Assembly (NCBI RefSeq): GCF_030644205.1
Contig: NZ_CP128647.1
Span: 806,001-870,000, forward strand
Source: Mogibacterium neglectum
GTDB taxonomy: Bacteria > Bacillota > Clostridia > Peptostreptococcales > Anaerovoracaceae
DNA: 64,000 nucleotides
Reading direction: 5' to 3'
Part shown: piece by piece, positions 1 to 64,000 of the stretch
Layout: each line of letters starts with the position of its first letter
How positions within the stretch are numbered: position 1 is the stretch's first letter
Translations under genes and position numbers: made by a program
Notes under the pieces: generated by a model
Database searches by the model: none
What the model saw: the letters and a program-made list of their open reading frames with translations, nothing else
Told to the model about the DNA's origin: nothing

Positions 1-322
1 AGTAGACTATTGCGCGTTTTACAAAGTCAATTGTACTGTAGCTGCTTTGTTCACGATATGGATAAATAGATCATTGATCCACTTGAGGTCCATATCCGTA
101 TGAGCGCTTGGGGTGAGTGCTGATTGGTCGATGAGACTTATCTCTAAGAGAGTCTCTGCTTCCGTCAAATCGTTTGTTCCAGTGCATAAGAGACGCTTTT
201 GATATATGGTATTTTCGGCAGACAAATTGTACAGAGTTACCACCACGGTATAGCTTTACAGCATAGAATCTGGTATCGATAGTATGTGGGAGATATCGTT
301 GAGAATGTGTTATACTGTTCGT
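1..322. other. Stretch without a supportable gene
   Basis: No convincing gene is visible. The longest open frame is a 75-codon minus-strand frame with a GTG start, no ribosome site and no recognisable motif. The plus strand is stopped in all frames within about 110 bases. It may be the tail end of a unit lying left of the window. Confidence 0.5.
308..316 (+). promoter_or_regulatory. Extended -10 promoter ahead of the hairpin RNA
   Basis: A TG dinucleotide at 308-309, one spacer base and TATACT at 311-316 match an extended -10 element. A start about seven bases downstream would fall at 323, the first base of the long hairpin that follows. No good -35 box is present, which extended -10 promoters can do without. 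Confidence 0.4.
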
Positions 323-392
323 GAGCGATTGAATGTCCTTTCGTTAGTTGATTTTGTGGTAAAACCATTCTAACGGACTCAATCGCTTTTTT
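323..392 (+). terminator. Long hairpin with T-tract; terminator or short non-coding RNA
   Basis: The outer arms AGCGATTGA and TCAATCGCT pair, followed by an inner GTTAG/CTAAC stem and a small TGGT/ACCA hairpin, then a run of six T. The shape is that of a factor-independent terminator. Because a possible promoter starts exactly at the 5' arm, the element could equally be a 70-base autonomous small RNA or a leader attenuator for the flavodoxin genes beginning at 524. Confidence 0.6.
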
Positions 393-523
393 CTATACCT
401 GAGGTCTCACATCTATTGTAGAGCTACATATACTTATATTTGTATAGTAGAAACCTAGAGGATTTTGAAAGATCAAATGGAGTATAATATTATGTATCAT
501 CAGAGAAATATAGGAGATACAAG

Positions 524-1045
524 ATGAATTTACTAATTCATGATTTAAGCAAAATTGAAGTTGATAAATTTATTGGAGAGAATGATGATATAAAGATCAT
601 TTCAAATAACAGCTCAATAAGAAGTTGTATGGGGTGCTTCGGCTGTTGGATAAAGACACCAGGCAAATGTGTGATAAATGATGACTATCAAAATATGGGG
701 GCGTTACTTGGGGCGGCAGAAAATGTCATTGTCATCAGTCACTGTTTCTGTGGAGGATATAGCCCTTTTATAAAAAATGTAATGGACCGAAGCATTCCTT
801 ATTTACTTCCTTTTTTCAAAATAAAACAAAATGAAACACATCATAAGCAGCGCTATCGTAATAAGTTTAATCTTATTGTTAGTTTTTATGGAAAAGAAAT
901 TTCATATAAGGAAAAGGAAATCGCTATACGGCTAATAGAGGCTAATGCAATTAACTTTGATGTAGCCGCTAGTAAAATTAGCTTCTATGACTGTGAAGAA
1001 GAGGCCTTGAGAAAGGGGTTATCATATGGAACTCACAATTGTTAA
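524..1045 (+). CDS. Flavodoxin-like / FMN reductase family protein
   Basis: This 173-residue protein resembles NADPH-dependent FMN reductases and iron-sulfur flavoproteins. The cysteine cluster C35-x2-C38-x2-C41 with C49 sits where that family has its conserved Cys-Gly-Cys segment, and the stretch around ENVIVISHCFCGGYSP is the usual strand-turn that contacts the flavin. What is missing is the N-terminal phosphate loop (NGSPR type): the protein opens with a short MNLLIHDLS strand instead. A ribosome site (AGGAG) precedes the ATG. The 3' end overlaps the next flavodoxin-fold gene by 20 bases, so the two are probably translationally coupled and may form a heterodimer. The exact substrate is unknown. 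Confidence 0.75.
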   Translation: MNLLIHDLSKIEVDKFIGENDDIKIISNNSSIRSCMGCFGCWIKTPGKCVINDDYQNMGALLGAAENVIVISHCFCGGYSPFIKNVMDRSIPYLLPFFKIKQNETHHKQRYRNKFNLIVSFYGKEISYKEKEIAIRLIEANAINFDVAASKISFYDCEEEALRKGLSYGTHNC

Positions 1046-1652
1046 TGGTAGTCCAAGACGCGGTAAGAGTAACTCGGGATTACTTATAGAGTTGTTAATG
1101 CCACTCATACAAGAGAAAAATGAAGTGAAGATTATTCATGTGGAGAGCTTTAAATCAGCAGATAAGAATGTTGAAGAAATTGTTAAAGCAGATATACTCA
1201 TTTTTGCTTTTCCTCTATACGTTGATAGTATTCCATCTCACATCCTGTATCTTATGGAGAAAATAAGTGAAAATTATAGAAACGGTAATTGCATTATATA
1301 TTTAATTGTGAATAATGGATTTTATGAAGGTGAACAGAATCATATTGCCGTTCAGCAGATGAAGTTTTGGTGTAATGACACTGGTTTTGTTTGGGGGCAA
1401 GGAATAGGTTGTGGAGCTGGTGAGATGCTGCCTTTTCTAGAAAAAGTACCACTCGGACATGGACCGAATAAAAATTTAGGCGATGCTTTAGAAGTGTTTG
1501 CCGCAAACATCAATAGACAGAACTCAGGAGAAGATTTATATATTAAGCCTAATTGGCCAAGATTTATATGGAAGCATCAAGCTAATAGAATGTATTGGAT
1601 TCCGAGGGCTAAGAAGAATGGCTTAAAAAAGAAGGATATATTTAGGAAATAG
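1026..1652 (+). CDS. NAD(P)H-dependent oxidoreductase, flavodoxin fold
   Basis: The 208-residue product begins with a clear FMN phosphate-binding loop, VNGSPRRGKSNS, at residues 6-17. Typical flavodoxin strands follow (ILIFAFPLYVDSIPSHI around residues 58-75). It lacks the cysteine cluster found in its upstream partner, so the two proteins carry complementary halves of the family's hallmark motifs. The C-terminal tail is basic (KKNGLKKKDIFRK). The start lies inside the end of the preceding gene, downstream of GAAAGGGG. Role: probably flavin-dependent two-electron reduction of a small molecule; this is inference from fold only. Confidence 0.75.
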   Translation: MELTIVNGSPRRGKSNSGLLIELLMPLIQEKNEVKIIHVESFKSADKNVEEIVKADILIFAFPLYVDSIPSHILYLMEKISENYRNGNCIIYLIVNNGFYEGEQNHIAVQQMKFWCNDTGFVWGQGIGCGAGEMLPFLEKVPLGHGPNKNLGDALEVFAANINRQNSGEDLYIKPNWPRFIWKHQANRMYWIPRAKKNGLKKKDIFRK

Positions 1653-1700
1653 ATTATATTTTTCAATTGAAAAAAACTTCTACAATTCAACATATTATAC

Positions 1701-1740
1701 ATTGTGCAATATGGTATGGTTTGAATGAATAGTGCACAAT
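1701..1740. promoter_or_regulatory. Inverted repeat upstream of the flavin reductase
   Basis: A perfect 8-base inverted repeat, ATTGTGCA at 1701-1708 and TGCACAAT at 1733-1740, lies 30 bases ahead of the chosen start of the disulfide reductase. The position suits an operator for a redox regulator. No specific regulator can be named. Confidence 0.35.
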
Positions 1741-1769
1741 TTAAACTTGCAATAAGGAGTATAACAAAG

Positions 1770-3134
1770 ATGAATAAAAAGGTAGATAATATAATAATTG
1801 GTTTTGGGAAAGCTGGAAAGACGCTGGCTAACTATCTTGGAAATGAAGGTGAGAAAACCGTTCTTGTAGAGAAATCGCCAGAGATGTATGGTGGAACTTG
1901 CATCAACGTTGGTTGCATCCCTTCTAAGTTCTTAGCAACTTGTGCAGATAGAAAGGCTTATAGCAATGCTGATAATAGAGCATATTATAAAGAATCTGTG
2001 CTTGGTAAGAAGAATCTTATATCGAAGCTGAATAAAGCAAATTACGATAAGGTTGAAAGTAATGAAAACGTAGAAGTTCTAGATGGTAAAGCTTCATTCA
2101 AAGACGATCATACAATCCTAGTTGATAATGGCGCGGATTCATATGAGATATTCGCTGAAAAGATTTTTATCAATACTGGGACTAGACCATTTATTCCTAA
2201 TGTTGAAGGTCTTGAAATAGGAAACCACATTCATACGAGTGAAACGCTGATGGACCTCGAGGAATTCCCTGAAACGCTAGCTATTCTAGGTAGCGGATTT
2301 ATAGGATTAGAATTTGCAGCAACATATGCAAAGTTTGGAACTAAAGTAACGATTATTGACAAGGGAGATAGACTACTACCACGAGAAGATGACGATGTGG
2401 CGGACGTTGTATATGAATCATATAAGTCATTAGGTGTTGATATTCTATTCAATTCAGAAATTAATCATGTTGAGCAGAGCGATGATGAAGTTTTAATCGC
2501 CTATACCGAAAATGGTGTAAGCAAAGAGCTCAGGGCAGATGCGCTACTAGTTGCTACTGGCAGAAGAGCAAATGTTGAGGACCTGCATGTAGAGAATGCT
2601 GGAGTTGAGGTTTCAGAGCGTGGATTTATCAATGTAAATGATCACCTGCAGACTAACAAGCCACATATCTTCGCAATGGGAGATATCAACGGCGGACCGC
2701 AGTTCACATACGTTTCTCTCGATGATTTCCGCATTGTGAAAAGTTATTTGGATGGGGATGGAAGCTACTCGAGAAAAGAGAGACAGGGTATTGCGTTCTC
2801 TGCATTTTTGCATCCTACATTTTCTAAAGTTGGTCTTGGTGAAAAGGACGCAAAGGAAATGGGTTATAACGTGAAGGTTGCGACCTTGCCTGTAACGGCT
2901 ATTCCAAAGGCAAAGATTCTTGGAAATCAGACGGGCGTGTACAAGGCTATTGTTGATGCGGATACGGATCAAATTCTTGGAGTGGTTCTCTTTGGCGAGG
3001 AGTCACACGAAATTATCAATATCGTAGTTACAGCTATGATTGCAAAGCAGCCATACAGAGTGCTAGCAAATCAGATATTTACACATCCGACAATGGCGGA
3101 AGCACTCAATGACTTGTTTAGCTCGATTAAGTAA
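1770..3134 (+). CDS. FAD-dependent pyridine nucleotide-disulfide oxidoreductase (RclA / hypothiocyanite reductase type)
   Basis: The 454-residue flavoprotein has a dinucleotide loop GFGKAG (residues 11-16) and the redox-active pair C44-INVG-C49 next to the FAD. A second nucleotide loop (ILGSGFIGLEFA) binds NAD(P)H, and the C-terminal dimer domain carries the His439/Glu444 dyad (HPTMAE) of the glutathione-reductase fold. The opening glycine motif GFGKAGKT and overall length fit the RclA/YkgC branch, whose members reduce hypothiocyanite or oxidised copper, rather than lipoamide dehydrogenase; no E2/E3 neighbours exist. The start is ATG at 1770 because AAGGAG sits about 12 bases upstream; the open frame extends 15 codons further without a ribosome site. 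A role in oxidant defence is inferred. Confidence 0.8.
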   Translation: MNKKVDNIIIGFGKAGKTLANYLGNEGEKTVLVEKSPEMYGGTCINVGCIPSKFLATCADRKAYSNADNRAYYKESVLGKKNLISKLNKANYDKVESNENVEVLDGKASFKDDHTILVDNGADSYEIFAEKIFINTGTRPFIPNVEGLEIGNHIHTSETLMDLEEFPETLAILGSGFIGLEFAATYAKFGTKVTIIDKGDRLLPREDDDVADVVYESYKSLGVDILFNSEINHVEQSDDEVLIAYTENGVSKELRADALLVATGRRANVEDLHVENAGVEVSERGFINVNDHLQTNKPHIFAMGDINGGPQFTYVSLDDFRIVKSYLDGDGSYSRKERQGIAFSAFLHPTFSKVGLGEKDAKEMGYNVKVATLPVTAIPKAKILGNQTGVYKAIVDADTDQILGVVLFGEESHEIINIVVTAMIAKQPYRVLANQIFTHPTMAEALNDLFSSIK

Positions 3135-3225
3135 TTAATGTCATTTAATTAACTACTCAGCAAGTATCTTGCAATTCACGGATAAAAAATATATAGTTAC
3201 TTGGATACAAAAAGGAGGGACTTTT

Positions 3226-4503
3226 ATGACAAATTACAAAACTAGCACGGTATGCGTACAGGGTGGTTACGAGCCAAAGAATGGAGAGCCGAGAGTAGTT
3301 CCAATAGTTCAGTCCACCACTTTTAAGTACGAATCATCAGAGCAGATGGGAAATCTATTCGACTTAAAAGAGTCTGGATATTTCTATACTAGACTTTCTA
3401 ACCCCACTAATGATGCAGTGGCAAACAAGATTTGTCAGCTAGAGGGTGGCGTTGCAGCTATACTTACGTCGTCTGGTCAAGCTGCAAATTTCTATGCGAT
3501 GATGAATATTGCAAGCGCAGGTGATCATATTATTTCTAGTTCCGCTATATACGGTGGAACATACAATCTAATCGCACACACTATGAAGCAGATGGGCATT
3601 GAGTCGACCTTTGTTGAACCCGATATTTCACCTGAAGAGTTAGAGAAGAAGTTCCAGCCTAATACAAAACTTGTATTCGGTGAGACTTTATCGAATCCTT
3701 CACTAAGTGTACTAGATATTGAAAAATTTGTGAATGCAGCACATAAGCATGGAGTACCACTAATCGTAGATAATACATTCCCTACACCAATTTTCTGTAA
3801 ACCTTTCGAATGGGGTGTTGATATCGTTACACATTCAACCACAAAATATATGAATGGTACCGCTAACTCAGTTGGTGGAGCAGTTGTAGATTCAGGTAAC
3901 TTCGATTGGACTAAGCATAGCGATAAATTCCCAGGTCTAACAACACCTGACGAGACATATCATGGCACTGTTTATACAGAGAGCTTTGGCAATGCTGCAT
4001 ATATTGTAAAGATGACAACCAACCTAATGCGTGACCTCGGATCTATTCCGTCACCTCAGAATGCTTTTTATCTAGGAATTGGGCTTGAAACGCTACATCT
4101 AAGAATGGAAAGACACTTCCAGAATGCACTTGCTCTCGCTAAACACCTTGAGAATCATCCTAAGGTAGCTTGGGTATCGTTCTCCGGACTTGAAAACGAT
4201 AGCCAGCATGAGCTCGCGCAGAAATATCTTCCAAACGGATCTTGTGGAGTTATCGCATTTGGAGTTAAAGGTGGTAGAGAGGCAGCTATTAAGTTCATGG
4301 ACTCGCTTAAGCTTGCAGCAATAGTTACACATGTGGCTGATTCAAGAACTTGCGTACTACATCCTGCATCTACTACTCACAGACAGATGAACGATGAAGA
4401 GTTAGCAGCAGCTGGAATCTCTCAGGATTTAGTGAGAATGTCAGTAGGTATCGAGGATATCGATGATATAATCGCTGACGTTAATCAGGCTCTTGAGCAG
4501 TAA
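3226..4503 (+). CDS. metY: O-acetylhomoserine sulfhydrylase (aminocarboxypropyltransferase)
   Basis: This PLP enzyme of the Cys/Met metabolism family (425 residues) makes homocysteine from O-acetylhomoserine and sulfide. The Schiff-base lysine is K207 in HSTTKYMNG. Other family signatures are FYTRLSNPTNDA (phosphate contact), LTSSGQAANF and the C-terminal SRTCVLHPASTTH, which includes the substrate-carboxylate arginine region. The length and the long insertion in the second half favour the O-acetylhomoserine branch over cystathionine synthase or lyase. The start at 3226 follows AAAGGAGGG by six bases; 19 upstream in-frame codons lack a ribosome site. It appears monocistronic, closed by the hairpin at 4549. 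I saw no SAM riboswitch in the 91-base leader. Confidence 0.88.
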   Translation: MTNYKTSTVCVQGGYEPKNGEPRVVPIVQSTTFKYESSEQMGNLFDLKESGYFYTRLSNPTNDAVANKICQLEGGVAAILTSSGQAANFYAMMNIASAGDHIISSSAIYGGTYNLIAHTMKQMGIESTFVEPDISPEELEKKFQPNTKLVFGETLSNPSLSVLDIEKFVNAAHKHGVPLIVDNTFPTPIFCKPFEWGVDIVTHSTTKYMNGTANSVGGAVVDSGNFDWTKHSDKFPGLTTPDETYHGTVYTESFGNAAYIVKMTTNLMRDLGSIPSPQNAFYLGIGLETLHLRMERHFQNALALAKHLENHPKVAWVSFSGLENDSQHELAQKYLPNGSCGVIAFGVKGGREAAIKFMDSLKLAAIVTHVADSRTCVLHPASTTHRQMNDEELAAAGISQDLVRMSVGIEDIDDIIADVNQALEQ

Positions 4504-4823
4504 TTGCGTGAATACAGCTTACTAAATTAATTTAATAGAATTATCTAAAAAGGAGTTTCTATACCAGTCAATTTTCCGAGGTACAGAAACTTCTTTTTTA
4601 GTTGCCATATTGGGATAAGTAATAATACAAACAGTGCACTAAGAATATGATAATCATCTAAATTATTTTAAATCTAATACTCACATGTTATGATTAGTCA
4701 GAACACGGAAATAAATCAATGTGTTGCTTAATTATTATATATTAGATTAGAAAACAAGGTATCAATAAGAAATAGTTTAGCTTTTAATAAAGAGAGTGAG
4801 TAACAACGAAGGGAGAGAAACTT
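4504..4823. other. Intergenic stretch
   Basis: Apart from the terminator hairpin near its start, this AT-rich stretch shows no open frame with a ribosome site and no recognisable RNA element. It presumably holds the promoter of the small membrane protein at 4824. Confidence 0.5.
4549..4599 (+). terminator. Factor-independent terminator after metY
   Basis: Arms GGAGTTTCT (4552-4560) and AGAAACTTC (4585-4593) form the stem, with flanking A and T runs that allow use in either direction. The plus-strand T-run follows directly. Confidence 0.8.
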
Positions 4824-5090
4824 GTGAGTGATAGTAATTATTTGGTAATTGGTAAATATACTATAATTTTAACAGTGCTATGTATCGCTGTTATGATATT
4901 TACAATTGTTAGAAGGGGAGTAACTAAAAAATACAAAGGAGATTATATGGCTACCGGTATGATTATAGGTATTTTGTTTGGTATGATCGCTGGTTTGATA
5001 TTTGGTAAGTCCAGTTTAGGAATGGCTATTGGAATGTCTCTCGGGGAGATATTAGGAATGACTATAGGTTTATTAATCCCTAGGAAATAA
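4824..5090 (+). CDS. Small glycine-rich membrane protein, unknown
   Basis: The 88-residue protein has about three membrane segments, near residues 8-27, 42-60 and 64-85. The last two are built of repeated Gly-x3-Gly steps (GMIIGILFG, GMAIGMSLG), a glycine-zipper pattern that favours tight helix packing or oligomer formation. The start is GTG at 4824, seven bases after GGGAGAG. It stands alone between the metY terminator and a convergent CPBP gene. I recognise no family; similar short proteins are usually annotated as glycine-zipper or hypothetical membrane proteins. Confidence 0.55.
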   Translation: MSDSNYLVIGKYTIILTVLCIAVMIFTIVRRGVTKKYKGDYMATGMIIGILFGMIAGLIFGKSSLGMAIGMSLGEILGMTIGLLIPRK

Positions 5091-5166
5091 GTTATTATAC
5101 GTTCATTAGCACGAAGGATACTTTGTAGTGGGTATCTTATATATCAAATCAAATACCTACAGTATA

Positions 5167-5985
5167 TTAATTTGATACCTTCTTGCCCTTGTGATGTAAG
5201 TGATACAAGATTGCAAGTGTCGGTATTATACACACATATGCAATAACATTTAGAAGCATATTATTGAAATCTGTATCCAAAGATGGCGGTAATGTGCCAC
5301 CTATATTGTTAACGCCGTGTGCTAACACAACAAGAAATAAAGATCTACACTTCTTCATGTAGTATGCTAAGATGATTCCTACTATTGCAGTATAAACGCC
5401 TTGGATAAAGCTACCGTGCCATACACCAAATATAATACCAGTTGCGAGTACAGGAAACCAAGAGTTTTTCGTTGTGTTCTCAAAGCTACTAAAGATGATG
5501 CCACGGAAAAGTATCTCCTCAATTATCGGTCCAACTACAACAATCGCGAGGAATAGCCATATATATGGACCTTTCTCCATATCACTATAGAGCGAATCAA
5601 ATCCTTTAACTTGCTTTGCAAGGAAAGGCGAATAATCAGCAAGAATGTACATACCGTTTAGCCAAATGCTTGATATTCCTCCCGCACCGAATCCGAGTAC
5701 TATAGCATATATTACTCCAGTTGGTTTATTTATAAGAACTTCTGGCTCTCTTTTTGTAAAAACTATGCGGTAGAATATATAGCATATAATTGATAATACG
5801 AAAGCTATAGATGCATCCATAAAGCTTGCGCTTGAACTCAGAAATTTATTGCTAACTGAGAATAATGTGAGGCCTCTTTCGATAACAACGGCTACCAAAG
5901 ATGCCAATATGTCATATACAAATAAAAATATAAATGGTAGAAATAAAAAAAGTAATCTTTTTAAAGGTGATTTTTTTGTATCCAA
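5167..5985 (-). CDS. CPBP family intramembrane metalloprotease
   Basis: The protein has about eight hydrophobic segments and the motifs of CAAX-prenyl-protease/bacteriocin-processing (CPBP) enzymes. GPIIEEILFRG carries the paired glutamates and arginine at about residues 152-162, followed by GVWHGSF with the first histidine, and a later LAHGVNN with the second histidine and asparagine. Such proteins act in the membrane, often in bacteriocin self-immunity or processing. I place the start at TTG 5985: GGAGG lies eight bases upstream of it. The open frame extends five codons more to a TTG that overlaps this ribosome site and so cannot use it. It is convergent with the gene at 4824 and divergent from the DUF421 gene. 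Confidence 0.82.
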   Translation of the reverse strand: MDTKKSPLKRLLFLFLPFIFLFVYDILASLVAVVIERGLTLFSVSNKFLSSSASFMDASIAFVLSIICYIFYRIVFTKREPEVLINKPTGVIYAIVLGFGAGGISSIWLNGMYILADYSPFLAKQVKGFDSLYSDMEKGPYIWLFLAIVVVGPIIEEILFRGIIFSSFENTTKNSWFPVLATGIIFGVWHGSFIQGVYTAIVGIILAYYMKKCRSLFLVVLAHGVNNIGGTLPPSLDTDFNNMLLNVIAYVCIIPTLAILYHLHHKGKKVSN

Positions 5986-6115
5986 TTTATTTGCCTCCAA
6001 TCATTTAGTTTATATGATATCATAAACTTTAAATTGATAATAGAAAGAATAGATAGGTCCTTATATAATAACAAGAATAGAAACAATGATTTTGAAAATA
6101 TGAAAGGAAGTGTTT

Positions 6116-6748
6116 ATGCATATATTTATATTGATAAGTCTGAAACTGTTTATAGGGTTCATTGTGATGATCATAATAATTAACGTCACGGGGAAGGGAA
6201 ACCTTGCGCCATCATCTGCTAGTGATCAGGTGCAGAACTACGTGCTCGGTGGAATTATCGGAGGTGCTATGTACAATGATAGTGTTAAGATTCCTCAGTT
6301 TGTCGGCATCCTGTTCATCTGGTGTGCTATGGTCTTAATTCTGAGATGGATTAAACAGCATAACGTCAAGGCCAAGCAAATCCTCGATGGTAAGGCTCTT
6401 ATTGTTATAGAGGATGGTAAAGTAAACATTAATAACTGTAAGAGAGTTGGACTTAGTGCTCATGAAATTTCATTTAAACTGAGGACTAAAAAAATTTATT
6501 CTACTAATAAGGTAAAAAGAGCAGTTATTGAGCAAGATGGCGATTTAATTATCGTAAATGAAGGTGAAGCGAATCCAAAGTATCCACTTATAACCGATGG
6601 TCAGATTCAGACTGACATATTGAGGGTTATCGGTAAGGATGAAGCGTGGCTGACTGAGGAATTAAATAAACGTGGTATAAAATCACACAGAGAAGTATTT
6701 CTAGGTGAATATGAAGACCGAAAGCTTCATTTAACAACTTACAATTAG
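6116..6748 (+). CDS. DUF421 (YetF-like) membrane protein
   Basis: Three N-terminal membrane helices (about residues 3-23, 45-60 and 64-80) are followed by a soluble domain of the DUF421/YetF type. The family hallmark is seen in the loop SASDQVQNYVLGGIIGG and in the cytoplasmic segment LSAHEISFKLRTKKI. Family members in Bacillus are spore or envelope proteins of unknown biochemistry. The start is ATG 6116, seven bases after AAGGA; a GTG six bases earlier overlaps that site. The stop is followed after eight bases by the DUF218 reading frame with its own AGAGG, so the two form a short operon. Confidence 0.8.
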   Translation: MHIFILISLKLFIGFIVMIIIINVTGKGNLAPSSASDQVQNYVLGGIIGGAMYNDSVKIPQFVGILFIWCAMVLILRWIKQHNVKAKQILDGKALIVIEDGKVNINNCKRVGLSAHEISFKLRTKKIYSTNKVKRAVIEQDGDLIIVNEGEANPKYPLITDGQIQTDILRVIGKDEAWLTEELNKRGIKSHREVFLGEYEDRKLHLTTYN

Positions 6749-6756
6749 AGGTTTAA

Positions 6757-7761
6757 ATGTACTTAATAACGATATTACTAATTGCTTCATTTATATATTC
6801 ATTTTGGAGAGATCGGAGAAGCTTTTTAAACCCGGCCCTACTAATGTTATGCATTATATTTGGCTATTTGTCTATCGCTAGATTATTCTAAGATCTGGGG
6901 TATAATTCTGCTCGTCATTCTCTTGTACTAATCATGTTTTTTTGTGTGCAAGGCCTGATAATTATGGGTGCTATTTTTCTGATTTTTAATGGATGTATTT
7001 TACTAAAAAAAGAAGGAGCTTCAAAGACTAACCTTGTATCGTTATCTCTCGGAGTTTCGGTTCTTGCGTTTTATGTAGTGACTTTTTATTATCTCACATC
7101 AGAGACGAAAGTGTTTAATGTAAATACTCTTTCTAATGTCATTTTTGTAATAGCAGTATATTCATATTTGATATTTTGCACAGCCTTTATAGCATTCATG
7201 TTATACTCATTTATCTATCTAACTGTGCCAAACAAAAAGATATATGATTTTATCATCGTTCATGGTGCCGGACTCCGTGATGGTGAATACGTAACACCTT
7301 TGCTAAGACAGAGAATTGAAAAAGCTGTTGAAGCTTATCTCAATTCCAGTAATCCATATATTAAGATTATTGTTAGTGGTGGGCAAGGGCCAGATGAAAA
7401 AATATCTGAAGCTCAAGCAATGGCAAATTATATCGAGAGTAGAACTTCTGTTCCGATAGATAGAGTAATTCTTGAGGATAAGTCGACCACGACTTATGAA
7501 AACCTACTATTTTCAAAGGCACTAGGGAAAAAGCTAGTAGATAATCCCAAGTTCTTATTTGTAACTAATAATTACCACGTATATCGTACTAGTGCATATG
7601 CTAGAAAGATTAAAATGGATGGAGATGGTCTCGGATGTAGAACAGCAGGTTATTATATTCCGTCTGCTTTTATCAGAGAATTTATCGCAGCCTGTGTAAA
7701 GATCAAATGGGCTTTCGTAGTATTATATACCCTACTATTTATATTTCTCTTTGTGATATAG
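6757..7761 (+). pseudogene. DUF218 (YdcF/SanA-like) membrane protein, interrupted by one in-frame stop
   Basis: From ATG 6757 (AGAGG five bases upstream) the frame reads 44 codons, meets TAA at 6889-6891 and continues in the same frame to 7761. The encoded sequence matches the intact 340-residue paralogue at 19178 on both sides of the stop (both begin MYLIT and share WRDRRSFLNPALL); the stop stands exactly where the paralogue has Tyr45. A single TAT/TAC-to-TAA change explains it. The DUF218 domain (FIIVHGAGL to FLFVTNNYHVYRT) is undamaged, so re-initiation at ATG 6934 could still give a 275-residue protein missing the first helices. Family members are linked to envelope polymer metabolism. 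Sequencing error or polymorphism cannot be excluded. Confidence 0.8.
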
Positions 7762-7802
7762 CACTATATGCTAAAATAAACTTTGTATTGTTGAGTCTGT
7801 TA

Positions 7803-7828
7803 AACACCTGCATGGCAGGTGTTTTTTT
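7803..7828 (+). terminator. Factor-independent terminator after the DUF218 gene
   Basis: A perfect 9-base-pair stem, AACACCTGC / GCAGGTGTT, has a three-base loop and is followed by a T-run. Confidence 0.85.
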
Positions 7829-7992
7829 ATGGAATCAAAAATTTATATGTAATAATTATATTTGGTAACTTAGTAGAAGTTGCAGGAATATAATATTTGT
7901 TAGAGAAATCTAATGGTGATAATATAATAAAAGAAATATTTAATTTTGCTTATTTAACGAGCCCATTATATGATGAGAGGGTGTGATGAAAT

Positions 7993-8343
7993 TTGGAATC
8001 TAAGAAATCCCAGAGGAAGCGACAGAAGGAGATTATGCTCGTATCACAGATGATTAAACTTTATTGCCATAAGAATCATACTAACCAAAATGGTAAAGTG
8101 CTATGCGAAGACTGTCAGCAATTATTAGAATATGCGAGGTTCCGTAGTGCAAAATGTCGATTTATGGAAAACAAGACGTTTTGCAGTAACTGCAGGATAC
8201 AATGCTACTCGCCTGAGATGAAGAAAAGGATTCAGAAGGTCATGCGCTATAGTGGTCCTAGAATCATCATATATCATCCAGTGCTTTGTCTAAAACATGC
8301 GCTTACTGGTGTCATTGAGAAGAGGAGAACTAAATGTGATTAA
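7993..8343 (+). CDS. YgbA_NO family cysteine-rich protein (nitrous oxide-stimulated promoter family)
   Basis: The 116-residue protein is recognised by its cysteine layout. MIKLYCHKNH is followed by LCEDCQQLLEYA, the RSAKCRF step, TFCSNCRIQCY and a final MRYSGPRIIIYHPVLCLKH, all characteristic of the YgbA_NO family, named after a nitrosative-stress-induced E. coli gene. The cysteines likely bind a metal. The start is TTG at 7993, eleven bases after GAGAGGG; an ATG at 7986 is out of frame. The 3' end overlaps the ABC transporter start. In Firmicutes this family is often encoded beside a two-gene ABC exporter, as here, but the shared function is not established. Confidence 0.8.
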   Translation: MESKKSQRKRQKEIMLVSQMIKLYCHKNHTNQNGKVLCEDCQQLLEYARFRSAKCRFMENKTFCSNCRIQCYSPEMKKRIQKVMRYSGPRIIIYHPVLCLKHALTGVIEKRRTKCD

Positions 8344-10081
8344 GATGAGACTGATAAGACTCTTAAAGGGTTCTGGAAAGTATATAATCTATCAAATCAT
8401 TTGGCAGTGGCTTTCACTGCTTGCTCAAATTGCGATAGTGTGGCAAGTTACAGAGTTAATCGATGCTGCGTGGCAAAAGAGTGTTACGAATTATGAAATA
8501 CTTACGACTGTCGGAATTGTAGCGGTTGGACTAATGATTAGGTTTATTTGCGACCGGCTGTATTCTCGCGCGTGCTATTTGGCAAGTGTCGATGTTAAGC
8601 GTGCACTTAGAGATCAGATATATAAAAAGGTGCTATGGCTAGGTCCATCATACCGCGAGCAGATAAGGACTTCTGAAATCGTACAGATGTCAGGTGAAGG
8701 CGTCGAGCAGTTAGAGATTTATTTCGGTAGGTATCTAAGCCAGTTTTTCTATGCACTTATTGCTCCGTTAACGTTGTTCTTTGTCGTTTCGAGGATTAGC
8801 TTAAAAACAGCAATCGTACTACTTGTGGCTGTTCCGCTTATTCCGATTGTAATTATGCTCGTAATGATGGTAGCAAAAAAGATTCTTGGTAATTACTTTG
8901 ATATATATTATGGACTTGGTGATAGCTTCCTCGAGAAACTACAGGGCATGACAACGCTGAAGATTTACAGGGCTGACCAAAGGGCGGTTGATCAGATTGA
9001 CAGTGAATCAGAACAGTTTCGCAAGATTACTATGAAGGTGTTGATGATGCAGCTCAATAGCACATCGATTATGGATATCATCGCATATGGTGGTGCAGCA
9101 GCGGGAATCATAAGTTCTCTTATTGAATTTTCTAATCGTAACATTAATGTGTCAGGGGTGCTAATGTGTACATTCCTAGCTGCAGAGTTCTTCTTGCCAA
9201 TGCGTTTACTTGGCAACTTTTTCCATATTGGGATGAACGGAATGAAGGCTAGTGATAGAATCTTCGCATTTCTTGATTTGCCAGAACAGAAACGTGGAGA
9301 TAAGGAAATTTCAGGTGAATATATAGATATAAGTCTCGAGGATGTTACGTTTTCATATGACGATAGCAGGGAGATTTTGCACGATATTAGCATGAATATA
9401 GATTCTGGTTCACTCGTATCCATAGTTGGAGTCTCTGGATCTGGTAAATCCACTATTGCAGGAATCTTACTCGGCAAAAATCACAACTACAGGGGTTGTA
9501 TAAAGGTTAATGGCATCGAGCATCAGGAAATAACCAGTAAGTCGATTATGAATAACTTTACTATGATTGGTCATAACAGCTGGATTTTCAAAGGTACCGT
9601 ACGTGATAATCTTATGATGGGAAATCCTAATGCAACAGAATCGGAGATGCTAGAGGTATTAGACAAGGTTAATCTAAGGTCATTTCTTGAAGCTCAAAAT
9701 GGACTAGATACAAAGGTTAAATCTAATGCTACGAACTTCTCTGGAGGTCAGAAGCAGAGACTTGCCCTAGCGAGAGCATTACTTCATGACACACCGGTAT
9801 ATATATTTGATGAAGCAACTTCCAATATAGATGCCGAGAGCGAAGAGGTAATAATGGCAGCTATTACACAGATTGCGAAGGAGAGGACGGTTATTCTTAT
9901 ATCTCACAGACTTGCTAATGTTGTAAATAGCGATGTTGTATATACGCTTCGTGGTGGAGTAATAGTTGAAAAGGGAACTCACGAAGAACTTATGAAGCTA
10001 AAAGGCACATATGAAAACTTGTACTCTGAACAATCAGAGCTTGAGAATTACTCTAAAGGAAGAGAGGTTGCGTCGATATGA
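8336..10081 (+). CDS. ABC exporter half-transporter (CydD-like permease-ATPase)
   Basis: The product (581 residues) combines a six-helix exporter domain (about residues 15-310) with a C-terminal ATPase. Walker A is GVSGSGKST near residue 365, the signature FSGGQKQR is near 467, Walker B is VYIFDEATS and the H-loop is LISHR. I start it at GTG 8336 because AGGAG lies eight bases upstream; ATG 8345 is the alternative, and a longer frame from 8297 runs inside the previous gene. It overlaps the next ABC gene by four bases (ATGA), so they are expected to form a heterodimer. The resemblance to CydDC thiol exporters is general; no cytochrome bd genes are nearby. The substrate is unknown. Confidence 0.82.
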   Translation: MIKMRLIRLLKGSGKYIIYQIIWQWLSLLAQIAIVWQVTELIDAAWQKSVTNYEILTTVGIVAVGLMIRFICDRLYSRACYLASVDVKRALRDQIYKKVLWLGPSYREQIRTSEIVQMSGEGVEQLEIYFGRYLSQFFYALIAPLTLFFVVSRISLKTAIVLLVAVPLIPIVIMLVMMVAKKILGNYFDIYYGLGDSFLEKLQGMTTLKIYRADQRAVDQIDSESEQFRKITMKVLMMQLNSTSIMDIIAYGGAAAGIISSLIEFSNRNINVSGVLMCTFLAAEFFLPMRLLGNFFHIGMNGMKASDRIFAFLDLPEQKRGDKEISGEYIDISLEDVTFSYDDSREILHDISMNIDSGSLVSIVGVSGSGKSTIAGILLGKNHNYRGCIKVNGIEHQEITSKSIMNNFTMIGHNSWIFKGTVRDNLMMGNPNATESEMLEVLDKVNLRSFLEAQNGLDTKVKSNATNFSGGQKQRLALARALLHDTPVYIFDEATSNIDAESEEVIMAAITQIAKERTVILISHRLANVVNSDVVYTLRGGVIVEKGTHEELMKLKGTYENLYSEQSELENYSKGREVASI

Positions 10082-11781
10082 AAAAGGATAAGCGCAGATC
10101 AGATATTGCAATAATGCGCAGTCTTATCGTGCTTGTAAAGCCTCTAACAGGAGTTATGCTAACAGGCATTATCTTAGGTGTTGTCGGCTTCCTATGTGCG
10201 ATATTTCTTACAATAATAGGTGGAATTGGCGTAATAAAAGGACTGTCAATCATCGGTGGTGATGTTCTATTCGGAGGAATTTCAATTGACGAATTAATGA
10301 CGTGGAGTCAGATTTTTACAATTCTAGTCATACTTGCTATAGCAAGAGGGGTGCTGCACTATGGAGAACAGTATTGTAATCATTACATAGCATTTAGAAT
10401 TCTTGCTATCATCCGTCACAAGGTATTCGAATGCTTAAGAAAGCTCTGTCCTGCTAAGCTTGAGGGCAAGAATAAAGGAGACCTTATCTCGATTATCACG
10501 GGAGATATTGAGCTACTTGAGGTTTTCTTTGCCCATACGATATCTCCAATCGTAATCGCATTTCTGACGTCATTGATTATGATTGTGTTTATAGGGTCTC
10601 AAAGTCTCATAGCTGGAGTCATCGCATTTGCAGGATATACTGTAGTTGGGGTTGTGATTCCTGTATGGAATGGCAAAAGGAGCGCTGCTGTTGGCATGAA
10701 GTTCCGTAATTGCGTAGGCGAACTCAATAACTTCGTACTAGACAGTATGTACGGTGTTGATGAAATTCTTCAGTACAATCACGGAGATGAACAGATTCGT
10801 AAATTGAACGATAACTCCCGCTCACTTGCCGATAATCAGAAGAACCTCAGTTTATACGAGGGTTCTCAGAGGGCAGTTACCAATATAGTGATTCAGCTGT
10901 TCTCCTGGGGAATGTTATTTACAATGATATACCTCTATGTCGAGAGCGCCGCTACGTTCTCTGAGATGCTAATCGCGACTCTTGCCATGATGAGTTCCTT
11001 CGGACCTGTTGTAGCGCTATCTTCGCTTTCTAATAGCTTGAATCAGACGCTTGCCTGCGGAGAAAGGGTACTTTCACTTCTCGAAGAAGCACCGGAAGTC
11101 GAGGAAGTAAGTGGAAAGGAAGAGACTATATTTACAGGCGCTAAGGCTGACAATATTACATTTTCATATGCAGATGAAGTTATCCTCAAGAATGTTTCTG
11201 TGGATATTGATAAAGGCAAGGTGCTAGGTATACACGGTGCTAGTGGCTCTGGGAAATCTACACTTCTTAAGCTCTTAATGAGGTTCTGGGATGTTGAACA
11301 GGGTGCAATGCGCATATCAGAAAAGGATATAAAGGATATTAATACAGTCGATTTACGTAATATGTCTTCGTATGTAACTCAGGACACTATACTTTTTCGT
11401 GACACTATAGCAAATAATATTAGGGTTGCAAGAGAAGATGCTGACCTACTTGCAATCGAAGAAGCAGCTAAGAAAGCAAGTATACATGAGTTTATAATGA
11501 GACTACCTCACGGGTATGAAACGAATGTAGGGGAACTTGGCGACACACTTTCAGATGGAGAGAAGCAGAGGATTGGAATTGCAAGAGCATTTCTTCATGA
11601 CGCTGATTTATTGCTACTTGATGAGCCGACAAGTAATCTCGATATTTTGAATGAGGGAATTATCCTTAAGTCGCTAGAAAAAGAAAAGTCAGGTAAGACG
11701 ATAGTACTCGTTTCTCACAGGAAGTCGACACTTTCTCTTTCTGACAGGGTGTATGAAATGGATAACGGTAGATTATCATAA
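10078..11781 (+). CDS. ABC exporter half-transporter (CydC-like partner)
   Basis: This second half-transporter (567 residues) has six membrane helices in its first 310 residues and an ATPase domain. Walker A is GASGSGKST near residue 386, Walker B is LLLLDEPTS and the H-loop is LVSHR. The ABC signature reads LSDGEKQR instead of LSGGQ, a substitution common in this CydC-like branch, so the heterodimer probably has two unequal ATP sites. Start ATG 10078 overlaps the stop of the partner gene. Together with the YgbA_NO gene and the methyltransferase downstream it makes a four-gene unit. Export of a small thiol or peptide is possible but unproven. Confidence 0.82.
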   Translation: MKKDKRRSDIAIMRSLIVLVKPLTGVMLTGIILGVVGFLCAIFLTIIGGIGVIKGLSIIGGDVLFGGISIDELMTWSQIFTILVILAIARGVLHYGEQYCNHYIAFRILAIIRHKVFECLRKLCPAKLEGKNKGDLISIITGDIELLEVFFAHTISPIVIAFLTSLIMIVFIGSQSLIAGVIAFAGYTVVGVVIPVWNGKRSAAVGMKFRNCVGELNNFVLDSMYGVDEILQYNHGDEQIRKLNDNSRSLADNQKNLSLYEGSQRAVTNIVIQLFSWGMLFTMIYLYVESAATFSEMLIATLAMMSSFGPVVALSSLSNSLNQTLACGERVLSLLEEAPEVEEVSGKEETIFTGAKADNITFSYADEVILKNVSVDIDKGKVLGIHGASGSGKSTLLKLLMRFWDVEQGAMRISEKDIKDINTVDLRNMSSYVTQDTILFRDTIANNIRVAREDADLLAIEEAAKKASIHEFIMRLPHGYETNVGELGDTLSDGEKQRIGIARAFLHDADLLLLDEPTSNLDILNEGIILKSLEKEKSGKTIVLVSHRKSTLSLSDRVYEMDNGRLS

Positions 11782-11863
11782 TTAAATATTACTGTATGTA
11801 TAAAATCTCATCTGCGAACTATATTACGCGCTCTTGGGAATTGATTGAGGAGGAACTGTAATT

Positions 11864-12469
11864 ATGTTTTGGGATAATGTAGCAGGGGTCTATGACATAT
11901 TCGTCAAGGTTATTAATAGAAAGACACATAATGAACTAAAGAGTATAGTGGGCAAATACATAGAGTCACAGGATAAGGTGCTAGAGTGTGCGGCAGGGAC
12001 TGGTATGCTAAGTACGGTGATAGCCGAAAGGTGTGATACGCTTGTTGTAACTGATTTTTCATCAAAGATGATTAAACGTGCTGAGAAGAATTGCTCATCA
12101 TATGATAACATCACTTTTGAATTAGCAGATATCTTTGCACTCGACTACCCAGATAATAGCTTTGATAAAGTTATTGCCGGTAATGTCATTCATCTTCTTG
12201 ATGAACCTCTAAAGGCTCTAGCCGAGTTAAACCGCGTATGCAGACCTAGTGGAATGCTGATAATTCCTACGTACATGAATCGTGATAAGCAAGATAAGAA
12301 GAACAAATTAACCGATTCAGTAGGAAAGGTGGGTGCTGATTTTAAGCAATACTTCAATGTTGTTAGCTACCTAGAGTTCTTTAAGTCTGCAGGGTATATC
12401 GATGTAAAAGTAGAACTAGCAGATGGCAAGATTCCATGCGCTGTTGCTACTATGCAAAAGTTGATTTAA
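11864..12469 (+). CDS. Class I SAM-dependent methyltransferase
   Basis: The 201-residue enzyme shows the Rossmann methyltransferase motifs. Motif I is LECAAGTGMLS (about residues 40-50), the acidic end of strand 2 is VTDFSS, motif II is the DNSFDKVIAGNVIHLLDEP segment, and LNRVCRPSGMLIIPTY follows. It is of the Methyltransf_11/25 type found acting on quinones, small metabolites or lipids. GAGGAGGA lies nine bases upstream of the ATG. It begins 82 bases after the ABC pair and may be co-transcribed with it. The substrate cannot be told from the sequence. Confidence 0.8.
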   Translation: MFWDNVAGVYDIFVKVINRKTHNELKSIVGKYIESQDKVLECAAGTGMLSTVIAERCDTLVVTDFSSKMIKRAEKNCSSYDNITFELADIFALDYPDNSFDKVIAGNVIHLLDEPLKALAELNRVCRPSGMLIIPTYMNRDKQDKKNKLTDSVGKVGADFKQYFNVVSYLEFFKSAGYIDVKVELADGKIPCAVATMQKLI

Positions 12470-12540
12470 ACTGAGTTATTAAGAGTAGTTTATAGGTGGA
12501 AAATTGTGTAATACTTTAGCTAATTTAAGGAGATAGTAAT

Positions 12541-13362
12541 ATGCCAATGAATATAATTAAAATTGCTACTGTATATTTTTCACCAACAGGAACAACGAAA
12601 AAAGTTATTGACAATATTGTTAAGGGAATTGGCGGAGAAATAATTTATTCAATTAATCTGACTGAACGTGACAATAGAGAAAAAACTCAAAATCTGAGCT
12701 TTGATAATATAGATTTAATAATTTTAGGAGCTCCAATATATGGAGGTTTTCTGTATAAAGAATTCAGGAACTGTATTAAACACTTAAATTTTCAGAGGAA
12801 AAACGTAATTGCTGTTACACTGTATGGCAATGCATCAACCATGTTTGCTACTAAAGAATTGATATCAATAATAAGAAAAGGTGATGGAAAATTACTTGGG
12901 TATGGTGAGTTTGTTGGTGAACATTCATATTCCAGTAAATTTATTCCAGTTGCTAAAGGTAGACCAAATGAAGATGATTTACAGAAGGCAACCCAGTTCG
13001 GTGAGACGATAAGAGATAGATTAGCAAATATTGAGAGATATTTTTTTAGCAATAAAGTTAGTATGTCCGATAAAGTTATAAACTTTGTTGCGGATAATAA
13101 ACCTATACATACAGGAAAAAGAATATTTACTATTCCATATACAGATAACGAAAAATGCATCCGTTGTTATAAATGTATAAAAGCATGTCCTAAAAGCTGT
13201 ATAAAAGCAGATATAACAACTGATAAAGATGAATGTATAGTTTGTATGGCATGCGTTAAAATATGTCCGATAGATGCACGAATAGCTTATCCTAAAAATG
13301 CTATAGTTAAATTAGGATTACGGGTGATAAATAGAAGACGTCATGAATCATTGTTTTTTTGA
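12541..13362 (+). CDS. EFR1 family flavodoxin-ferredoxin protein
   Basis: The 273-residue protein has an N-terminal flavodoxin domain with the FMN loop FSPTGTTKK (residues 12-20) and a GAPIYGG flavin contact. A C-terminal 2[4Fe-4S] ferredoxin domain follows, with C206-x2-C-x2-C-x3-CP and a second C-x2-C-x2-C-x3-CP set ending ICPIDA. This fusion is the EFR1 type, common in anaerobes as a cytosolic electron carrier or reductase. AAGGAGA precedes the ATG. The gene is visibly richer in A/T-ending codons (ATA, AAA, TTA) than the ABC genes before it, which may indicate separate acquisition. No partner enzyme adjoins it. Confidence 0.85.
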   Translation: MPMNIIKIATVYFSPTGTTKKVIDNIVKGIGGEIIYSINLTERDNREKTQNLSFDNIDLIILGAPIYGGFLYKEFRNCIKHLNFQRKNVIAVTLYGNASTMFATKELISIIRKGDGKLLGYGEFVGEHSYSSKFIPVAKGRPNEDDLQKATQFGETIRDRLANIERYFFSNKVSMSDKVINFVADNKPIHTGKRIFTIPYTDNEKCIRCYKCIKACPKSCIKADITTDKDECIVCMACVKICPIDARIAYPKNAIVKLGLRVINRRRHESLFF

Positions 13363-13439
13363 ATTCATGTAACGGCTTTATAATAAATTGGTTTAATAAT
13401 TGCATTTTTATTAAAAATATGATGTATGAGGGAAGGTAT

Positions 13440-14483
13440 ATGAAAAAAATATACTTATTAGGGCTGGTAATAGCATTAATTATGATATTGTGCTCTGGAT
13501 GTATACTGCCTGATGGTAAACCATTAACCACTAAGAGTGTAACGGAGAAAGTAGAAGAGCGTTACGGTGAAGGTAAGGTTAAGGTCAAACAGCTTGACAA
13601 GAAGACATGGGAGATTTCACCTACTGATTATCCAGAAATAAAGTACACCATTAAGCAGAAAATTGGTCATGGAGGTGTAATTCCTGTCCCGGCATATACG
13701 GATGATGATAATAGAACGGAAATATTAGGTAAAATTGTCCTGCCTAAGTTTTTCAGCCGAAAAGAGATAAAAAATATAGAATTTTCAGATTCAATAATTA
13801 AGTATAACTGTACCGTAAAAAATAATCAGGATGTTGAAGCTCTGTGTTCTAAGCTACAGGCAATGTGCGAATACATGAATGAAAACTATAGACCTGTCGT
13901 TAAGGATGCATATGTTATGGCTTATTTTAAAGAGCCACAGGAATCTGTTACTGCCGATGTATCTCACAAGAAACCTCTACTGATGGATAAAACGAGCAGA
14001 ACTAAAATAATCTCTTATCTCGATTCTAAGTATGGCAGTGGAAACTACACGTTTAGAAAAGTTCCATCAGATGAAGTTTCGCACGAAGGAGAAGTAGAGG
14101 TAAAACTGAATGCTTACCCAGATATGCCTTTCTACCTTGCAACCAGTACTAAGCAGGGCAAGAGAGGTCAGCTGACAGACACACTGTACATAGATATGAT
14201 ATATAATTTGGCAACGAAGTTTCCAGCGAGTGAATATGACTCTTCAAGCTATCTAACAATAGAAGGGGAAGAAAATCTTGATGGAAAACGCTACTATGGA
14301 ATTCTTCTCAGGCGTTACTTCAAATGGGGTGATGAGACAGGTGTTATCGAAAATATGCAGGTGGCAAGAAAGGCGCTAAGGACATATTTGGATCAGTATC
14401 CTATGGTTAATTATACGGACTATCCGCAGAACCAACACATAGTGAAGCCACCTATTTGTATGGAGATATCTGTACAGTTTTAA
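13440..14483 (+). CDS. Lipoprotein with two related domains, unknown
   Basis: The 347-residue product starts with a lipoprotein signal: basic MKK, a hydrophobic core and LCSGC with the lipidation cysteine at C21. The start is ATG 13440, just after GAGGGAAGG; the open frame reaches 27 codons further upstream without a ribosome site. The mature part looks like an internal duplication. A segment of the form VEERYGEGKVKV then YPEIKYTI recurs later as LDSKYGSGNYTF then YPDMPFYL. I recognise no named domain. It is probably exposed on the outer face of the membrane and is followed after 31 bases by another unknown gene with its own ribosome site. Confidence 0.6.
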   Translation: MKKIYLLGLVIALIMILCSGCILPDGKPLTTKSVTEKVEERYGEGKVKVKQLDKKTWEISPTDYPEIKYTIKQKIGHGGVIPVPAYTDDDNRTEILGKIVLPKFFSRKEIKNIEFSDSIIKYNCTVKNNQDVEALCSKLQAMCEYMNENYRPVVKDAYVMAYFKEPQESVTADVSHKKPLLMDKTSRTKIISYLDSKYGSGNYTFRKVPSDEVSHEGEVEVKLNAYPDMPFYLATSTKQGKRGQLTDTLYIDMIYNLATKFPASEYDSSSYLTIEGEENLDGKRYYGILLRRYFKWGDETGVIENMQVARKALRTYLDQYPMVNYTDYPQNQHIVKPPICMEISVQF

Positions 14484-14514
14484 TTTATAAGTAATATAAT
14501 TAAGGAGTATATAT

Positions 14515-15330
14515 ATGGGTTTTGATATTAGCTATCATCCAATGAGCAGATCGCAGATGGAGGAGTGGTACTTTGCTCCGCTCAAAGCTCTTAGAAATGG
14601 AGATGAGAGTGTTCTAAATGCTTTAATGGAAGCACAAGGAGAGGAATTCTTTTACGAAAAGTATGTTGATCACATGAAACACTTCGCATCGATTGATGAA
14701 GGAGAGCCATCGGAAAAGGGACTTCTATACGGACTACCTATTATGGGTGGATTCTTCCGTGACTATCAGTATGTACGCGGTGCGGCCTTTTCGTTTGTAA
14801 TAGAAGGACATCCTGAGATGGATAAATACCGTACGCCTTGGTCAGAAGTACTCCCTTCGTGGCTTCCTGCTCCTAGTAACGACTTGATAGAGGAGAATTA
14901 TTCTGCAGGAATATTTATAGGTCCTGATCACGTTAAGGAGCTACTAAGAGATATAGAAAGCGATGAAGCTGTACGCAGCATTCTTACAGAATCATTTGGA
15001 ACGGACAACCTCGGGGTATTCCAGTTCGCTTTACAAGATGCGGCAAATACAGATAGCGGCCTTATTGAGGCAACCGAGGTAATGGAAGTTCAGCCATTTG
15101 ACTTAAATAGATCGACTTGCTATTCGGATATTCGATTCTGCGATCCTCGAGGAGCTCTTATATATCGTGAGGTAGCTTTAGCACAGGTTAGAGAAGCGAC
15201 TGGTATGAGCGATTATGAAATATCTGAGAATGTCGAATACAAGAAGACAGATCATGAGGTGCCGGAGGAGAGTACTCCAAAGACTGAGAAGAAGAAGGGA
15301 CTTCTATCAAAATTGTTCGGGAAGAAGTAG
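14515..15330 (+). CDS. Hypothetical cytosolic protein
   Basis: The 271-residue protein has no signal peptide or membrane segment. It opens MGFDISYHPMSRSQMEEWYF, contains a glycine-rich LLYGLPIMGGFFRDYQYVRG block, and ends with a charged linker and a basic tail (EKKKGLLSKLFGKK) that could sit on a membrane or bind nucleic acid. TAAGGAGTATATAT before the ATG makes translation credible. I recognise no family. A general resemblance to stand-alone immunity or effector-associated proteins is only an impression. Confidence 0.5.
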   Translation: MGFDISYHPMSRSQMEEWYFAPLKALRNGDESVLNALMEAQGEEFFYEKYVDHMKHFASIDEGEPSEKGLLYGLPIMGGFFRDYQYVRGAAFSFVIEGHPEMDKYRTPWSEVLPSWLPAPSNDLIEENYSAGIFIGPDHVKELLRDIESDEAVRSILTESFGTDNLGVFQFALQDAANTDSGLIEATEVMEVQPFDLNRSTCYSDIRFCDPRGALIYREVALAQVREATGMSDYEISENVEYKKTDHEVPEESTPKTEKKKGLLSKLFGKK

Positions 15331-15467
15331 GTCATTACTTTAACCTATTAGTGCTGCAGAACTAAAAAAATATATTTATTTTGATAAGGGTGATTTTATT
15401 TTTCGTATTAACTATTAGTACGATTATAATCATCCTTTTAATTATGCTATTAGATAATAAGTAAAAC

Positions 15468-15496
15468 TTGACAGCATAGATGTAATAATATATATT
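15468..15496 (+). promoter_or_regulatory. Consensus sigma-A promoter of the PNPOx/transporter/Rrf2 operon
   Basis: TTGACA at 15468-15473, a 17-base spacer and TATATT at 15491-15496 form a near-perfect housekeeping promoter. It lies about 70 bases ahead of the first gene and is completely overlapped by a palindrome, so it should be strong but repressible. Confidence 0.75.
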
Positions 15497-15507
15497 ACAT
15501 CTATGCT
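15473..15507. promoter_or_regulatory. Perfect 15-base palindrome overlapping the promoter (operator)
   Basis: The arms AGCATAGATGTAATA (15473-15487) and TATTACATCTATGCT (15493-15507) are exact reverse complements separated by five bases. The palindrome starts at the last base of the -35 box and runs past the -10 box, a classic repressor position. No T-run follows, so it is not a terminator. The obvious candidate repressor is the Rrf2-family gene at the end of the same operon. Confidence 0.7.
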
Positions 15508-15566
15508 AGTGTTAGAACACGTGGAGTTAACATAATTAACTTAAATGTTAAAAGGTGGGATAGGAA

Positions 15567-16175
15567 ATGAAAGCACAAGATTGTTTAGACATTTTAAGAG
15601 AGATTAAGGATGTAGCGTTTGCAACTGTTGATGAAAAGGGTAAACCACAGGTTAGGATAATCGATGTAATGATTGTTGAAGACGAAAAACTCTATTTCTG
15701 TACGGGACGCGGTAAGGATTTTCATAAGCAGCTAATAACTAAAGGTGACGTAGCCATCACTGGGCTTAATAAGAATTTTCAGATGATTCGTCTTGAAGGC
15801 GAGGCAAAAAAGGTTGAAGATAATAAGTACTGGATAGACCGAATTTTCGATGAAAATCCAGCTATGAATAGCGTATACCCAGAAAATAGCAGATATATCC
15901 TCGATGCATTTTACATAGATAATGGATTGATAGAATTTTTTGATCTTGGTAAGAATCCAATTAATCGATACAGCTTTTCAATTGGGGAGGATACAGTTAA
16001 AGGAAAAGGTTTCTTTATAACATCAACGTGTATCGGTTGTGGAAAATGTTTACACGGATGTCCACAGAAGTGCATTACAAAAGGAGAACCGTACGTGATA
16101 AATCAGGATCACTGTCTGCACTGTGGACTATGTTTCGAAAACTGTCCTGTGTCCGCAATCGAAAGAAGAGGGTAA
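15567..16175 (+). CDS. Pyridoxamine 5'-phosphate oxidase-like flavoprotein fused to a 2[4Fe-4S] ferredoxin
   Basis: Residues 1 to about 130 form a split-barrel FMN-binding domain of the PNPOx-like family (AFATVDEKGKPQVRIID, LYFCTGRGKDFHKQL). Residues 150-202 form a bacterial ferredoxin domain with CIGCGKCLHGCP and CLHCGLCFENCP. Proteins of this kind are putative flavin-dependent reductases that receive electrons through the clusters. The ATG follows AAGGTGGG by about eight bases. It is the first gene of the operon under the palindrome-covered promoter and is followed six bases later by the transporter. Coupling of a redox flavoenzyme to an uptake system suggests it processes the imported compound, which is inference. 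Confidence 0.8.
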   Translation: MKAQDCLDILREIKDVAFATVDEKGKPQVRIIDVMIVEDEKLYFCTGRGKDFHKQLITKGDVAITGLNKNFQMIRLEGEAKKVEDNKYWIDRIFDENPAMNSVYPENSRYILDAFYIDNGLIEFFDLGKNPINRYSFSIGEDTVKGKGFFITSTCIGCGKCLHGCPQKCITKGEPYVINQDHCLHCGLCFENCPVSAIERRG

Positions 16176-16181
16176 TATAAA

Positions 16182-17729
16182 ATGTTAAAAGAAATAGTAG
16201 AGCTGTTAACTACAAAAAAAGAATTTTTCTTAAAACTGTTATTGGAGCATATTGAAATTTCAATGTCAGCTATTTTGATTGCTATCATAATTGGTGGAAT
16301 GGCAGGAATATTAATAAGTGAGTACAGAAAAGCTGCAAAACCTGCTTTAAATATAATTAACTTTTTATATACAATTCCATCAATATCGATGCTTGGATTC
16401 CTTATTCCATTTTCAGGAATTGGTAATGTAACAGCTGTAATCGTTCTGTCGGTGTATGCATTACTTCCAATGGTTAGGAATACTTACACTGGTATGATAA
16501 ACGTTAATGAATCAATATTAGAAGCAGCAAAAGGAATGGGCAGTACCCGAGCTCAAACTCTTTTCAATGTTCAAATTCCTCTAGCGATGCCTGTGATTAT
16601 CTCAGGAATTAGAAATATGGCAACAATGACTATCGCACTTGCGGGAATTGCTTCCTTTATTGGCGCAGGAGGTCTTGGTGTTGCTATTTATAGAGGAATA
16701 ACGACCAATAATGCTGCTATGACTATATCTGGTAGTTTATTAATTGCTGGCTTAGCGCTTATTATCGATTTTCTTCTTGGTATCCTAGAAAAGAAAGTTT
16801 TGAGGAAATCTAAAAAAAAGAGCAATTTAAATATTAAAGTAATAATTACGATAGGTGTTATCGCGATTTCCCTAATAGCAGGAATTATAATTCCTAAACA
16901 TAATAATAAAATACGTTTAGCAACGAAGCCTATGACAGAACAATATATCCTTGGGGAAATCTTAAAACTTATGATTGAGAAAGATACAGATTTGGATGTT
17001 GATATCACTCAGGGCGTTGGAGGAGGTACATCGAATATAGAACCAGGTATGGAAAGTGGTGAATTTGATATGTATCCCGAATATACAGGTACTGGCTGGA
17101 ATATGGTACTAAAGAAAAAGGGGATATATACGGAAACTCGATTCCAAGAGCTTCAGAAAATGTATCAGTCAAAATTAGGACTAACATGGAATGTACTACT
17201 AGGATTCAATGATACGTTTGGCATTGGAGTTCGAAAGGAAATTGCCGATAAATATAATCTAAAAACATACTCTGATTTGAAAAAATTGAATGGGAAGTTA
17301 GTTTTTGGAGCAGAATATGATTTTTACGATAGAGAAGACGGTTATAACAAGCTTTGTAATGAATATGGGTTAACTTTTAAAAATACTAGTGATATGGATA
17401 TGGGACTAAAATATAAGGCAATAAATAGTGGTAAAATTGATATCATGCCGGTAAATACCACAGATGGACAACTTGCAAATTCTGATATTGTAGTACTAGA
17501 GGATGATAAAAAGATATATCCATCATACCAATGCGGAATTGTTGTACGCCAGGAGGTATTAAAAAAACATCCAGAATTAAGCAAATCTTTAAATAAACTC
17601 AGTGGGATTATAACCGAATCCGACATGCAACGGATGAATTACGAAGTCGAGAGTGAGAAAAAGGAACCAAAAGAGGTTGCCAAAGCATTTCTCATAAAAA
17701 AGGGACTTTTAAAAAATAAAACATCATAA
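16182..17729 (+). CDS. Quaternary-ammonium-type ABC transporter, fused permease and substrate-binding protein
   Basis: The 515-residue fusion has an OpuC-type permease (residues 1-210, coupling loop EAAKGMGSTRAQTLFNVQIPLA) and a C-terminal binding domain (about 245-515) anchored outside. The binding domain shows ATKPMTEQYILGE and the hallmark EFDMYPEYTGTGW. This permease/binding-protein layout occurs in glycine betaine/choline/carnitine importers and also in the ergothioneine transporter EgtUV (BilE in Listeria). The ligand cannot be settled by eye; the neighbouring redox flavoprotein and Rrf2 repressor make a thiol such as ergothioneine as plausible as an osmolyte. Its ATPase is encoded next. 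Confidence 0.85.
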   Translation: MLKEIVELLTTKKEFFLKLLLEHIEISMSAILIAIIIGGMAGILISEYRKAAKPALNIINFLYTIPSISMLGFLIPFSGIGNVTAVIVLSVYALLPMVRNTYTGMINVNESILEAAKGMGSTRAQTLFNVQIPLAMPVIISGIRNMATMTIALAGIASFIGAGGLGVAIYRGITTNNAAMTISGSLLIAGLALIIDFLLGILEKKVLRKSKKKSNLNIKVIITIGVIAISLIAGIIIPKHNNKIRLATKPMTEQYILGEILKLMIEKDTDLDVDITQGVGGGTSNIEPGMESGEFDMYPEYTGTGWNMVLKKKGIYTETRFQELQKMYQSKLGLTWNVLLGFNDTFGIGVRKEIADKYNLKTYSDLKKLNGKLVFGAEYDFYDREDGYNKLCNEYGLTFKNTSDMDMGLKYKAINSGKIDIMPVNTTDGQLANSDIVVLEDDKKIYPSYQCGIVVRQEVLKKHPELSKSLNKLSGIITESDMQRMNYEVESEKKEPKEVAKAFLIKKGLLKNKTS

Positions 17730-17784
17730 AAGAATTTCGATAATTTAAGTAAAAACGGTTTAAATAGATACATGAGGGAAGTTT

Positions 17785-18588
17785 ATGAGTACAGTAATTG
17801 AATTTAAAGATGTAAGTAAACGATATGGAGACAACATTGTTATACCAAATTTTAATCTTGCAATAGAAAAGGGAGAATTTGTAACCATTATTGGTTCGTC
17901 GGGTTGTGGTAAAACCACGATTCTTAAGATGATTAACGGACTCTATGAGCCGAGTGAAGGTGAAATCTTCGTAAACGGGGAGAACATAAGATATAAGGAT
18001 ATGATTGAATTGCGCAGAAGTATTGGTTATGCAATACAAGGCAGTATCTTGTTCCCACATATGAATGTTTCGCAAAATATATCATATGTACCACGTTTAT
18101 TAAATAAAAAAAATGTTGAGAAGACTGAGCAAGCTGTAAATAAATGGATGGATATTGTAGGTTTAGATCACTCCTTAAGGTATCGTTTTCCAGATGAATT
18201 ATCAGGTGGTCAACAGCAACGGGTGGGAATAGCCAGAGCATTGGCTGCATCTCCAGATATCCTTCTAATGGATGAACCCTTTGGTGCAGTGGATGCAATT
18301 ACACGAGCACAGCTTCAAGAAGAATTAAAATTAATTCATAAAAAAACCGACATAACAATATTCTTTGTGACTCATGATATTGAAGAAGCTTTGAAGCTAG
18401 GAACAAAGGTTCTAGTCATGAATCATGGAGAAATTGAACAATATGAAACACCAAAAGACATTTTGAATAATCCAGCTAGTGATTTTGTAATGAAAATGGT
18501 GGAAAAACAAAGAAGGTCATGCAATCTTCCTGATGATAGACTTGACGATTGCGAGTTCAGTGGGGCATCTTGTGGATTACTAGATTAA
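17785..18588 (+). CDS. ABC transporter ATPase for the fused permease (OpuCA/EgtV type)
   Basis: The 267-residue ATPase has Walker A GSSGCGKTT, the Q-loop region SIGYAIQGSILFPHM, signature LSGGQQQRVGIARAL, Walker B ILLMDEPFGAVD and switch histidine FVTHDIEEA, all typical of the quaternary-amine importer group. It is short: OpuCA-type ATPases usually carry two C-terminal CBS domains for ionic-strength sensing, and these are absent. Instead the last 25 residues hold three cysteines (C246, C256, C263) in an acidic tail. GAGGGAAG precedes the ATG. Absence of CBS domains argues against osmotic control. Confidence 0.85.
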   Translation: MSTVIEFKDVSKRYGDNIVIPNFNLAIEKGEFVTIIGSSGCGKTTILKMINGLYEPSEGEIFVNGENIRYKDMIELRRSIGYAIQGSILFPHMNVSQNISYVPRLLNKKNVEKTEQAVNKWMDIVGLDHSLRYRFPDELSGGQQQRVGIARALAASPDILLMDEPFGAVDAITRAQLQEELKLIHKKTDITIFFVTHDIEEALKLGTKVLVMNHGEIEQYETPKDILNNPASDFVMKMVEKQRRSCNLPDDRLDDCEFSGASCGLLD

Positions 18589-18621
18589 TAGGAAAAAAGA
18601 AGGAGTTATATAAAGATAGGT

Positions 18622-19050
18622 ATGCAAATTACGAGTAAATTTACAATAGCGATTCATATTTTAGCATGCATTGATTATTTCCATGGTAAGATTCCAGTAA
18701 ATAGCAAGCTTCTAGCTGAAAGTATAGGCTCAAATCCGGTGATTATTAGAGGTGTTATGTCATCTCTGAATAAAGCAGGAATAATCAATACTGAAAGAGG
18801 AAAGAGGGACGTATCTATACAAAAGGAGCTGGCGGATATCACATTTTATGATATTTATTTAGCTGTTGACCCTTTAAGCGATAATGGATTATTTCACTTT
18901 CACGAAAATCCAAATTTAAAATGCCCTGTAGGAAGTAAAATCCATATAGCTTTAGATGACAAGCTTGAAAGGGTAAAAGTTGCAATGGAAAATGAAATGA
19001 AAAGTATTTCAATAAAATCAATTATTGAGGATATTAAGGATGATATTTAA
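18622..19050 (+). CDS. Rrf2 family transcriptional regulator
   Basis: The 142-residue protein opens MQITSKFTIAIHIL and has the winged-helix features of Rrf2 proteins: SKLLAESIGSNPVIIRGVMSSLNKAGII is the recognition helix and wing region. Only two cysteines are present (C16 and C101, the latter in NPNLKCPVG), so it lacks the three-cysteine set that binds a [2Fe-2S] cluster in IscR/NsrR and is closer to the clusterless YwnA/CymR type. It is the last gene of the operon. The only strong SD (AAGGAG) lies 18 bases before the ATG, hinting at weak translation. Autorepression through the palindrome at 15473 is the natural model. Confidence 0.82.
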   Translation: MQITSKFTIAIHILACIDYFHGKIPVNSKLLAESIGSNPVIIRGVMSSLNKAGIINTERGKRDVSIQKELADITFYDIYLAVDPLSDNGLFHFHENPNLKCPVGSKIHIALDDKLERVKVAMENEMKSISIKSIIEDIKDDI

Positions 19051-19177
19051 GTGAATGAATAAGCTAAAATCGTAGTTTAGATTAATTTTTATTAAATTGT
19101 TATATGTAATATTCTATACTAATATTGTGATATACTAAAATTATGATGTCGATTTCGAAAGGGAGTGTTAATGTATT

Positions 19178-20200
19178 ATGTATTTAATAACTCTATTTGC
19201 TATAATTGCTTTTATTTTCTCAGTTTGGAGAGATAGAAGAAGTTTTTTGAATCCGGCATTGTTAATCATATGTATAATATTAATTAATATATCTGTGGCA
19301 AAAATACTTTATGATTCTGGTTATGTAGTTGCACATGGTTTTATAATATTCCTGCTATTATTCGTGATACCTTTAATAATTCTTTTAAGTGCAGTGTTCT
19401 TAATATACAATGGCTTCATTTTATTGAAACGCGAAGGACTGTCCAAAACCAATCTACTTTCTTTAATATTAGGTATAATCATCTTGCTATTTTTTGCATT
19501 GATATTTTTCTATTACACAAGTGTAGGGAGGTTGTTTTTTTCAAATATGATTCTAACCATCATATTTATAATAATCGTTTTTTCGTACTTACTTTTTGGA
19601 TCAGCTTTTGTAGGACTCATGCTATATTCAATTTTATATTTGGCTATCCCTAAAAATAAGCTCTATGATTTCATCATTATCCATGGCGCGGGACTGAAAG
19701 AAGGCGAATATGTGACACCTTTATTGAAACAACGTATTGATAAAGCTATCGAAGCATTTTATAAATCAAAGAATCCGAATATTAGGATTATTGCTAGCGG
19801 AGGAAAAGGAAACGACGAGAAAATCTCTGAAGCACAAGCAATTGCTAATTATATAGAAAAAGAGACAACTGTTCCAACTGACAGAATCATACTAGAAGAT
19901 AAGTCAACAACAACGTATGAAAATCTGCTATTTTCAAAAAAAATAGGTGAATCTCTAATTGAGAATCCTAAATTTTTGTTTGTAACTAATAATTACCACG
20001 TATATCGTACTGGAGCTTATGCAAAGAAAGTCGGAATGGTTGGCGATGGTTTAGGTTGCCGCACAGCAAGATACTACATCCCGTCTGCTTTTATCAGGGA
20101 GTTTATAGCACTATGTGTAAAAATAAAATGGGTGTTTGCTGCGTTTTATGCAATATTAATATCTGGATTGTTTCTTTCATATGGATATTTACTTTTCTAA
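19178..20200 (+). CDS. DUF218 (YdcF/SanA-like) membrane protein, intact paralogue
   Basis: The 340-residue protein has five or six N-terminal membrane helices (residues 1-165), then a DUF218 domain (FIIIHGAGL, RIIASGGKGNDEKISEAQAIANYIE, ILEDKSTTTYENLLFS, FLFVTNNYHVYRTG) and a last membrane helix. Related YdcF, SanA and ElyC proteins affect envelope polymer or undecaprenyl-carrier metabolism. It is the full-length version of the interrupted copy at 6757; the two share a run of 33 identical bases (19979-20011 and 7558-7590), more than protein conservation alone would usually give. ATG 19178 is about 12 bases after AAAGGGAG. Confidence 0.82.
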   Translation: MYLITLFAIIAFIFSVWRDRRSFLNPALLIICIILINISVAKILYDSGYVVAHGFIIFLLLFVIPLIILLSAVFLIYNGFILLKREGLSKTNLLSLILGIIILLFFALIFFYYTSVGRLFFSNMILTIIFIIIVFSYLLFGSAFVGLMLYSILYLAIPKNKLYDFIIIHGAGLKEGEYVTPLLKQRIDKAIEAFYKSKNPNIRIIASGGKGNDEKISEAQAIANYIEKETTVPTDRIILEDKSTTTYENLLFSKKIGESLIENPKFLFVTNNYHVYRTGAYAKKVGMVGDGLGCRTARYYIPSAFIREFIALCVKIKWVFAAFYAILISGLFLSYGYLLF

Positions 20201-20262
20201 TTCACTGACACATTTGAGACTGCAATTATCTGTTTTTTATAATGAATATCAATATCGAATAG

Positions 20263-20302
20263 AATAGTCCTTTTAGTAATTAAGTCAATAGGACTATTTT
20301 TT
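20263..20302 (+). terminator. Factor-independent terminator after the DUF218 paralogue
   Basis: Arms AATAGTCCT and AGGACTATT (9 base pairs) are followed by a T-run. Confidence 0.8.
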
Positions 20303-20401
20303 GTACAGATTTATAACCTTATTTATGATAAATTGTAGTGTATGGAATAGTTGTTATTAAAAATTATGATTGTTAAAAGTCAGAAGTTTTAGGAGATAAG
20401 A

Positions 20402-21073
20402 ATGCTAAAAATTTTAATTATTGAGGACGATAAATCGATAGATTCTATTCTTAGTGATGAACTTAATCAATGGGGATATCAAACGAAAAGCATCGAAGAC
20501 TTTAGCACTGTATACGAGACTTTTGAAAAATTTGAACCCAATCTTGTCCTTATGGATATTAGTTTACCATATTACAATGGATTCTATTGGACGCAAAGGA
20601 TTCGTCAAAAGTCAAATGTTCCTGTAGTTTTCATTTCATCACATTCTGAATCTATGGATATGGTGCAAGCAATACAATTTGGAGCAGATGATTTTATTAC
20701 AAAGCCTATTGATATAACAGTAACTATAGCCAAGATACAGGCGATTTTGAGAAGGACATATGACTATACTTTAGATAGTGACAAGCTTGCATATGGGGAA
20801 TTGACATTAAATTTGTCTTCAGCAAAACTTGAGGGAGAAGAATTTTCTCTTTCATTGACAAGAACAGAGCTTTTGATACTTGATATTTTATTTAATATGA
20901 AAGGACAAATTGCAAAGAGAGAGGATATTATAAACCATTGTTGGCAAGGGGATGATTTTATAGATGATAATACGTTAGCTGTTAATATGACAAGGCTTAG
21001 AAAGAAACTGGCTGGCGTAGGGTTAGATGAATTTATTCAAACAAAGAAGGGTATTGGTTATTATCTACAGTGA
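20402..21073 (+). CDS. OmpR-family response regulator (BceR-like)
   Basis: A receiver domain has acidic pocket EDD near residue 8, phospho-acceptor D52 in LVLMDISLP, and SSHSE and FITKPID (switch lysine). It is joined to a winged-helix DNA-binding domain (LTRTELLILDILF, NTLAVNMTRLRKKL). The total of 223 residues is normal. It heads the classical order regulator-kinase-ATPase-permease of Bce modules, which sense and resist peptide antibiotics such as bacitracin. The next gene starts seven bases after its stop. Confidence 0.88.
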   Translation: MLKILIIEDDKSIDSILSDELNQWGYQTKSIEDFSTVYETFEKFEPNLVLMDISLPYYNGFYWTQRIRQKSNVPVVFISSHSESMDMVQAIQFGADDFITKPIDITVTIAKIQAILRRTYDYTLDSDKLAYGELTLNLSSAKLEGEEFSLSLTRTELLILDILFNMKGQIAKREDIINHCWQGDDFIDDNTLAVNMTRLRKKLAGVGLDEFIQTKKGIGYYLQ

Positions 21074-21080
21074 GGTTAAT

Positions 21081-21992
21081 ATGAATAAGTTTATAAATTA
21101 TATTAAAAGTGAATATAAAGTAATTATTTTCGCAATATATTCGATAATAGTGTTCAGCGCTATTTTTTTATTTGCTAATTTAGAAAAAGAGTATCTAGTG
21201 TTAGGTATAGAAGGGATTTCATTTGGCGTATTCTTATATCTATTCATTCAGTGGTTCAATTATTATAAAAAAGAGGGATATAGAGAAATAGCAGAACAAT
21301 TAAAATTAGAAAATAAACAATTGCAAAGTCAAGCCTTGAATGACAGAAGAAATCTTGAGGAATATTTCCTCTTATGGGTGCATCAAATTAAGACTCCTAT
21401 TACGGTGGCAAACCTAATTTTGCAAAAGGATAGCTCGTTATATAACAAGAAGCTTAAAGCGCAAATGTTTTATATTGAAGAATATACTAATATGGCAATC
21501 AATTATTTAAAGCTAATTGATAGACAGGCAGATATGGATATAACGTTCATTAATCTTGATAAAATCATAAAGAACTTGCTCAAGAAATATTCCATGATGT
21601 TTATAGAAAAAGGGATTTCTTTGGAATATGAACCAATATACGTAGAAGTTATATCCGATGCGAAATGGTTGTCAGTTCTTATTGAACAGATTCTTTCTAA
21701 TGCAATTAAATATACGGAATCTGGCACTATTAAAATCTCATATGAAGAAAGGACCAATACTATGAGCATTCAAGATACAGGTATTGGGATTCGGTCAGAA
21801 GATTTAGGAAAGATTTTTGACAGAGGTTATTCAGGCTTCAATGGAAGAATAAACGAGAAATCAAGTGGTCTTGGATTGTATCTTGTTAAATCTATTGCAG
21901 ATTTGATAAATGTTAAAGTAAAAGTTGAATCGACGATAAACGTTGGAAGCAAATTTATAGTGCAATTTCCTTTCAATCTTTCAGAACTGTAA
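21081..21992 (+). CDS. Intramembrane-sensing histidine kinase (BceS-like)
   Basis: The 303-residue kinase has two closely spaced membrane helices (about residues 12-30 and 34-52) with almost no extracellular loop, the hallmark of kinases that sense through a partner ABC transporter. The phospho-acceptor is H101 in WVHQIKTPI. ATP-binding boxes are ILSNAIKYTESG (N), QDTGIGI (G1) and SSGLGLYLVK (G2). Start ATG 21081 follows GAGGT by four bases; the longer frame from 21027 lies in the preceding gene. Flux sensing via the BceAB-type transporter encoded downstream is expected from the family. Confidence 0.88.
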   Translation: MNKFINYIKSEYKVIIFAIYSIIVFSAIFLFANLEKEYLVLGIEGISFGVFLYLFIQWFNYYKKEGYREIAEQLKLENKQLQSQALNDRRNLEEYFLLWVHQIKTPITVANLILQKDSSLYNKKLKAQMFYIEEYTNMAINYLKLIDRQADMDITFINLDKIIKNLLKKYSMMFIEKGISLEYEPIYVEVISDAKWLSVLIEQILSNAIKYTESGTIKISYEERTNTMSIQDTGIGIRSEDLGKIFDRGYSGFNGRINEKSSGLGLYLVKSIADLINVKVKVESTINVGSKFIVQFPFNLSEL

Positions 21993-22082
21993 GTTTAGGA
22001 ATAGAGATTGTCATATTAAATAAATGCAGGAATATATGTGTATTAGTAAAATTATGACATAAAGAAAAGGAGTGATGAAGAT

Positions 22083-22838
22083 ATGGCAATCTTAGAATTA
22101 AAAAATGTAAAGCGATTATATCAAACTAGAAAGATTACAACAGAAGCCCTAAAAGGTGTTAATTTTTCCGTAGAGAAAGGTGAATTTATTTCAATAATGG
22201 GCGAATCAGGTGCCGGTAAGACAACTTTATTAAACATAATAGCTACACTCGATAAAGCTACTTCTGGTACGGTTGTTCTAAATGAGCAAGATACAAATTC
22301 GTTAAAGGACACCGAAGTTTCAGAATTCCGTAGAAAAGAGCTTGGTTTCGTTTTTCAAGATTTTAACCTGCTTGATCAATTTAACAACCGTGACAATATA
22401 TACCTACCACTTGTTCTTTCAGATGAAAAAGAGGCTATCATGAGGTCAAGGTTAAGTAATTTAAAGGAGCCGCTTGGTATAGGGGATTTGTTGGAAAAAT
22501 ACCCGTATGAAGTATCAGGTGGGCAGAAGCAAAGAGTAGCTGTTGCAAGGGCTATAATTACCGAGCCGTCTCTGCTGCTTGCGGATGAACCTACAGGTGC
22601 GCTTGATTCACAGTCTTCTGAAACGTTACTAAAGATGTTCCGCACTATTAATCAGAATGGGCAGACAATCATTATGGTTACACACTCTTTAAGGGCGGCA
22701 TCATATGCAAACAGAGTGTTGTTTATTAAAGACGGAGTCGTTTATCACGAAATATACCGTGGGGAAAATGAGAGGCAAGCAGAATTCATGGAGCGTATTA
22801 ATCAAGCTCAATTTATGTTGAATAGAGGTGATAAATAA
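22083..22838 (+). CDS. Peptide-resistance ABC transporter ATPase (BceA-like)
   Basis: The 251-residue ATPase of the MacB/LolD/BceA class carries Walker A GESGAGKTT, Q-loop VFQDFNLLDQFN, signature VSGGQKQRVAVARA, Walker B LLLADEPTGALD and VTHS as the switch histidine. AAAGGAGTGATGAAGAT precedes the ATG. Its stop and the start of the permease share one base (TAATG), giving tight coupling. Together they should remove peptide antibiotics from lipid II-cycle intermediates. Confidence 0.9.
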   Translation: MAILELKNVKRLYQTRKITTEALKGVNFSVEKGEFISIMGESGAGKTTLLNIIATLDKATSGTVVLNEQDTNSLKDTEVSEFRRKELGFVFQDFNLLDQFNNRDNIYLPLVLSDEKEAIMRSRLSNLKEPLGIGDLLEKYPYEVSGGQKQRVAVARAIITEPSLLLADEPTGALDSQSSETLLKMFRTINQNGQTIIMVTHSLRAASYANRVLFIKDGVVYHEIYRGENERQAEFMERINQAQFMLNRGDK

Positions 22839-24808
22839 TGACATTCTCAATGGCTAGAAAGTTTGCTTTTCAAAATTTGAAGGCAAATAGATTGTTAGAA
22901 GTTCCATTTGTTTTGTCAGCAGGTATTATGTTGATTCTATTTAATATAATGGCGAGTTTAATAAATAATAATTATGTTCAGACGAGACATGATTCTCTTC
23001 CTACCGTTATAGCAATGGGAGCAATAGTAGTAGGTATATTTACTTTTATATTCGTAACATATACGACAAACTTTTTGCTAAAAAAAAGAAATAAAGAGTT
23101 TGCTTTATACGCAATACTCGGTTTAGAAAAGAAACATATTCGTAAAATAATCAGCATCGAGTTTTTTGTATTGTTTTCTATGATAGCAGTTGTCGGTGTT
23201 GTTGGTGGGTATATTTTTGGGCAGCTTACTTTTTTAGGACTTAACCGTCTAATGCATGATGTTTCAGGCAGACTCATGGACTTTCCTTTCAGCATTATTG
23301 CTATGCTTTTAAGCTTGGCAATAATAGCCGTACTATATATGATTACTGTGCTTCGTAGCAGTTATAGAATTTATCTGTCAACACCAATTCAATTGCTTAG
23401 CAAGCAACACAGTGGGGAGGGTGAGCCTAAATCCAGATGGATAATTTCGGTTATAGGACTAATAACATTATCAGCAGGTTATTATATTGCATTGACAACA
23501 AAGGGTTCATTGTCTTCATTATTTAACTTTTTCATCGCCGCTATCCTGGTTATGATTGCAACTTACCTACTTTATATATCGTTCTCGATCATTGTTTTGA
23601 AGAGGCAGAAAAAGAGAAAGAGCTACTTTAAACCTACAAAATTCTTGGGTATCAGTGGTCTTATATATCGTATGAAGAGTAATGCGGTGTCTCTTGCCAG
23701 CATATCAATTATGAGTGTCGGCATTATTATTACTTTATCAGTTACTGCAACAATATACTCAAACATACAGTCTACAGCGCAAAATATTCTTCCAAGGGAT
23801 TATCAGATTAATAGTAAAGTGTCTGTGGATGAGAACAATTATAAAGAAGTTGCAAAGTCACTTAAAGAGGAAGTTAATAAAACTGTAAAAGATGATAAAC
23901 AAATTAAAGATGAATATATATCCTACAATATGACAACAGCAATTCTTAAAAAAGGAAATTCCTTTGTAGAATTTACCCCTTATAAAAATATTGAACCAAG
24001 ATATATTTTTGTAAATAACTTGGATGGGTATAATGCTCAAACTCACAATAACATTAAACTAAATGATGATGAAGTACTTATTTGTGCCAATCATAAACAA
24101 CTCCTTGGGATGAAGAATCTTAAAATAGGAGATCGTACATTTAAAGTAAAAGAAATTCCCAATATAGCACCTTCAAATTATGCAGCTGAGGTATATGTTA
24201 TTATAGTAAAGGATTTCTCCACTATGAAATATATAAGCAGTTCATTGAAAACCACAAATGTGAAAACACAAAAAAAGGAAAACTCAATCATTAGCTGCAA
24301 TGTGAATTGGAATGTTTCAGGTCTTTCGGAAAAGATATATAGGAGTGAATTAAATAAGCTTAAGGAAGGAAAAGATTATTTTGTTTTATCTAAATCGGAA
24401 TATTTAGATAAAATATATGAAATGAACGGGGGATTTCTTTTCCTTGGTATCATAATAGGGTTAGTTTTCTTAACTGGAACTATTCTAGTTATATACTATA
24501 AACAAATTAGTGAGGGTTACGAAGATAGGGAAAAATATCAGATAATGAAAAAAATCGGTTTGTCTGATGGACTAATTAAGAAAACAAGTTCATCGCAAAT
24601 AGTATGGATGTTTTTTGCCCCGCTCATCGTCGCAGTTATTCATAGTACAATTGCATCGAAGATAGTTTATCAATTACTGGGATTGTTTGGTGTTAACAGT
24701 TTTATACAATATGGTAAATTCTTTGGTATAGTAATTGCGGTATTCTTCATGGTTTACTTCATTATTTTCAAGTTTACATCACGTACGTATTATAAAATTG
24801 TGCAATGA
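22838..24808 (+). CDS. FtsX-like permease (BceB-like)
   Basis: The 656-residue permease has ten predicted membrane helices in the BceB arrangement: one, then three (FtsX core), two, two and a final FtsX core near the C-terminus. A large extracellular domain of about 200 residues (about 310-520, starting near SNIQSTAQNILPRDYQ) is inserted before the last helices. In this family that domain sets drug specificity and signals to the cognate kinase. Which peptide is recognised cannot be read from the sequence. A terminator-like hairpin lies 60 bases downstream. Confidence 0.88.
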   Translation: MTFSMARKFAFQNLKANRLLEVPFVLSAGIMLILFNIMASLINNNYVQTRHDSLPTVIAMGAIVVGIFTFIFVTYTTNFLLKKRNKEFALYAILGLEKKHIRKIISIEFFVLFSMIAVVGVVGGYIFGQLTFLGLNRLMHDVSGRLMDFPFSIIAMLLSLAIIAVLYMITVLRSSYRIYLSTPIQLLSKQHSGEGEPKSRWIISVIGLITLSAGYYIALTTKGSLSSLFNFFIAAILVMIATYLLYISFSIIVLKRQKKRKSYFKPTKFLGISGLIYRMKSNAVSLASISIMSVGIIITLSVTATIYSNIQSTAQNILPRDYQINSKVSVDENNYKEVAKSLKEEVNKTVKDDKQIKDEYISYNMTTAILKKGNSFVEFTPYKNIEPRYIFVNNLDGYNAQTHNNIKLNDDEVLICANHKQLLGMKNLKIGDRTFKVKEIPNIAPSNYAAEVYVIIVKDFSTMKYISSSLKTTNVKTQKKENSIISCNVNWNVSGLSEKIYRSELNKLKEGKDYFVLSKSEYLDKIYEMNGGFLFLGIIIGLVFLTGTILVIYYKQISEGYEDREKYQIMKKIGLSDGLIKKTSSSQIVWMFFAPLIVAVIHSTIASKIVYQLLGLFGVNSFIQYGKFFGIVIAVFFMVYFIIFKFTSRTYYKIVQ

Positions 24809-24865
24809 AGTATGTTTTATTTTATTATTGAGATAAGGGATAAACATTTGAAATATAGCACTTAT

Positions 24866-24890
24866 GAGCCCCAATATAATGGGGCTTTTT
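24866..24890 (+). terminator. Factor-independent terminator after the Bce module
   Basis: AGCCCC (24867-24872) pairs with GGGGCT (24881-24886) around an eight-base loop, followed by a T-run. Confidence 0.8.
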
Positions 24891-24969
24891 CATTGTTGAA
24901 ATATCTCTTGATACTAAACTCTTGCTGAATTAAAATATATACATATTTAGAATGATTTAGGAGTAATAA

Positions 24970-26268
24970 ATGAATTACAAGGAGTCAAGAGTATATCTGG
25001 ATGAACTTTCCAGATACGGAAGTGTACTTGGCCTGGACAGTATGCGCGAGCTACTCCACAGACTGGGTGATCCACAGGACGAGTTAAAGTTTATTCATGT
25101 CGCTGGCACCAATGGCAAAGGGTCGATTCTCTCGTATCTATCTAGTATCTTAATTCAAGCAGGATATACCACGGGGTGCTACTTCTCTCCGTGGCTTTTT
25201 GAATACGGCGAACAGTTTCAGGTAAATGGTGTTCATATAACAGATGATGAGCTTGCACGTCATACGACAGTGATCGCTGAAGCGATTAGCGGCATGGTTG
25301 CGGATGGGCTAAATTCACCGACGCTATTTGAAGCGGAGACGGCTCTAGCTATGGTGTATTTTAAGAGCAGAGGATGCGACTTCGTAGTGCTAGAGACCGG
25401 TCTAGGCGGTAGAGGAGATGCGACGAATGTCGTAAACACAACTCTGGTCGAAGTGATAACGCCTATTTCGAAGGACCATATGGCATTTCTAGGAGAGACT
25501 ATTAAGGAGATTGCTGGTGAGAAAGCTGGCATTATCAAACCGAATACCATAGCGGTAAGTGCTAAGCAACATGAAGATGCTGAAGAAGTACTAGCAGCTA
25601 AGTGTGATGAACTCGGATCTGAGCTTAGAGTGGTTGATGAAGCTGCTATTGAACCAATCTCATATGGAATAGGAGAACAACGCTTTAATTACAGCTCATG
25701 GAAAGATGTGACCATATCGCTTGCAGGAGTGCACCAGTTCAGTAACGCATCATTAGCGATACTAGCAATAGAGGCATTAAGGGATAAGGGTGTCATAATA
25801 CCAGATAAAGCGATATACGATGGACTAAAGGCTGCAAGGTGGTTTGGACGATTCACTGAATTAGCAAAGGAACCTACTGTAATAATCGACGGCGCACACA
25901 ACGAAGGTGCGGCAATCGCACTTGAGTCGTCAATATGTCAGTATTTTGGGGATAAGAAGGTAATACTGGTTATTGGTGTATTTAAAGATAAAGAGTACAA
26001 TAAGTTACTATCACACCTGGTACCTTTATCAAAGCAGGTTATAACGGTTGAGACGCCAAATAACGATAGAGCTATGCCATCACAAGAGTTAAAAGAAAAA
26101 GTTCTCGCTTACTCGGAGCATGTCGAGGCTGCGGATAGTATTTGCCAGGGCATGGAGAAAGCGTATGAATATGCTAATAAACACGATGTGATTCTCGTAT
26201 GTGGGTCACTATCGTTCCTAGGGGACGTAAAAAGGATTGTAGAAAGAAGAGGGACTAACAATGGATAG
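24970..26268 (+). CDS. folC: Folylpolyglutamate synthase / dihydrofolate synthase
   Basis: The Mur-ligase-family enzyme (432 residues) adds glutamate to dihydropteroate or folate. It shows the ATP loop [10 protein letters not shown] (about residues 43-52), the [13 protein letters not shown] metal/ATP region, [13 protein letters not shown] and IDGAHNEGA with the C-terminal domain. TTAGGAGTAAT precedes the ATG. It heads a folate operon and overlaps folE by eight bases. Whether it has only the dihydrofolate-synthase activity or both cannot be decided here. Confidence 0.92.
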
Positions 26269-26818
26269 AGATAAAATCATGGAGGGTGTAAGGCTCATAC
26301 TGGATGGAATCGGCGAGGATGTCACAAGAGAAGGATTGCTCGAAACACCTGAACGCGTCGCTAAAATGTATGAAGAGCTTGCAGGTGGATATACCGATTC
26401 AGCAAGTACATACCTAGCAAAGCGCTTTGATGTTGAAAATAACGATATAGTGCTAGAGAAAGACATAGAGTTCTATTCCCTATGCGAGCACCACATGCTA
26501 CCGTTTTATGGACGCATAGCTATTGCATATATACCTAATGGCGAGGTAATCGGACTCAGCAAGATGGCGAGGACCGTTGAAGTATTTGCTAAGAGGCTTC
26601 AGCTTCAGGAGAGAATGACAACGCAGATAGCTGATGCATTCATGGAGGAGCTTAATCCAAAGGGTGTGATGGTTATGATAGAGGCTGAGCATATGTGCAT
26701 GACTATGCGCGGTATTAAGAAGCCAGGAACCAAGACAGTTACGGTTATGGCGCGAGGAAGCTTTGAGAACGATGAACATCTTCAGAATACATTTTTCAGA
26801 ATGATGGAACATAGGTAG
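26261..26818 (+). CDS. folE: GTP cyclohydrolase I
   Basis: This 185-residue type I enzyme opens GTP to dihydroneopterin triphosphate, the first step of folate synthesis. Zinc ligands are C75 and H78 ([10 protein letters not shown]) and C146 (HMCMTMRG). [25 protein letters not shown] is the conserved core. The start codon lies within the end of folC. Confidence 0.94.
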
Positions 26819-26825
26819 TGGTTAG

Positions 26826-27386
26826 ATGGCTTATTCTGTAAAAAGTATGATTACATATAGAGCCATTCCTTCTAATGACAATGAGTCTATGAAGAGGCTT
26901 GATTCCATTTACCGTGATGAGCTTTGGCGGAGGTGCATGGAAGATATTGAATGTACTGAGATTCAAAGAATCTACTGTAGACATGACTTTACACATCTGA
27001 TGGAGGTTGCTCGCATTGCATACGTATTTTCGCTTGAAGAGGCTTTGGAGATACCTAAGGATGTAATATATGCTGCAGCCTTACTTCACGATATAGGGCG
27101 AAGTAAGGAGTATACTGATGGCATTCCTCATGACGAAGCAGGAGCTAAGATTGCAGAGGAAATTTTAAAGAGGTCATCATATACCGAAGAGGAACTAGAA
27201 GCGATAATAGCTGCGGTTAGTGGTCATAGAGGGCATTCTGAAACTAAAGAGGCTGGCGGACTTATAGGGGAATTAACCTATGTCATTAAACGTGCAGATA
27301 AGGAGTCTCGGCTATGTTTTATATGTGATGCGCGTGATACATGTAAGTGGCCCAATAATAAGAAGAACAAGAATATTACGTATTAA
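26826..27386 (+). CDS. HD-domain phosphohydrolase
   Basis: The 186-residue protein has the HD-domain metal motif: YCRHDFTHLMEVARI supplies an early histidine, AALLHDIGR gives the HD pair and GIPHDEAGA a further histidine. Other small HD genes sit inside clostridial folate operons; a role in removing phosphate from dihydroneopterin triphosphate, for which no NudB-type enzyme is seen here, is attractive but unproven. The C-terminal CFICDARDTCKWP contains three cysteines. The gene begins eight bases after folE. Confidence 0.75.
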   Translation: MAYSVKSMITYRAIPSNDNESMKRLDSIYRDELWRRCMEDIECTEIQRIYCRHDFTHLMEVARIAYVFSLEEALEIPKDVIYAAALLHDIGRSKEYTDGIPHDEAGAKIAEEILKRSSYTEEELEAIIAAVSGHRGHSETKEAGGLIGELTYVIKRADKESRLCFICDARDTCKWPNNKKNKNITY

Positions 27387-27441
27387 TAAGTTGTAATATT
27401 CTTTAATCCACAACAGTAATGTGGAAAGGAAAAGGAATAAA

Positions 27442-28254
27442 ATGAGAATTGGCAAAAAAATTTTTGATTTAGAAAACGACTGTTACATCATGGGAATTCT
27501 TAACTTCACTCCCGATTCATTTTCTGATGGAGGCAAGTGGAACGATATGGACAGTGCGCTACGCCATGTTGAAGAGATGATTGAAGATGGCGCTGCAATT
27601 ATTGATATCGGCGGTGAGTCAACTAGACCTGGACACATTCAGATTACGGAGCAGGAAGAGATTGAGAGAATCGCACCTGTGATTAGAGCTGTCAAGGAAC
27701 GCGTTGATGTCCCAGTTTCTATCGATAGTTACAAGGGGGCAGTTGTAGAAGCTGCCCTAGAGTGTGGTGCCGATATGGTAAATGATATATGGGGATTCAA
27801 GTACGATGAAAAGGTAGCTGAAGCAGCAGCGAAGTACGATGTTCCAGTTTGTATCATGCATAATAGAAACAACACTGACTATACCGATTTTGTAAAAGAA
27901 TGGATTGATGATATGCGTGGCTGCATTGATATAGCCAAGTCTCATGGAGTAAAAATGGATAAGATTGTGATGGATCCGGGCTTTGGGTTTGGTAAAAAGC
28001 CTGAGCATAATCTTATGGCTATGCATCACTTAGATAAAATGAAGGAGTTAGAGCTACCAGTCCTACTTGGAACTTCGAGAAAGTCCACGCTTGGCCTAAT
28101 ACTAGACCTACCGGTTGACCAGAGGGTTGAAGGAACGGTTGCAACTACTGTTTACGGTGTGGTTCAGGGTGCATCTATATTTAGAGTTCATGATGTTAAA
28201 GAAAACTATCGTGCGATGAAGACTATGCAAGCAATTCTCAGGGAGCATATATAG
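27442..28254 (+). CDS. folP: Dihydropteroate synthase
   Basis: The TIM-barrel enzyme (270 residues) joins pterin pyrophosphate and p-aminobenzoate and is the sulfonamide target. Signatures are MGILNFTPDSFSDGG, DIGGESTRPG, SIDSYKGAVVEAAL, DMVNDIWG, DPGFGFGK and LGTSRKS. Start ATG 27442 follows AAAGGAA; the reading frame begins seven codons earlier at a GTG that would overlap the ribosome site. Confidence 0.94.
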   Translation: MRIGKKIFDLENDCYIMGILNFTPDSFSDGGKWNDMDSALRHVEEMIEDGAAIIDIGGESTRPGHIQITEQEEIERIAPVIRAVKERVDVPVSIDSYKGAVVEAALECGADMVNDIWGFKYDEKVAEAAAKYDVPVCIMHNRNNTDYTDFVKEWIDDMRGCIDIAKSHGVKMDKIVMDPGFGFGKKPEHNLMAMHHLDKMKELELPVLLGTSRKSTLGLILDLPVDQRVEGTVATTVYGVVQGASIFRVHDVKENYRAMKTMQAILREHI

Positions 28255-28324
28255 GATAAAAACTACATATGCTATGTGCTGAAAAGTAAATTACATAGCT
28301 TGAACGTACACGAGGAGACTGAAA

Positions 28325-29143
28325 ATGTACGATGAGATTAAAATAACTGACCTTGAAGTCTTTGCGAATCATGGGGTATTCCCTGAAGAGAATACATTGG
28401 GGCAGAAGTTCGTATTTACAATAAAATTATATATAAACACTAGGCTCGCGGGTAAGACAGATGAGCTCGATGACTCGATTAATTATGGTGATGTGGCGTC
28501 ATTTGTCACAGAGCACACAAAAACTCACACAGTCAAGCTTCTTGAAGCTGCTGCCGAAGAGCTTGCTGAAGCAATGTTGCTTAGATACGAGATAGTGAAG
28601 GGCGTATCTGTTGAGATAAAGAAGCCATGGGCACCGATTGGACTTCCGCTAAGAGAGGCTTCTGTCAAGATTGAACGTTTCTGGCACAAGGCTTACGTTG
28701 CTATTGGATCAAATATGGGCGACAAAAAGGCATATCTCGATTTTGGTATTAAGAGCATAGGAGAAATTAAGGGATGCAGAGTAGTTAAAGTATCTGATTA
28801 TATTACAACAGAGCCTTACGGTGGAGTTGAGCAGGATGAGTTCTTAAATGGAGCGCTACTAGTTGATACGCTATTATCTCCTAAAGAGCTCCTTGGCGAG
28901 CTACAGCGAATTGAACTTGAGGCACATCGTGAAAGGAAGGTGCACTGGGGTCCAAGGACACTAGATCTCGATATTATCATGTATGATGACTGTATTGTGG
29001 AGGATGAGAATCTTACTATTCCTCATATTGAGATGCACAAGAGAGACTTTGTGCTAAAACCTCTAGCACAAATCTCACCTTATCTCCGCCATCCTGCACT
29101 TAACAAAACAGTCATGCAGCTGCTTGAAGAGCTTAAAGGATAA
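28325..29143 (+). CDS. folBK: Bifunctional dihydroneopterin aldolase / HPPK
   Basis: The N-terminal part (residues 1 to about 118) is dihydroneopterin aldolase (ANHGVFPEENTLGQKF, LLEAAAEELA, KKPWAPIG). The C-terminal part (about 125-272) is 6-hydroxymethyl-dihydropterin pyrophosphokinase (AYVAIGSNMGDK, GPRTLDLDIIMYDD, IPHIEMHKRDFVLKPL). The fusion provides the two steps between dihydroneopterin and folP's substrate. CGAGGAGACTGAAA precedes the ATG. It closes the folate operon, followed by a terminator. Confidence 0.93.
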   Translation: MYDEIKITDLEVFANHGVFPEENTLGQKFVFTIKLYINTRLAGKTDELDDSINYGDVASFVTEHTKTHTVKLLEAAAEELAEAMLLRYEIVKGVSVEIKKPWAPIGLPLREASVKIERFWHKAYVAIGSNMGDKKAYLDFGIKSIGEIKGCRVVKVSDYITTEPYGGVEQDEFLNGALLVDTLLSPKELLGELQRIELEAHRERKVHWGPRTLDLDIIMYDDCIVEDENLTIPHIEMHKRDFVLKPLAQISPYLRHPALNKTVMQLLEELKG

Positions 29144-29182
29144 ATCATAAAAGCTAAACTGATTAAATATTTTACATACTTT

Positions 29183-29219
29183 AAGAAAGTCGGTGTTATA
29201 CACATGGACTTTCTTTTTT
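29183..29219 (+). terminator. Factor-independent terminator after the folate operon
   Basis: GAAAGTC (29185-29191) pairs with GACTTTC (29207-29213), with six T following. Confidence 0.8.
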
Positions 29220-29247
29220 CAATAAATTTAAAATATAAGAGAGTTTT

Positions 29248-29273
29248 TGTAACGTTTTAGATAAAGCAGAGTC
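29248..29273 (+). promoter_or_regulatory. Candidate ECF-type autoregulatory promoter
   Basis: TGTAAC at 29248-29253, sixteen bases, then AGTC at 29270-29273 resembles ECF promoters of the TGTAAC-N16-CGTC kind, including the T-stretch around the -35 box. It lies 37 bases before the sigma gene, the position expected for autoregulation. Confidence 0.5.
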
Positions 29274-29309
29274 ATATAAATAGAAACGCAAATACTAAAG
29301 GAGGACATG

Positions 29310-29795
29310 ATGGATTTAGACCAGCTATATCGTGAATACTTCACATTGGTCTATAGATACATTTTCTCTATGTGTAAAGACTCTTTGCTCGCCGAAGAGA
29401 TTACACAGGAGACGTTCTTTAGGGCGCTTAAAAAACTTGATTCATTCCGCGGAGAATCGAGTGCTAGGGTGTGGCTTTGTCAAATTGCTAAGAATATTTA
29501 TTTCTCTTACCTCAATAAGAATAACCGCCTCTGCGAGTTAAAATGCGATGAATCAGATAACCTTGTGGATGAAAGTGTTGAGAGCATTATCCTAGGCAAG
29601 GAACAGTCAGAGGAATTAAGAGCCGCAATCCATGCTTTAGAGGAACCATATAAAGAAGTTTTTATGCTTAGAGTTTATGCAGACTTATCATTTAGTGACA
29701 TAGGGACATTGTTTGGTAAATCTGATGGATGGGCGCGCGTTACTTACCACAGAAGTCGTTTAAAGATAATGGATAATTTGGAGGTCTTAAAATGA
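29310..29795 (+). CDS. ECF RNA polymerase sigma factor
   Basis: The 161-residue sigma factor shows region 2 (LYREYFTLVYRYIFSMCKDSLLAEEITQETFFRALKK in its family layout, with ITQETF as the core-binding segment) and region 4 (LEEPYKEVFMLRVYADLSFSDIGTLFGKS, a helix-turn-helix for the -35 box). AAAGGAGG lies five bases before ATG 29310; another ATG directly before it is too close. The stop overlaps the anti-sigma gene by four bases. The group resembles the ECF factors that respond to envelope stress in Firmicutes. Confidence 0.9.
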   Translation: MDLDQLYREYFTLVYRYIFSMCKDSLLAEEITQETFFRALKKLDSFRGESSARVWLCQIAKNIYFSYLNKNNRLCELKCDESDNLVDESVESIILGKEQSEELRAAIHALEEPYKEVFMLRVYADLSFSDIGTLFGKSDGWARVTYHRSRLKIMDNLEVLK

Positions 29796-30517
29796 AGATA
29801 AGCTGTGACGTGATTAAAGACTTACTGCCTTTATATGTCGAAGATATGCTGTCTAATGATAGTAAGAATTTAGTTGATGAACATATAGAACAATGTGAAA
29901 GCTGTAGGGATGAGCTAAAAAAACTATCAGGAGATGAAGTACATAGCTGTGCAGTTAACCAAATTGAAAATAAAAGTATCTATGATTCCCTTAATAAAAT
30001 ACGGAAGAGGATAAGCTTTAAGATACAGATAACAGTTTTGATTTCGGTAATATTTACATCGATAGTTGCGGTCTTTGCTTGGGATTACTACGATAATCAT
30101 AGGATTTATATGCCATACAAAGAGGCGAAAATAAAGTGGGTAAAAGATAGTATGAAAACTAGTGAGAAGTATCGAGACGTTGATCGGGTAATCTCAACTG
30201 ACGGAAAAGTACTAATTATAGTTTTGAATCGAACACATAGAACTAGTAACGATAGCAGTTATTCTGACCGAATAATTTGGAAAGGACCAAATAGGGAGTA
30301 TTCGTATGAAGATGAGAAGGGAGAAGAAAAGTTAGCTGACATAGAGGAAGTTTATTATATGTCATCAGATGCATGGGAGAGGTATAAGGAAAGAGAGGTT
30401 CTTATTTACAATATACCACAAGATGAATTTAATCTTGAAAGATATAAAAGGGAGTTTAATGTAGTTAAGAGCAAATCGAAGCTGATATGGACTAAAAGTA
30501 ATGGGTTTATAGGCTAG
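29792..30517 (+). CDS. Zinc-finger (zf-HC2) anti-sigma factor
   Basis: The 241-residue protein has an N-terminal anti-sigma domain: C5, then DEHIEQCESCRDEL, which gives the H-x3-C-x2-C zinc site. A single membrane helix follows at about residues 78-96 (ITVLISVIFTSIVAVFAW), then an extracellular C-terminal domain of about 140 residues with no recognised fold. It should hold the ECF factor at the membrane until an external signal arrives. Start overlap (ATGA) with the sigma gene confirms the pair. Confidence 0.88.
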   Translation: MKISCDVIKDLLPLYVEDMLSNDSKNLVDEHIEQCESCRDELKKLSGDEVHSCAVNQIENKSIYDSLNKIRKRISFKIQITVLISVIFTSIVAVFAWDYYDNHRIYMPYKEAKIKWVKDSMKTSEKYRDVDRVISTDGKVLIIVLNRTHRTSNDSSYSDRIIWKGPNREYSYEDEKGEEKLADIEEVYYMSSDAWERYKEREVLIYNIPQDEFNLERYKREFNVVKSKSKLIWTKSNGFIG

Positions 30518-30667
30518 CAGTTCATAACATAACAGTTATGATACTTATGTGTATATATCAATTATACAAATGAATCCTCCTATTGTAATATCTAGTTGTA
30601 AGCAGTGTTTTGTTTTTAACAAGTGCTTATAAATGGATGATTTATGGTAAATGTTGGGGGATTGAGT

Positions 30668-31645
30668 ATGAAAATTTTAGGAATTTCTCTAGGAACAAAG
30701 AACGGTAATAATGACACTATGTGTCGCGTTGCACTTGAAGAGGCAAAGGAGATGGGGTGCGATATAGAGTTTATCCATCTATTTGACTGGAACATCAAGC
30801 CATGTACTGGATGTGTCGCTTGTTCAAGAGCTCTCGTAATGGGCAAGGGGATGGTCTGTTTGCAGAAGGACGACTTTGCAGCGCTATATGAGAAGATGAC
30901 CGATTCAGACGGAATACTAGTTGTAGACCCAATATTTGAGTCAGGTGGTACAGGTATGTTCCATAACCTAATGGATAGAATGGGACCTGGTCATGATACT
31001 GGTCTAATGCTCGGATGTCAGGCAAAGATGATGGAACAGGGCAAGGAGCCTCTACCTATGAAGTACTTTAAGCAGAGAGCGATTTCATTCCTTGGAATTG
31101 GCGGATCTGACTGGGCTGTGCGTACTGAGACTGATCACGCAATGCTCGCTATGAGCCCTGGCTGGAAGGTTGTTGATAACGATTACTTCTCTTGGTCAAA
31201 GGATGTTCTCATGCAGGATAACAAGGTTGCTCGCGTGAAGGAAATCGGAAGGAATCTGGTTGAAGCTGCGAAGGACATCGCGGAGAGAAATCTCATGATT
31301 ATGGATCCAGAAAACGATAAGCTTGACTATTTTAAGGGACACAAGGGTGCATGTCCTCACTGTCATGGTAACAACTTCTATATTCACCCGGATACCAACG
31401 AAGCTGAATGCGAGCTTTGTGGACTTAAGGGTGAGCTCGTTATGATGGACGGAGCATTACGACTCAAGTTCGATCCAGCTACTCTTCATCATGCTCACGA
31501 TATTCTATCTGGAAAAGCATTACATGGTCAGGATATCTTTGAGAACGAAGGTAGACTCATGAACCTGTTTAAGGATGAGACTTTCAAAGCGAGGAAGGCA
31601 CATTATACAGCAGTTTGTGAGCCAACTCCATCGCCTTCAAAATAA
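30668..31645 (+). CDS. Flavodoxin-fold FMN reductase with C-terminal zinc ribbon
   Basis: The N-terminal 200 residues follow the iron-sulfur-flavoprotein/FMN reductase pattern: GISLGTKNGNNDTMC phosphate loop, KPCTGCVACSRAL cysteine motif and LVVDPIFESGGTGMF flavin contact. The C-terminus adds a ribbon with CPHC (C229, C232) and CELC (C248, C251), as in rubredoxin- or zinc-ribbon tails, so it may carry its own one-electron centre. The start is ATG 30668; an in-frame ATG 24 bases earlier has no ribosome site. It stands alone before a terminator. The substrate is unknown. Confidence 0.78.
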   Translation: MKILGISLGTKNGNNDTMCRVALEEAKEMGCDIEFIHLFDWNIKPCTGCVACSRALVMGKGMVCLQKDDFAALYEKMTDSDGILVVDPIFESGGTGMFHNLMDRMGPGHDTGLMLGCQAKMMEQGKEPLPMKYFKQRAISFLGIGGSDWAVRTETDHAMLAMSPGWKVVDNDYFSWSKDVLMQDNKVARVKEIGRNLVEAAKDIAERNLMIMDPENDKLDYFKGHKGACPHCHGNNFYIHPDTNEAECELCGLKGELVMMDGALRLKFDPATLHHAHDILSGKALHGQDIFENEGRLMNLFKDETFKARKAHYTAVCEPTPSPSK

Positions 31646-31694
31646 TAGCTGATAAAGGCGATATGCCAAGCCGTATAACCAACAAAATATTCAG

Positions 31695-31726
31695 ATAAGG
31701 GTGCCTATGGGTACCCTTATTATTTT
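31695..31726 (+). terminator. Factor-independent terminator
   Basis: ATAAGGGT (31695-31702) pairs with ACCCTTAT (31713-31720), then a TATTTT tail. Confidence 0.75.
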
Positions 31727-31847
31727 GCATAAACTTCTAAATCTTAATATCAGCTTAAGCATTACAATATAGTAGTGATAGTGTATAATTTAGAGACGTG
31801 AATTTTGATAATATATATATCTGCATGTACAGGAGTAAAAGAGATTA

Positions 31848-33404
31848 ATGAGTATTTTAACTGTTTCAAACGTTTCACATGGATTCGGTGATAGAGCAAT
31901 TCTTGAGGATGTTTCATTTAGGCTTCTTCCAGGAGAGCATGTCGGTTTAATCGGTGCCAATGGTGAAGGAAAGTCTACTTTTATGAATATAATAACTGGC
32001 AGTTTACAGCCAGATGAGGGCAAGATTGAGTGGTCAAAGAATGTACGTGTTGGTTATCTTGATCAGCATTCCGTACTCAAGAAGGACATGACGATTGAAA
32101 ACGTTTTAGCTAGTGCTTTTGACTATCTATATGATATGGAATCACGTATCACCGAGCTGTATATGTCGATGGCTGATGTGGATGAAGAAACTATGAATTC
32201 TTATATGGAGGAAGCTGGCACACTTCAGGAACTCCTGACTGCGCATGATTTCTATATGATTGATGCCAAGGTGAGCGAGGTCGCACGTGCACTAGGTCTA
32301 ACGGAGCTCGGGTTAGACCGTGATGTGTCCGAGCTTTCAGGCGGTCAGCGTACGAAGGTTCTTCTTGGTAAGCTTTTACTAGAGAAGCCTGAGATTTTAC
32401 TTCTCGATGAGCCGACCAACTACCTCGACGAGGAACATATCGCCTGGCTGACTAGATACCTACAGGATTACGAAAACGCATTTATCCTAATCTCTCATGA
32501 GATCCCATTTCTAAATAGCGTAATCAATACAATTTATCACATGTATGAAAAACAGCTTAACAGATACGTCGGCGACTACGATCATTTCCTTGAAGTCTTT
32601 GAGATGCAGAAGGCTCAGAGGGAGGCTGCATATAACAGGCAGCAACAGGAGATTGCAGAGCTTCAGGATTTCGTAAATAGAAATAAAGCCAGGGTTGCCA
32701 CTAGAAATATGGCGATGTCACGCAAGAAGAAACTCGATAACATGGAGCTTATTGAGAAAATTGTCGAGAAGCCTAAGCCAGATTTTCACTTTGAGTACTC
32801 CAAGGCGCCTGGAAAGTTTATTTTCACGACTAAGGATTTAGTTATCGGATATGATGAACCTTTATCCTCTCCGCTTAATATTTCACTCGAGAGGGGCAGC
32901 AGGGTGGTTCTCACAGGTGCTAATGGAATTGGTAAGACGACACTCCTTAAGAGCCTACTCGGGCTTATAAGTCCGATTTCTGGAACTTCAGAAAGGGGTT
33001 TCGGACTTGAAATCGGCTATTTCGCACAGGAAGACGGTGCTGATGATGACAACACATGCATTGAGGCTGTATGGAAAGAATTTCCTTCATATACACAAGC
33101 GGAAGTACGTGCGGTTCTCGCAAAATGCGGTCTGATGACGAAGCACATCGAGAGCAAGGTTAAAGTGCTATCGGGAGGAGAGCAGGCTAAAGTTAGACTT
33201 TGTAAAATTCTAAATAGACCATCTAACCTATTAGTTCTCGACGAGCCGACTAACCATTTAGATGTAGATGCTAAAGACGAGTTAAAGAGGGCTCTTAACG
33301 AATATAAGGGAAGCATCCTCATGGTTTGCCATGATCCGTTCTTCTATGATGATGTAGCTACAGAGGTGTGGGACTGTACAGAGTGGACTACTAGAGTATT
33401 TTAG
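31848..33404 (+). CDS. ABC-F family ATPase
   Basis: Two ABC ATPase domains lie in one 518-residue chain without membrane parts. Domain 1 has GANGEGKST, LSGGQRTKVLLG and LLLDEPTNYLD; domain 2 has GANGIGKTT, LSGGEQAKVRLC and LVLDEPTNHLD. The linker (about residues 240-310, EMQKAQREAAYNRQQQEIAELQDF) is the helical P-site-tRNA-interacting segment of ABC-F translation factors. Some members protect ribosomes from antibiotics, others are housekeeping (YbiT or EttA type). The sequence resembles the YbiT-like housekeeping kind, so resistance is not implied. Confidence 0.88.
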   Translation: MSILTVSNVSHGFGDRAILEDVSFRLLPGEHVGLIGANGEGKSTFMNIITGSLQPDEGKIEWSKNVRVGYLDQHSVLKKDMTIENVLASAFDYLYDMESRITELYMSMADVDEETMNSYMEEAGTLQELLTAHDFYMIDAKVSEVARALGLTELGLDRDVSELSGGQRTKVLLGKLLLEKPEILLLDEPTNYLDEEHIAWLTRYLQDYENAFILISHEIPFLNSVINTIYHMYEKQLNRYVGDYDHFLEVFEMQKAQREAAYNRQQQEIAELQDFVNRNKARVATRNMAMSRKKKLDNMELIEKIVEKPKPDFHFEYSKAPGKFIFTTKDLVIGYDEPLSSPLNISLERGSRVVLTGANGIGKTTLLKSLLGLISPISGTSERGFGLEIGYFAQEDGADDDNTCIEAVWKEFPSYTQAEVRAVLAKCGLMTKHIESKVKVLSGGEQAKVRLCKILNRPSNLLVLDEPTNHLDVDAKDELKRALNEYKGSILMVCHDPFFYDDVATEVWDCTEWTTRVF

Positions 33405-33415
33405 CGAGGTGTATG

Positions 33416-33688
33416 ATGATTAAAATTTACGGCATGATTACATGCCCAGACTGCTTATATCTTATGGACCAGATTTCTGGTCGCGAAAATGAATACGAGT
33501 ATATAGAAATAGGTGAGCATGTATTCAAGCTGAAAGAATTTCTTAGGTTGCGAGATTCAGAGAGAAATGCGGAGATTTTTAAAGATATAAAAGCCACGGG
33601 AGGCGTTGGCATTCCTTGCTTTGTATTAGAAAATGGACGTATATCTCTTGATCCAAGCGATGCAGGGCTTGAAGCGAATCCGCAGTAG
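33416..33688 (+). CDS. Glutaredoxin/thioredoxin-like protein
   Basis: This 90-residue protein has the redox motif C-PD-C (ITCPDCLYL, residues 8-16) and the cis-proline segment GIPCFVLENG, both diagnostic of the thioredoxin fold. GAGGT sits five bases before ATG 33416; an ATG three bases earlier is too close. It follows the ABC-F gene by eleven bases and may be co-transcribed. It probably acts as a cytosolic disulfide reductase. Confidence 0.8.
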   Translation: MIKIYGMITCPDCLYLMDQISGRENEYEYIEIGEHVFKLKEFLRLRDSERNAEIFKDIKATGGVGIPCFVLENGRISLDPSDAGLEANPQ

Positions 33689-33789
33689 TTCAAGGTTAGG
33701 TATATCTCACCAATTATGAAATTTGAAGCTGTTTGTGCTATACTACTAATGTATTTTCAGCTTATTGACAACTTCGCAAGGAGATTTAT

Positions 33790-34836
33790 ATGAATTCATT
33801 TAGAGCCAAATTGCCAGGAATAATCGCATGTATTGCGATTGCCATACCAGCCTGGCTACTTGGTAAGTTTGTACCGGTTGTTGGTGGACCGGTTTTTTCA
33901 ATTCTATTAGGTATGATAATAGCTCTGTTTTGGACTGATAAAGGCAGATTCGGGAAGGGTATAAAATTTACATCGAAGTACATCCTACAGCTGGCAGTTG
34001 TGCTATTAGGATTTGGTCTCAATTTAGGAGTAATCCTAGATACTGGTGTTCAATCCCTGCCGATTATTGTGTGTACAATCTCGACGTCACTTATACTTGC
34101 TTACGTGATGCGCAAGGTCATGAAGGTAGATGCAAATTCAGCTACACTTGTTGGGGTCGGTTCATCAATATGTGGGGGATCCGCGATAGCAGCTACGGCG
34201 CCTGTAATTGATGCTTCCGATGATGAGATAGCACAGTCAATTTCAGTAATATTTTTCTTTAATGTTATTGCAGCTCTAATATTTCCTATATTTGGACACA
34301 TGATTGGCATGAGTACTACAAGTGGGGACGCATTTGGAATTTTTGCAGGAACCGCAGTAAATGATACATCTTCAGTTACAGCAGCAGCATCTACGTGGGA
34401 CAGCATGTGGCGACTTGGGACGCAGTCACTTGATAAAGCCGTAACCGTTAAGCTTACTAGAACACTAGCAATAATACCGATAACACTATTACTTGCAGTT
34501 TATACGGCGAAAAAGAAGAACAACTCTCATTGTGAAACAGAAACGGAACATTCATTTAGCCTAAAGCGGGCATTTCCAATGTTTATACTGTATTTTATAG
34601 TTGCTTCTCTGATAACGACGGTATGTGTGTCTGCTGGAGTAGATGCAAAGACTTTCGAGCCACTTAAGTCACTCAGCAAGTTCTTTATAGTCATGGCTAT
34701 GGGAGCAATAGGGCTTAATAGCAATATAGTGAAGCTAATAAAGACAGGAGGAAAGCCTCTTGCTCTTGGAGCAACATGCTGGGTAGGGATTACGGTAGTC
34801 AGCCTGATTCTTCAGCATGTGTTGGGGCTTTGGTAG
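33790..34836 (+). CDS. YeiH family putative sulfate exporter
   Basis: The 348-residue protein has about ten membrane segments and the UPF0324/YeiH signatures: [50 protein letters not shown] and [12 protein letters not shown]. The transported substrate in this family is not firmly known; Pfam calls it a conserved hypothetical exporter. AAGGAGAT precedes the ATG. It is closed by the hairpin at 34900. Confidence 0.88.
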
Positions 34837-34899
34837 AGATATTTGGGTATATTTCCTAAATATGCCATATAAAAATTTCGAATCGTTATGAATTATGAT

Positions 34900-34952
34900 A
34901 GCCTGAACGTTAGCAGGGGAGTTATGTCCTTTGCTAATGCTACAGGCTTTTT
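34900..34952 (+). terminator. Factor-independent terminator after yeiH
   Basis: AGCCTG / CAGGCT outer arms and an inner TTAGCA / TGCTAA stem are followed by a T-run. Confidence 0.75.
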
Positions 34953-35085
34953 AAATGCGCTATTTAACGATAATCTACTATACGTCTTTAAAGATTTAGT
35001 CAAGAAAAATTATAATAATTAATTAAATTATGGAAAAGTTGTAATAAATTTAGATAAATTATGTGTAGATTTTTTATTGATATGA

Positions 35086-35144
35086 TGTTAAAATTCTTCA
35101 TGGGTTAGTTTAAGTGAACTAACTTAATTTGTCTAAATTAACCC
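35086..35144 (+). promoter_or_regulatory. Extended -10 promoter and alternative-hairpin leader
   Basis: Two small hairpins (GTTAGTT/AACTAAC at 35104-35123 and TTAATTT/AAATTAA at 35124-35141) compete with one longer stem joining 35102-35112 to 35134-35144 (eleven pairs, one G-U). Structures A and B cannot coexist. The start site predicted from TAAAAT falls at the first paired base. Confidence 0.45.
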
Positions 35145-35206
35145 AACAGTATTATTAAACACGCTTTTGCATTGCATGTATTTATTCATTAAGGAGGAAT
35201 AAGTAG

Positions 35207-37648
35207 ATGAAGAAAAATTGGTCGAAGAAGCTTCTTACCGCAGCCTTAACGTCCAGTATGTTGTTCAGCATGGGTGCCGCTAACTCTTTTGCGATTACAG
35301 GTGACCAGGTTGCTAAGGACAAAATATATACGGGCTCCGGTAGAGTAACTGAGGATCCGCGTTCTATATGGAGTGGTTACGATATCAGTCTTAAGATGGA
35401 AGTAAAAGATGGAGTTATCAAGTCCATAGAGTGCACACCTGCTGCAAATATGGATAGAATGAACCAAGGATATGTTGATTTAACCAGAATGCAGTTAGGA
35501 ACACTAGTTGGAAAGCCAGCTACACTAAGCTCTGTAAATGGGTTAGTTGATTCTAATACTGGTGCGACATATTCGCTCAAGGGTGCGAAGAGAATCGCTA
35601 TCAAAATGATGCAGGATGCCGAAGCTAAGGATAGCGGAACTACACCTATAAATCCTGGAAATAATGAGAAGCCAAACCCTAATCCAAACCCCGGGAATAA
35701 TAATTCAACACCAGGAAATAACTCAGATTCTAAGACGGGAATTGATGCTATAGCCGATAATGATTATATATACGGCAAGATTAACCTAACATATGCTGAT
35801 TTCTACTATGGTGAACTTAACAACCTCAGAAATGGAATTCAGAGCATGGACTTGAATTCTGAAGACAAGGCCAAAAGTATGAGAGGTGCAGGGCAGTACG
35901 ATGCAGTAACGAGTGCTACAAAAGTTAAGTCAAAGAGATTCCCAACTACGTATTTTGAGGAAAAGGAAAACGGAGTTGAAATCCTAGGTATAAAGGATGC
36001 AAATGTTGCAATTAGGAAGAGTCTATATGTTGAAGCGATGAAGGCAATTAAAGAAGGTAAGTCTTCTAACAATCCACTTCTAAACCTTGTAAAGAATTTC
36101 AAGGCAAATGAAGACCCTGCAGCACCATCTTATGAGTACAAAGTTCTTAATGGTGATGGAACACTATCAGCTACAACCACTCAGGAAGTGCTTGATCCTG
36201 ATGCAAAGGTAACAGTTAAGACTGGCAGCAATTGGGGTCACTATCTAGTAAACGTTGATTCCAAGAAGATTCCTAAGATTGATGAAATCGAAGGGATTAT
36301 CGTTAAGACTAGTGATGGCAAGCAGTATGGTATGGAGCATCTTGAAAATATTTGGCTTCGTCCAAATGAGTTCTCGTTCGCTGTAAAGAAGGATTTCGTA
36401 GAACCACACGGTAACACAGTTGACTATAAGCGTCATGAGGAATTACAGGGCAAGAGAATCATTCAGATTCGTTATCTAGTTAGAGATAAGGCTGATCTTG
36501 TTATAAACACTAACGTTCTTTGCAAGACACTTCTTGACGAAAAGTATGGTGCTACTATTAATGATGCTGAGTTCAAGGATGGTGTTACAGTAACACCTGA
36601 AGTTAAGACTCCTGCGGGAAGTAACTACAAGCTAGCAGCTATTTATAAGGGTAGAAATACTCTTGAACAGGGCAAGGACTACACAGTATCTGGTAACAAG
36701 ATATCATTCAAGGAAACAGATAAAACTGGAATGGGTACATATACAGCTGTTTACGAAGATGAGAACTTTGCTGATATCGAAGCATCTTTCAACTTAAGAT
36801 CTAAGTATCATGATGGAGAAATTAAGCTCGCAGATAATAAACTGACACTTCCAGAAGGTCTTTCACAGGAAGACTATGCATCATCAATCAGCACAGTTCT
36901 TATTGATGGTAAGAGAGTCAGGGGTCGTGATTTAATGAAAGCTATCTTCAATGCAGATGGCACAGTTAATTTCGATGGAAAGATAAAGGGTAAAGACGGT
37001 TCTGAGACTCCAATCTTCAATAAAGGTGCAGCTGGAATCTATACTATCGAGCTTAAATCAGATAGACATCCTAGTGTAAAGAACATGATTGTTGCTCCTG
37101 GAACCAAGGATATTGAGGTTAAAAAGATTGATTCTGAACATGCTTTTAAGAAAATTTTCCTCGGCTACAATGTTGCCGGATATAATCTAAATGATTATGA
37201 TTATGAGGCATATGATATATCTCTTAGAGATGGTTCAGACAACAAGATCCAGCCAGAAACTGGTAAGAAGGTTAAAGTTCAGCTTGAGCTTAAGAAAGTA
37301 GATCCAAAAAAGCTTGTTATTCTCCACGACAAGGGGAATAAGCAGCTTGAGGAAATTAAAGACTTCAAGATTATCGATGGAAAGAAAATCGAGTTTGAAG
37401 CTGATCATTTCTCGAATTTCTTCTTTGCAAATAAGAAGCCAGCAAACTCATCATCTGTAAATACAGCTTCTGCTCATAGATCTACTCCAAGCAATGTTGC
37501 AAAAGCTACAAAGCATGGAAGATCAACTAGCAGAGTAGTTAAGACAGGTGACTCGAGTTCCGTAATCCTATACTCACTAAGTATGCTAGTTGCTACAATG
37601 CTCGCTGCTGTTACAGTTTATGCTAGAAGAAAGAGCAACGAGAAATAG
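35207..37648 (+). CDS. Surface-anchored protein with two FMN-binding-like domains and a Tp47 domain C-like region
   Basis: The 813-residue protein has a signal peptide (residues 1-29, cut after NSFA). A first FMN_bind-like domain ends in NTGATYS (T121); a Pro/Asn-rich spacer spans about 147-178; a second FMN_bind-like domain has DAVTSATKV (T238). Then comes a region about 345-450 (VKTSDGKQYGMEHLENIW, RIIQIRYLVRD) like the Tp47 domain C found in clostridial FMN proteins, further beta-rich domains, and a C-terminal anchor: VVKTGD (K779-D782), membrane helix and RRKSNEK. In related proteins FMN is attached to the Thr of SGAT by ApbE. AAGGAGGAATAAGTAG precedes the ATG. A role in extracellular electron transfer or ligand binding is inferred. 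Confidence 0.75.
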   Translation: MKKNWSKKLLTAALTSSMLFSMGAANSFAITGDQVAKDKIYTGSGRVTEDPRSIWSGYDISLKMEVKDGVIKSIECTPAANMDRMNQGYVDLTRMQLGTLVGKPATLSSVNGLVDSNTGATYSLKGAKRIAIKMMQDAEAKDSGTTPINPGNNEKPNPNPNPGNNNSTPGNNSDSKTGIDAIADNDYIYGKINLTYADFYYGELNNLRNGIQSMDLNSEDKAKSMRGAGQYDAVTSATKVKSKRFPTTYFEEKENGVEILGIKDANVAIRKSLYVEAMKAIKEGKSSNNPLLNLVKNFKANEDPAAPSYEYKVLNGDGTLSATTTQEVLDPDAKVTVKTGSNWGHYLVNVDSKKIPKIDEIEGIIVKTSDGKQYGMEHLENIWLRPNEFSFAVKKDFVEPHGNTVDYKRHEELQGKRIIQIRYLVRDKADLVINTNVLCKTLLDEKYGATINDAEFKDGVTVTPEVKTPAGSNYKLAAIYKGRNTLEQGKDYTVSGNKISFKETDKTGMGTYTAVYEDENFADIEASFNLRSKYHDGEIKLADNKLTLPEGLSQEDYASSISTVLIDGKRVRGRDLMKAIFNADGTVNFDGKIKGKDGSETPIFNKGAAGIYTIELKSDRHPSVKNMIVAPGTKDIEVKKIDSEHAFKKIFLGYNVAGYNLNDYDYEAYDISLRDGSDNKIQPETGKKVKVQLELKKVDPKKLVILHDKGNKQLEEIKDFKIIDGKKIEFEADHFSNFFFANKKPANSSSVNTASAHRSTPSNVAKATKHGRSTSRVVKTGDSSSVILYSLSMLVATMLAAVTVYARRKSNEK

Positions 37649-37676
37649 AGAACACGCTACTAACACTTTAAGTAAA

Positions 37677-37701
37677 ATATAGTTAAATTGCTTAACTATA
37701 T
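37677..37701 (+). terminator. Hairpin after the surface protein gene
   Basis: ATATAGTTAA and TTAACTATAT pair perfectly over ten bases with a five-base loop. It lacks a T-run and may act with the larger hairpin just downstream. Confidence 0.45.
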
Positions 37702-37709
37702 CAGCTAAA

Positions 37710-37758
37710 CTAAAATAATTCTGGTCATGCAGTTTTATGTAGATCAGGATTATTTTAG
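37710..37758. terminator. Bidirectional terminator between convergent genes
   Basis: A 17-base-pair stem (37710-37726 with 37742-37758, two G-U pairs) has TAAAATAAT/ATTATTTTA ends, which supply T-runs for both directions. It separates the surface protein gene from the MATE gene on the other strand. Confidence 0.7.
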
Positions 37759-37778
37759 TATTATATTTAATTATAAAT

Positions 37779-39134
37779 TTAATAGTAGTATCGTTTACGC
37801 ATCAAAGATAAGAAAAAAATTGAAATGATAAATGCTATGATTTCTGAAAGTGGATTTGACCACCATATTCCCTCAATTCCCATTATCAATGGTAGTAATA
37901 TTACAAATGAGAGTTTGAATACGAAGGTTCTTAGGAATGATATTACAGCAGAAAGCCATCCATTACTTAATGCAGTAAAGAATGACGAAGCAAACACATT
38001 TATCCCTAGAATCACAAAGCATACAGTGGTAATTCTCATAGCATGAACAGTCATATCTGTTAGCGCATCATCATAACCTACGAATAATAAAGAAAGGGGC
38101 CTTGCAAATACCTCACCGATGATTAGCATCAAGAATCCTGTACCTGCTAATAACCTAAAGCTTTTATTAAGTATATTTCGTAATTCACTTGGGTTTTGAG
38201 CGCCATAATGGTAACTAATTATAGGAGCACATCCCATAGAGTAACCGATGTAAATCGCTGCAAATATAAATAATACGTACATTAGCACTCCATACGCAGC
38301 AACCCCATCTGAGCCTATATATTTTATAAGTTGCACATTGTAAAACATGCTTACAAATGAAGAAGTAATACTCGTAACCATTTCCGAAATTCCGTTACCA
38401 CATGCTTTAATGATAGGCTTAAACTCAAGTTTGGTCTGTACTAGCCTCAGCAGGCTGGAATTAGGCTTAATAAAATAAATTAGAGGGATTATAGCTCCGA
38501 CAGCTTCGCTTATACCTGTTGCGATAGCAGCACCTGCAACACCCCAGCCCAAAACGTATATAAATAGTGCGTCAAGCACGATGTTAGAGAGTCCAGCGAT
38601 TACAGTGCATAGAAGTCCAAGATGTGGTTTTTCAGCAACGATCAGGAAATCTTGGAAGCAGTTCTGTAGCATGAAGAACACGTTAAAATACATGCTTATT
38701 CTTCCATAAGTAACGCAGGCACTTATCATACTTGAATCAGCACCGAGTGCTAGACATATTTTCTCCATAAATACATGTGCTAAGATGCATATAAAAATTC
38801 CAGCAATCGCTGTAATAGCTATAAGCATAAAGAAGTATTGATTTGCACGTTCCCTTCGTTGTTCACCAAGTGTCTTCGCGACAAGTGCAGCTCCACCTGT
38901 TCCAATCATGAAGCCTATGGCGCCAACAATCATCTCGACCGGCATAACGAGATTTATAGAAGCGAAAGCTGTTTTCCCTACAACATTAGATACAAAAAGA
39001 CCATCAACTATGCCATAAACTGAAGTAAACACCATCATGCCTATAGAAGGGATGACGAATCTTATCAGTTTAAAATAAGTAAAATGGTCTGATAATTGAA
39101 TTTTGTTGCGATTAATCTTAGTCTCCATATACAT
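37779..39134 (-). CDS. MATE family multidrug/cation efflux transporter
   Basis: The 451-residue protein has twelve membrane segments. The MATE pattern is seen as PSIGMMVFTSVYGIVDGLFVSN in helix 1, INLVMPVEMIVGAIGFMIGTGGAAL in helix 2 and the related FIGYSMGCAPIISYHYGAQN in the second half. It should exchange drugs or metabolites for sodium or protons. Start is ATG 39134 or 39128; no clear ribosome site precedes either. The promoter region contains a TTTTACATGA inverted repeat, so it may be repressor-controlled. Confidence 0.88.
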   Translation of the reverse strand: MYMETKINRNKIQLSDHFTYFKLIRFVIPSIGMMVFTSVYGIVDGLFVSNVVGKTAFASINLVMPVEMIVGAIGFMIGTGGAALVAKTLGEQRRERANQYFFMLIAITAIAGIFICILAHVFMEKICLALGADSSMISACVTYGRISMYFNVFFMLQNCFQDFLIVAEKPHLGLLCTVIAGLSNIVLDALFIYVLGWGVAGAAIATGISEAVGAIIPLIYFIKPNSSLLRLVQTKLEFKPIIKACGNGISEMVTSITSSFVSMFYNVQLIKYIGSDGVAAYGVLMYVLFIFAAIYIGYSMGCAPIISYHYGAQNPSELRNILNKSFRLLAGTGFLMLIIGEVFARPLSLLFVGYDDALTDMTVHAMRITTVCFVILGINVFASSFFTALSNGWLSAVISFLRTFVFKLSFVILLPLIMGIEGIWWSNPLSEIIAFIISIFFLSLMRKRYYY

Positions 39135-39135
39135 A

Positions 39136-39183
39136 TTTTACATGAGTGTAAATAAATGTAAATATGTATAAATTCATGTAAAA
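39136..39183. promoter_or_regulatory. Inverted and direct repeats upstream of the MATE gene
   Basis: TTTTACATGA (39136-39145) and TCATGTAAAA (39174-39183) are exact inverted repeats, and TGTAAAT recurs between them. The whole 60-base space upstream of the pump is filled by these repeats, an arrangement typical for an operator of a local repressor. No regulator gene adjoins it. Confidence 0.5.
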
Positions 39184-39194
39184 TCATGTACCCT

Positions 39195-39956
39195 CTAATC
39201 AACTGCACTAGTTCGGCACATGAACCGTGAAGCAACATATGAAGAAATAGGGATTATGATAACCGTTCCTATTGCACTAATCATGATTGCAATGAGTTCC
39301 TGAGTAAAATCTTTAGAATTGATTAGAGTGCTCCATGAATAAAATTTTAGGAAACTGATACACATAATCATGAATTCTCCAGCAAATATAAAAAATAATG
39401 TATTGATGTTAGAGCTTAGTATCTTGCAACCTATATTCATACCTGATTCGATGATTTCTGAGCGTTTCACATTAGGATTATGTCTGAGAATTTCATAAGT
39501 TCCAGAGCATATTGCTACTGCGGTATCAATTAATCCACCAATCAAAACAACGATAAATACAGCCACCTGAACTAATCTCATATTAATCCTAATATCTTCT
39601 TCGTACCCATTTGAAGGTTGTATTTTGACATCACCGACTACCCCAAAGCCTTGAAGATGTGCGTGAGTGATTATAAATGATATGACCAATGAGGAAATAG
39701 CAAGAACGATAATCACTGAAATGAATGAAGAAACTGTCTTGATGTTGTTCTCATTCTGGTAAAATATTGTCACAGCTGTGATGAGAATAGCAGCGATGGC
39801 TGTCGTAAATACGATGTTAAACCCAAGATAAATGAGTTCTATGAGCATGGCGAATATTGCTATATTAATTGCAGTTGTCATAAGTGATTTTGCAGTTCGA
39901 TCACCTCCCGCAAATAGAGATAGGAGGACGAACACAATGATAAGCACTTTAATCAT
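39195..39956 (-). CDS. YibE/F family membrane protein (second of pair)
   Basis: The 253-residue protein has about seven membrane segments. The family hallmark is seen in VAVFIVVLIGGLIDTAVAICSG followed by RSEIIESGMNIGCKILSSNINTLFF. AAAGGAGCTAAAAC precedes the ATG, and it overlaps the upstream YibE/F gene by eight bases. The pair, conserved in Firmicutes, is presumed to form one transporter; its substrate is unknown. Confidence 0.78.
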   Translation of the reverse strand: MIKVLIIVFVLLSLFAGGDRTAKSLMTTAINIAIFAMLIELIYLGFNIVFTTAIAAILITAVTIFYQNENNIKTVSSFISVIIVLAISSLVISFIITHAHLQGFGVVGDVKIQPSNGYEEDIRINMRLVQVAVFIVVLIGGLIDTAVAICSGTYEILRHNPNVKRSEIIESGMNIGCKILSSNINTLFFIFAGEFMIMCISFLKFYSWSTLINSKDFTQELIAIMISAIGTVIIIPISSYVASRFMCRTSAVD

Positions 39957-40989
39957 GTTTTAGCTCCTTTCTAGCTACAAGAGATGTAACGAATGTTGAG
40001 ACGAGTATGGCAACAACTATCGAGAGCATTCCAGCAAGTGAACGAACTATATAGAAGTATGCATCGTGGCTTACTACCGTTCTGAAACTTATCTCATTAG
40101 ACATAGAGATTAAGAATATCGGCAGGGTTGAAGCTATATTCGTTAGAAGAACAACGCTTATCATGGTTCCATTTATATCATCTGCAACCTCACGCACTGA
40201 CGTGAGAAGTGATTTGTTGCTAATGCTAGGAGTTCTCTCGATGAGCTCCATACAAGTGGCAGTAATGGTAACTGATACGTCAATTACAGCTCCCAAGCAA
40301 CCGATAATTATCTGAGCGAGGAAAAAGTGATTTGCATCTGTAGTTGTAAATGGCTCCGGCAAGAAGTGAAGAAAATCATAATCTATATCGGTATTCCATA
40401 TTAAGAGCATGACAAGACTAGAAAGTAGCAAGGTGGTCAGTAATGCTGCTGCAAACGATAATATCATTCTGCGAGATATTCCGTCTACTACCAGTAGTAC
40501 GAAGAACGTAAATACCTCGGAGCCAGCAACTGTCATGTAGAGAATATCTGCACCACGCATGTTCATATAAATAATAAGACTAAAAAGCGCAATGTTCCCG
40601 AGAATACATAATGATGTGTAAGCACCTCTTTTTCCGCCAACTGTGATTAGCGATGAAAGCAAAAATAAGAATATAGCTGCAACCCAGTAATCTCTTTTTA
40701 CTCCGGTTATACCAGTGTATTCATCATTAAGAAACACGTAGTCGTGTTTAAAGTATCTCTCATCGTAAACCTGCGATTTATCATACTTGTTTTTTATATG
40801 GACGGTCTTTCCTTTATCACTCCCATTTTCAAGACGCAGTTCAATAGACTGCTGATTACCATTGTTATGGACAGCGAGGACTTTAGCGACGGGGGATTTA
40901 TACATCCATGAATTATTAACGACAAACAGAAATAAAATGACTGCACCCACCATTGAGATAGCCATTCTTAACAAATACTTATTCTTCAT
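39949..40989 (-). CDS. YibE/F family membrane protein (first of pair)
   Basis: One membrane helix (about residues 9-27) is followed by an extracellular beta-rich segment (about 30-100, with LRLENGSDKGKTVHIKN) and seven further helices. The core VIDVSVTITATCMELIERTP and LTSVREVADDINGTMISVVLLTNI match its partner's core (IDTAVAIC and MNIGCKILSSNINTLFF), confirming two related halves. The domain before the helices is typical of the longer member of YibE/F pairs. It diverges from the hydrolase at 41137. Confidence 0.78.
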   Translation of the reverse strand: MKNKYLLRMAISMVGAVILFLFVVNNSWMYKSPVAKVLAVHNNGNQQSIELRLENGSDKGKTVHIKNKYDKSQVYDERYFKHDYVFLNDEYTGITGVKRDYWVAAIFLFLLSSLITVGGKRGAYTSLCILGNIALFSLIIYMNMRGADILYMTVAGSEVFTFFVLLVVDGISRRMILSFAAALLTTLLLSSLVMLLIWNTDIDYDFLHFLPEPFTTTDANHFFLAQIIIGCLGAVIDVSVTITATCMELIERTPSISNKSLLTSVREVADDINGTMISVVLLTNIASTLPIFLISMSNEISFRTVVSHDAYFYIVRSLAGMLSIVVAILVSTFVTSLVARKELKHD

Positions 40990-41118
40990 ACGTTAATTAT
41001 AGCGCACAGTTGATATATCTGGTAGAGTACGCTTGTTATTTGCTTGAGTCATATGTGAAAATAGTTTTTATTATGTTCAAAAAATTCACTAAAAAGATAT
41101 TCAAAAACAAAATTAGTT

Positions 41119-41127
41119 TGATACAAT
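41119..41127 (+). promoter_or_regulatory. Extended -10 promoter just before the hydrolase start
   Basis: TG at 41119-41120, one base and TACAAT at 41122-41127 put the transcription start near 41134, only about three bases before the ATG at 41137. No ribosome site exists, which together suggests a leaderless message. Confidence 0.45.
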
Positions 41128-41136
41128 GTAAATATC

Positions 41137-41862
41137 ATGATTAAGCATAACTATATAGAAAAAGGTGAGGGTGAAGTGCTGATTATGCTCCATGGGAATG
41201 GTTTAGATAGCAGTTACTTTTATCACCAGATTAACTATTTTTCAACTAAATATAGGGTTATAGCTGTCGATTCGAGAGGACACGGAAGGACTCCGCGCGG
41301 TGATAAGCCTCTCACGATTTTGCAGTTCTCTGAAGATTTGCGTTTTTTTATGGATATGCATGATATCGAGAAAGCACATATTCTTGGTTTCTCAGATGGA
41401 GCAAATGTCGCAATTCGTTTTGCTATAGATCATCCAGAACGCGTTGATAAGCTCATTCTTAACGGAGCGAATATAAAGTATAGGGCGCTTAGATTCACTG
41501 TTCGAATTGGAATCGAATTACTTGAGCTAATCAATGCTACTTTTAGCATAAGCCTTGAAAAGAGGAGACTAAGAGCTGAAAGACTTGAACTCATGAAAAA
41601 TGAACCGGTAGTCAGCGCTGATGAACTGAAGAGTATAAAGTCTAAGACACTTGTGGTTGCGGGTACTTTCGACTTGATGTACGGGAGTCATACAAAGTTT
41701 ATCGCTGAGCATATACCAGATGCCCAGCTTGAGTTTATTCCTGGAAAACACACTGTTGCACGTTGGAACTATAAGAGATTTAATAGCGCTTTAGGCGATT
41801 TTTTATCAAAAGATACTAAGGTAAAAGAGAAAACGAACAATTTATATGATAAATTAGTATAG
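41137..41862 (+). CDS. Alpha/beta hydrolase
   Basis: The 241-residue protein has the oxyanion strand MLHGNGLDSSYF, the arginine-glycine-histidine-glycine loop DSRGHGRTP, nucleophile elbow GFSDGAN (serine at about residue 89), acid in GTFDLMYG and histidine in GKHTVARW. This is a complete catalytic triad. It is a small esterase/lipase type without a lid insertion of note. There is no ribosome site before the ATG, and an extended -10 box lies only ten bases upstream. Substrate unknown. Confidence 0.82.
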   Translation: MIKHNYIEKGEGEVLIMLHGNGLDSSYFYHQINYFSTKYRVIAVDSRGHGRTPRGDKPLTILQFSEDLRFFMDMHDIEKAHILGFSDGANVAIRFAIDHPERVDKLILNGANIKYRALRFTVRIGIELLELINATFSISLEKRRLRAERLELMKNEPVVSADELKSIKSKTLVVAGTFDLMYGSHTKFIAEHIPDAQLEFIPGKHTVARWNYKRFNSALGDFLSKDTKVKEKTNNLYDKLV

Positions 41863-41922
41863 AGGAAATAAGTACCGACATAAGAATAGTTGTGCATTGG
41901 ATACTGTAAGCGGGGGGATACT

Positions 41923-42621
41923 ATGTTAAATAAGAAAAATATCGTCATCATATCAGTACTGCTCGCAATATCTGCGTGTATATATGGAATGCAGATTCTT
42001 ATATTTAAGGATGTGAGGAATACAGAGTTCTATATATTTCAAGACATGGCATTCATTCCTATAAGTATTGCAATTACAACTGTTGTAGTGGGTGAACTCC
42101 TCGATATCAATAATAAACGCGACAGTCGTCAAAAGACTCGAATGCTAACGAGCACATTCTTTAGCGATATAGGTTTCGAACTTATGAGCATGCTCGCACT
42201 CGTATCTAATATAGATGAAGCACTATTGCAAACTATAAATGATTCAGATTTATCTGAACAGGATAAAATTAGCGCTATTAAGAACAGCGGATTTACGGTC
42301 AATGCTGATATAGGAATTTATACTATAATCAGTGATGTAATCATAGCATCAAAGACAGATATCTTGATTCTTTCTTCAAACCCCATGCTATATGATCATG
42401 AGTATTTCTCTGATCTATTGTGGGAGTTGCTACACCTAATGGACGAATTTAGATTGCGAGGTGATTATGTTAAGCTCACGCCAAATGATTTGACGGAGTT
42501 AAATAGTGATTTTGCCCAAGTACTTGAACTCCTACTTATAAACTGGGTAGTAAATGCTAAGTATCTAAAAGAGACATATCCAAATTTCTATAAGACAATT
42601 ACGTCCTTTTTAGATAATTAA
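41923..42621 (+). CDS. Membrane protein of unknown function
   Basis: The 232-residue protein has two N-terminal membrane helices (about residues 6-24 and 36-54) and a soluble, helical C-terminal domain rich in acidic residues. It has no cysteine or histidine cluster and no motif I recognise. GGGGGGA sits four bases before ATG 41923. It follows the hydrolase by 60 bases. The two-helix plus helical cytosolic layout recalls small membrane-anchored effector or sensor proteins, but nothing specific can be claimed. Confidence 0.55.
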   Translation: MLNKKNIVIISVLLAISACIYGMQILIFKDVRNTEFYIFQDMAFIPISIAITTVVVGELLDINNKRDSRQKTRMLTSTFFSDIGFELMSMLALVSNIDEALLQTINDSDLSEQDKISAIKNSGFTVNADIGIYTIISDVIIASKTDILILSSNPMLYDHEYFSDLLWELLHLMDEFRLRGDYVKLTPNDLTELNSDFAQVLELLLINWVVNAKYLKETYPNFYKTITSFLDN

Positions 42622-42645
42622 TAGTACATTCATTACGAATAATAT

Positions 42646-42707
42646 AAAATCCACACGGTGTTAATAATTCCAGTAATTTGGAATATTTCACTTTCGTGTG
42701 GATTTTT
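42646..42707. terminator. Bidirectional terminator between convergent genes
   Basis: AAAATCCACACG pairs with CGTGTGGATTTT across a 37-base loop, with T-runs on both strands, between the membrane protein gene and uppP. Confidence 0.7.
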
Positions 42708-42728
42708 AATTTTAATCTAAATTGAGTG

Positions 42729-43550
42729 TTAGTTAAAGAAAAAATATAATAGCACAACGACTCCAAGTGCTATTCTGTAATAGCCAAACACCTTGAAATC
42801 ATGCTTCTTGATATAGTTCATCAGCATTTTGATAATAAATAAAGAAACTACAAATGCTACTATCATTCCAACAAGCAGGACTACCAGCTCATTCCCTTCA
42901 AAGTTAAAACCGTATTTAAGAAGCTTTAACAAGCTGGCTCCAAACATTACTGGGATTGCCATGAAAAATGTGAACTGTGCAGCGGTTTTGCGGTTAACTC
43001 CTATAACCAATGCACCGAGAATTGTCGAACCTGATCGCGATGTACCTGGGAATATAGCTGCTACAAGCTGAAATAATCCGATAATAAGCGCCTGCTTATA
43101 TGTCAGCTCATCCAGCGAATTAGTAGTAGGTTTAAGATGCTTATTACGGTTCTCGGCAATAATAAAAAGAATACCTATTAATATAAGCATGATTGCTACT
43201 ACCTTATAGTTATAGAAATGTTCTTCAATCACATCATCCCACTTGAGTCCGACAATTACAGATGGAATGCATGCAACAATAACCCTGAACCACATAGACC
43301 AAACGTCCTTACGGATATATTTCTTAGATTTGTCTGCTGAAAAAGGCCAGATATCATTCCAAAAGGTGATGACTACAGCTAAAATCGCTCCAAGTTGGAT
43401 CACAACTAAAAACATATTCATGAAATCCTTGTTGACATGCATCGGCCAAATCTCATTAACAAGAATCATGTGACCGGTACTAGAAACTGGTAGCCATTCT
43501 GTAATGCCTTCAACAATACCCAAGAAAATCGCTTGTAAAATTACAGTCAT
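42729..43550 (-). CDS. uppP: Undecaprenyl-diphosphatase
   Basis: The 273-residue membrane enzyme recycles the cell-wall lipid carrier. It has the BacA/UppP motifs GIVEGITEWLPVSSTGHMIL (glutamates and serine/threonine of the active site) and FPGTSRSGSTI. A strong AAGGAG precedes the ATG. Higher dosage gives bacitracin resistance in this family, which pairs functionally with the BceRSAB module elsewhere in the window, though the two are 20 kb apart. Confidence 0.93.
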   Translation of the reverse strand: MTVILQAIFLGIVEGITEWLPVSSTGHMILVNEIWPMHVNKDFMNMFLVVIQLGAILAVVITFWNDIWPFSADKSKKYIRKDVWSMWFRVIVACIPSVIVGLKWDDVIEEHFYNYKVVAIMLILIGILFIIAENRNKHLKPTTNSLDELTYKQALIIGLFQLVAAIFPGTSRSGSTILGALVIGVNRKTAAQFTFFMAIPVMFGASLLKLLKYGFNFEGNELVVLLVGMIVAFVVSLFIIKMLMNYIKKHDFKVFGYYRIALGVVVLLYFFFN

Positions 43551-43997
43551 TTTTAACTCCTTTTCTCAATAACCAATATATTATACCAAAAAATCGAGAG
43601 ACTTGCTTAAATTATACGTATATTTCTAATGAGAATATGCTGAATAATTCGATGCAGCACAATTATATTTTATAACATTTATTAAAAATAGACTATGAAA
43701 GTAGATTTATAATTAAAGTTTTAGTGTAATTATAAAATAAATTCAGTATGTAGAATTCATTGAAGAATAAAGACACAGAAGGAGAATTTTAATGAATTCT
43801 AGAGGAATAAAAAGAGTTATGGCTTTACTATTGTGCTTGAGTTACATATGTACTATATAGAAATATATTATTGCAATTAATTAAAATTAAGTTAAAATAT
43901 GCAAAGTAATAATTATTATAACTATTAATTGAAAAATAAGATTTGGGGTTTATTTATAGCCCTTTTTTAAATAGGGGGTATTGCTATTTTTGAATTT
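43551..43997. other. Long AT-rich intergenic stretch
   Basis: This divergent space between uppP and the frameshifted hydrolase contains a 22-codon open frame with a strong ribosome site (43792-43860). Otherwise there are only AT-rich tracts with no recognisable RNA element. A relict secreted-protein gene is possible. Confidence 0.5.
43792..43860 (+). CDS. 22-residue signal-peptide-like micro-ORF
   Basis: GAAGGAG lies about seven bases before the ATG. The peptide has a basic start (MNSRGIKR), a hydrophobic core (VMALLLCLSYICTI) and then TAG. It looks like the signal peptide of a secreted protein whose body has been lost, or a leader peptide. No continuation with homologous-looking sequence is visible after the stop. 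Confidence 0.35.
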   Translation: MNSRGIKRVMALLLCLSYICTI

Positions 43998-44884
43998 ATG
44001 AAAAGGAGCGATAGAGCTCTCAATATAACATCTGATAACTGTAAACCGAGAGACAGAGCATACTTGCTACAATATGAAGAAGCCCTAAGGAGTGAAGCTC
44101 TCAGAGATCCTATACTAGTTCATATCAAATCTAGAGATGGACTAGTGCTCAAGGGGAGACTATATAAGAAGCAAAAAAATAAACCTAGAGCTGTTATAAT
44201 TGCCGTTCATGGTTTTCATAGCGGAGGCCTAAGAGATATGGGTAGATTCGCTGATATGTATTCAAGGAACGGATTTGATTATTTGATTATTTCTCAGAGA
44301 AGCCACTTTGATTCAGAAGGCAAATATCTAACATTTGGTGCAAAAGAGTCACGAGACGTCTTAGATTGGGTCAATATAGTGCGAAGAATATATTCACCAG
44401 ATATTCCGATAACTTTACATGGAGTATCCATGGGAGCGGCTACAGTTTTAATAGCTGCAGGCATACATGAGAATCTTGTAGATGAAAATAGTAAACCTAA
44501 CATTATCTGCTGCATAGCAGATAGCCCATATGACGATATAATAAGCCAGGTAGAGTATTTATTGGGAGAGAGGGGCAAAATATTACCAAAAAAGCAGCAA
44601 TCGGTCTATTTAAGGCAATTATGCGCCTTAAAGCAAAAGTCAATGTTAGAGATGCATCTCCGATTACATCTATGGCGAATATAAAACTGCCAATCATGTT
44701 TATACACGGAGAAGACGATAGATATGTGCTCCCCGAAAATTCAGTAAGATTGTATAAGGCATGCAATTCTAATGTTAAGGAATTACTTCTTGTAGAAGGA
44801 GCGGGGCATGTGTGTTCATACGTTTTAAAGCCATATGAATACGAGAAGGCATTCGTATCATTTGTGGTTAATTCCATAGAGTAA
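43998..44884 (+). pseudogene. Alpha/beta hydrolase (YqkD-like) in two frames: frameshifted or made by -1 frameshifting
   Basis: The zero frame (43998-44684, 228 residues) holds the oxyanion strand VHGFHSGGLRDM and nucleophile GVSMGA, but runs off into unrelated sequence after residue 199. The -1 frame carries on exactly where needed (AAIGLFKAIMRLKAKV) and supplies the missing acid (HGEDDRY) and histidine (EGAGHVCS) before stopping at 44884. Joined, the protein is 295 residues, a normal YqkD-like length. The switch falls on A_AAA_AAG at 44588-44594, the dnaX-type slippery heptamer, in the correct zero-frame phase. A loss of one A from a seven-A run is the simpler explanation. No ribosome site is evident before the ATG. 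Confidence 0.75.
44588..44632 (+). promoter_or_regulatory. Possible programmed -1 frameshift signal
   Basis: The slippery heptamer A_AAA_AAG (44588-44594) is preceded by an SD-like GGGAGAGAGGGG twelve bases upstream (44564-44575) and followed, after 14 bases, by an 8-base-pair hairpin TTTAAGGC (44609-44616) / GCCTTAAA (44625-44632). This is the three-part layout of the E. coli dnaX signal. The spacer to the hairpin is longer than usual. Confidence 0.35.
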
Positions 44885-44973
44885 CTTCAAGAGAGAGTTT
44901 TATAAGCAATGTTAACAGACTTTGAGCCGCATGATCTATACGGTTTTTAGTTTTGTTATTTGCAGAAACAATT

Positions 44974-45001
44974 AAAACCCCTCCCAATAGGGAGGGGTTT
45001 T
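44974..45001. terminator. Strong bidirectional terminator
   Basis: A perfect 12-base-pair stem AAAACCCCTCCC / GGGAGGGGTTTT has a four-base loop, between the convergent hydrolase and transporter genes. Confidence 0.9.
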
Positions 45002-45047
45002 GAGACTTTGATCATATAATTTATTATCTCTTTATGAGATTATAATC

Positions 45048-46454
45048 TTATTTCGCACCAAAGAAATCCTTGAACTGACCATAAACAATCATAGCCATGA
45101 AAAGAGGTCCAATCCATCTGATACAGAAGTTGTAGAAACCTCTTGTCTTGAATGTACGAGCTCCACCGTTTTCGATTTCTTCATCGAGGGAGTGAGGCAC
45201 GAACCATCCAAGCAATATAGCCATGATGAGACCTGTTAGTGGCATCAAGAGACCTTCAGCTAGACAATCCCATACACTGAGAACATCAGCCTGTCCGAAT
45301 AGGTGGAACCAATTCATCTTAGGGTTTCCGCCTAGGCAGTCAGCAGTTGTTAGGAAGTTCCCTACGAATGCTGCAAGTGCCATGATTAACGAAACCTTAA
45401 CTCTGCTTGCAGGCTTACCAGCCTTTACCCTGGAGTCGAGTATAGCAGAGATACCAGCTTCCATCATTCCGATTGAGGAAGATAGAGCAGCGAAGAATAC
45501 GAGTAGCCAGAATGCAAGCTGGAAGATCTTACCAGCAGCTCCCATTGATTGGAATACAGTAGTCATCGAAACGAATAGTAGTCCAGGACCACCGCTTGGC
45601 TTTAGACCAAATGCGAATACAGCTGGCATAATAGCCATTCCAGCGAGAACAGCTACTAGGGAGTCACCTGCGGTGATGATAGCAGCATTAGACTCGAGGT
45701 TTTCCTTCTTACCAAGGTATGAACCGTAAGCGATGATGCAACCAGAAGCAAGTGATAGTGAGAAGAACATCTGTCCACCAGCTAGTCTTACTACTTCGAA
45801 GAAGTCCTTCTTCCACATTGATAAATCAGGGTAGAAGAGGAACTTAAGTCCAGGACCAGCTCCAGGAAGTGTGCAAGATCTGATAACTACAGCTATTAGT
45901 AGGAAGAATAGTGCAGGCATAGCGATTTTACAGAACTTCTCGATACCGCCTGATACGCCTCCGAATACGATTACCATAGTAAGTATAAGGAATCCAGCCA
46001 TCCATGCTACGGAGTTTCCAACGTTTCCAATCATACCTCCGAATAGGGCAGCAGGATCTCCTGTGTTGAGAACTGCGTTCTTGCTGAATAGAGCCTGAAT
46101 TGACTCAAATAAGTATTTAGTGATGTATCCACCAAATGTGCAGTAGAAGCAGATTAGGAACCAAGGAACGATAGTCTGAAGAACACCGTTGAACTTGAAT
46201 CTGTGATCAGCCTCTTTGTATGCTTCGATAGCAGCCTTCTGAGTCTTACGTCCAAGAGCAATCTCGGATAGCATCAGAGGGTAACCTACTACGATAGCAA
46301 GAATTGTGTAAATAATTAGGAATGCGAATCCGCCACCAAGTCCTAGCTTATAAGGGAAGGACCATAGGTTACCAAGACCTACAGCGGAACCAAGTGCAGC
46401 CATCAAAAATCCAAAATTGGAATTAAATTGGCCTTTGTTGTTTTCCTGTTCCAT
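45048..46454 (-). CDS. Sodium-dependent neurotransmitter-symporter family transporter
   Basis: The 468-residue protein has eleven or so membrane helices, as in bacterial MhsT/TnaT amino-acid symporters. The sodium-site helix 1 GSAVGLGNLWSFPYKLGLGGGFAF (residues about 17-40, unwound GNLW) and helix 6 MFFSLSLASGCIIAYGSY are diagnostic. GGAGGTTATTTAAC precedes the ATG. It has a consensus promoter on the minus strand about 50 bases upstream. The amino acid transported cannot be told. Confidence 0.9.
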   Translation of the reverse strand: MEQENNKGQFNSNFGFLMAALGSAVGLGNLWSFPYKLGLGGGFAFLIIYTILAIVVGYPLMLSEIALGRKTQKAAIEAYKEADHRFKFNGVLQTIVPWFLICFYCTFGGYITKYLFESIQALFSKNAVLNTGDPAALFGGMIGNVGNSVAWMAGFLILTMVIVFGGVSGGIEKFCKIAMPALFFLLIAVVIRSCTLPGAGPGLKFLFYPDLSMWKKDFFEVVRLAGGQMFFSLSLASGCIIAYGSYLGKKENLESNAAIITAGDSLVAVLAGMAIMPAVFAFGLKPSGGPGLLFVSMTTVFQSMGAAGKIFQLAFWLLVFFAALSSSIGMMEAGISAILDSRVKAGKPASRVKVSLIMALAAFVGNFLTTADCLGGNPKMNWFHLFGQADVLSVWDCLAEGLLMPLTGLIMAILLGWFVPHSLDEEIENGGARTFKTRGFYNFCIRWIGPLFMAMIVYGQFKDFFGAK

Positions 46455-46508
46455 GTTAAATAACCTCCATACATAGAATAATCAAAGTCCTATTACAAGT
46501 ACAGTCTG

Positions 46509-46537
46509 ATTATAAAATCGGTATTTTGTGTTGTCAA
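46509..46537 (-). promoter_or_regulatory. Consensus sigma-A promoter of the sodium symporter
   Basis: On the minus strand TTGACA (46537-46532), exactly 17 bases, then TATAAT (46514-46509): a perfect consensus promoter, giving a start near 46502. Confidence 0.8.
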
Positions 46538-46613
46538 TATGACTTTGTTATCACAAAATTGACACTTTCGGATGATATACCCTAAAAGCCTTTTATTTGA
46601 ACGATTACATAGA

Positions 46614-46657
46614 TATTGACATAATTTAAATTATTAATATTTTTTGTTATGTCAATA
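46614..46657. promoter_or_regulatory. 11-base inverted repeat TATTGACATAA / TTATGTCAATA
   Basis: Exact arms at 46614-46624 and 46647-46657 surround a 22-base AT-rich loop. A related TGTCAAT/ATTGACA pair lies at 46532-46538 and 46558-46564, its left arm overlapping the -35 box of the symporter promoter. The repetition suggests operator sites. Confidence 0.4.
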
Positions 46658-46721
46658 AATATTTTAGAAAATAGTTAGAATTTATAACAGTATTATTAAA
46701 GTGAAAGTTGCTTTTATATTG

Positions 46722-46759
46722 AAAAAAATAAAGCTCCAAAGTAATAGCGGAGCTTTATT
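46722..46759 (-). terminator. Factor-independent terminator of the PBP gene
   Basis: AATAAAGCTCC / GGAGCTTTATT stem with a T-run on the minus-strand 3' side. Confidence 0.8.
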
Positions 46760-46813
46760 ATCGCAATTAAATTTTCGTACTTATAAAATTTTAATAACCA
46801 AATCAACCAAACT

Positions 46814-49762
46814 TTATGCACCAGGGATGGTAGGTCCAGAGTTCGTATTTTGTGATGATTGGCTGGTATCATCATCAGTATCATCGTCCTCATCATATTG
46901 CTGCTGATGTTGCTGCTGAGGAGTAGGTTTAGGCTGTACATATGTAGAGCGACCTTTTTCTGTACCTTTAGTGTAGTATTCGTTTCCTACCTTTACTACA
47001 TCGCTTGGCATTGATTTATACTTACCAGTTTTAGCATTAGGAACCTGATTCATAATCCTGCCCCAAAGTCTTGCAGCCATCCCAGACATGGATGATAACT
47101 TGATATTAACGTCAGTACCAATCCACAAGGAAGCTGCATAATTAGGAGTAAATCCATCGAACCAAATGTCGTAATTGCTGTTAGTAGTACCAGTCTTACC
47201 GCCGGCTTGAACACCACTTATAGATGCCGCTCCAGCAATACCGTTTGATACTACGGTTCTAAGCATATCAGTCATGATAAAGGCAACTCCTTCATCCATA
47301 ACCTTAGTTTTCTTCGACTTGTTCTTTAAAAGAACTTTACCATGCCTATCTGTAACTTTAGTGTAAGCGATAGAGGATTGGCGTACACCTCCATTAGGGA
47401 AGGTAGCATAAGCCTGTGCCATCTCGAGAGGAATTACACCATTTGTAAGACCTCCGAGTGCGAGTGCTGCAGAGTTCATATCGCTAGTATCGCCTTTAGT
47501 AACTATGGTTGTTAGTCCAAACTTCTTTAGCATATCCGCAGAATATTCATTTCCTACCTGAAGCTGAATCTTTACAGCAATAGTGTTAATCGATTGCTGC
47601 AGTCCTTTACGCATGGTTACAGGACCAGTGAAGCTGTTACTTGCGTTTTTAGGCCATACTTTCCCGTTGAATGTCATCTGTTCATCGACAATCGTGGATG
47701 ATGCGGTTAAATAGCTACCATAGCTCTTGACTCCTTGCTTATCGTGCTTATAATCGACAAACGGCCATGTTTCACCTTTTTCTGCATAGTCGAAACTCTT
47801 CTGAAGTGCCGCACCATATACGGATAGTGGCTTTATTGATGAACCGGCCTGCCTTGGGTTAAGCGCACGATTATACAATCTGCTACCAGATTGACCTCGA
47901 CCTCCTACCATAGCCTTTATCTTGCCGCTTCCGACTTCTACTACAACCATCGCTGCCTGCGGCTGAATAGTCTTCTCGTTTAAAGAGTATGCGTCTGGTT
48001 TAATGATCAATGTATTTCCAGACTTAACCATAGCCTTAGGGAAGTCCTTAAAATAGCTCTTATCAATAACTAAATTGTCGTTACTATCTAGTTTCTTATA
48101 CTTACTTGGCACATTTATAAATCCACCTGAATATATGTAGAATGTACCGTTTTCTTGAACATATTGTTTCTTGAACTCAAGGCTATAATTAACTTTTCCC
48201 CCAGCCTTTGTAGTGAATATGTTAAGTCTCTTGTTGCGTTTAATAGTAACTGAACCATCTTTATTAATAGTTGCTTCATCACTCTTTAGTGTAAAATCAC
48301 CATCAGAATTGAAGCTATCGTTATAATCATATAATAGGATGTTTCCATTTGCACCTATTACATTGCCAGAAGAATCCTTGCGGATACTTACTAGGGAAGG
48401 GAAGTTCGATCCCGTTTCAAATTCCTTAGTTATTACACTCTGTGCTGTAGAATCCATGGTGGAGTGTATCTGTAGTCCTCCAGTATAGATCATCCTTTCA
48501 GCTTCTTCTGGTGAAATATTATATTTCTTCTGTAGGTCATGAGATACTTCGTCAATTACATATTCGTTGAAATATGAATTAACGCTCTTGTTGCTCTTAA
48601 CAGATGGGTTTATGAAGTTGATTAAGTCTTTTTTATAAGCTGATTTAAATTCTTTATCCGTTATATACCCCTGTTCGTGCATCAGTTTGAGGGCTGTATC
48701 CCGACGATTTTTAGATGTGTCATTAGCTATATAAGTATCTGGGTCACGTAGGATTATATTCGTATTTCCTTCGGTTACGGAGTCTTTACCCACAAGTTTA
48801 ACTAGCGCATAAGTATCAGGCGCTTGAGGTAGGGCAGCAAGCGCTGCGCATTCATCTAGAGTTAAGTCCTTAGGGTCTTTGGAGAAATAAGCATGCGATG
48901 CTGAATAGACACCATAACTTCCAAAACCTAGATAAATAGTATTAAGGTAAGCTTCAATGATTTGTTTCTTTGATAAAGACCTTTCAATCTGGCTAGCGTA
49001 GTACATCTCGAGGATTTTACGCTTGATGCTTCGCTGACTCTTTATCTTTGGCAAGTATACATTACGTGCGAGCTGCTGCGTTATTGTACTTGTTCCACTT
49101 ATATGACCAGATCCTGTAAATGACTGAACTACGGCTCCCGTCATCCTAGTCCAGTTGAATCCGTGGTGTTTCCAGAAAGTCTTATCCTCTAGTGCGACAA
49201 AAGCGTTGATCATATTCTTAGGCATATCTTTATAAGAGATGAGCTGTCTATCCTGGTTATAAAAAACAGTTGAAACCTTTTTGTCTTGATCATCGTAAAT
49301 TACTGAGCTCTGAGCTACCGAATCGTAGATGTTTTCTGGGTCAATCTTTGGAGCAGTGCTGATCACAACGAATGTATAAAGAATTGTAATCACAAATAAG
49401 ATAGCAAATAAAATTATGAGATCCTTTGCGATTTTTCCTTTGCTTATAACTTTCGGTGTATTTTTCACTTTTTTTCCATTGACAACTACCGATGCGCCGA
49501 GACTTTTGTTGTAGTAGGGATTATCCTTAAGAAACAGTCTGTCTCTTAATGGCTCACCATTCCCCTTGATTAAGCGTGCAAGGAAAGAGCCTTTAGTTTT
49601 AGGTTTATTTTTTTTGTTTCTATTGCTGCTTTTAGCTGACGAAGCATCTCCTGTACTAGGAGATGTCTGTGATGTATCGTCGCTGTCAAGCTTTTCAAAC
49701 TTCGATAGAAATTCATCTATTTCACGTTCGTTATTAGAAATCTTGTCATTATCAGACTTCAT
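46814..49762 (-). CDS. Class A penicillin-binding protein (PBP1A type)
   Basis: This bifunctional peptidoglycan glycosyltransferase/transpeptidase has 982 residues. A charged cytosolic N-terminus is followed by one membrane helix (about 113-135), then the glycosyltransferase domain with catalytic glutamate E192 in EDKTFWKHHG and QQLARNVYL. The transpeptidase has S641-SIK-K644, the SIN motif in GLQQSINT and KTG in GGKTGTTNS. The C-terminal tail is low-complexity: Gln-rich, then Asp-rich, then Ser/Asn-rich. About 130 residues near 470-600 between the two catalytic domains form an extra beta-rich insert. GGAGGGTTTCTA precedes the ATG. Confidence 0.92.
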   Translation of the reverse strand: MKSDNDKISNNEREIDEFLSKFEKLDSDDTSQTSPSTGDASSAKSSNRNKKNKPKTKGSFLARLIKGNGEPLRDRLFLKDNPYYNKSLGASVVVNGKKVKNTPKVISKGKIAKDLIILFAILFVITILYTFVVISTAPKIDPENIYDSVAQSSVIYDDQDKKVSTVFYNQDRQLISYKDMPKNMINAFVALEDKTFWKHHGFNWTRMTGAVVQSFTGSGHISGTSTITQQLARNVYLPKIKSQRSIKRKILEMYYASQIERSLSKKQIIEAYLNTIYLGFGSYGVYSASHAYFSKDPKDLTLDECAALAALPQAPDTYALVKLVGKDSVTEGNTNIILRDPDTYIANDTSKNRRDTALKLMHEQGYITDKEFKSAYKKDLINFINPSVKSNKSVNSYFNEYVIDEVSHDLQKKYNISPEEAERMIYTGGLQIHSTMDSTAQSVITKEFETGSNFPSLVSIRKDSSGNVIGANGNILLYDYNDSFNSDGDFTLKSDEATINKDGSVTIKRNKRLNIFTTKAGGKVNYSLEFKKQYVQENGTFYIYSGGFINVPSKYKKLDSNDNLVIDKSYFKDFPKAMVKSGNTLIIKPDAYSLNEKTIQPQAAMVVVEVGSGKIKAMVGGRGQSGSRLYNRALNPRQAGSSIKPLSVYGAALQKSFDYAEKGETWPFVDYKHDKQGVKSYGSYLTASSTIVDEQMTFNGKVWPKNASNSFTGPVTMRKGLQQSINTIAVKIQLQVGNEYSADMLKKFGLTTIVTKGDTSDMNSAALALGGLTNGVIPLEMAQAYATFPNGGVRQSSIAYTKVTDRHGKVLLKNKSKKTKVMDEGVAFIMTDMLRTVVSNGIAGAASISGVQAGGKTGTTNSNYDIWFDGFTPNYAASLWIGTDVNIKLSSMSGMAARLWGRIMNQVPNAKTGKYKSMPSDVVKVGNEYYTKGTEKGRSTYVQPKPTPQQQHQQQYDEDDDTDDDTSQSSQNTNSGPTIPGA

Positions 49763-49881
49763 TAGAAACCCTCCAATTATAAATAATAAATATAAAGTAA
49801 ATTATCACATTATATAATCCATATCATTATATCATATATATTCATATGAAAAATATTAATAGAAACTTAAATTATTATATA

Positions 49882-49932
49882 TAAAAACGCTTCTTTGTTT
49901 ATTTGAGAATCATCAAATAGGGAAGAAGCGTT
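49882..49932 (-). terminator. Factor-independent terminator of the exported protein gene
   Basis: AACGCTTCTT / AAGAAGCGTT outer stem with inner ATTTGA/TCAAAT pairs; the T-run lies on the minus-strand 3' side. Confidence 0.75.
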
Positions 49933-50000
49933 AGACACTGGTGCTTTAAATAAAAACGATACAATCTCAACTCATACCATCATATTAATCAAATGCACCT

Positions 50001-51470
50001 TTAAAGGTTGATTAGTCCAGATTTTGTATAAGAGTTTATGTAGTTTAGAAGAGTATTCGTTACCTTTATACCTGCCTCCGGATCATTATCATTTAGGTTA
50101 ATATGAGTAATATTAGCTTTAGCTTGAACATTACTAAGCAATGACATCGTTGTAAATTTTTGATCTCTATCAATTGGAATAGCGATTGTCTGCGCTGCTT
50201 TATCATTTACATTTGAGTAAATTGAACTAAGTGCGCTAGAAAGTTTCTGGTCTTTGTTTTCATATGCACTATATAAGTCATATGTATTTATTGTTAGACC
50301 CGCTAGTGATGCTGCCGATGTATTATCTTTGATTATTTGATCGCGATATGCGTTTGTAACACCTGTTGTATTCATCCTGAGATGCATAATGTCACCTTCG
50401 ACATATAACTCTTCAATCGTATTTGTCGCATAGACATCCCCTTTTGAATACTTGTTAGGAATCTTATCGTCATCGCTAAATCTATAATTGCTATTTTTAT
50501 CGATATACAGATATGTTGTTAAATAATCAATCGTACTTTGAGATATTGCTGTATCCGGTAATTTTGATTCATCTGTGACAACAGAATATGTCATCTTGGC
50601 ATCTGGAAAATACTTCTTATTTGCTTTCATAAATTTTTCAACTTGGCCGTCAAAATATTCCTTTGTATCATCGAGGTTATATGAATCTACGAGAAGCGTG
50701 AATTCAAGAGAACTTGGATACATATTACCGTTATTTCCGAATTTCAAATCTGCAATCTGATATGAGACTGATTTGTTTTTATATTTAGATACAATAGAAC
50801 TGAATACCTCAAACACATCTGGTTGTTGTGATATATAAGAACTAGGGGCATCGGTCTTGATACCACTAATCTTAATTTTAATGCCAGTATTTTGTGCTCG
50901 TGGTTCTGTGGTATAAGGGATAGAGATATCGCTCATGCCACTTGCGAAAGAGCTGTTTGATATATATAGTTTCTTTCCACCGCTTACATATACTACATTA
51001 GAATTAGCTGGGATATATGATTTGTTTATATTTTTGGCCCCAATGTGCTCATTGTTTTCGTTGTTCATAAAAATTGCTATTACACTGCCTCCATTTGTCT
51101 TGGAAGTTGATACTTCATGGAGAGTCGCAAGTGTATCAGCATCAATAGCCACGGTCTTGTAATTATAATCAGCTACAACAACAGTAGCAGGAGCTGTGAC
51201 ATCTGATGCTGTCTTAGTGATTATTATATTGCCGTGTTCATCAGTTATATATATGACCTTGTCTTTAGCGGTTTCATTTTCAATAAATTTCTGCAGTTCA
51301 GTGTTAGATTTAAAATCATTTGATTTTGATAAGAGATTCTCACGAAAACTCAAGTAGTTCTCTTTGTTAACAAGTCGAGTCTTTGTCATTTCATAATAAG
51401 CGATTATACCGACAAACGCTAAGACAATCACGAGTACAATAGCCGTAGTTTTTTTATTAGAATTACGCAT
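50001..51470 (-). CDS. Membrane-anchored extracellular protein, possibly a degenerate M20-like fold
   Basis: The 489-residue protein has a short basic start, one membrane helix (about residues 9-27) and a large external part. The start is ATG 51470, which follows AAAGGG; 28 further upstream codons have no ribosome site. The order of segments is loosely like an M20 metallopeptidase: GSVIAIFMNNENNEHIGA recalls the acidic segment before the metal glutamates, KIKISGIKTD the dimerisation strand, and DPEAGIKVTNTLLNYI the final helix. The expected metal-binding His/Asp/Glu set is not visible, so if related it is inactive. This resemblance is tentative; otherwise it is an unknown protein. Confidence 0.5.
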   Translation of the reverse strand: MRNSNKKTTAIVLVIVLAFVGIIAYYEMTKTRLVNKENYLSFRENLLSKSNDFKSNTELQKFIENETAKDKVIYITDEHGNIIITKTASDVTAPATVVVADYNYKTVAIDADTLATLHEVSTSKTNGGSVIAIFMNNENNEHIGAKNINKSYIPANSNVVYVSGGKKLYISNSSFASGMSDISIPYTTEPRAQNTGIKIKISGIKTDAPSSYISQQPDVFEVFSSIVSKYKNKSVSYQIADLKFGNNGNMYPSSLEFTLLVDSYNLDDTKEYFDGQVEKFMKANKKYFPDAKMTYSVVTDESKLPDTAISQSTIDYLTTYLYIDKNSNYRFSDDDKIPNKYSKGDVYATNTIEELYVEGDIMHLRMNTTGVTNAYRDQIIKDNTSAASLAGLTINTYDLYSAYENKDQKLSSALSSIYSNVNDKAAQTIAIPIDRDQKFTTMSLLSNVQAKANITHINLNDNDPEAGIKVTNTLLNYINSYTKSGLINL

Positions 51471-51671
51471 GGAAACCCTTTCACTCTTTTTTATATTTCT
51501 GATATAGGCTTTATTATACAGAGTAAGTGTGAAGATTAAAACAAGAAAAGACACTATTATGCTACTTAATTAATTTCTAACCTACTTAATGGTAATAGAT
51601 ATTCAAAATTAAAGTTGATTTAGTTAATATTGTTTTTATAATCAATGATTGGAAAAATGATAACAAATCTC

Positions 51672-51701
51672 TTGCACCTAGTGCAATTGTTGTGTTATAA
51701 T
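51672..51701 (+). promoter_or_regulatory. rpmB promoter with overlapping palindrome
   Basis: TTGCAC (51672-51677), 18 bases, TATAAT (51696-51701) with an upstream TG make an extended -10 promoter. The -35 box is the left arm of a perfect palindrome TTGCAC-CTA-GTGCAA (51672-51686). Confidence 0.65.
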
Positions 51702-51755
51702 TTTCATCGCGTTACTAGTTAACGCTACTATATTAACTACAAGGAGGTGCGGCAA

Positions 51756-51947
51756 ATGTCCAGAAAATGTGAAGTTTGCGGTAAGGGTCAAGCTTCGGGA
51801 AACGCTGTTTCTCATTCTAACAGACATTCGAAGAGAAAGTGGAATGCTAATATTCAGTCTGTAAGGATTAGCGAGAACGGTACGGTCAGAAAGGCAAACG
51901 TTTGCACGAGTTGCCTGAGATCTGGCAAAGTAGACCGTGCCATTTAG
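51756..51947 (+). CDS. rpmB: Large-subunit ribosomal protein L28
   Basis: This 63-residue ribosomal protein is of the zinc-binding type: CEVCGK near the start and CTSCLRSGK near the end supply two C-x2-C pairs. AAGGAGGTG lies six bases before ATG 51756; the longer frame starts within the ribosome site. A perfect terminator follows. Confidence 0.95.
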   Translation: MSRKCEVCGKGQASGNAVSHSNRHSKRKWNANIQSVRISENGTVRKANVCTSCLRSGKVDRAI

Positions 51948-51966
51948 TCTATATACCCGAAATCTT

Positions 51967-51998
51967 GTCTTAAACGGTTTGCCGTTTAAGACTTTTTT
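51967..51998 (+). terminator. Factor-independent terminator after rpmB
   Basis: Perfect 11-base-pair stem GTCTTAAACGG / CCGTTTAAGAC followed by six T. Confidence 0.9.
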
Positions 51999-52089
51999 AT
52001 TTCTTGGTATTTAAAAATGCTGTTTAATCGCTATTATCTGGATAATCATATATAATCATTAATTAAGATGTGTAAAAACGGAGGATAGT

Positions 52090-52488
52090 ATGAAACTACT
52101 CAGCAATTCAGAATATGGAACCGTCAAGATTAGTAAACATGTTATAGACAAACTCGTGCTTGATGCACTGCTTAAATATGAAAATGTAGTCACACCATGC
52201 AGCCAGACTGGAAAGCCATTAAGAAGAGGCTTTTTCTCTGGCATAAATGATCTGCTTTCTTCAGTTGAGGTTCGAGATTCGGATAATGGCATTTATATTG
52301 TCTTCTATACTATAGTAAAGTTTGGGGAAAGTATTAATGAGGTTAGCAATGCTATTTTTGATAGTATTGAACATGATTTCGAAATGTTTTCTCTTAGCAA
52401 ACCAGTAGAGATAAAGGAGTGCATTAAAGGTGTGCAAGCTGAACATATCATGAAGAGAGATGTTGAAGTAAGTAGGGTAAACGAATAG
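52090..52488 (+). CDS. Asp23/Gls24 family protein (YloU-like)
   Basis: The 132-residue protein has the alpha/beta layout of the Asp23/Gls24 envelope-stress family: GTVKISKHVIDKLVLDALLKYENV, then NGIYIVFYTIVKFGESINEVSNAIFDSIEHDFEMF. In Bacillus and many clostridia yloU lies between rpmB and fakA-recG; here recG follows directly after three bases and fakA is missing from the cluster. GGAGGATAGT precedes the ATG. Confidence 0.78.
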   Translation: MKLLSNSEYGTVKISKHVIDKLVLDALLKYENVVTPCSQTGKPLRRGFFSGINDLLSSVEVRDSDNGIYIVFYTIVKFGESINEVSNAIFDSIEHDFEMFSLSKPVEIKECIKGVQAEHIMKRDVEVSRVNE

Positions 52489-52491
52489 ATT

Positions 52492-54537
52492 ATGAAATTA
52501 AGTGACAGTGTAACGACAATCAAAGGTGTCGGTGCAAAAAAGCAAACAGTGCTTGAGGAGATGGGGATTACCACAATTTATGATTTGCTTGAACACAGCC
52601 CTTTTAGATACCAGAATAGACTTAATCGTACTCATTTTATGGATGTACCTGAAGATAAAGATGTTTTGATTGGTGGTGTTTTGATTAATAAGAGGCTTCG
52701 TTCTATAGGTAGAGGTCGTACAATGCTTGAATGTGCGCTCCGTGACGAGAGCGGTATATTTCATGCAATTTTTTTTAATATGCCTTTTCTTGAAAAGAAT
52801 TTGAGATTAGGAAATGATTACACTTTGTTCGGTAAGATGAAGTGGAGAAATGGGGCTAAGACCATAGTTAATCCTGAAATGTATCCTGCGAATAGTCCTA
52901 GAGATATTCGGGGTATAATACCCGTATATAGGCGATCCGCTGGAATATCTTCTAATGAATTGTCAAAGTTGATTCTCAGCATTCTAGATGAGATGGATGA
53001 ATCTTGTGAGTGGCTAGGAGATGAGCTTTTAGAGAAAAATAATCTTGCGCCCGAGTACTACGCATACAGGAATATTCATTTTCCGGAGAGTGTAGATGCA
53101 TACAATAGAGCGAAGTTTAGATTGATATATGATAAGCTACTTGCGTTTCAATACTGCATTTTGTATAATCGGAGATTTCTTGATGAAGAATGCGGAAACT
53201 CAATGATTGCTCCCGTTGATATAAGCAAATTTTTGGACTCGCTTCCATTCAGGCTTACTGAAGGACAGCAAACCGCTGTAGATGATATAGAGCATGATTT
53301 GATGAGCACAAAGACCATGAATAGACTTGTGCAAGGGGATGCTGGGTGCGGAAAGACTGTCGTTGCAGAAACTGCTATCTTTCATGTTGTTAGTGCGGGT
53401 TGGCAGGCTGCCTTTATGGCTCCGACAGAGATTTTAGCTAGACAGCACTTTGCTAAACTTACTGCTGATTTTGGAGAATTTGGAATGAGAACTGCACTTC
53501 TAGTCAGTGGTATTAAATCTACTGATAGAAGAGAAATACTTGAAGGTATTTCTAGTGGTGACATTGATATCGTTATAGGAACACATGCTCTGATTCAGTC
53601 TGATGTGGAGTTTGCAAAGCTTGGTCTAGTTTTAACTGATGAGCAACACAGATTTGGCGTTAATCAGCGAAAAATTTTGACAGAGAAGTCAGAGGCGGTA
53701 AATGTTCTGGTGATGTCGGCAACTCCTATTCCTAGAACGCTTGCAGCTACGGTATTTGGTGATATGGATTTCTCTGTTATAAAGAGCAAACCATCAAATC
53801 GTAAGGAGATAATAACAAGGTATGCAACTGAAAAATCGCGTGAGCGTGTATATGCAAATGTCTATAATGAAGTAAAGAATGGTAATAGAGCATATATTGT
53901 AGCACCGTCAATTGAGGATAGTGAAGATAACAACTTAATATCGGCGGAAGCTCTTTATGAGGAATTAAAAAAGAAATTCAAGGGTACAAAGATAGGTCTT
54001 ATTCACGGCAAGCTTGATAAATTAGAAAAAGAGCGGATGATGAATGAATTTGCTGCAGGGACTATTAAAGTTCTTGTATCAACAGTAGTAATTGAAGTTG
54101 GCATAGATGTTCCTGAAGCAACTGTCATAGTAATTGAAAATGCAGAGAGGTTTGGCTTAGCTCAGCTACATCAGCTAAGGGGAAGAGTTGGAAGAAGTGA
54201 TTTGCAGTCATATTGCTATCTGATTTGTTACAGCGATGCTGAGAATGCCATAGAGCGTATGAACGCTATGGTGACTATGAGCGATGGATTTGAGATAAGT
54301 GAAGAGGATTATAGACTTCGTGGGGCTGGGGATTTGATGGGAACTATGCAACACGGATATTCTGGTAATAGTTTTTACGATTTATTTGGTTATGATAAAA
54401 TACTAAAGCTTGCAACTTCTGATGCAGAACAGATACTGTCTAAGAATCAAATTGAACTCAAAGGATTCGTAGACCTAGAGCAGTTACAGCTAAGAACAAA
54501 CAATATCATGGTGCAAGATAATAGTAATATAATATAG
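52492..54537 (+). CDS. recG: ATP-dependent DNA helicase RecG
   Basis: The 681-residue helicase processes stalled forks and Holliday junctions. It shows the OB-fold wedge domain in the first 230 residues, Walker A GDAGCGKT near residue 283, motif II DEQHRFG near 382, motif III MSATPIPRT and motif VI QLRGRVGRS. The length is normal for the family. It starts three bases after the Asp23-like gene and is followed by rsmD. Confidence 0.94.
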   Translation: MKLSDSVTTIKGVGAKKQTVLEEMGITTIYDLLEHSPFRYQNRLNRTHFMDVPEDKDVLIGGVLINKRLRSIGRGRTMLECALRDESGIFHAIFFNMPFLEKNLRLGNDYTLFGKMKWRNGAKTIVNPEMYPANSPRDIRGIIPVYRRSAGISSNELSKLILSILDEMDESCEWLGDELLEKNNLAPEYYAYRNIHFPESVDAYNRAKFRLIYDKLLAFQYCILYNRRFLDEECGNSMIAPVDISKFLDSLPFRLTEGQQTAVDDIEHDLMSTKTMNRLVQGDAGCGKTVVAETAIFHVVSAGWQAAFMAPTEILARQHFAKLTADFGEFGMRTALLVSGIKSTDRREILEGISSGDIDIVIGTHALIQSDVEFAKLGLVLTDEQHRFGVNQRKILTEKSEAVNVLVMSATPIPRTLAATVFGDMDFSVIKSKPSNRKEIITRYATEKSRERVYANVYNEVKNGNRAYIVAPSIEDSEDNNLISAEALYEELKKKFKGTKIGLIHGKLDKLEKERMMNEFAAGTIKVLVSTVVIEVGIDVPEATVIVIENAERFGLAQLHQLRGRVGRSDLQSYCYLICYSDAENAIERMNAMVTMSDGFEISEEDYRLRGAGDLMGTMQHGYSGNSFYDLFGYDKILKLATSDAEQILSKNQIELKGFVDLEQLQLRTNNIMVQDNSNII

Positions 54538-54560
54538 TAGGAAAAATAAAGGAGATGCCA

Positions 54561-55097
54561 ATGAGGATTAATACTGGCAGGTTCAAATATAGAAAAATAG
54601 AGGTTCCTGAGAGTGCTAGGCCAACTACAGAGAAGGTAAGAGAGGCGGTATTTAGCATGCTTATCGGCCGTATAAAAGGAGCAACTGTACTTGATTTATT
54701 TGCTGGATCTGGATCTTTAGGCCTAGAGGCACTATCAAGAGGAGCAGGGTATTGTGTATTTAACGAAGTTAATAGAAAAAACTATAAAATACTAAAAAAT
54801 AACATTGAAAACTGCAAAGCAGAAGAAATTTCTTCAACTTATAATAATGATTTTAGGAAAGCTTTAGTGCTTGCAAATAGAGAGTTTGATATTATATTTG
54901 TAGATCCACCTTACCGTGAAGGGTATTATGGTGAAGTATTTGAACTTATTGAGGAATATGGACTTTTAGCAGATGATGGAGTGATAGTCGCCGAACACTT
55001 AAACGATAACTTATTATCCGATAAAGTGCTGTGTTTCAATAGAACTAAGCATAAAAAGTATGGAACCATAGGTGTGGACTTCTTCGAAAGAGCTTAA
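54561..55097 (+). CDS. rsmD: 16S rRNA (guanine966-N2)-methyltransferase
   Basis: The 178-residue enzyme opens MRINTGRFKYRK, carries RPTTEKVREAVFSML, the SAM motif LDLFAGSGSLGLEALSRGA and catalytic IIFVDPPYREGYY. Start ATG 54561 is six bases after AAAGGAG; an ATG six bases earlier directly abuts the ribosome site. It precedes coaD, the order usual in Firmicutes. Confidence 0.92.
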   Translation: MRINTGRFKYRKIEVPESARPTTEKVREAVFSMLIGRIKGATVLDLFAGSGSLGLEALSRGAGYCVFNEVNRKNYKILKNNIENCKAEEISSTYNNDFRKALVLANREFDIIFVDPPYREGYYGEVFELIEEYGLLADDGVIVAEHLNDNLLSDKVLCFNRTKHKKYGTIGVDFFERA

Positions 55098-55152
55098 AGC
55101 CTTGCAAATACAATATCCGTTTGTTAAAATACGTTGAGAGATGGTGATTAAC

Positions 55153-55641
55153 ATGAAAAGAACTGCAATTTATGCGGGTTCGTTTGATCCAATTACTAAT
55201 GGTCATTTGGACATAATTGAACGTGCAGCTAATATGTTTGACAGTTTGACTGTCGGCATAGCCGTTAACAGTTCTAAGACCCCGTTGTTCACTTTGGATG
55301 AACGAAGGAATATAGTCTCCAAGGTGACGGAGAATATACCTAATATCGAAATTGATGTATTCGATGGGCTGCTCGCAGAGTATGTTAACGATCATGATTT
55401 CGAAGCAGTTGTAAGGGGACTTAGAGCAACTACTGATTTTGAATATGAAATTCAGATGGCTCAGATGAATGCTCGCTTATACACGGGTGGGACAGAGACT
55501 GTTTTCTTGATGACAGACCCTAGGTATTCGTTCATTAGTTCATCTCTCATCAAAGAAGTGGTCTCTTATGGTGGCGATGTAGATGGGTTGCTGCCAGACT
55601 ATGCAAACGAAATGATTAAAACTAAAGTTGAGAATCAATAA
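55153..55641 (+). CDS. coaD: Phosphopantetheine adenylyltransferase
   Basis: The 162-residue enzyme transfers AMP to phosphopantetheine in coenzyme A synthesis. Motifs are YAGSFDPITNGHLDII (with the HxGH-related nucleotide site TNGH), VVRGLRATTDFEYE and YSFISSSLIKEV. Start ATG 55153 is chosen because family members begin just before the first strand; an in-frame ATG lies 12 bases upstream. Confidence 0.93.
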   Translation: MKRTAIYAGSFDPITNGHLDIIERAANMFDSLTVGIAVNSSKTPLFTLDERRNIVSKVTENIPNIEIDVFDGLLAEYVNDHDFEAVVRGLRATTDFEYEIQMAQMNARLYTGGTETVFLMTDPRYSFISSSLIKEVVSYGGDVDGLLPDYANEMIKTKVENQ

Positions 55642-55658
55642 ACTAGGAGGAAATCGTT

Positions 55659-56246
55659 ATGGGCGACGCATCAATTAGAGTTATGACACTACTTGACGAT
55701 CTTGAGGAAATTCTTGCTAATGCATCTAAGGTACCTTTTTCAGAGAAGGCAATTGTAGATAGCGATGAAATTAGGAGCATTGTTGATGATATTAGACTCA
55801 GCATGCCTAAGGACATTCAGCAGGCAAAGTGGGTTAAGGATGAGCAGGACAGAATTCTTAACGAAGCAAGAGGTGAGTACGATAAAGTAATCATCGCAGC
55901 AAAGAAACAAGCTGAATATCTTGTTGAGAATGATGTTATAAAGAAAGAAGCTGAAAAGAGAGCGGATGCTCTTATCTCTGAGGCTGAAAACCATAGCAGA
56001 TACATTAAGCTTCGTTCTTACGAGTATGTAGACAAACTTCTGTTCGATATGCAGAATGATATTGCGAAGGTTGCTACAGAGCACATTCAGCCGATGAATG
56101 ATTACTTCACTGATATGCTCGGCGAGATGAATGGAAGAGTTAATGGAAACCGTCAGGAAATGAAGGCTCTTGCAGAACGTATTCAGGGCGGAGCTTCATA
56201 TAATGAAGGTCCGCAAGCAGCTCCTGCAGAAGAAGAGGAGCAATAA
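55659..56246 (+). CDS. Coiled-coil protein between coaD and tmcAL, unknown
   Basis: This 195-residue, highly charged protein is predicted to be mostly helical. The central part (about residues 60-140, with LNEARGEYDKVIIAAKKQAEYLVEN in a heptad-like layout) looks like the stalk of ATP-synthase subunit b, without any membrane helix, and the C-terminus is acidic (AAPAEEEEQ). TAGGAGG precedes the ATG. Comparable coiled-coil genes in clostridia at this locus are usually annotated ATPase or hypothetical. No function can be assigned. Confidence 0.6.
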   Translation: MGDASIRVMTLLDDLEEILANASKVPFSEKAIVDSDEIRSIVDDIRLSMPKDIQQAKWVKDEQDRILNEARGEYDKVIIAAKKQAEYLVENDVIKKEAEKRADALISEAENHSRYIKLRSYEYVDKLLFDMQNDIAKVATEHIQPMNDYFTDMLGEMNGRVNGNRQEMKALAERIQGGASYNEGPQAAPAEEEEQ

Positions 56247-56253
56247 TTACCTG

Positions 56254-57462
56254 ATGAGAGTTCTGGGAATTGTTGCTGAATACAATCCTCTTCATAATGG
56301 TCATCTGTACCAAATCAATAAGGCAAAGCAAGAAACTGATGCTGATGCAGTAATAGTCGCTTTGAGCGGGGATTATGTGCAGCGCGGTGAGCTTGCTTCG
56401 GCTAACAAGTGGGTTAGAGCAGAGTCCGCAATTAAGAATGGAATAGACGCAGTGTTCGAGATACCAACTTATGCGTGTCTCGGCAATGCGTCTGTTTATG
56501 CGTCTGCAGGTATTGAACTTCTTGCAGCAACAGGTGTTGTAGACGTCATATCATTTGGTAGCGAATCTGGAAATCTAGAGGAGTTAACAGAGATTGCATC
56601 TAATATGAATGACGGGAGGATATGTGAGAGGATAAGTGAGCTGTCAAAAGATGGCCATAGTTACCCACGGGCACGTGCAATTGCATATGAGGAGTTCTTT
56701 GGTAGTGATTCTAATGAAATCCTAAGTAGACCAAATGATATACTTGCTATTGAATATATCAAGGCACATTCATCTCTTAAAAACTCAAATATAGTTCTCC
56801 ACGCGGTAAAACGTGAGTCTTCTGGATACTCAGCAGCCTTTGATAATAGCATGAGATTTCAAAGTGCATCTGGAATCAGACAAGCTATTCGAGATGAGAT
56901 TGATGTTTCTGATTTTATGCCTGAAGATTCTCTAAAACATGTGGAATCATACTCAAGTTCCATGCAAGATAAAGTGGATGGGAACCTATTTAATTTAATC
57001 AGATATGCCCTTATTAATTTGTCCGCTGCAGAAATTGACGAGTTTCCAAGTGGTGGTGAAGGTATAGGGGGCAGACTTTTAGAGATTTATACAAAATGCA
57101 ATACATTCGAAGATTTAGTCATAGGTGCAAAGAGTAAGAGGTATACATATACGCGTATTTCAAGGCTTTTGATGCAGATCCTTCTTGGTATAAAGAGGAG
57201 AGACTTTGACAATGCTTCACCTGAGTATTTGAGACTACTAGCGGCAAATGAAACTGGTCGGCAACTTATAAGAAGGGCGAAGAAGGAAGAACTCAATAAA
57301 CTTCCTTTATTGACGAATATCAATAGAGAATCTAATATTCTATCTTTGTTTGCAAAGAAACAATTGCTCCTTGACATTAAGGCTGCAGATACATACAATA
57401 TTCTAGCAATTAATGATATGTACAAAGAGTCAGATCGCGTAAAAAGGCCGACAATGCTTTAA
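56254..57462 (+). CDS. tmcAL: tRNA(Met) cytidine acetate ligase (YlbM)
   Basis: The 402-residue protein starts MRVLGIVAEYNPLHNGHLYQI, the nucleotidyltransferase HxGH-type motif, and continues with VALSGDYVQRGE and a long helical C-terminal part. The family (TmcAL/YlbM) acetylates C34 of elongator tRNA(Met). AAGAGGAG lies 13 bases upstream of ATG 56254; earlier in-frame codons lie in the previous gene's 3' end. Confidence 0.88.
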   Translation: MRVLGIVAEYNPLHNGHLYQINKAKQETDADAVIVALSGDYVQRGELASANKWVRAESAIKNGIDAVFEIPTYACLGNASVYASAGIELLAATGVVDVISFGSESGNLEELTEIASNMNDGRICERISELSKDGHSYPRARAIAYEEFFGSDSNEILSRPNDILAIEYIKAHSSLKNSNIVLHAVKRESSGYSAAFDNSMRFQSASGIRQAIRDEIDVSDFMPEDSLKHVESYSSSMQDKVDGNLFNLIRYALINLSAAEIDEFPSGGEGIGGRLLEIYTKCNTFEDLVIGAKSKRYTYTRISRLLMQILLGIKRRDFDNASPEYLRLLAANETGRQLIRRAKKEELNKLPLLTNINRESNILSLFAKKQLLLDIKAADTYNILAINDMYKESDRVKRPTML

Positions 57463-57468
57463 ATTTCA

Positions 57469-57497
57469 TTGACATAGATTGATGTTGCGTATATAAT
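57469..57497 (+). promoter_or_regulatory. Consensus sigma-A promoter of rpmF
   Basis: TTGACA (57469-57474), exactly 17 bases, TATAAT (57492-57497). It lies seven bases after the tmcAL stop and drives rpmF separately. Confidence 0.85.
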
Positions 57498-57566
57498 ATT
57501 GACTTGTAATGCGTGAAACGTAAGTTCAATATTTGAGATAATCACATTTGTAAGGAGGTGTCGACA

Positions 57567-57749
57567 ATGGCAGTACCAAAGAGGAAAACATCGAAAGCAA
57601 AGACTGCTAGCAGAAAGGCTGCTAACATGAAGATGGGCGCTCCGGGACTTTCAACTTGTCCTCAGTGTCATGAGCCAAAGCTTCCACACAGAGTTTGCCC
57701 AACATGCGGATTTTATGATGGAAAAGACGTCGTAAATAACGCTGAATAG
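57567..57749 (+). CDS. rpmF: Large-subunit ribosomal protein L32
   Basis: The 60-residue protein starts [13 protein letters not shown] and has the zinc ribbon [27 protein letters not shown] lies eight bases before ATG 57567. The yceD (DUF177) gene that normally sits directly upstream of rpmF is absent here; the promoter takes its place. Confidence 0.95.
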
Positions 57750-57765
57750 TTAAGACAAGCCCATG

Positions 57766-57796
57766 ATCCGAGATATCTCGGGTCTTTTTCTTTTTT
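57766..57796 (+). terminator. Factor-independent terminator after rpmF
   Basis: CCGAGATATCTCGG self-complementary stem flanked by GA/TC pairs, then a T-rich run. Confidence 0.75.
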
Positions 57797-57865
57797 GCAA
57801 ATATACTTTACAAATAGTATAATTAAACGAATATATCTACTTGTTTGAATACGAATTGGGGAATC

Positions 57866-60800
57866 ATGGCAGAGGATAAGAAAAAACGCGGTCCAGGTAG
57901 GCCTCCTGGCAGTAAGAATAAATCAAAGAGAGCTACATCTACTTCGAATAACAAGAGAAGCAGCAGTAATGCAGAGAATGCTGAACAGAAGCAGATTCGG
58001 GAGATGCAAGAAAAAAGAAATTCACATAGAAAGCTTATTGATGAGATATGGGGAATTGCCATATTTGCAATAGGTGTTTTTTTGATATTTACGATGAAGA
58101 GTGATAGTACTGGAAGCTTTGGACATGGAATACATAACATTTTGAGAGGTTTGTTCGGTGGTATGTCCTATGTGCTCCCATACTTTTTGATTTTAGTTGC
58201 AATTTGCTTATTCCTTCAGAAACTGCAACATCTAAATGCCAGAACTGCCTCGTTAACTACGCTCATATATTTTATGATGTGTGCACTTAATGGATACAGA
58301 TTTGTAGATTCGAATAATATCAAATTCGGATTTGGTGATATTTTGATTTTTTATCGAAATGGCGTAAAAGGGCATAACGCTGGTGCTGTCGGAATGGAAT
58401 TGGCGAATGTCCTTGTTAAGCTTATCGGAAAACCAGGACTGATTATTCTCGGTTTAGCTTTGATTTTTATATCTGTACTTTTAGTTGCTAATACGCCTAT
58501 TTCTAAACAAATACATGCATTTAGAGAAGCTCGTGAAGAGAAACAATTGATAAGGGAGTTTGAACGTTCAGGTGGAACAATTGGACCATCCTCTAGCTTT
58601 GGTGAAAATAAAACAAGTGATGTAGATGGAACTTCAGCTAGAACCGATAGGAACGACCATATGCAATTTGGAATAGGTGAACAAGCAAGTGTTCAAACTA
58701 CTCCTTTAACCTCTTCATCTACAACTGATTATAACATCTCTGGAAATTTGAGTCAGGGCTCGTATTGTGAACTAGAAGAAGAACCAACGTCAGGATTATT
58801 TGGTAGAATGCTTGCTAAGCACCTGAACTCTAGAAAACAAAGAGCTCAAGAAGAAGGTACGGGAGTTTCTGGTGCCAAATCTAAAAAAAGGGCAACAAAC
58901 ATAGGAGCTTATAAAATTGACGAGGCAGGTGAAAAGAAAACAGCTGAAGGATTTCCTGATGAAGAAACTAGGAGAGAACTAGCTAATATGCTCGATAATG
59001 GATCAGACTTTGGTGGAGATGAAAGCGGGGTCTATGATGGGTATAGAGGTAAAACAGCAAGTGTCATTGGGTTTGGTACGGGAGAAAAATTTTCATCTCT
59101 AGAGCAAGTCGGGTATGGGCTTGATGGTGCGGTAGAATCGACAACTTCAGGATCTACAGGTCTTTGTGGATATGATGGGATGGATGAAGATAGGAGCAAT
59201 TCTTCTAAGTCAGGTTTAGGATTAGATGGGTTTAATGCAGGAAAAAAATCACGAAACAAAACTGCAACTTACCGCGGCCCAGGAACTCCTGAGTTTGATG
59301 AAATGAAAGCCCAGGAAGCCGCTTTAAAAAATGATGTTTGTGTAGGGGCAGCAATAGGTGCGGCAACTGTCGCAGATAATCTTGTGTCAAAAAATTCTGC
59401 GGATGATACCGTGTACAATCAAAAAGAAGATACTAGACCAACTAAGGCTGATCATGATGAAATAGCAAAGCAGGTAGAAGAAGGCCAGGCAAAGAAGGAA
59501 AGTAATTATGTGTTTCCTTCATTAGATTTATTAAATAGACCTAAGCCCAACACTAACATGATGAGTGGAAATCAACTTGAAGAACGCGCTCGTTTATTGG
59601 AGCAGACCCTAAATGATTTTAATGTAGAAGCAAAAGTTCTCAATGTCACACAAGGAGCATCTGTTACAAGGTATGAGGTTCAACCAGCTACAGGCGTTAA
59701 GGTTAGCAAGATAACAGGTCTTGCAGATGATATAGCGCTGAATATGCGGGCTAAGAGCATTCGAATAGAGGCACCAATCCCCGGTAAGGCTGCTGTTGGA
59801 ATAGAAGTCGAGAATGAAAAGGCTGCGCCAGTACTTATCAGAGAGCTTATTGAATCTAATGAGTTTAAGCATGCAAAGTCAAAGATTAGCTTCGTGGTTG
59901 GAAAAGATGTTTCGGGAAGGAATATCATTGCCGATCTTCATAGTATGCCTCACATGCTCATTGCTGGTGCAACTGGTTCTGGTAAGAGTGTGTGTATAAA
60001 CACCATAATTACAAGTTTCCTTTACAAAGCTTCACCCGATGAAGTTAAACTAGTTCTTATCGACCCTAAGGTAGTTGAACTAGGTAACTATAATGGTATA
60101 CCACATATGCTAATACCAGTTGTTACTGATCCAAAAAAAGCAGCTGCGGCGCTTAACTGGGCAGTAAACGAGATGCAGCAGCGTTATAATAAATTTGCCG
60201 AGCTTGGGGCTAAGGATTTAGCATCATATAATCATTCTGTTTCTAGTTCTGGAGATGAAGATAAAGTTATGCCACAGATTGTTATTGTTATAGATGAGCT
60301 TGCCGATTTAATGATGGCAGCGTCATCTCAGGTTGAAGAAGCTATATGTAGACTTGCGCAGAAAGCTAGAGCGGCTGGTATGCATCTCATTGTAGCTACT
60401 CAGAGACCATCTGTTGATGTTGTGACTGGTCTAATCAAGGCAAATATTCCTTCAAGAATTGCATTTAGCGTATCATCGCAGTTTGACTCGCGTACAATTA
60501 TAGATACTGCAGGTGCTGAAAAACTTCTCGGTAAGGGTGACATGCTCTTTTCACCAGTTGAGGCTAATAAGCCTATCAGGATTCAGGGACCTTATATATC
60601 AGAGTCAGAGAGTGCTTCTGTAATTAACTTTGTAAAATCGCAGAGTGAGACAGAGTACCGAGAAGATGTGATTCAAAGCATCGAAGTAGCAGACAAGCCA
60701 ATTGCACAGGATTCGGCAGCAGATGAACTAACTGAAGATGCGATAGAGTTTATTTTAAAGCAAAAGCAAGCATCGGTTTCCATGCTACAGAGAAGATTTA

Positions 60801-61027
60801 GAATTGGTTATAATCGTGCAGCTCGTATAATCGATGAGATAGAAGATATGGGCATAATTGGTCCGTCTGATGGTTCAAGACCTAGACAAGTCCTAATGAC
60901 AGAGGAGGAGTATTATGGGCCAACTGACCAGACGACTTTTGAAAGTGGAACCCCAAATGACGATATAGAGCATAAGAACGATGAAGTGGTAAATATAACG
61001 GAGATTTTTAATGACAAATACGAATAA
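57866..61027 (+). CDS. FtsK/SpoIIIE DNA translocase with AT-hook-like N-terminus
   Basis: The 1053-residue translocase moves chromosomes through the septum. Its N-terminus (about residues 5-22, KKRGPGRPPGSKNKSKR) resembles an AT-hook. Four membrane helices follow at about 55-215, then a long low-complexity linker to about residue 560. The motor has Walker A ATGSGKS near 703, Walker B VIVIDELADLMM and ATQRPSVDVVTG, and the C-terminal winged-helix gamma domain (SMLQRRFRIGYNRAARIIDEIEDMG) that reads KOPS/SRS sites. Start ATG 57866 follows GGGG; the longer frame adds seven codons. It overlaps rimO by 17 bases. Confidence 0.92.
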   Translation: MAEDKKKRGPGRPPGSKNKSKRATSTSNNKRSSSNAENAEQKQIREMQEKRNSHRKLIDEIWGIAIFAIGVFLIFTMKSDSTGSFGHGIHNILRGLFGGMSYVLPYFLILVAICLFLQKLQHLNARTASLTTLIYFMMCALNGYRFVDSNNIKFGFGDILIFYRNGVKGHNAGAVGMELANVLVKLIGKPGLIILGLALIFISVLLVANTPISKQIHAFREAREEKQLIREFERSGGTIGPSSSFGENKTSDVDGTSARTDRNDHMQFGIGEQASVQTTPLTSSSTTDYNISGNLSQGSYCELEEEPTSGLFGRMLAKHLNSRKQRAQEEGTGVSGAKSKKRATNIGAYKIDEAGEKKTAEGFPDEETRRELANMLDNGSDFGGDESGVYDGYRGKTASVIGFGTGEKFSSLEQVGYGLDGAVESTTSGSTGLCGYDGMDEDRSNSSKSGLGLDGFNAGKKSRNKTATYRGPGTPEFDEMKAQEAALKNDVCVGAAIGAATVADNLVSKNSADDTVYNQKEDTRPTKADHDEIAKQVEEGQAKKESNYVFPSLDLLNRPKPNTNMMSGNQLEERARLLEQTLNDFNVEAKVLNVTQGASVTRYEVQPATGVKVSKITGLADDIALNMRAKSIRIEAPIPGKAAVGIEVENEKAAPVLIRELIESNEFKHAKSKISFVVGKDVSGRNIIADLHSMPHMLIAGATGSGKSVCINTIITSFLYKASPDEVKLVLIDPKVVELGNYNGIPHMLIPVVTDPKKAAAALNWAVNEMQQRYNKFAELGAKDLASYNHSVSSSGDEDKVMPQIVIVIDELADLMMAASSQVEEAICRLAQKARAAGMHLIVATQRPSVDVVTGLIKANIPSRIAFSVSSQFDSRTIIDTAGAEKLLGKGDMLFSPVEANKPIRIQGPYISESESASVINFVKSQSETEYREDVIQSIEVADKPIAQDSAADELTEDAIEFILKQKQASVSMLQRRFRIGYNRAARIIDEIEDMGIIGPSDGSRPRQVLMTEEEYYGPTDQTTFESGTPNDDIEHKNDEVVNITEIFNDKYE

Positions 61028-62336
61028 GACGTTCTATATTGACACATTGGGGTGTGCAAAGAACGACTACGATTCGCAGGTTTTGGCGGCTGAACTAATG
61101 AATAGAGGATGTACGCTTTCAGATTCACCTGAATCGGCGGATATCCTGATTATTAATACTTGTGGTTTTATTGAATCAGCAAAGACTGAGTCAATTGAAC
61201 ATATATTCAGCATGGCTGCTATTAAAGGGGAGACAAAGAAGCTTGTGGTCACTGGCTGTCTTTCAGAGCGCTACCATGAAGAGCTTGTAAAAGAGATTCC
61301 TGAAGTTGATATTTTCGCAGGTGTTAATGACTATGATGAACTTCCTGATCTACTGCTATCAGATGACGAAATTATGGCAGATAGTGTTAAGGGAAAAGTT
61401 GGTAGAGTTCTTCCGTACAAGGAGAGGGTTCTTCCAAAGAATTCGTATTCTGGTGTTATAAAAATTGCCGAAGGCTGCAATAATACATGTGCGTTTTGCG
61501 CTATACCTAAAATTCGCGGACCATATCGAAGTAAAAAAATTGAGGATGTCGTTAGAGAAGCGGAAGTTATGGCTGAGAGAGGCATTAAAGAGATAACCAT
61601 TATTGCGCAGGATACCTCTTATTACGGTAAAGATCTCTATGGGAAAGCTATGCTGCCAAAACTTTTAGAGGAACTATGCCGTATAGAGGGTATCAATTGG
61701 ATTAGAATCATGTATGTTTACGATGACGGGATTACGGATGACCTCATCAGTACAATTGCTGCAAATGAAAAAATTTGCAACTATCTCGATATTCCAATCC
61801 AGCATATTTCAGACAATGTGCTGAGTAGAATGAGGAGAAACTCAACAGGGGACTCCATTAAGGATACATTCAAAAAATTGCGTGATAATATTCCTGAAGT
61901 GCACATTAGAACTACTTTGCTTGTCGGATTTCCGGGAGAGAGTGAAGAAGATTTTGATGAACTTATAGAATTTGTCAAAGAGGCTAAGATCGATAGATTA
62001 GGTGTATTTGCTTTTTCAGATGAAGAGGGTACCTTATCACACAGACTAGATGGAAAGTTACCAGAAGACGTAAAAGAAAATCGCAGAAATATCATAATGG
62101 AGCTACAGGTTGGGATAAGTGAGGAGCTTAATCAAAATAAAATAGGAAAGATTTTTGAGGTTATGGTTGACGAAGTTCAGTCCGAGAGTGAATACATAGG
62201 TAGAACAAGGTATGACGCACAAGAGATAGACAATGAGGTTAACTTTAATGGTAAGCTCGCGCATAAGCCAGGGGATATTGTACAGGTTAAGATTACAGAA
62301 GCCTACGAGTATGATCTCGTAGGTGAGGAGGTTTAG
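61011..62336 (+). CDS. rimO: Ribosomal protein S12 (aspartate-C3) methylthiotransferase
   Basis: The 441-residue radical-SAM enzyme has the UPF0004 domain (TLGCAKNDYDS, LIINTCGFIESAKTES, VVTGCLSERY), giving the auxiliary cluster cysteines, then the radical-SAM triad C156-x3-C160-x2-C163 (GCNNTCAFCAIPK) and a C-terminal TRAM domain (DEVQSESEYIGRTRYDAQEID). CAKND and the GFIESAK wording fit RimO rather than MiaB. It ends one base before pgsA. Confidence 0.92.
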   Translation: MTNTNKTFYIDTLGCAKNDYDSQVLAAELMNRGCTLSDSPESADILIINTCGFIESAKTESIEHIFSMAAIKGETKKLVVTGCLSERYHEELVKEIPEVDIFAGVNDYDELPDLLLSDDEIMADSVKGKVGRVLPYKERVLPKNSYSGVIKIAEGCNNTCAFCAIPKIRGPYRSKKIEDVVREAEVMAERGIKEITIIAQDTSYYGKDLYGKAMLPKLLEELCRIEGINWIRIMYVYDDGITDDLISTIAANEKICNYLDIPIQHISDNVLSRMRRNSTGDSIKDTFKKLRDNIPEVHIRTTLLVGFPGESEEDFDELIEFVKEAKIDRLGVFAFSDEEGTLSHRLDGKLPEDVKENRRNIIMELQVGISEELNQNKIGKIFEVMVDEVQSESEYIGRTRYDAQEIDNEVNFNGKLAHKPGDIVQVKITEAYEYDLVGEEV

Positions 62337-62867
62337 ATGAATTTACCCAATAAACTTACAGTTGGCAGAATGATTGCGGTTCCGTTTTTTGTCGCCGCAT
62401 TTATGATGCAATATTACATGGTAGCATTTATTATATTTATTGTTGCCTCATTAACTGACCTATTGGACGGGAAAATTGCTAGAGCAAGAGGACTTGTTAC
62501 TAACTTTGGTAAGATAATGGATCCTTTAGCGGATAAAATATTGGTATATTCGGCGCTCTGCCTTTTAATAGGTGAAGGAACAATTCCGGCATGGTCACTT
62601 ATTGTTATATTAGCTAGAGAATTTGCAGTAAGTGGGATGAGAACAGTTGCAGCCTCAGAAGGGAGAGTAGTTGCCGCTGGCATGAGCGGTAAGATTAAGA
62701 CAGTTCTTCAGATGGTCGCAGTCCCTACACTAATTCTTGCACTTACGTTTGATTCAGTATACTTGCTGATGACGATAGGAATGACGCTTTTCTGGGCATC
62801 ATTGGTAGCGACAATTTATTCGGGGTGCGAGTATATAATCAAAAATAAAGATGTCTTCTCTATGTAA
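62337..62867 (+). CDS. pgsA: CDP-diacylglycerol-glycerol-3-phosphate 3-phosphatidyltransferase
   Basis: The 176-residue enzyme makes phosphatidylglycerol phosphate. It has the CDP-alcohol transferase signature DLLDGKIARARGL followed by FGKIMDPLADK (D-x2-DG-x2-AR-x8-G-x3-D-x3-D; about residues 41-65) and five or six membrane helices. GAGGAGG in the rimO end serves as its ribosome site, and the ATG follows the rimO stop directly. Confidence 0.93.
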   Translation: MNLPNKLTVGRMIAVPFFVAAFMMQYYMVAFIIFIVASLTDLLDGKIARARGLVTNFGKIMDPLADKILVYSALCLLIGEGTIPAWSLIVILAREFAVSGMRTVAASEGRVVAAGMSGKIKTVLQMVAVPTLILALTFDSVYLLMTIGMTLFWASLVATIYSGCEYIIKNKDVFSM

Positions 62868-62939
62868 ATTTCGTGCAATACATACTGTAAAATGTTTGGA
62901 TTTATAATATCAAAATAAAAATTTAATATATTAAACTTG

Positions 62940-62963
62940 CTCGGGGTACTAAGGTACGCCGAG
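62940..62963 (+). promoter_or_regulatory. Hairpin in the cinA leader
   Basis: CTCGGGGTAC and GTACGCCGAG form a nine-pair stem with one mismatch and a four-base loop. There is no T-run, so it is a leader structure or processing site and not a terminator. Confidence 0.4.
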
Positions 62964-62997
62964 TAATTGCGTAGTGGGGGAATAAGGGGGATTTAAC

Positions 62998-64000
62998 ATG
63001 AACGTTTCGATAATAGCGGTTGGAACCGAATTACTTTTTGGCCAGACTGTAAATACAAATGCAACATATATTTCAAATCAATTAAATTTAATGGGATTTA
63101 ATGTCATGTATCACCATGTAGTAGGTGATAATCCTGGAAGGTTAAAAGCGTTAATTAAGTCTACCTTTGTTGAAAGCAATATGATTATATGCACAGGTGG
63201 ACTAGGACCAACTCAGGATGATCTTACCAAGGAAATAGTTGCAGAGGCTATAGGTGTAGATCTGTATTTTGATGAGAGGTGCTATAGGGAAGTAAAGTCA
63301 TATTTTGATGATAGAAATCGTATTATGGCTGAAAATAATCGCAAGCAAGCATATATTCCCGTAGGCGCGGAAGTATTTCATAATGAAGCTGGAACGGCAC
63401 CCGCTTTTGGCATTGAAAAGAACGGAAAATGTGCAATTTGTCTACCCGGTCCACCACGTGAGATGAAATGGTTATTTGAAAACTGCGTTATAGACTATTT
63501 AAAACGATTTTCAAGTAAGCAAATGTATTATAGGGTAATCAGAACTATTGGGATAGGTGAATCTGACCTTGAAACTAAGCTTCTGCCAGTTATTGATAAT
63601 CAAGACGATCCTACAATTGCGACATATGCAAAAGAAGGTGAGTGCACTCTACGTGTAGCGTCACAGCATGAGTCGATTACAGATGCTAAATTAGCTGTGG
63701 ATAATATGATACGTGAAATTGATAAAATAATTGGAGAATATATATATAGTTATAATGATGAGGAACTTGCCGAAGTTGTCGTTAGACAGCTTAGAGAGAA
63801 TAACCTAAAATTATCATCTGCAGAATCATGCACAGGTGGCAAGTTCGCATCTTGTATAACTGATGTGCCAGGCGCATCTAATGTTTTCTCACACGGATTT
63901 GTTACATATAGTGAGGATGCAAAAGTTGGAGTTCTAGAGGTGGACAGACAGATTATTGAAAAATGCTCTGTGGTAAGTTCTGAAGTTGCGATTTTAATGG
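62998..64000 (+). CDS. cinA: CinA-type nicotinamide-nucleotide amidase/pyrophosphatase, 3' end beyond the window
   Basis: The first 334 codons are present and the gene is cut by the window end. The N-terminal COG1058 (molybdopterin-binding-like) domain shows AVGTELLFGQTVNTNATYIS, ICTGGLGPTQDDLTKE and LPGPPREMKWLFE. The C-terminal amidase domain begins with LSSAESCTGGKFASCITDVPGAS. The family recycles pyridine nucleotides and is competence-linked in some species. AAGGGGG lies seven bases before ATG 62998. The order pgsA-cinA is common in Firmicutes, with recA expected next. Confidence 0.93.
   Translation, partial: MNVSIIAVGTELLFGQTVNTNATYISNQLNLMGFNVMYHHVVGDNPGRLKALIKSTFVESNMIICTGGLGPTQDDLTKEIVAEAIGVDLYFDERCYREVKSYFDDRNRIMAENNRKQAYIPVGAEVFHNEAGTAPAFGIEKNGKCAICLPGPPREMKWLFENCVIDYLKRFSSKQMYYRVIRTIGIGESDLETKLLPVIDNQDDPTIATYAKEGECTLRVASQHESITDAKLAVDNMIREIDKIIGEYIYSYNDEELAEVVVRQLRENNLKLSSAESCTGGKFASCITDVPGASNVFSHGFVTYSEDAKVGVLEVDRQIIEKCSVVSSEVAILM

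Follow-up and report, generated by a model that had tools for sequence, protein, structure and literature searches.

A candidate electrophile-inducible uptake operon of Mogibacterium neglectum that combines an EgtU-like importer, a ferredoxin-flavoprotein and an Rrf2 regulator

The window analysed here, a 64,000-nucleotide stretch of the M. neglectum genome, contains four co-directional genes on the forward strand that lie 3′ of a promoter-like sequence and an inverted repeat. The first gene (15567..16175) encodes a 202 aa PNPOx-like flavoprotein fused to two 4Fe–4S clusters (Pfam PNPOx_N and Fer4 families), and it is followed after a gap of 6 bp by a gene (16182..17729) for a 515 aa fusion of an ABC permease with a binding domain of the quaternary-amine/ergothioneine type (BPD_transp_1 and OpuAC). 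The gene for the importer's ABC ATPase (267 aa, ABC_tran; 17785..18588) comes 55 bp further on, and after another 33 bp the operon closes with an Rrf2-family regulator of the YwnA/SifR type (142 aa; 18622..19050). These are the identities that a sequence-only reading had given the four genes; Pfam domains match every one, and support the pairing of a redox flavoprotein with a fused importer. The same reading stressed Rrf2 as the last gene. That is so in the window, but in relatives the position of the Rrf2 gene varies (in front of the operon, behind it or at a distance), and in some an HxlR gene takes its place.

The inverted repeat, the probable operator of the Rrf2 protein, spans 35 bp (15473..15507), with 15-nt arms (15473–15487 and 15493–15507) that are 100% complementary about a 5-nt spacer. 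No other perfect inverted repeat with arms ≥15 and a spacer ≤10 occurs in the window, and the pattern of this one, allowing up to 3 mismatches, finds only itself there, 100 shuffles giving a mean of 0.00. When arms ≥12 are allowed, the count, in which nested offsets of the same repeat are scored separately, is five in the window and zero in each of three dinucleotide shuffles. The predicted promoter TTGACA-N17-TATATT (15468..15496, forward strand), previously described as a consensus promoter, is present with 11 of 12 matches, the best score of 20 such sites in the window. Because the number of sites is itself equal to chance (shuffle mean 19.6), the weight of this one comes from its place and its overlap with the repeat. 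The palindrome had been said to cover the promoter; it takes in the last base of the −35 element, the spacer, the −10 element and the probable start point, but not the whole −35. A perfect inverted repeat could also serve as a hairpin or attenuator instead of a protein-binding operator. However, it overlaps the promoter and has no run of T 3′ to it, the structure of the leader is ordinary (z = −0.83), and relatives keep only TGTAA-N9-TTACA while the flanks and spacer vary. This reading is highly improbable, and we have dropped it.

The conserved operator core TGTAA-N9-TTACA lies at 15481..15499, and it is this, with its nine intervening bases, that relatives keep instead of the GATG/CATC half-site core suggested earlier. 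An NsrR-like site was dropped since the spacing differs from that of the NsrR half-site AAGATG. We searched for the exact core between −2500 and +100 relative to the permease gene at 81 loci, comprising the window and the best 80 of 247 relatives, which is not a random sample. Within this set the core is present in 14 of the 21 loci that have an Rrf2 gene within 5 kb (the window included), compared with 0/23 loci with an HxlR gene, and it is found in 9/37 with neither regulator. Spacings of 3–8 and 10–15 gave 0/21 in the same Rrf2 group, and dinucleotide shuffles gave a mean of 0.05 and at most 1. The seven Rrf2 loci of this set from which the exact site is absent are mostly those of Olsenella-type Coriobacteria; these, like the nine loci that carry it with neither regulator nearby, count against the assignment. 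A separate sample from genomes of the family gave the core in 19 of 29 Rrf2 neighbourhoods (shuffle mean 0.14), and none at other spacings except for one at a spacing of 4. The search of orthologous upstream regions thus bears out the proposal that the palindrome tracks the Rrf2 gene, and with it self-repression as the likely circuit.

Further targets in the organism's own genome are possible but weak. The exact core occurs there at 11 places, against four for a reversed control. Ten of the 11 were inspected, and the long palindrome was found only at that of the window; of the others, two (L150 and L159) are intergenic and the remainder lie inside reading frames. A wide regulon in this genome was rejected on the basis of these counts and of the location of the sites.

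The window regulator has the Rrf2 fold (PF02082, E = 4.2e-24) and its best solved relative is YwnA (1xd7, E = 2.1e-27). It contains two cysteines, Cys16 and Cys101, with none near position 33. Cys101 corresponds to the sensor cysteine of SifR and YwnA, and is kept in 23/23 aligned Rrf2 proteins of the relatives. Its context at the start of helix 5 is HENPNLKC, compared with the HxxPNPxC published for SifR and YwnA (PMC9218516, PMC9732360), so that the cysteine is kept and the second proline is replaced by leucine. Assignment as a HypR equivalog was dropped, since its score of 49.6 bits with the NCBIfam HypR model is far under the cut-off of 180 and the Cys33/Cys99 pair is absent. Judged from its sequence, the protein belongs to the single-cysteine YwnA/SifR kind, with its operator placed on the promoter. 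Since the core tracks the Rrf2 gene and the sensor cysteine is invariant among the aligned proteins, the regulator is most likely a repressor that is released by electrophiles or oxidants. Some relatives have an HxlR regulator in place of Rrf2; 23/24 of these proteins carry a cysteine at the same column, and one HxlR representative matches the RrpB/RrpA redox models with scores under their cut-offs.

Relatives of the PNPOx-ferredoxin protein occur in 65 of the 81 loci (the window and the best 80 of 247 relatives), and both the flavin-fold residues and the eight cluster cysteines are conserved among 53 aligned sequences. Redox neighbours identified by Pfam in the same 81 loci are SIR2 (30/81), macrodomain (22/81) and ferredoxin-nitroreductase (12/81) proteins, and a SnoaL gene is found in 5/81; some loci end at contig edges, where such co-occurrence counts are lower bounds. 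Many relatives add to the set either a sirtuin paired with a macrodomain protein, or nitroreductases, or a SnoaL protein. SIR2 gave no match in the window's own genome.

The importer has the layout of pneumococcal EgtU, with a fused permease and cluster F-III binding domain and a separate ATPase, the gene for which adjoins that of the permease in 80/81 loci of the same set. The best solved relative of the binding domain is 8dp6 (E = 1.1e-71), which, like 8dp7, we take to be H. pylori EgtU (HpEgtU). Of 264 aligned residues 121 are identical, and 12/17 tabulated pocket positions are identical, those that differ being 251, 284, 344, 346 and 425. The published ergothioneine markers are absent from the window domain (Met251 for Gly244 and Tyr301 for Phe293), Met251 and Tyr301 each being present in 81/81 loci (window plus best 80 of 247), and only 5/14 of the SpEgtUC contacts are kept. 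In another genome of the family, locus L160 has the operator, Rrf2, macrodomain, SIR2, EgtUA and EgtUBC (L065) head to tail, and this EgtUBC has 12/13 tabulated SpEgtUC contact residues. A search for EgtD, as a mark of ergothioneine biosynthesis, gave no match in the window's own genome, a weak test since control genomes also fell under the cut-off. Our best guess, against which the missing markers, the few kept contacts and the changed cage count, is that the ligand would be ergothioneine or a similar thione. Ergothioneine-like thiols and betaines had been thought equally possible; the former remain reasonable, but betaine as an equal candidate is disfavoured because the regulators are of redox type and an EgtU with the ergothioneine signature occupies the same place in a relative.

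We propose that this is a self-repressed, electrophile- or oxidant-inducible uptake operon whose importer would serve ergothioneine or a close thione or quaternary amine, a reading to which we give a probability of about 0.6. A reduced Rrf2 dimer bound to the palindrome would block RNA polymerase. Modification of Cys101 by a quinone, hypochlorite or similar electrophile would cause the repressor to leave the DNA, after which importer, flavoprotein and repressor would be produced together. The HpEgtU-like domain–permease fusion and its ATPase would then import the thione or amine, which would act as a redox buffer. Low-potential electrons would pass via the two clusters of the PNPOx-ferredoxin protein to its flavin, and this could reduce the electrophile (a quinone, nitro or azo compound) or an oxidized import product.

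Might this instead be an osmolyte importer of the OpuF/OpuC type, for glycine betaine, choline or carnitine, with a redox regulator by happenstance? OpuAC and ProV-like models do match, and the missing ergothioneine markers are shared with C. difficile OpuF and other anaerobes of the middle subcluster, which according to the EgtU paper may bind another quaternary amine. Yet none of the three transporter parts reaches the cut-off of a curated NCBIfam osmolyte model (bits/cut-off of 106/400 for OsmF, 95.9/439 for ProW and 279.9/326.6 for proV), solved osmolyte binding proteins score far under 8dp6 against the window domain, and the partners and regulators in the 81 loci (window plus best 80 of 247) are redox genes. 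We therefore regard this as unlikely. The pocket raises another question. The aromatic cage of HpEgtU is changed to Asp344, Phe346 and Asn425 in the subclade of the window (18 rows from 15 distinct organisms), which is monophyletic with a support of 0.999. Concerted changes at three cage positions could mean that the imported compound is another redox-active one, perhaps dietary or non-quaternary, for instance a thione, a thiourocanate-like product or a nitrogen heterocycle. But cage changes by themselves are no proof of a new ligand, and in neighbours and operator the subclade does not differ from the remaining family members, so that this alternative is rather doubtful.

Only tentatively can a broader scheme be suggested, in which gut-type anaerobes would perform an electrophile-inducible thione salvage that joins EgtU-like uptake, the ferredoxin-flavoprotein and SirTM/zinc-macrodomain ADP-ribosylation in one SifR-type regulon, the pocket of the window's subclade having been reshaped to take a ligand that is not ergothioneine. 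The ferredoxin-flavoprotein might then act on the thione that has been taken up or on the electrophile, reducing or recycling it.

For EgtU-like importers in anaerobes, on whose ligand the literature is undecided, the proposed self-repressed uptake operon suggests a definite signal, operator and partner enzyme that experiments can address. How does it compare with known systems? H. pylori EgtU is the nearest match of the binding domain, which differs from it at the five pocket positions, and we know of no PNPOx-ferredoxin or Rrf2 partner for it. S. aureus HypR, an Rrf2 hypochlorite sensor, has the operator and fold in common with the window protein, but uses Cys33 and Cys99 where the latter has Cys16 and Cys101. 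The pneumococcal egtU operon spd_1642-1645 is partly SifR-regulated and includes a SnoaL2 gene, and TGTAA-N9-TTACA has been published as the operator of both HypR and SifR (PMC9218516, PMC9732360). An Rrf2 repressor with one conserved cysteine and this operator are common to the SifR system and the window. Unlike the pneumococcal arrangement as published, the window has the Rrf2 gene within the operon, a PNPOx-ferredoxin fusion at its head and an HpEgtU-like binding domain, and such loci occur in anaerobic Clostridia, Erysipelotrichia and Coriobacteria.

The sirtuin of the window's relatives stands beside a PRK04143-type protein-ADP-ribose hydrolase, as in the SirTM/zinc-macrodomain operons, for which a connection with oxidative stress and with flavin enzymes has been described (PMC4518038, PMC11490716). 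The operons described there carry lipoate genes, whereas the pairs in our relatives accompany an EgtU-like importer and a PNPOx-ferredoxin protein. Neither of those two papers uses the word 'transporter' in its main text, and the targets of pairs without lipoate genes have been described as unknown. Among open-licence PMC papers none has 'macrodomain' together with 'ergothioneine'; three mention ergothioneine along with Rrf2, one of them PMC9732360, and two match four of the five terms for a set of flavoprotein, importer and Rrf2. With the lipoate-less pairs found next to an importer of the ergothioneine type and sharing its regulator, their physiological role becomes open to test.

The sequence-only reading took the whole for an undescribed system. 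Since the operator is already published for HypR and SifR, as is SifR control of egtU, the regulatory part is not undescribed. Each part is recognizable, but the combination looks largely undescribed, and what is new relative to SifR–egtU is the cis-encoded regulator, the conserved flavoprotein and the sirtuin/macrodomain neighbours.

The window (G000:C1:806001–870000, in a 1.75-Mb genome) contains an inverted repeat whose two 15-bp arms match perfectly around a 5-bp spacer (15473–15507); it overlaps the promoter TTGACA-N17-TATATT and lies far above chance in a pattern search with shuffles. It is 5′ of four genes on the forward strand, encoding a PNPOx-like protein with two 4Fe-4S clusters (202 aa; 15567–16175), an ABC permease with an OpuAC binding domain in the same chain (515 aa; 16182–17729), an ATPase (267 aa; 17785–18588) and an Rrf2 protein (142 aa; 18622–19050). 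The palindrome on the promoter and the gene order of the sequence-only reading are therefore all present. We suggest, with a probability of about 0.6, that this is an Rrf2-repressed uptake operon of the ergothioneine type, inducible by electrophiles or oxidants. A second Rrf2 protein (35% identity) is encoded just beyond the left end of the window, at G000:C1:803181–803573, and an EFR1-family flavodoxin-ferredoxin protein lies near the operon at 12541–13362; its NCBIfam score of 81.8 bits exceeds the cut-off of 75.

How general is the putative operator? When upstream regions of related loci are compared, the sole recurring element is TGTAA and TTACA with nine bases between (15481–15499 in the window). 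Between –2500 and +100 relative to the permease gene, we find the exact core in 14 of 21 loci having an Rrf2 gene within 5 kb (window included), against none of 23 HxlR loci and 9 of 37 with neither regulator. Thus the core tends to accompany the Rrf2 gene; conservation of the palindrome with the operon was the check that the sequence-only reading had set. Exact matches at control spacings of 3–8 and 10–15 number 0/21 in the Rrf2 group, one in the HxlR group (spacing 6) and three among loci with neither (spacings 3 and 5); dinucleotide shuffles contain the exact core in a mean of 0.05 loci and a maximum of 1. With one mismatch allowed the core reaches 20/21 Rrf2, 4/23 HxlR and 13/37 remaining loci, though control spacings then also reach 1–8 of the 21 Rrf2 loci. 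If the 5-kb limit is dropped, 22 loci count as Rrf2 only, 23 as HxlR only, one as both and 35 as neither. In a separate sample, which took the Rrf2 protein rather than the transporter as query, 19 of 29 Rrf2 neighbourhoods in genomes of the family have the exact core (shuffle mean 0.14), with control spacings at zero except for one match at spacing 4; the core is in 16 of the 20 closest neighbourhoods and three of the nine remoter ones. This predicted operator is the firmest part of the whole mechanism. Five loci (L081, L086, L124, L140 and L146) have a second site, with at most one mismatch, exactly 26 bp away before the operon; the window has one recognisable TGTAA/TTACA site only.

S. aureus HypR and S. 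pneumoniae SifR have this same core as their operator (PMC9218516). SifR and B. subtilis YwnA are described there as single-cysteine Rrf2 proteins, the cysteine lying within HxxPNPxC, and quinones modify the SifR cysteine, releasing the protein from DNA. Because of this release, an electrophile such as a quinone is the proposed signal here. YwnA is the closest solved structure to the window protein, whose motif is HENPNLKC; its Cys101 is kept in 23/23 relatives and Cys16 is present in 10/23. Assignment as a HypR equivalog was rejected. Among the HxlR proteins that take the place of Rrf2, 23/24 carry a cysteine in the same alignment column, and one representative hits the redox-regulator models RrpB and RrpA with scores under the thresholds. 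The predicted regulation is well supported at the sequence level and already known in kind. The claim of an undescribed system accordingly fails for regulation, where the operator core is in print, and survives for the layout and partners.

The importer family is widespread. The fused protein has 247 relatives in a scan of species genomes; among the best 80 plus the window (81 loci), an ATPase relative is present in 80, a PNPOx-ferredoxin relative in 65, SIR2 in 30, HxlR in 24, Rrf2 in 23, macrodomains in 22, a ferredoxin-nitroreductase in 12 and a SnoaL protein in five. Hosts among the matches listed include Lachnospiraceae, Baileyella, Hornefia, Longibaculum, Sharpea, Olsenella and C. difficile. 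Five loci (L086, L091, L126, L134 and L148) share the window-like order, with Rrf2 immediately 3′ of the ATPase. Within the family of the window the transporter is unevenly distributed: a match at E ≤1e-30 is present in 48 of 197 genomes, but a single-chain match of ≥51% identity in only seven besides the window genome, and just one of three further genomes in the genus matches at that E-value level (37% identity). Three related MAG contigs (L107, L116, L117) carry the importer followed by nitroreductase, SIR2 and a DUF5131 protein.

The N-terminal half of the flavoprotein resembles PNPOx-related proteins (2hhz, E 6.3e-14; NimC/NimA 2ig6, E 9.1e-7) and the C-terminal half two-cluster ferredoxins, with eight cluster cysteines invariant or nearly so across 53 relatives. 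It may reduce electrophiles or an oxidised import product.

The best solved relative of the binding domain is 8dp6 (E 1.1e-71), which we take to be H. pylori EgtU; it is ahead of osmolyte proteins and of pneumococcal EgtUC (best chain E 3.1e-54). Pocket residues listed in PMC9732360 were mapped by alignment, in a register confirmed by L061 (gapless against solved SpEgtUC). Of 14 contacts in SpEgtUC the window keeps five, corresponding to Lys242, Thr275, Thr296, Arg379 and Tyr443, and it has Met251 and Tyr301 at the two ergothioneine marker sites. Compared with HpEgtU, it is identical at 12 of 17 tabulated positions; in most of the remaining loci of this group, the only tabulated positions unlike HpEgtU are 251, 284 and the non-contact 450. 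The subclade of the window has Asn425, mostly Asp344 and often Phe346; these aromatic-cage residues are altered together in a well-supported subclade. The Asn425 clade has 18 rows (support 0.999) and about 15 organisms, since three rows repeat genomes already in the set. Anaerobe sequences in another subcluster, without Gly244 and the Tyr-to-Phe switch, may bind another amine, according to PMC9732360, in which members of that cluster from H. pylori also contribute to ergothioneine uptake, with lower affinity. By sequence the importer is of the ergothioneine type, and its exact ligand is the weakest part of the mechanism.

The strongest argument on the ligand is a probable replacement in L160 (4090–8691), a locus from a genome of the same family as the window (G097). 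Here operator, Rrf2, macrodomain, SIR2, ATPase (EgtUA) and fused transporter (EgtUBC; also L065) lie on one strand, and the transporter has 12 of 13 tabulated SpEgtUC contacts, the remaining one being Leu for Ile243. Layout and pocket thus point to an ergothioneine-signature EgtU under the same regulator, where other genomes have the window type. In L161 a macrodomain gene and the ATPase accompany an EgtU of this type, with no Rrf2 match nearby; L162 and L163 have transporters of this kind lacking such neighbours, which disfavours a strict link.

SIR2 and/or macrodomain genes occur in 11 of the 29 Rrf2 neighbourhoods, and the two stand together 3′ of the importer in L083, L111, L123, L127, L132, L143, L149 and others. 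The macrodomain representative scores 380.5 bits in the protein-ADP-ribose hydrolase model, above the cut-off of 272. The sirtuin is probably of class M, going by the sirtuin–macrodomain pairs of PMC4518038 and PMC11490716, because its own matches are weak and to general deacylase models only. A search of the window genome found no SIR2, so the pair lies outside the system of the window.

What is new is the cis-encoded layout with its conserved ferredoxin-flavoprotein, together with interchangeable thiol regulators and co-location with sirtuin/macrodomain pairs. A close parallel is the pneumococcal egtU operon, which, as described in PMC9732360, contains a SnoaL2 gene and is partly regulated by SifR.
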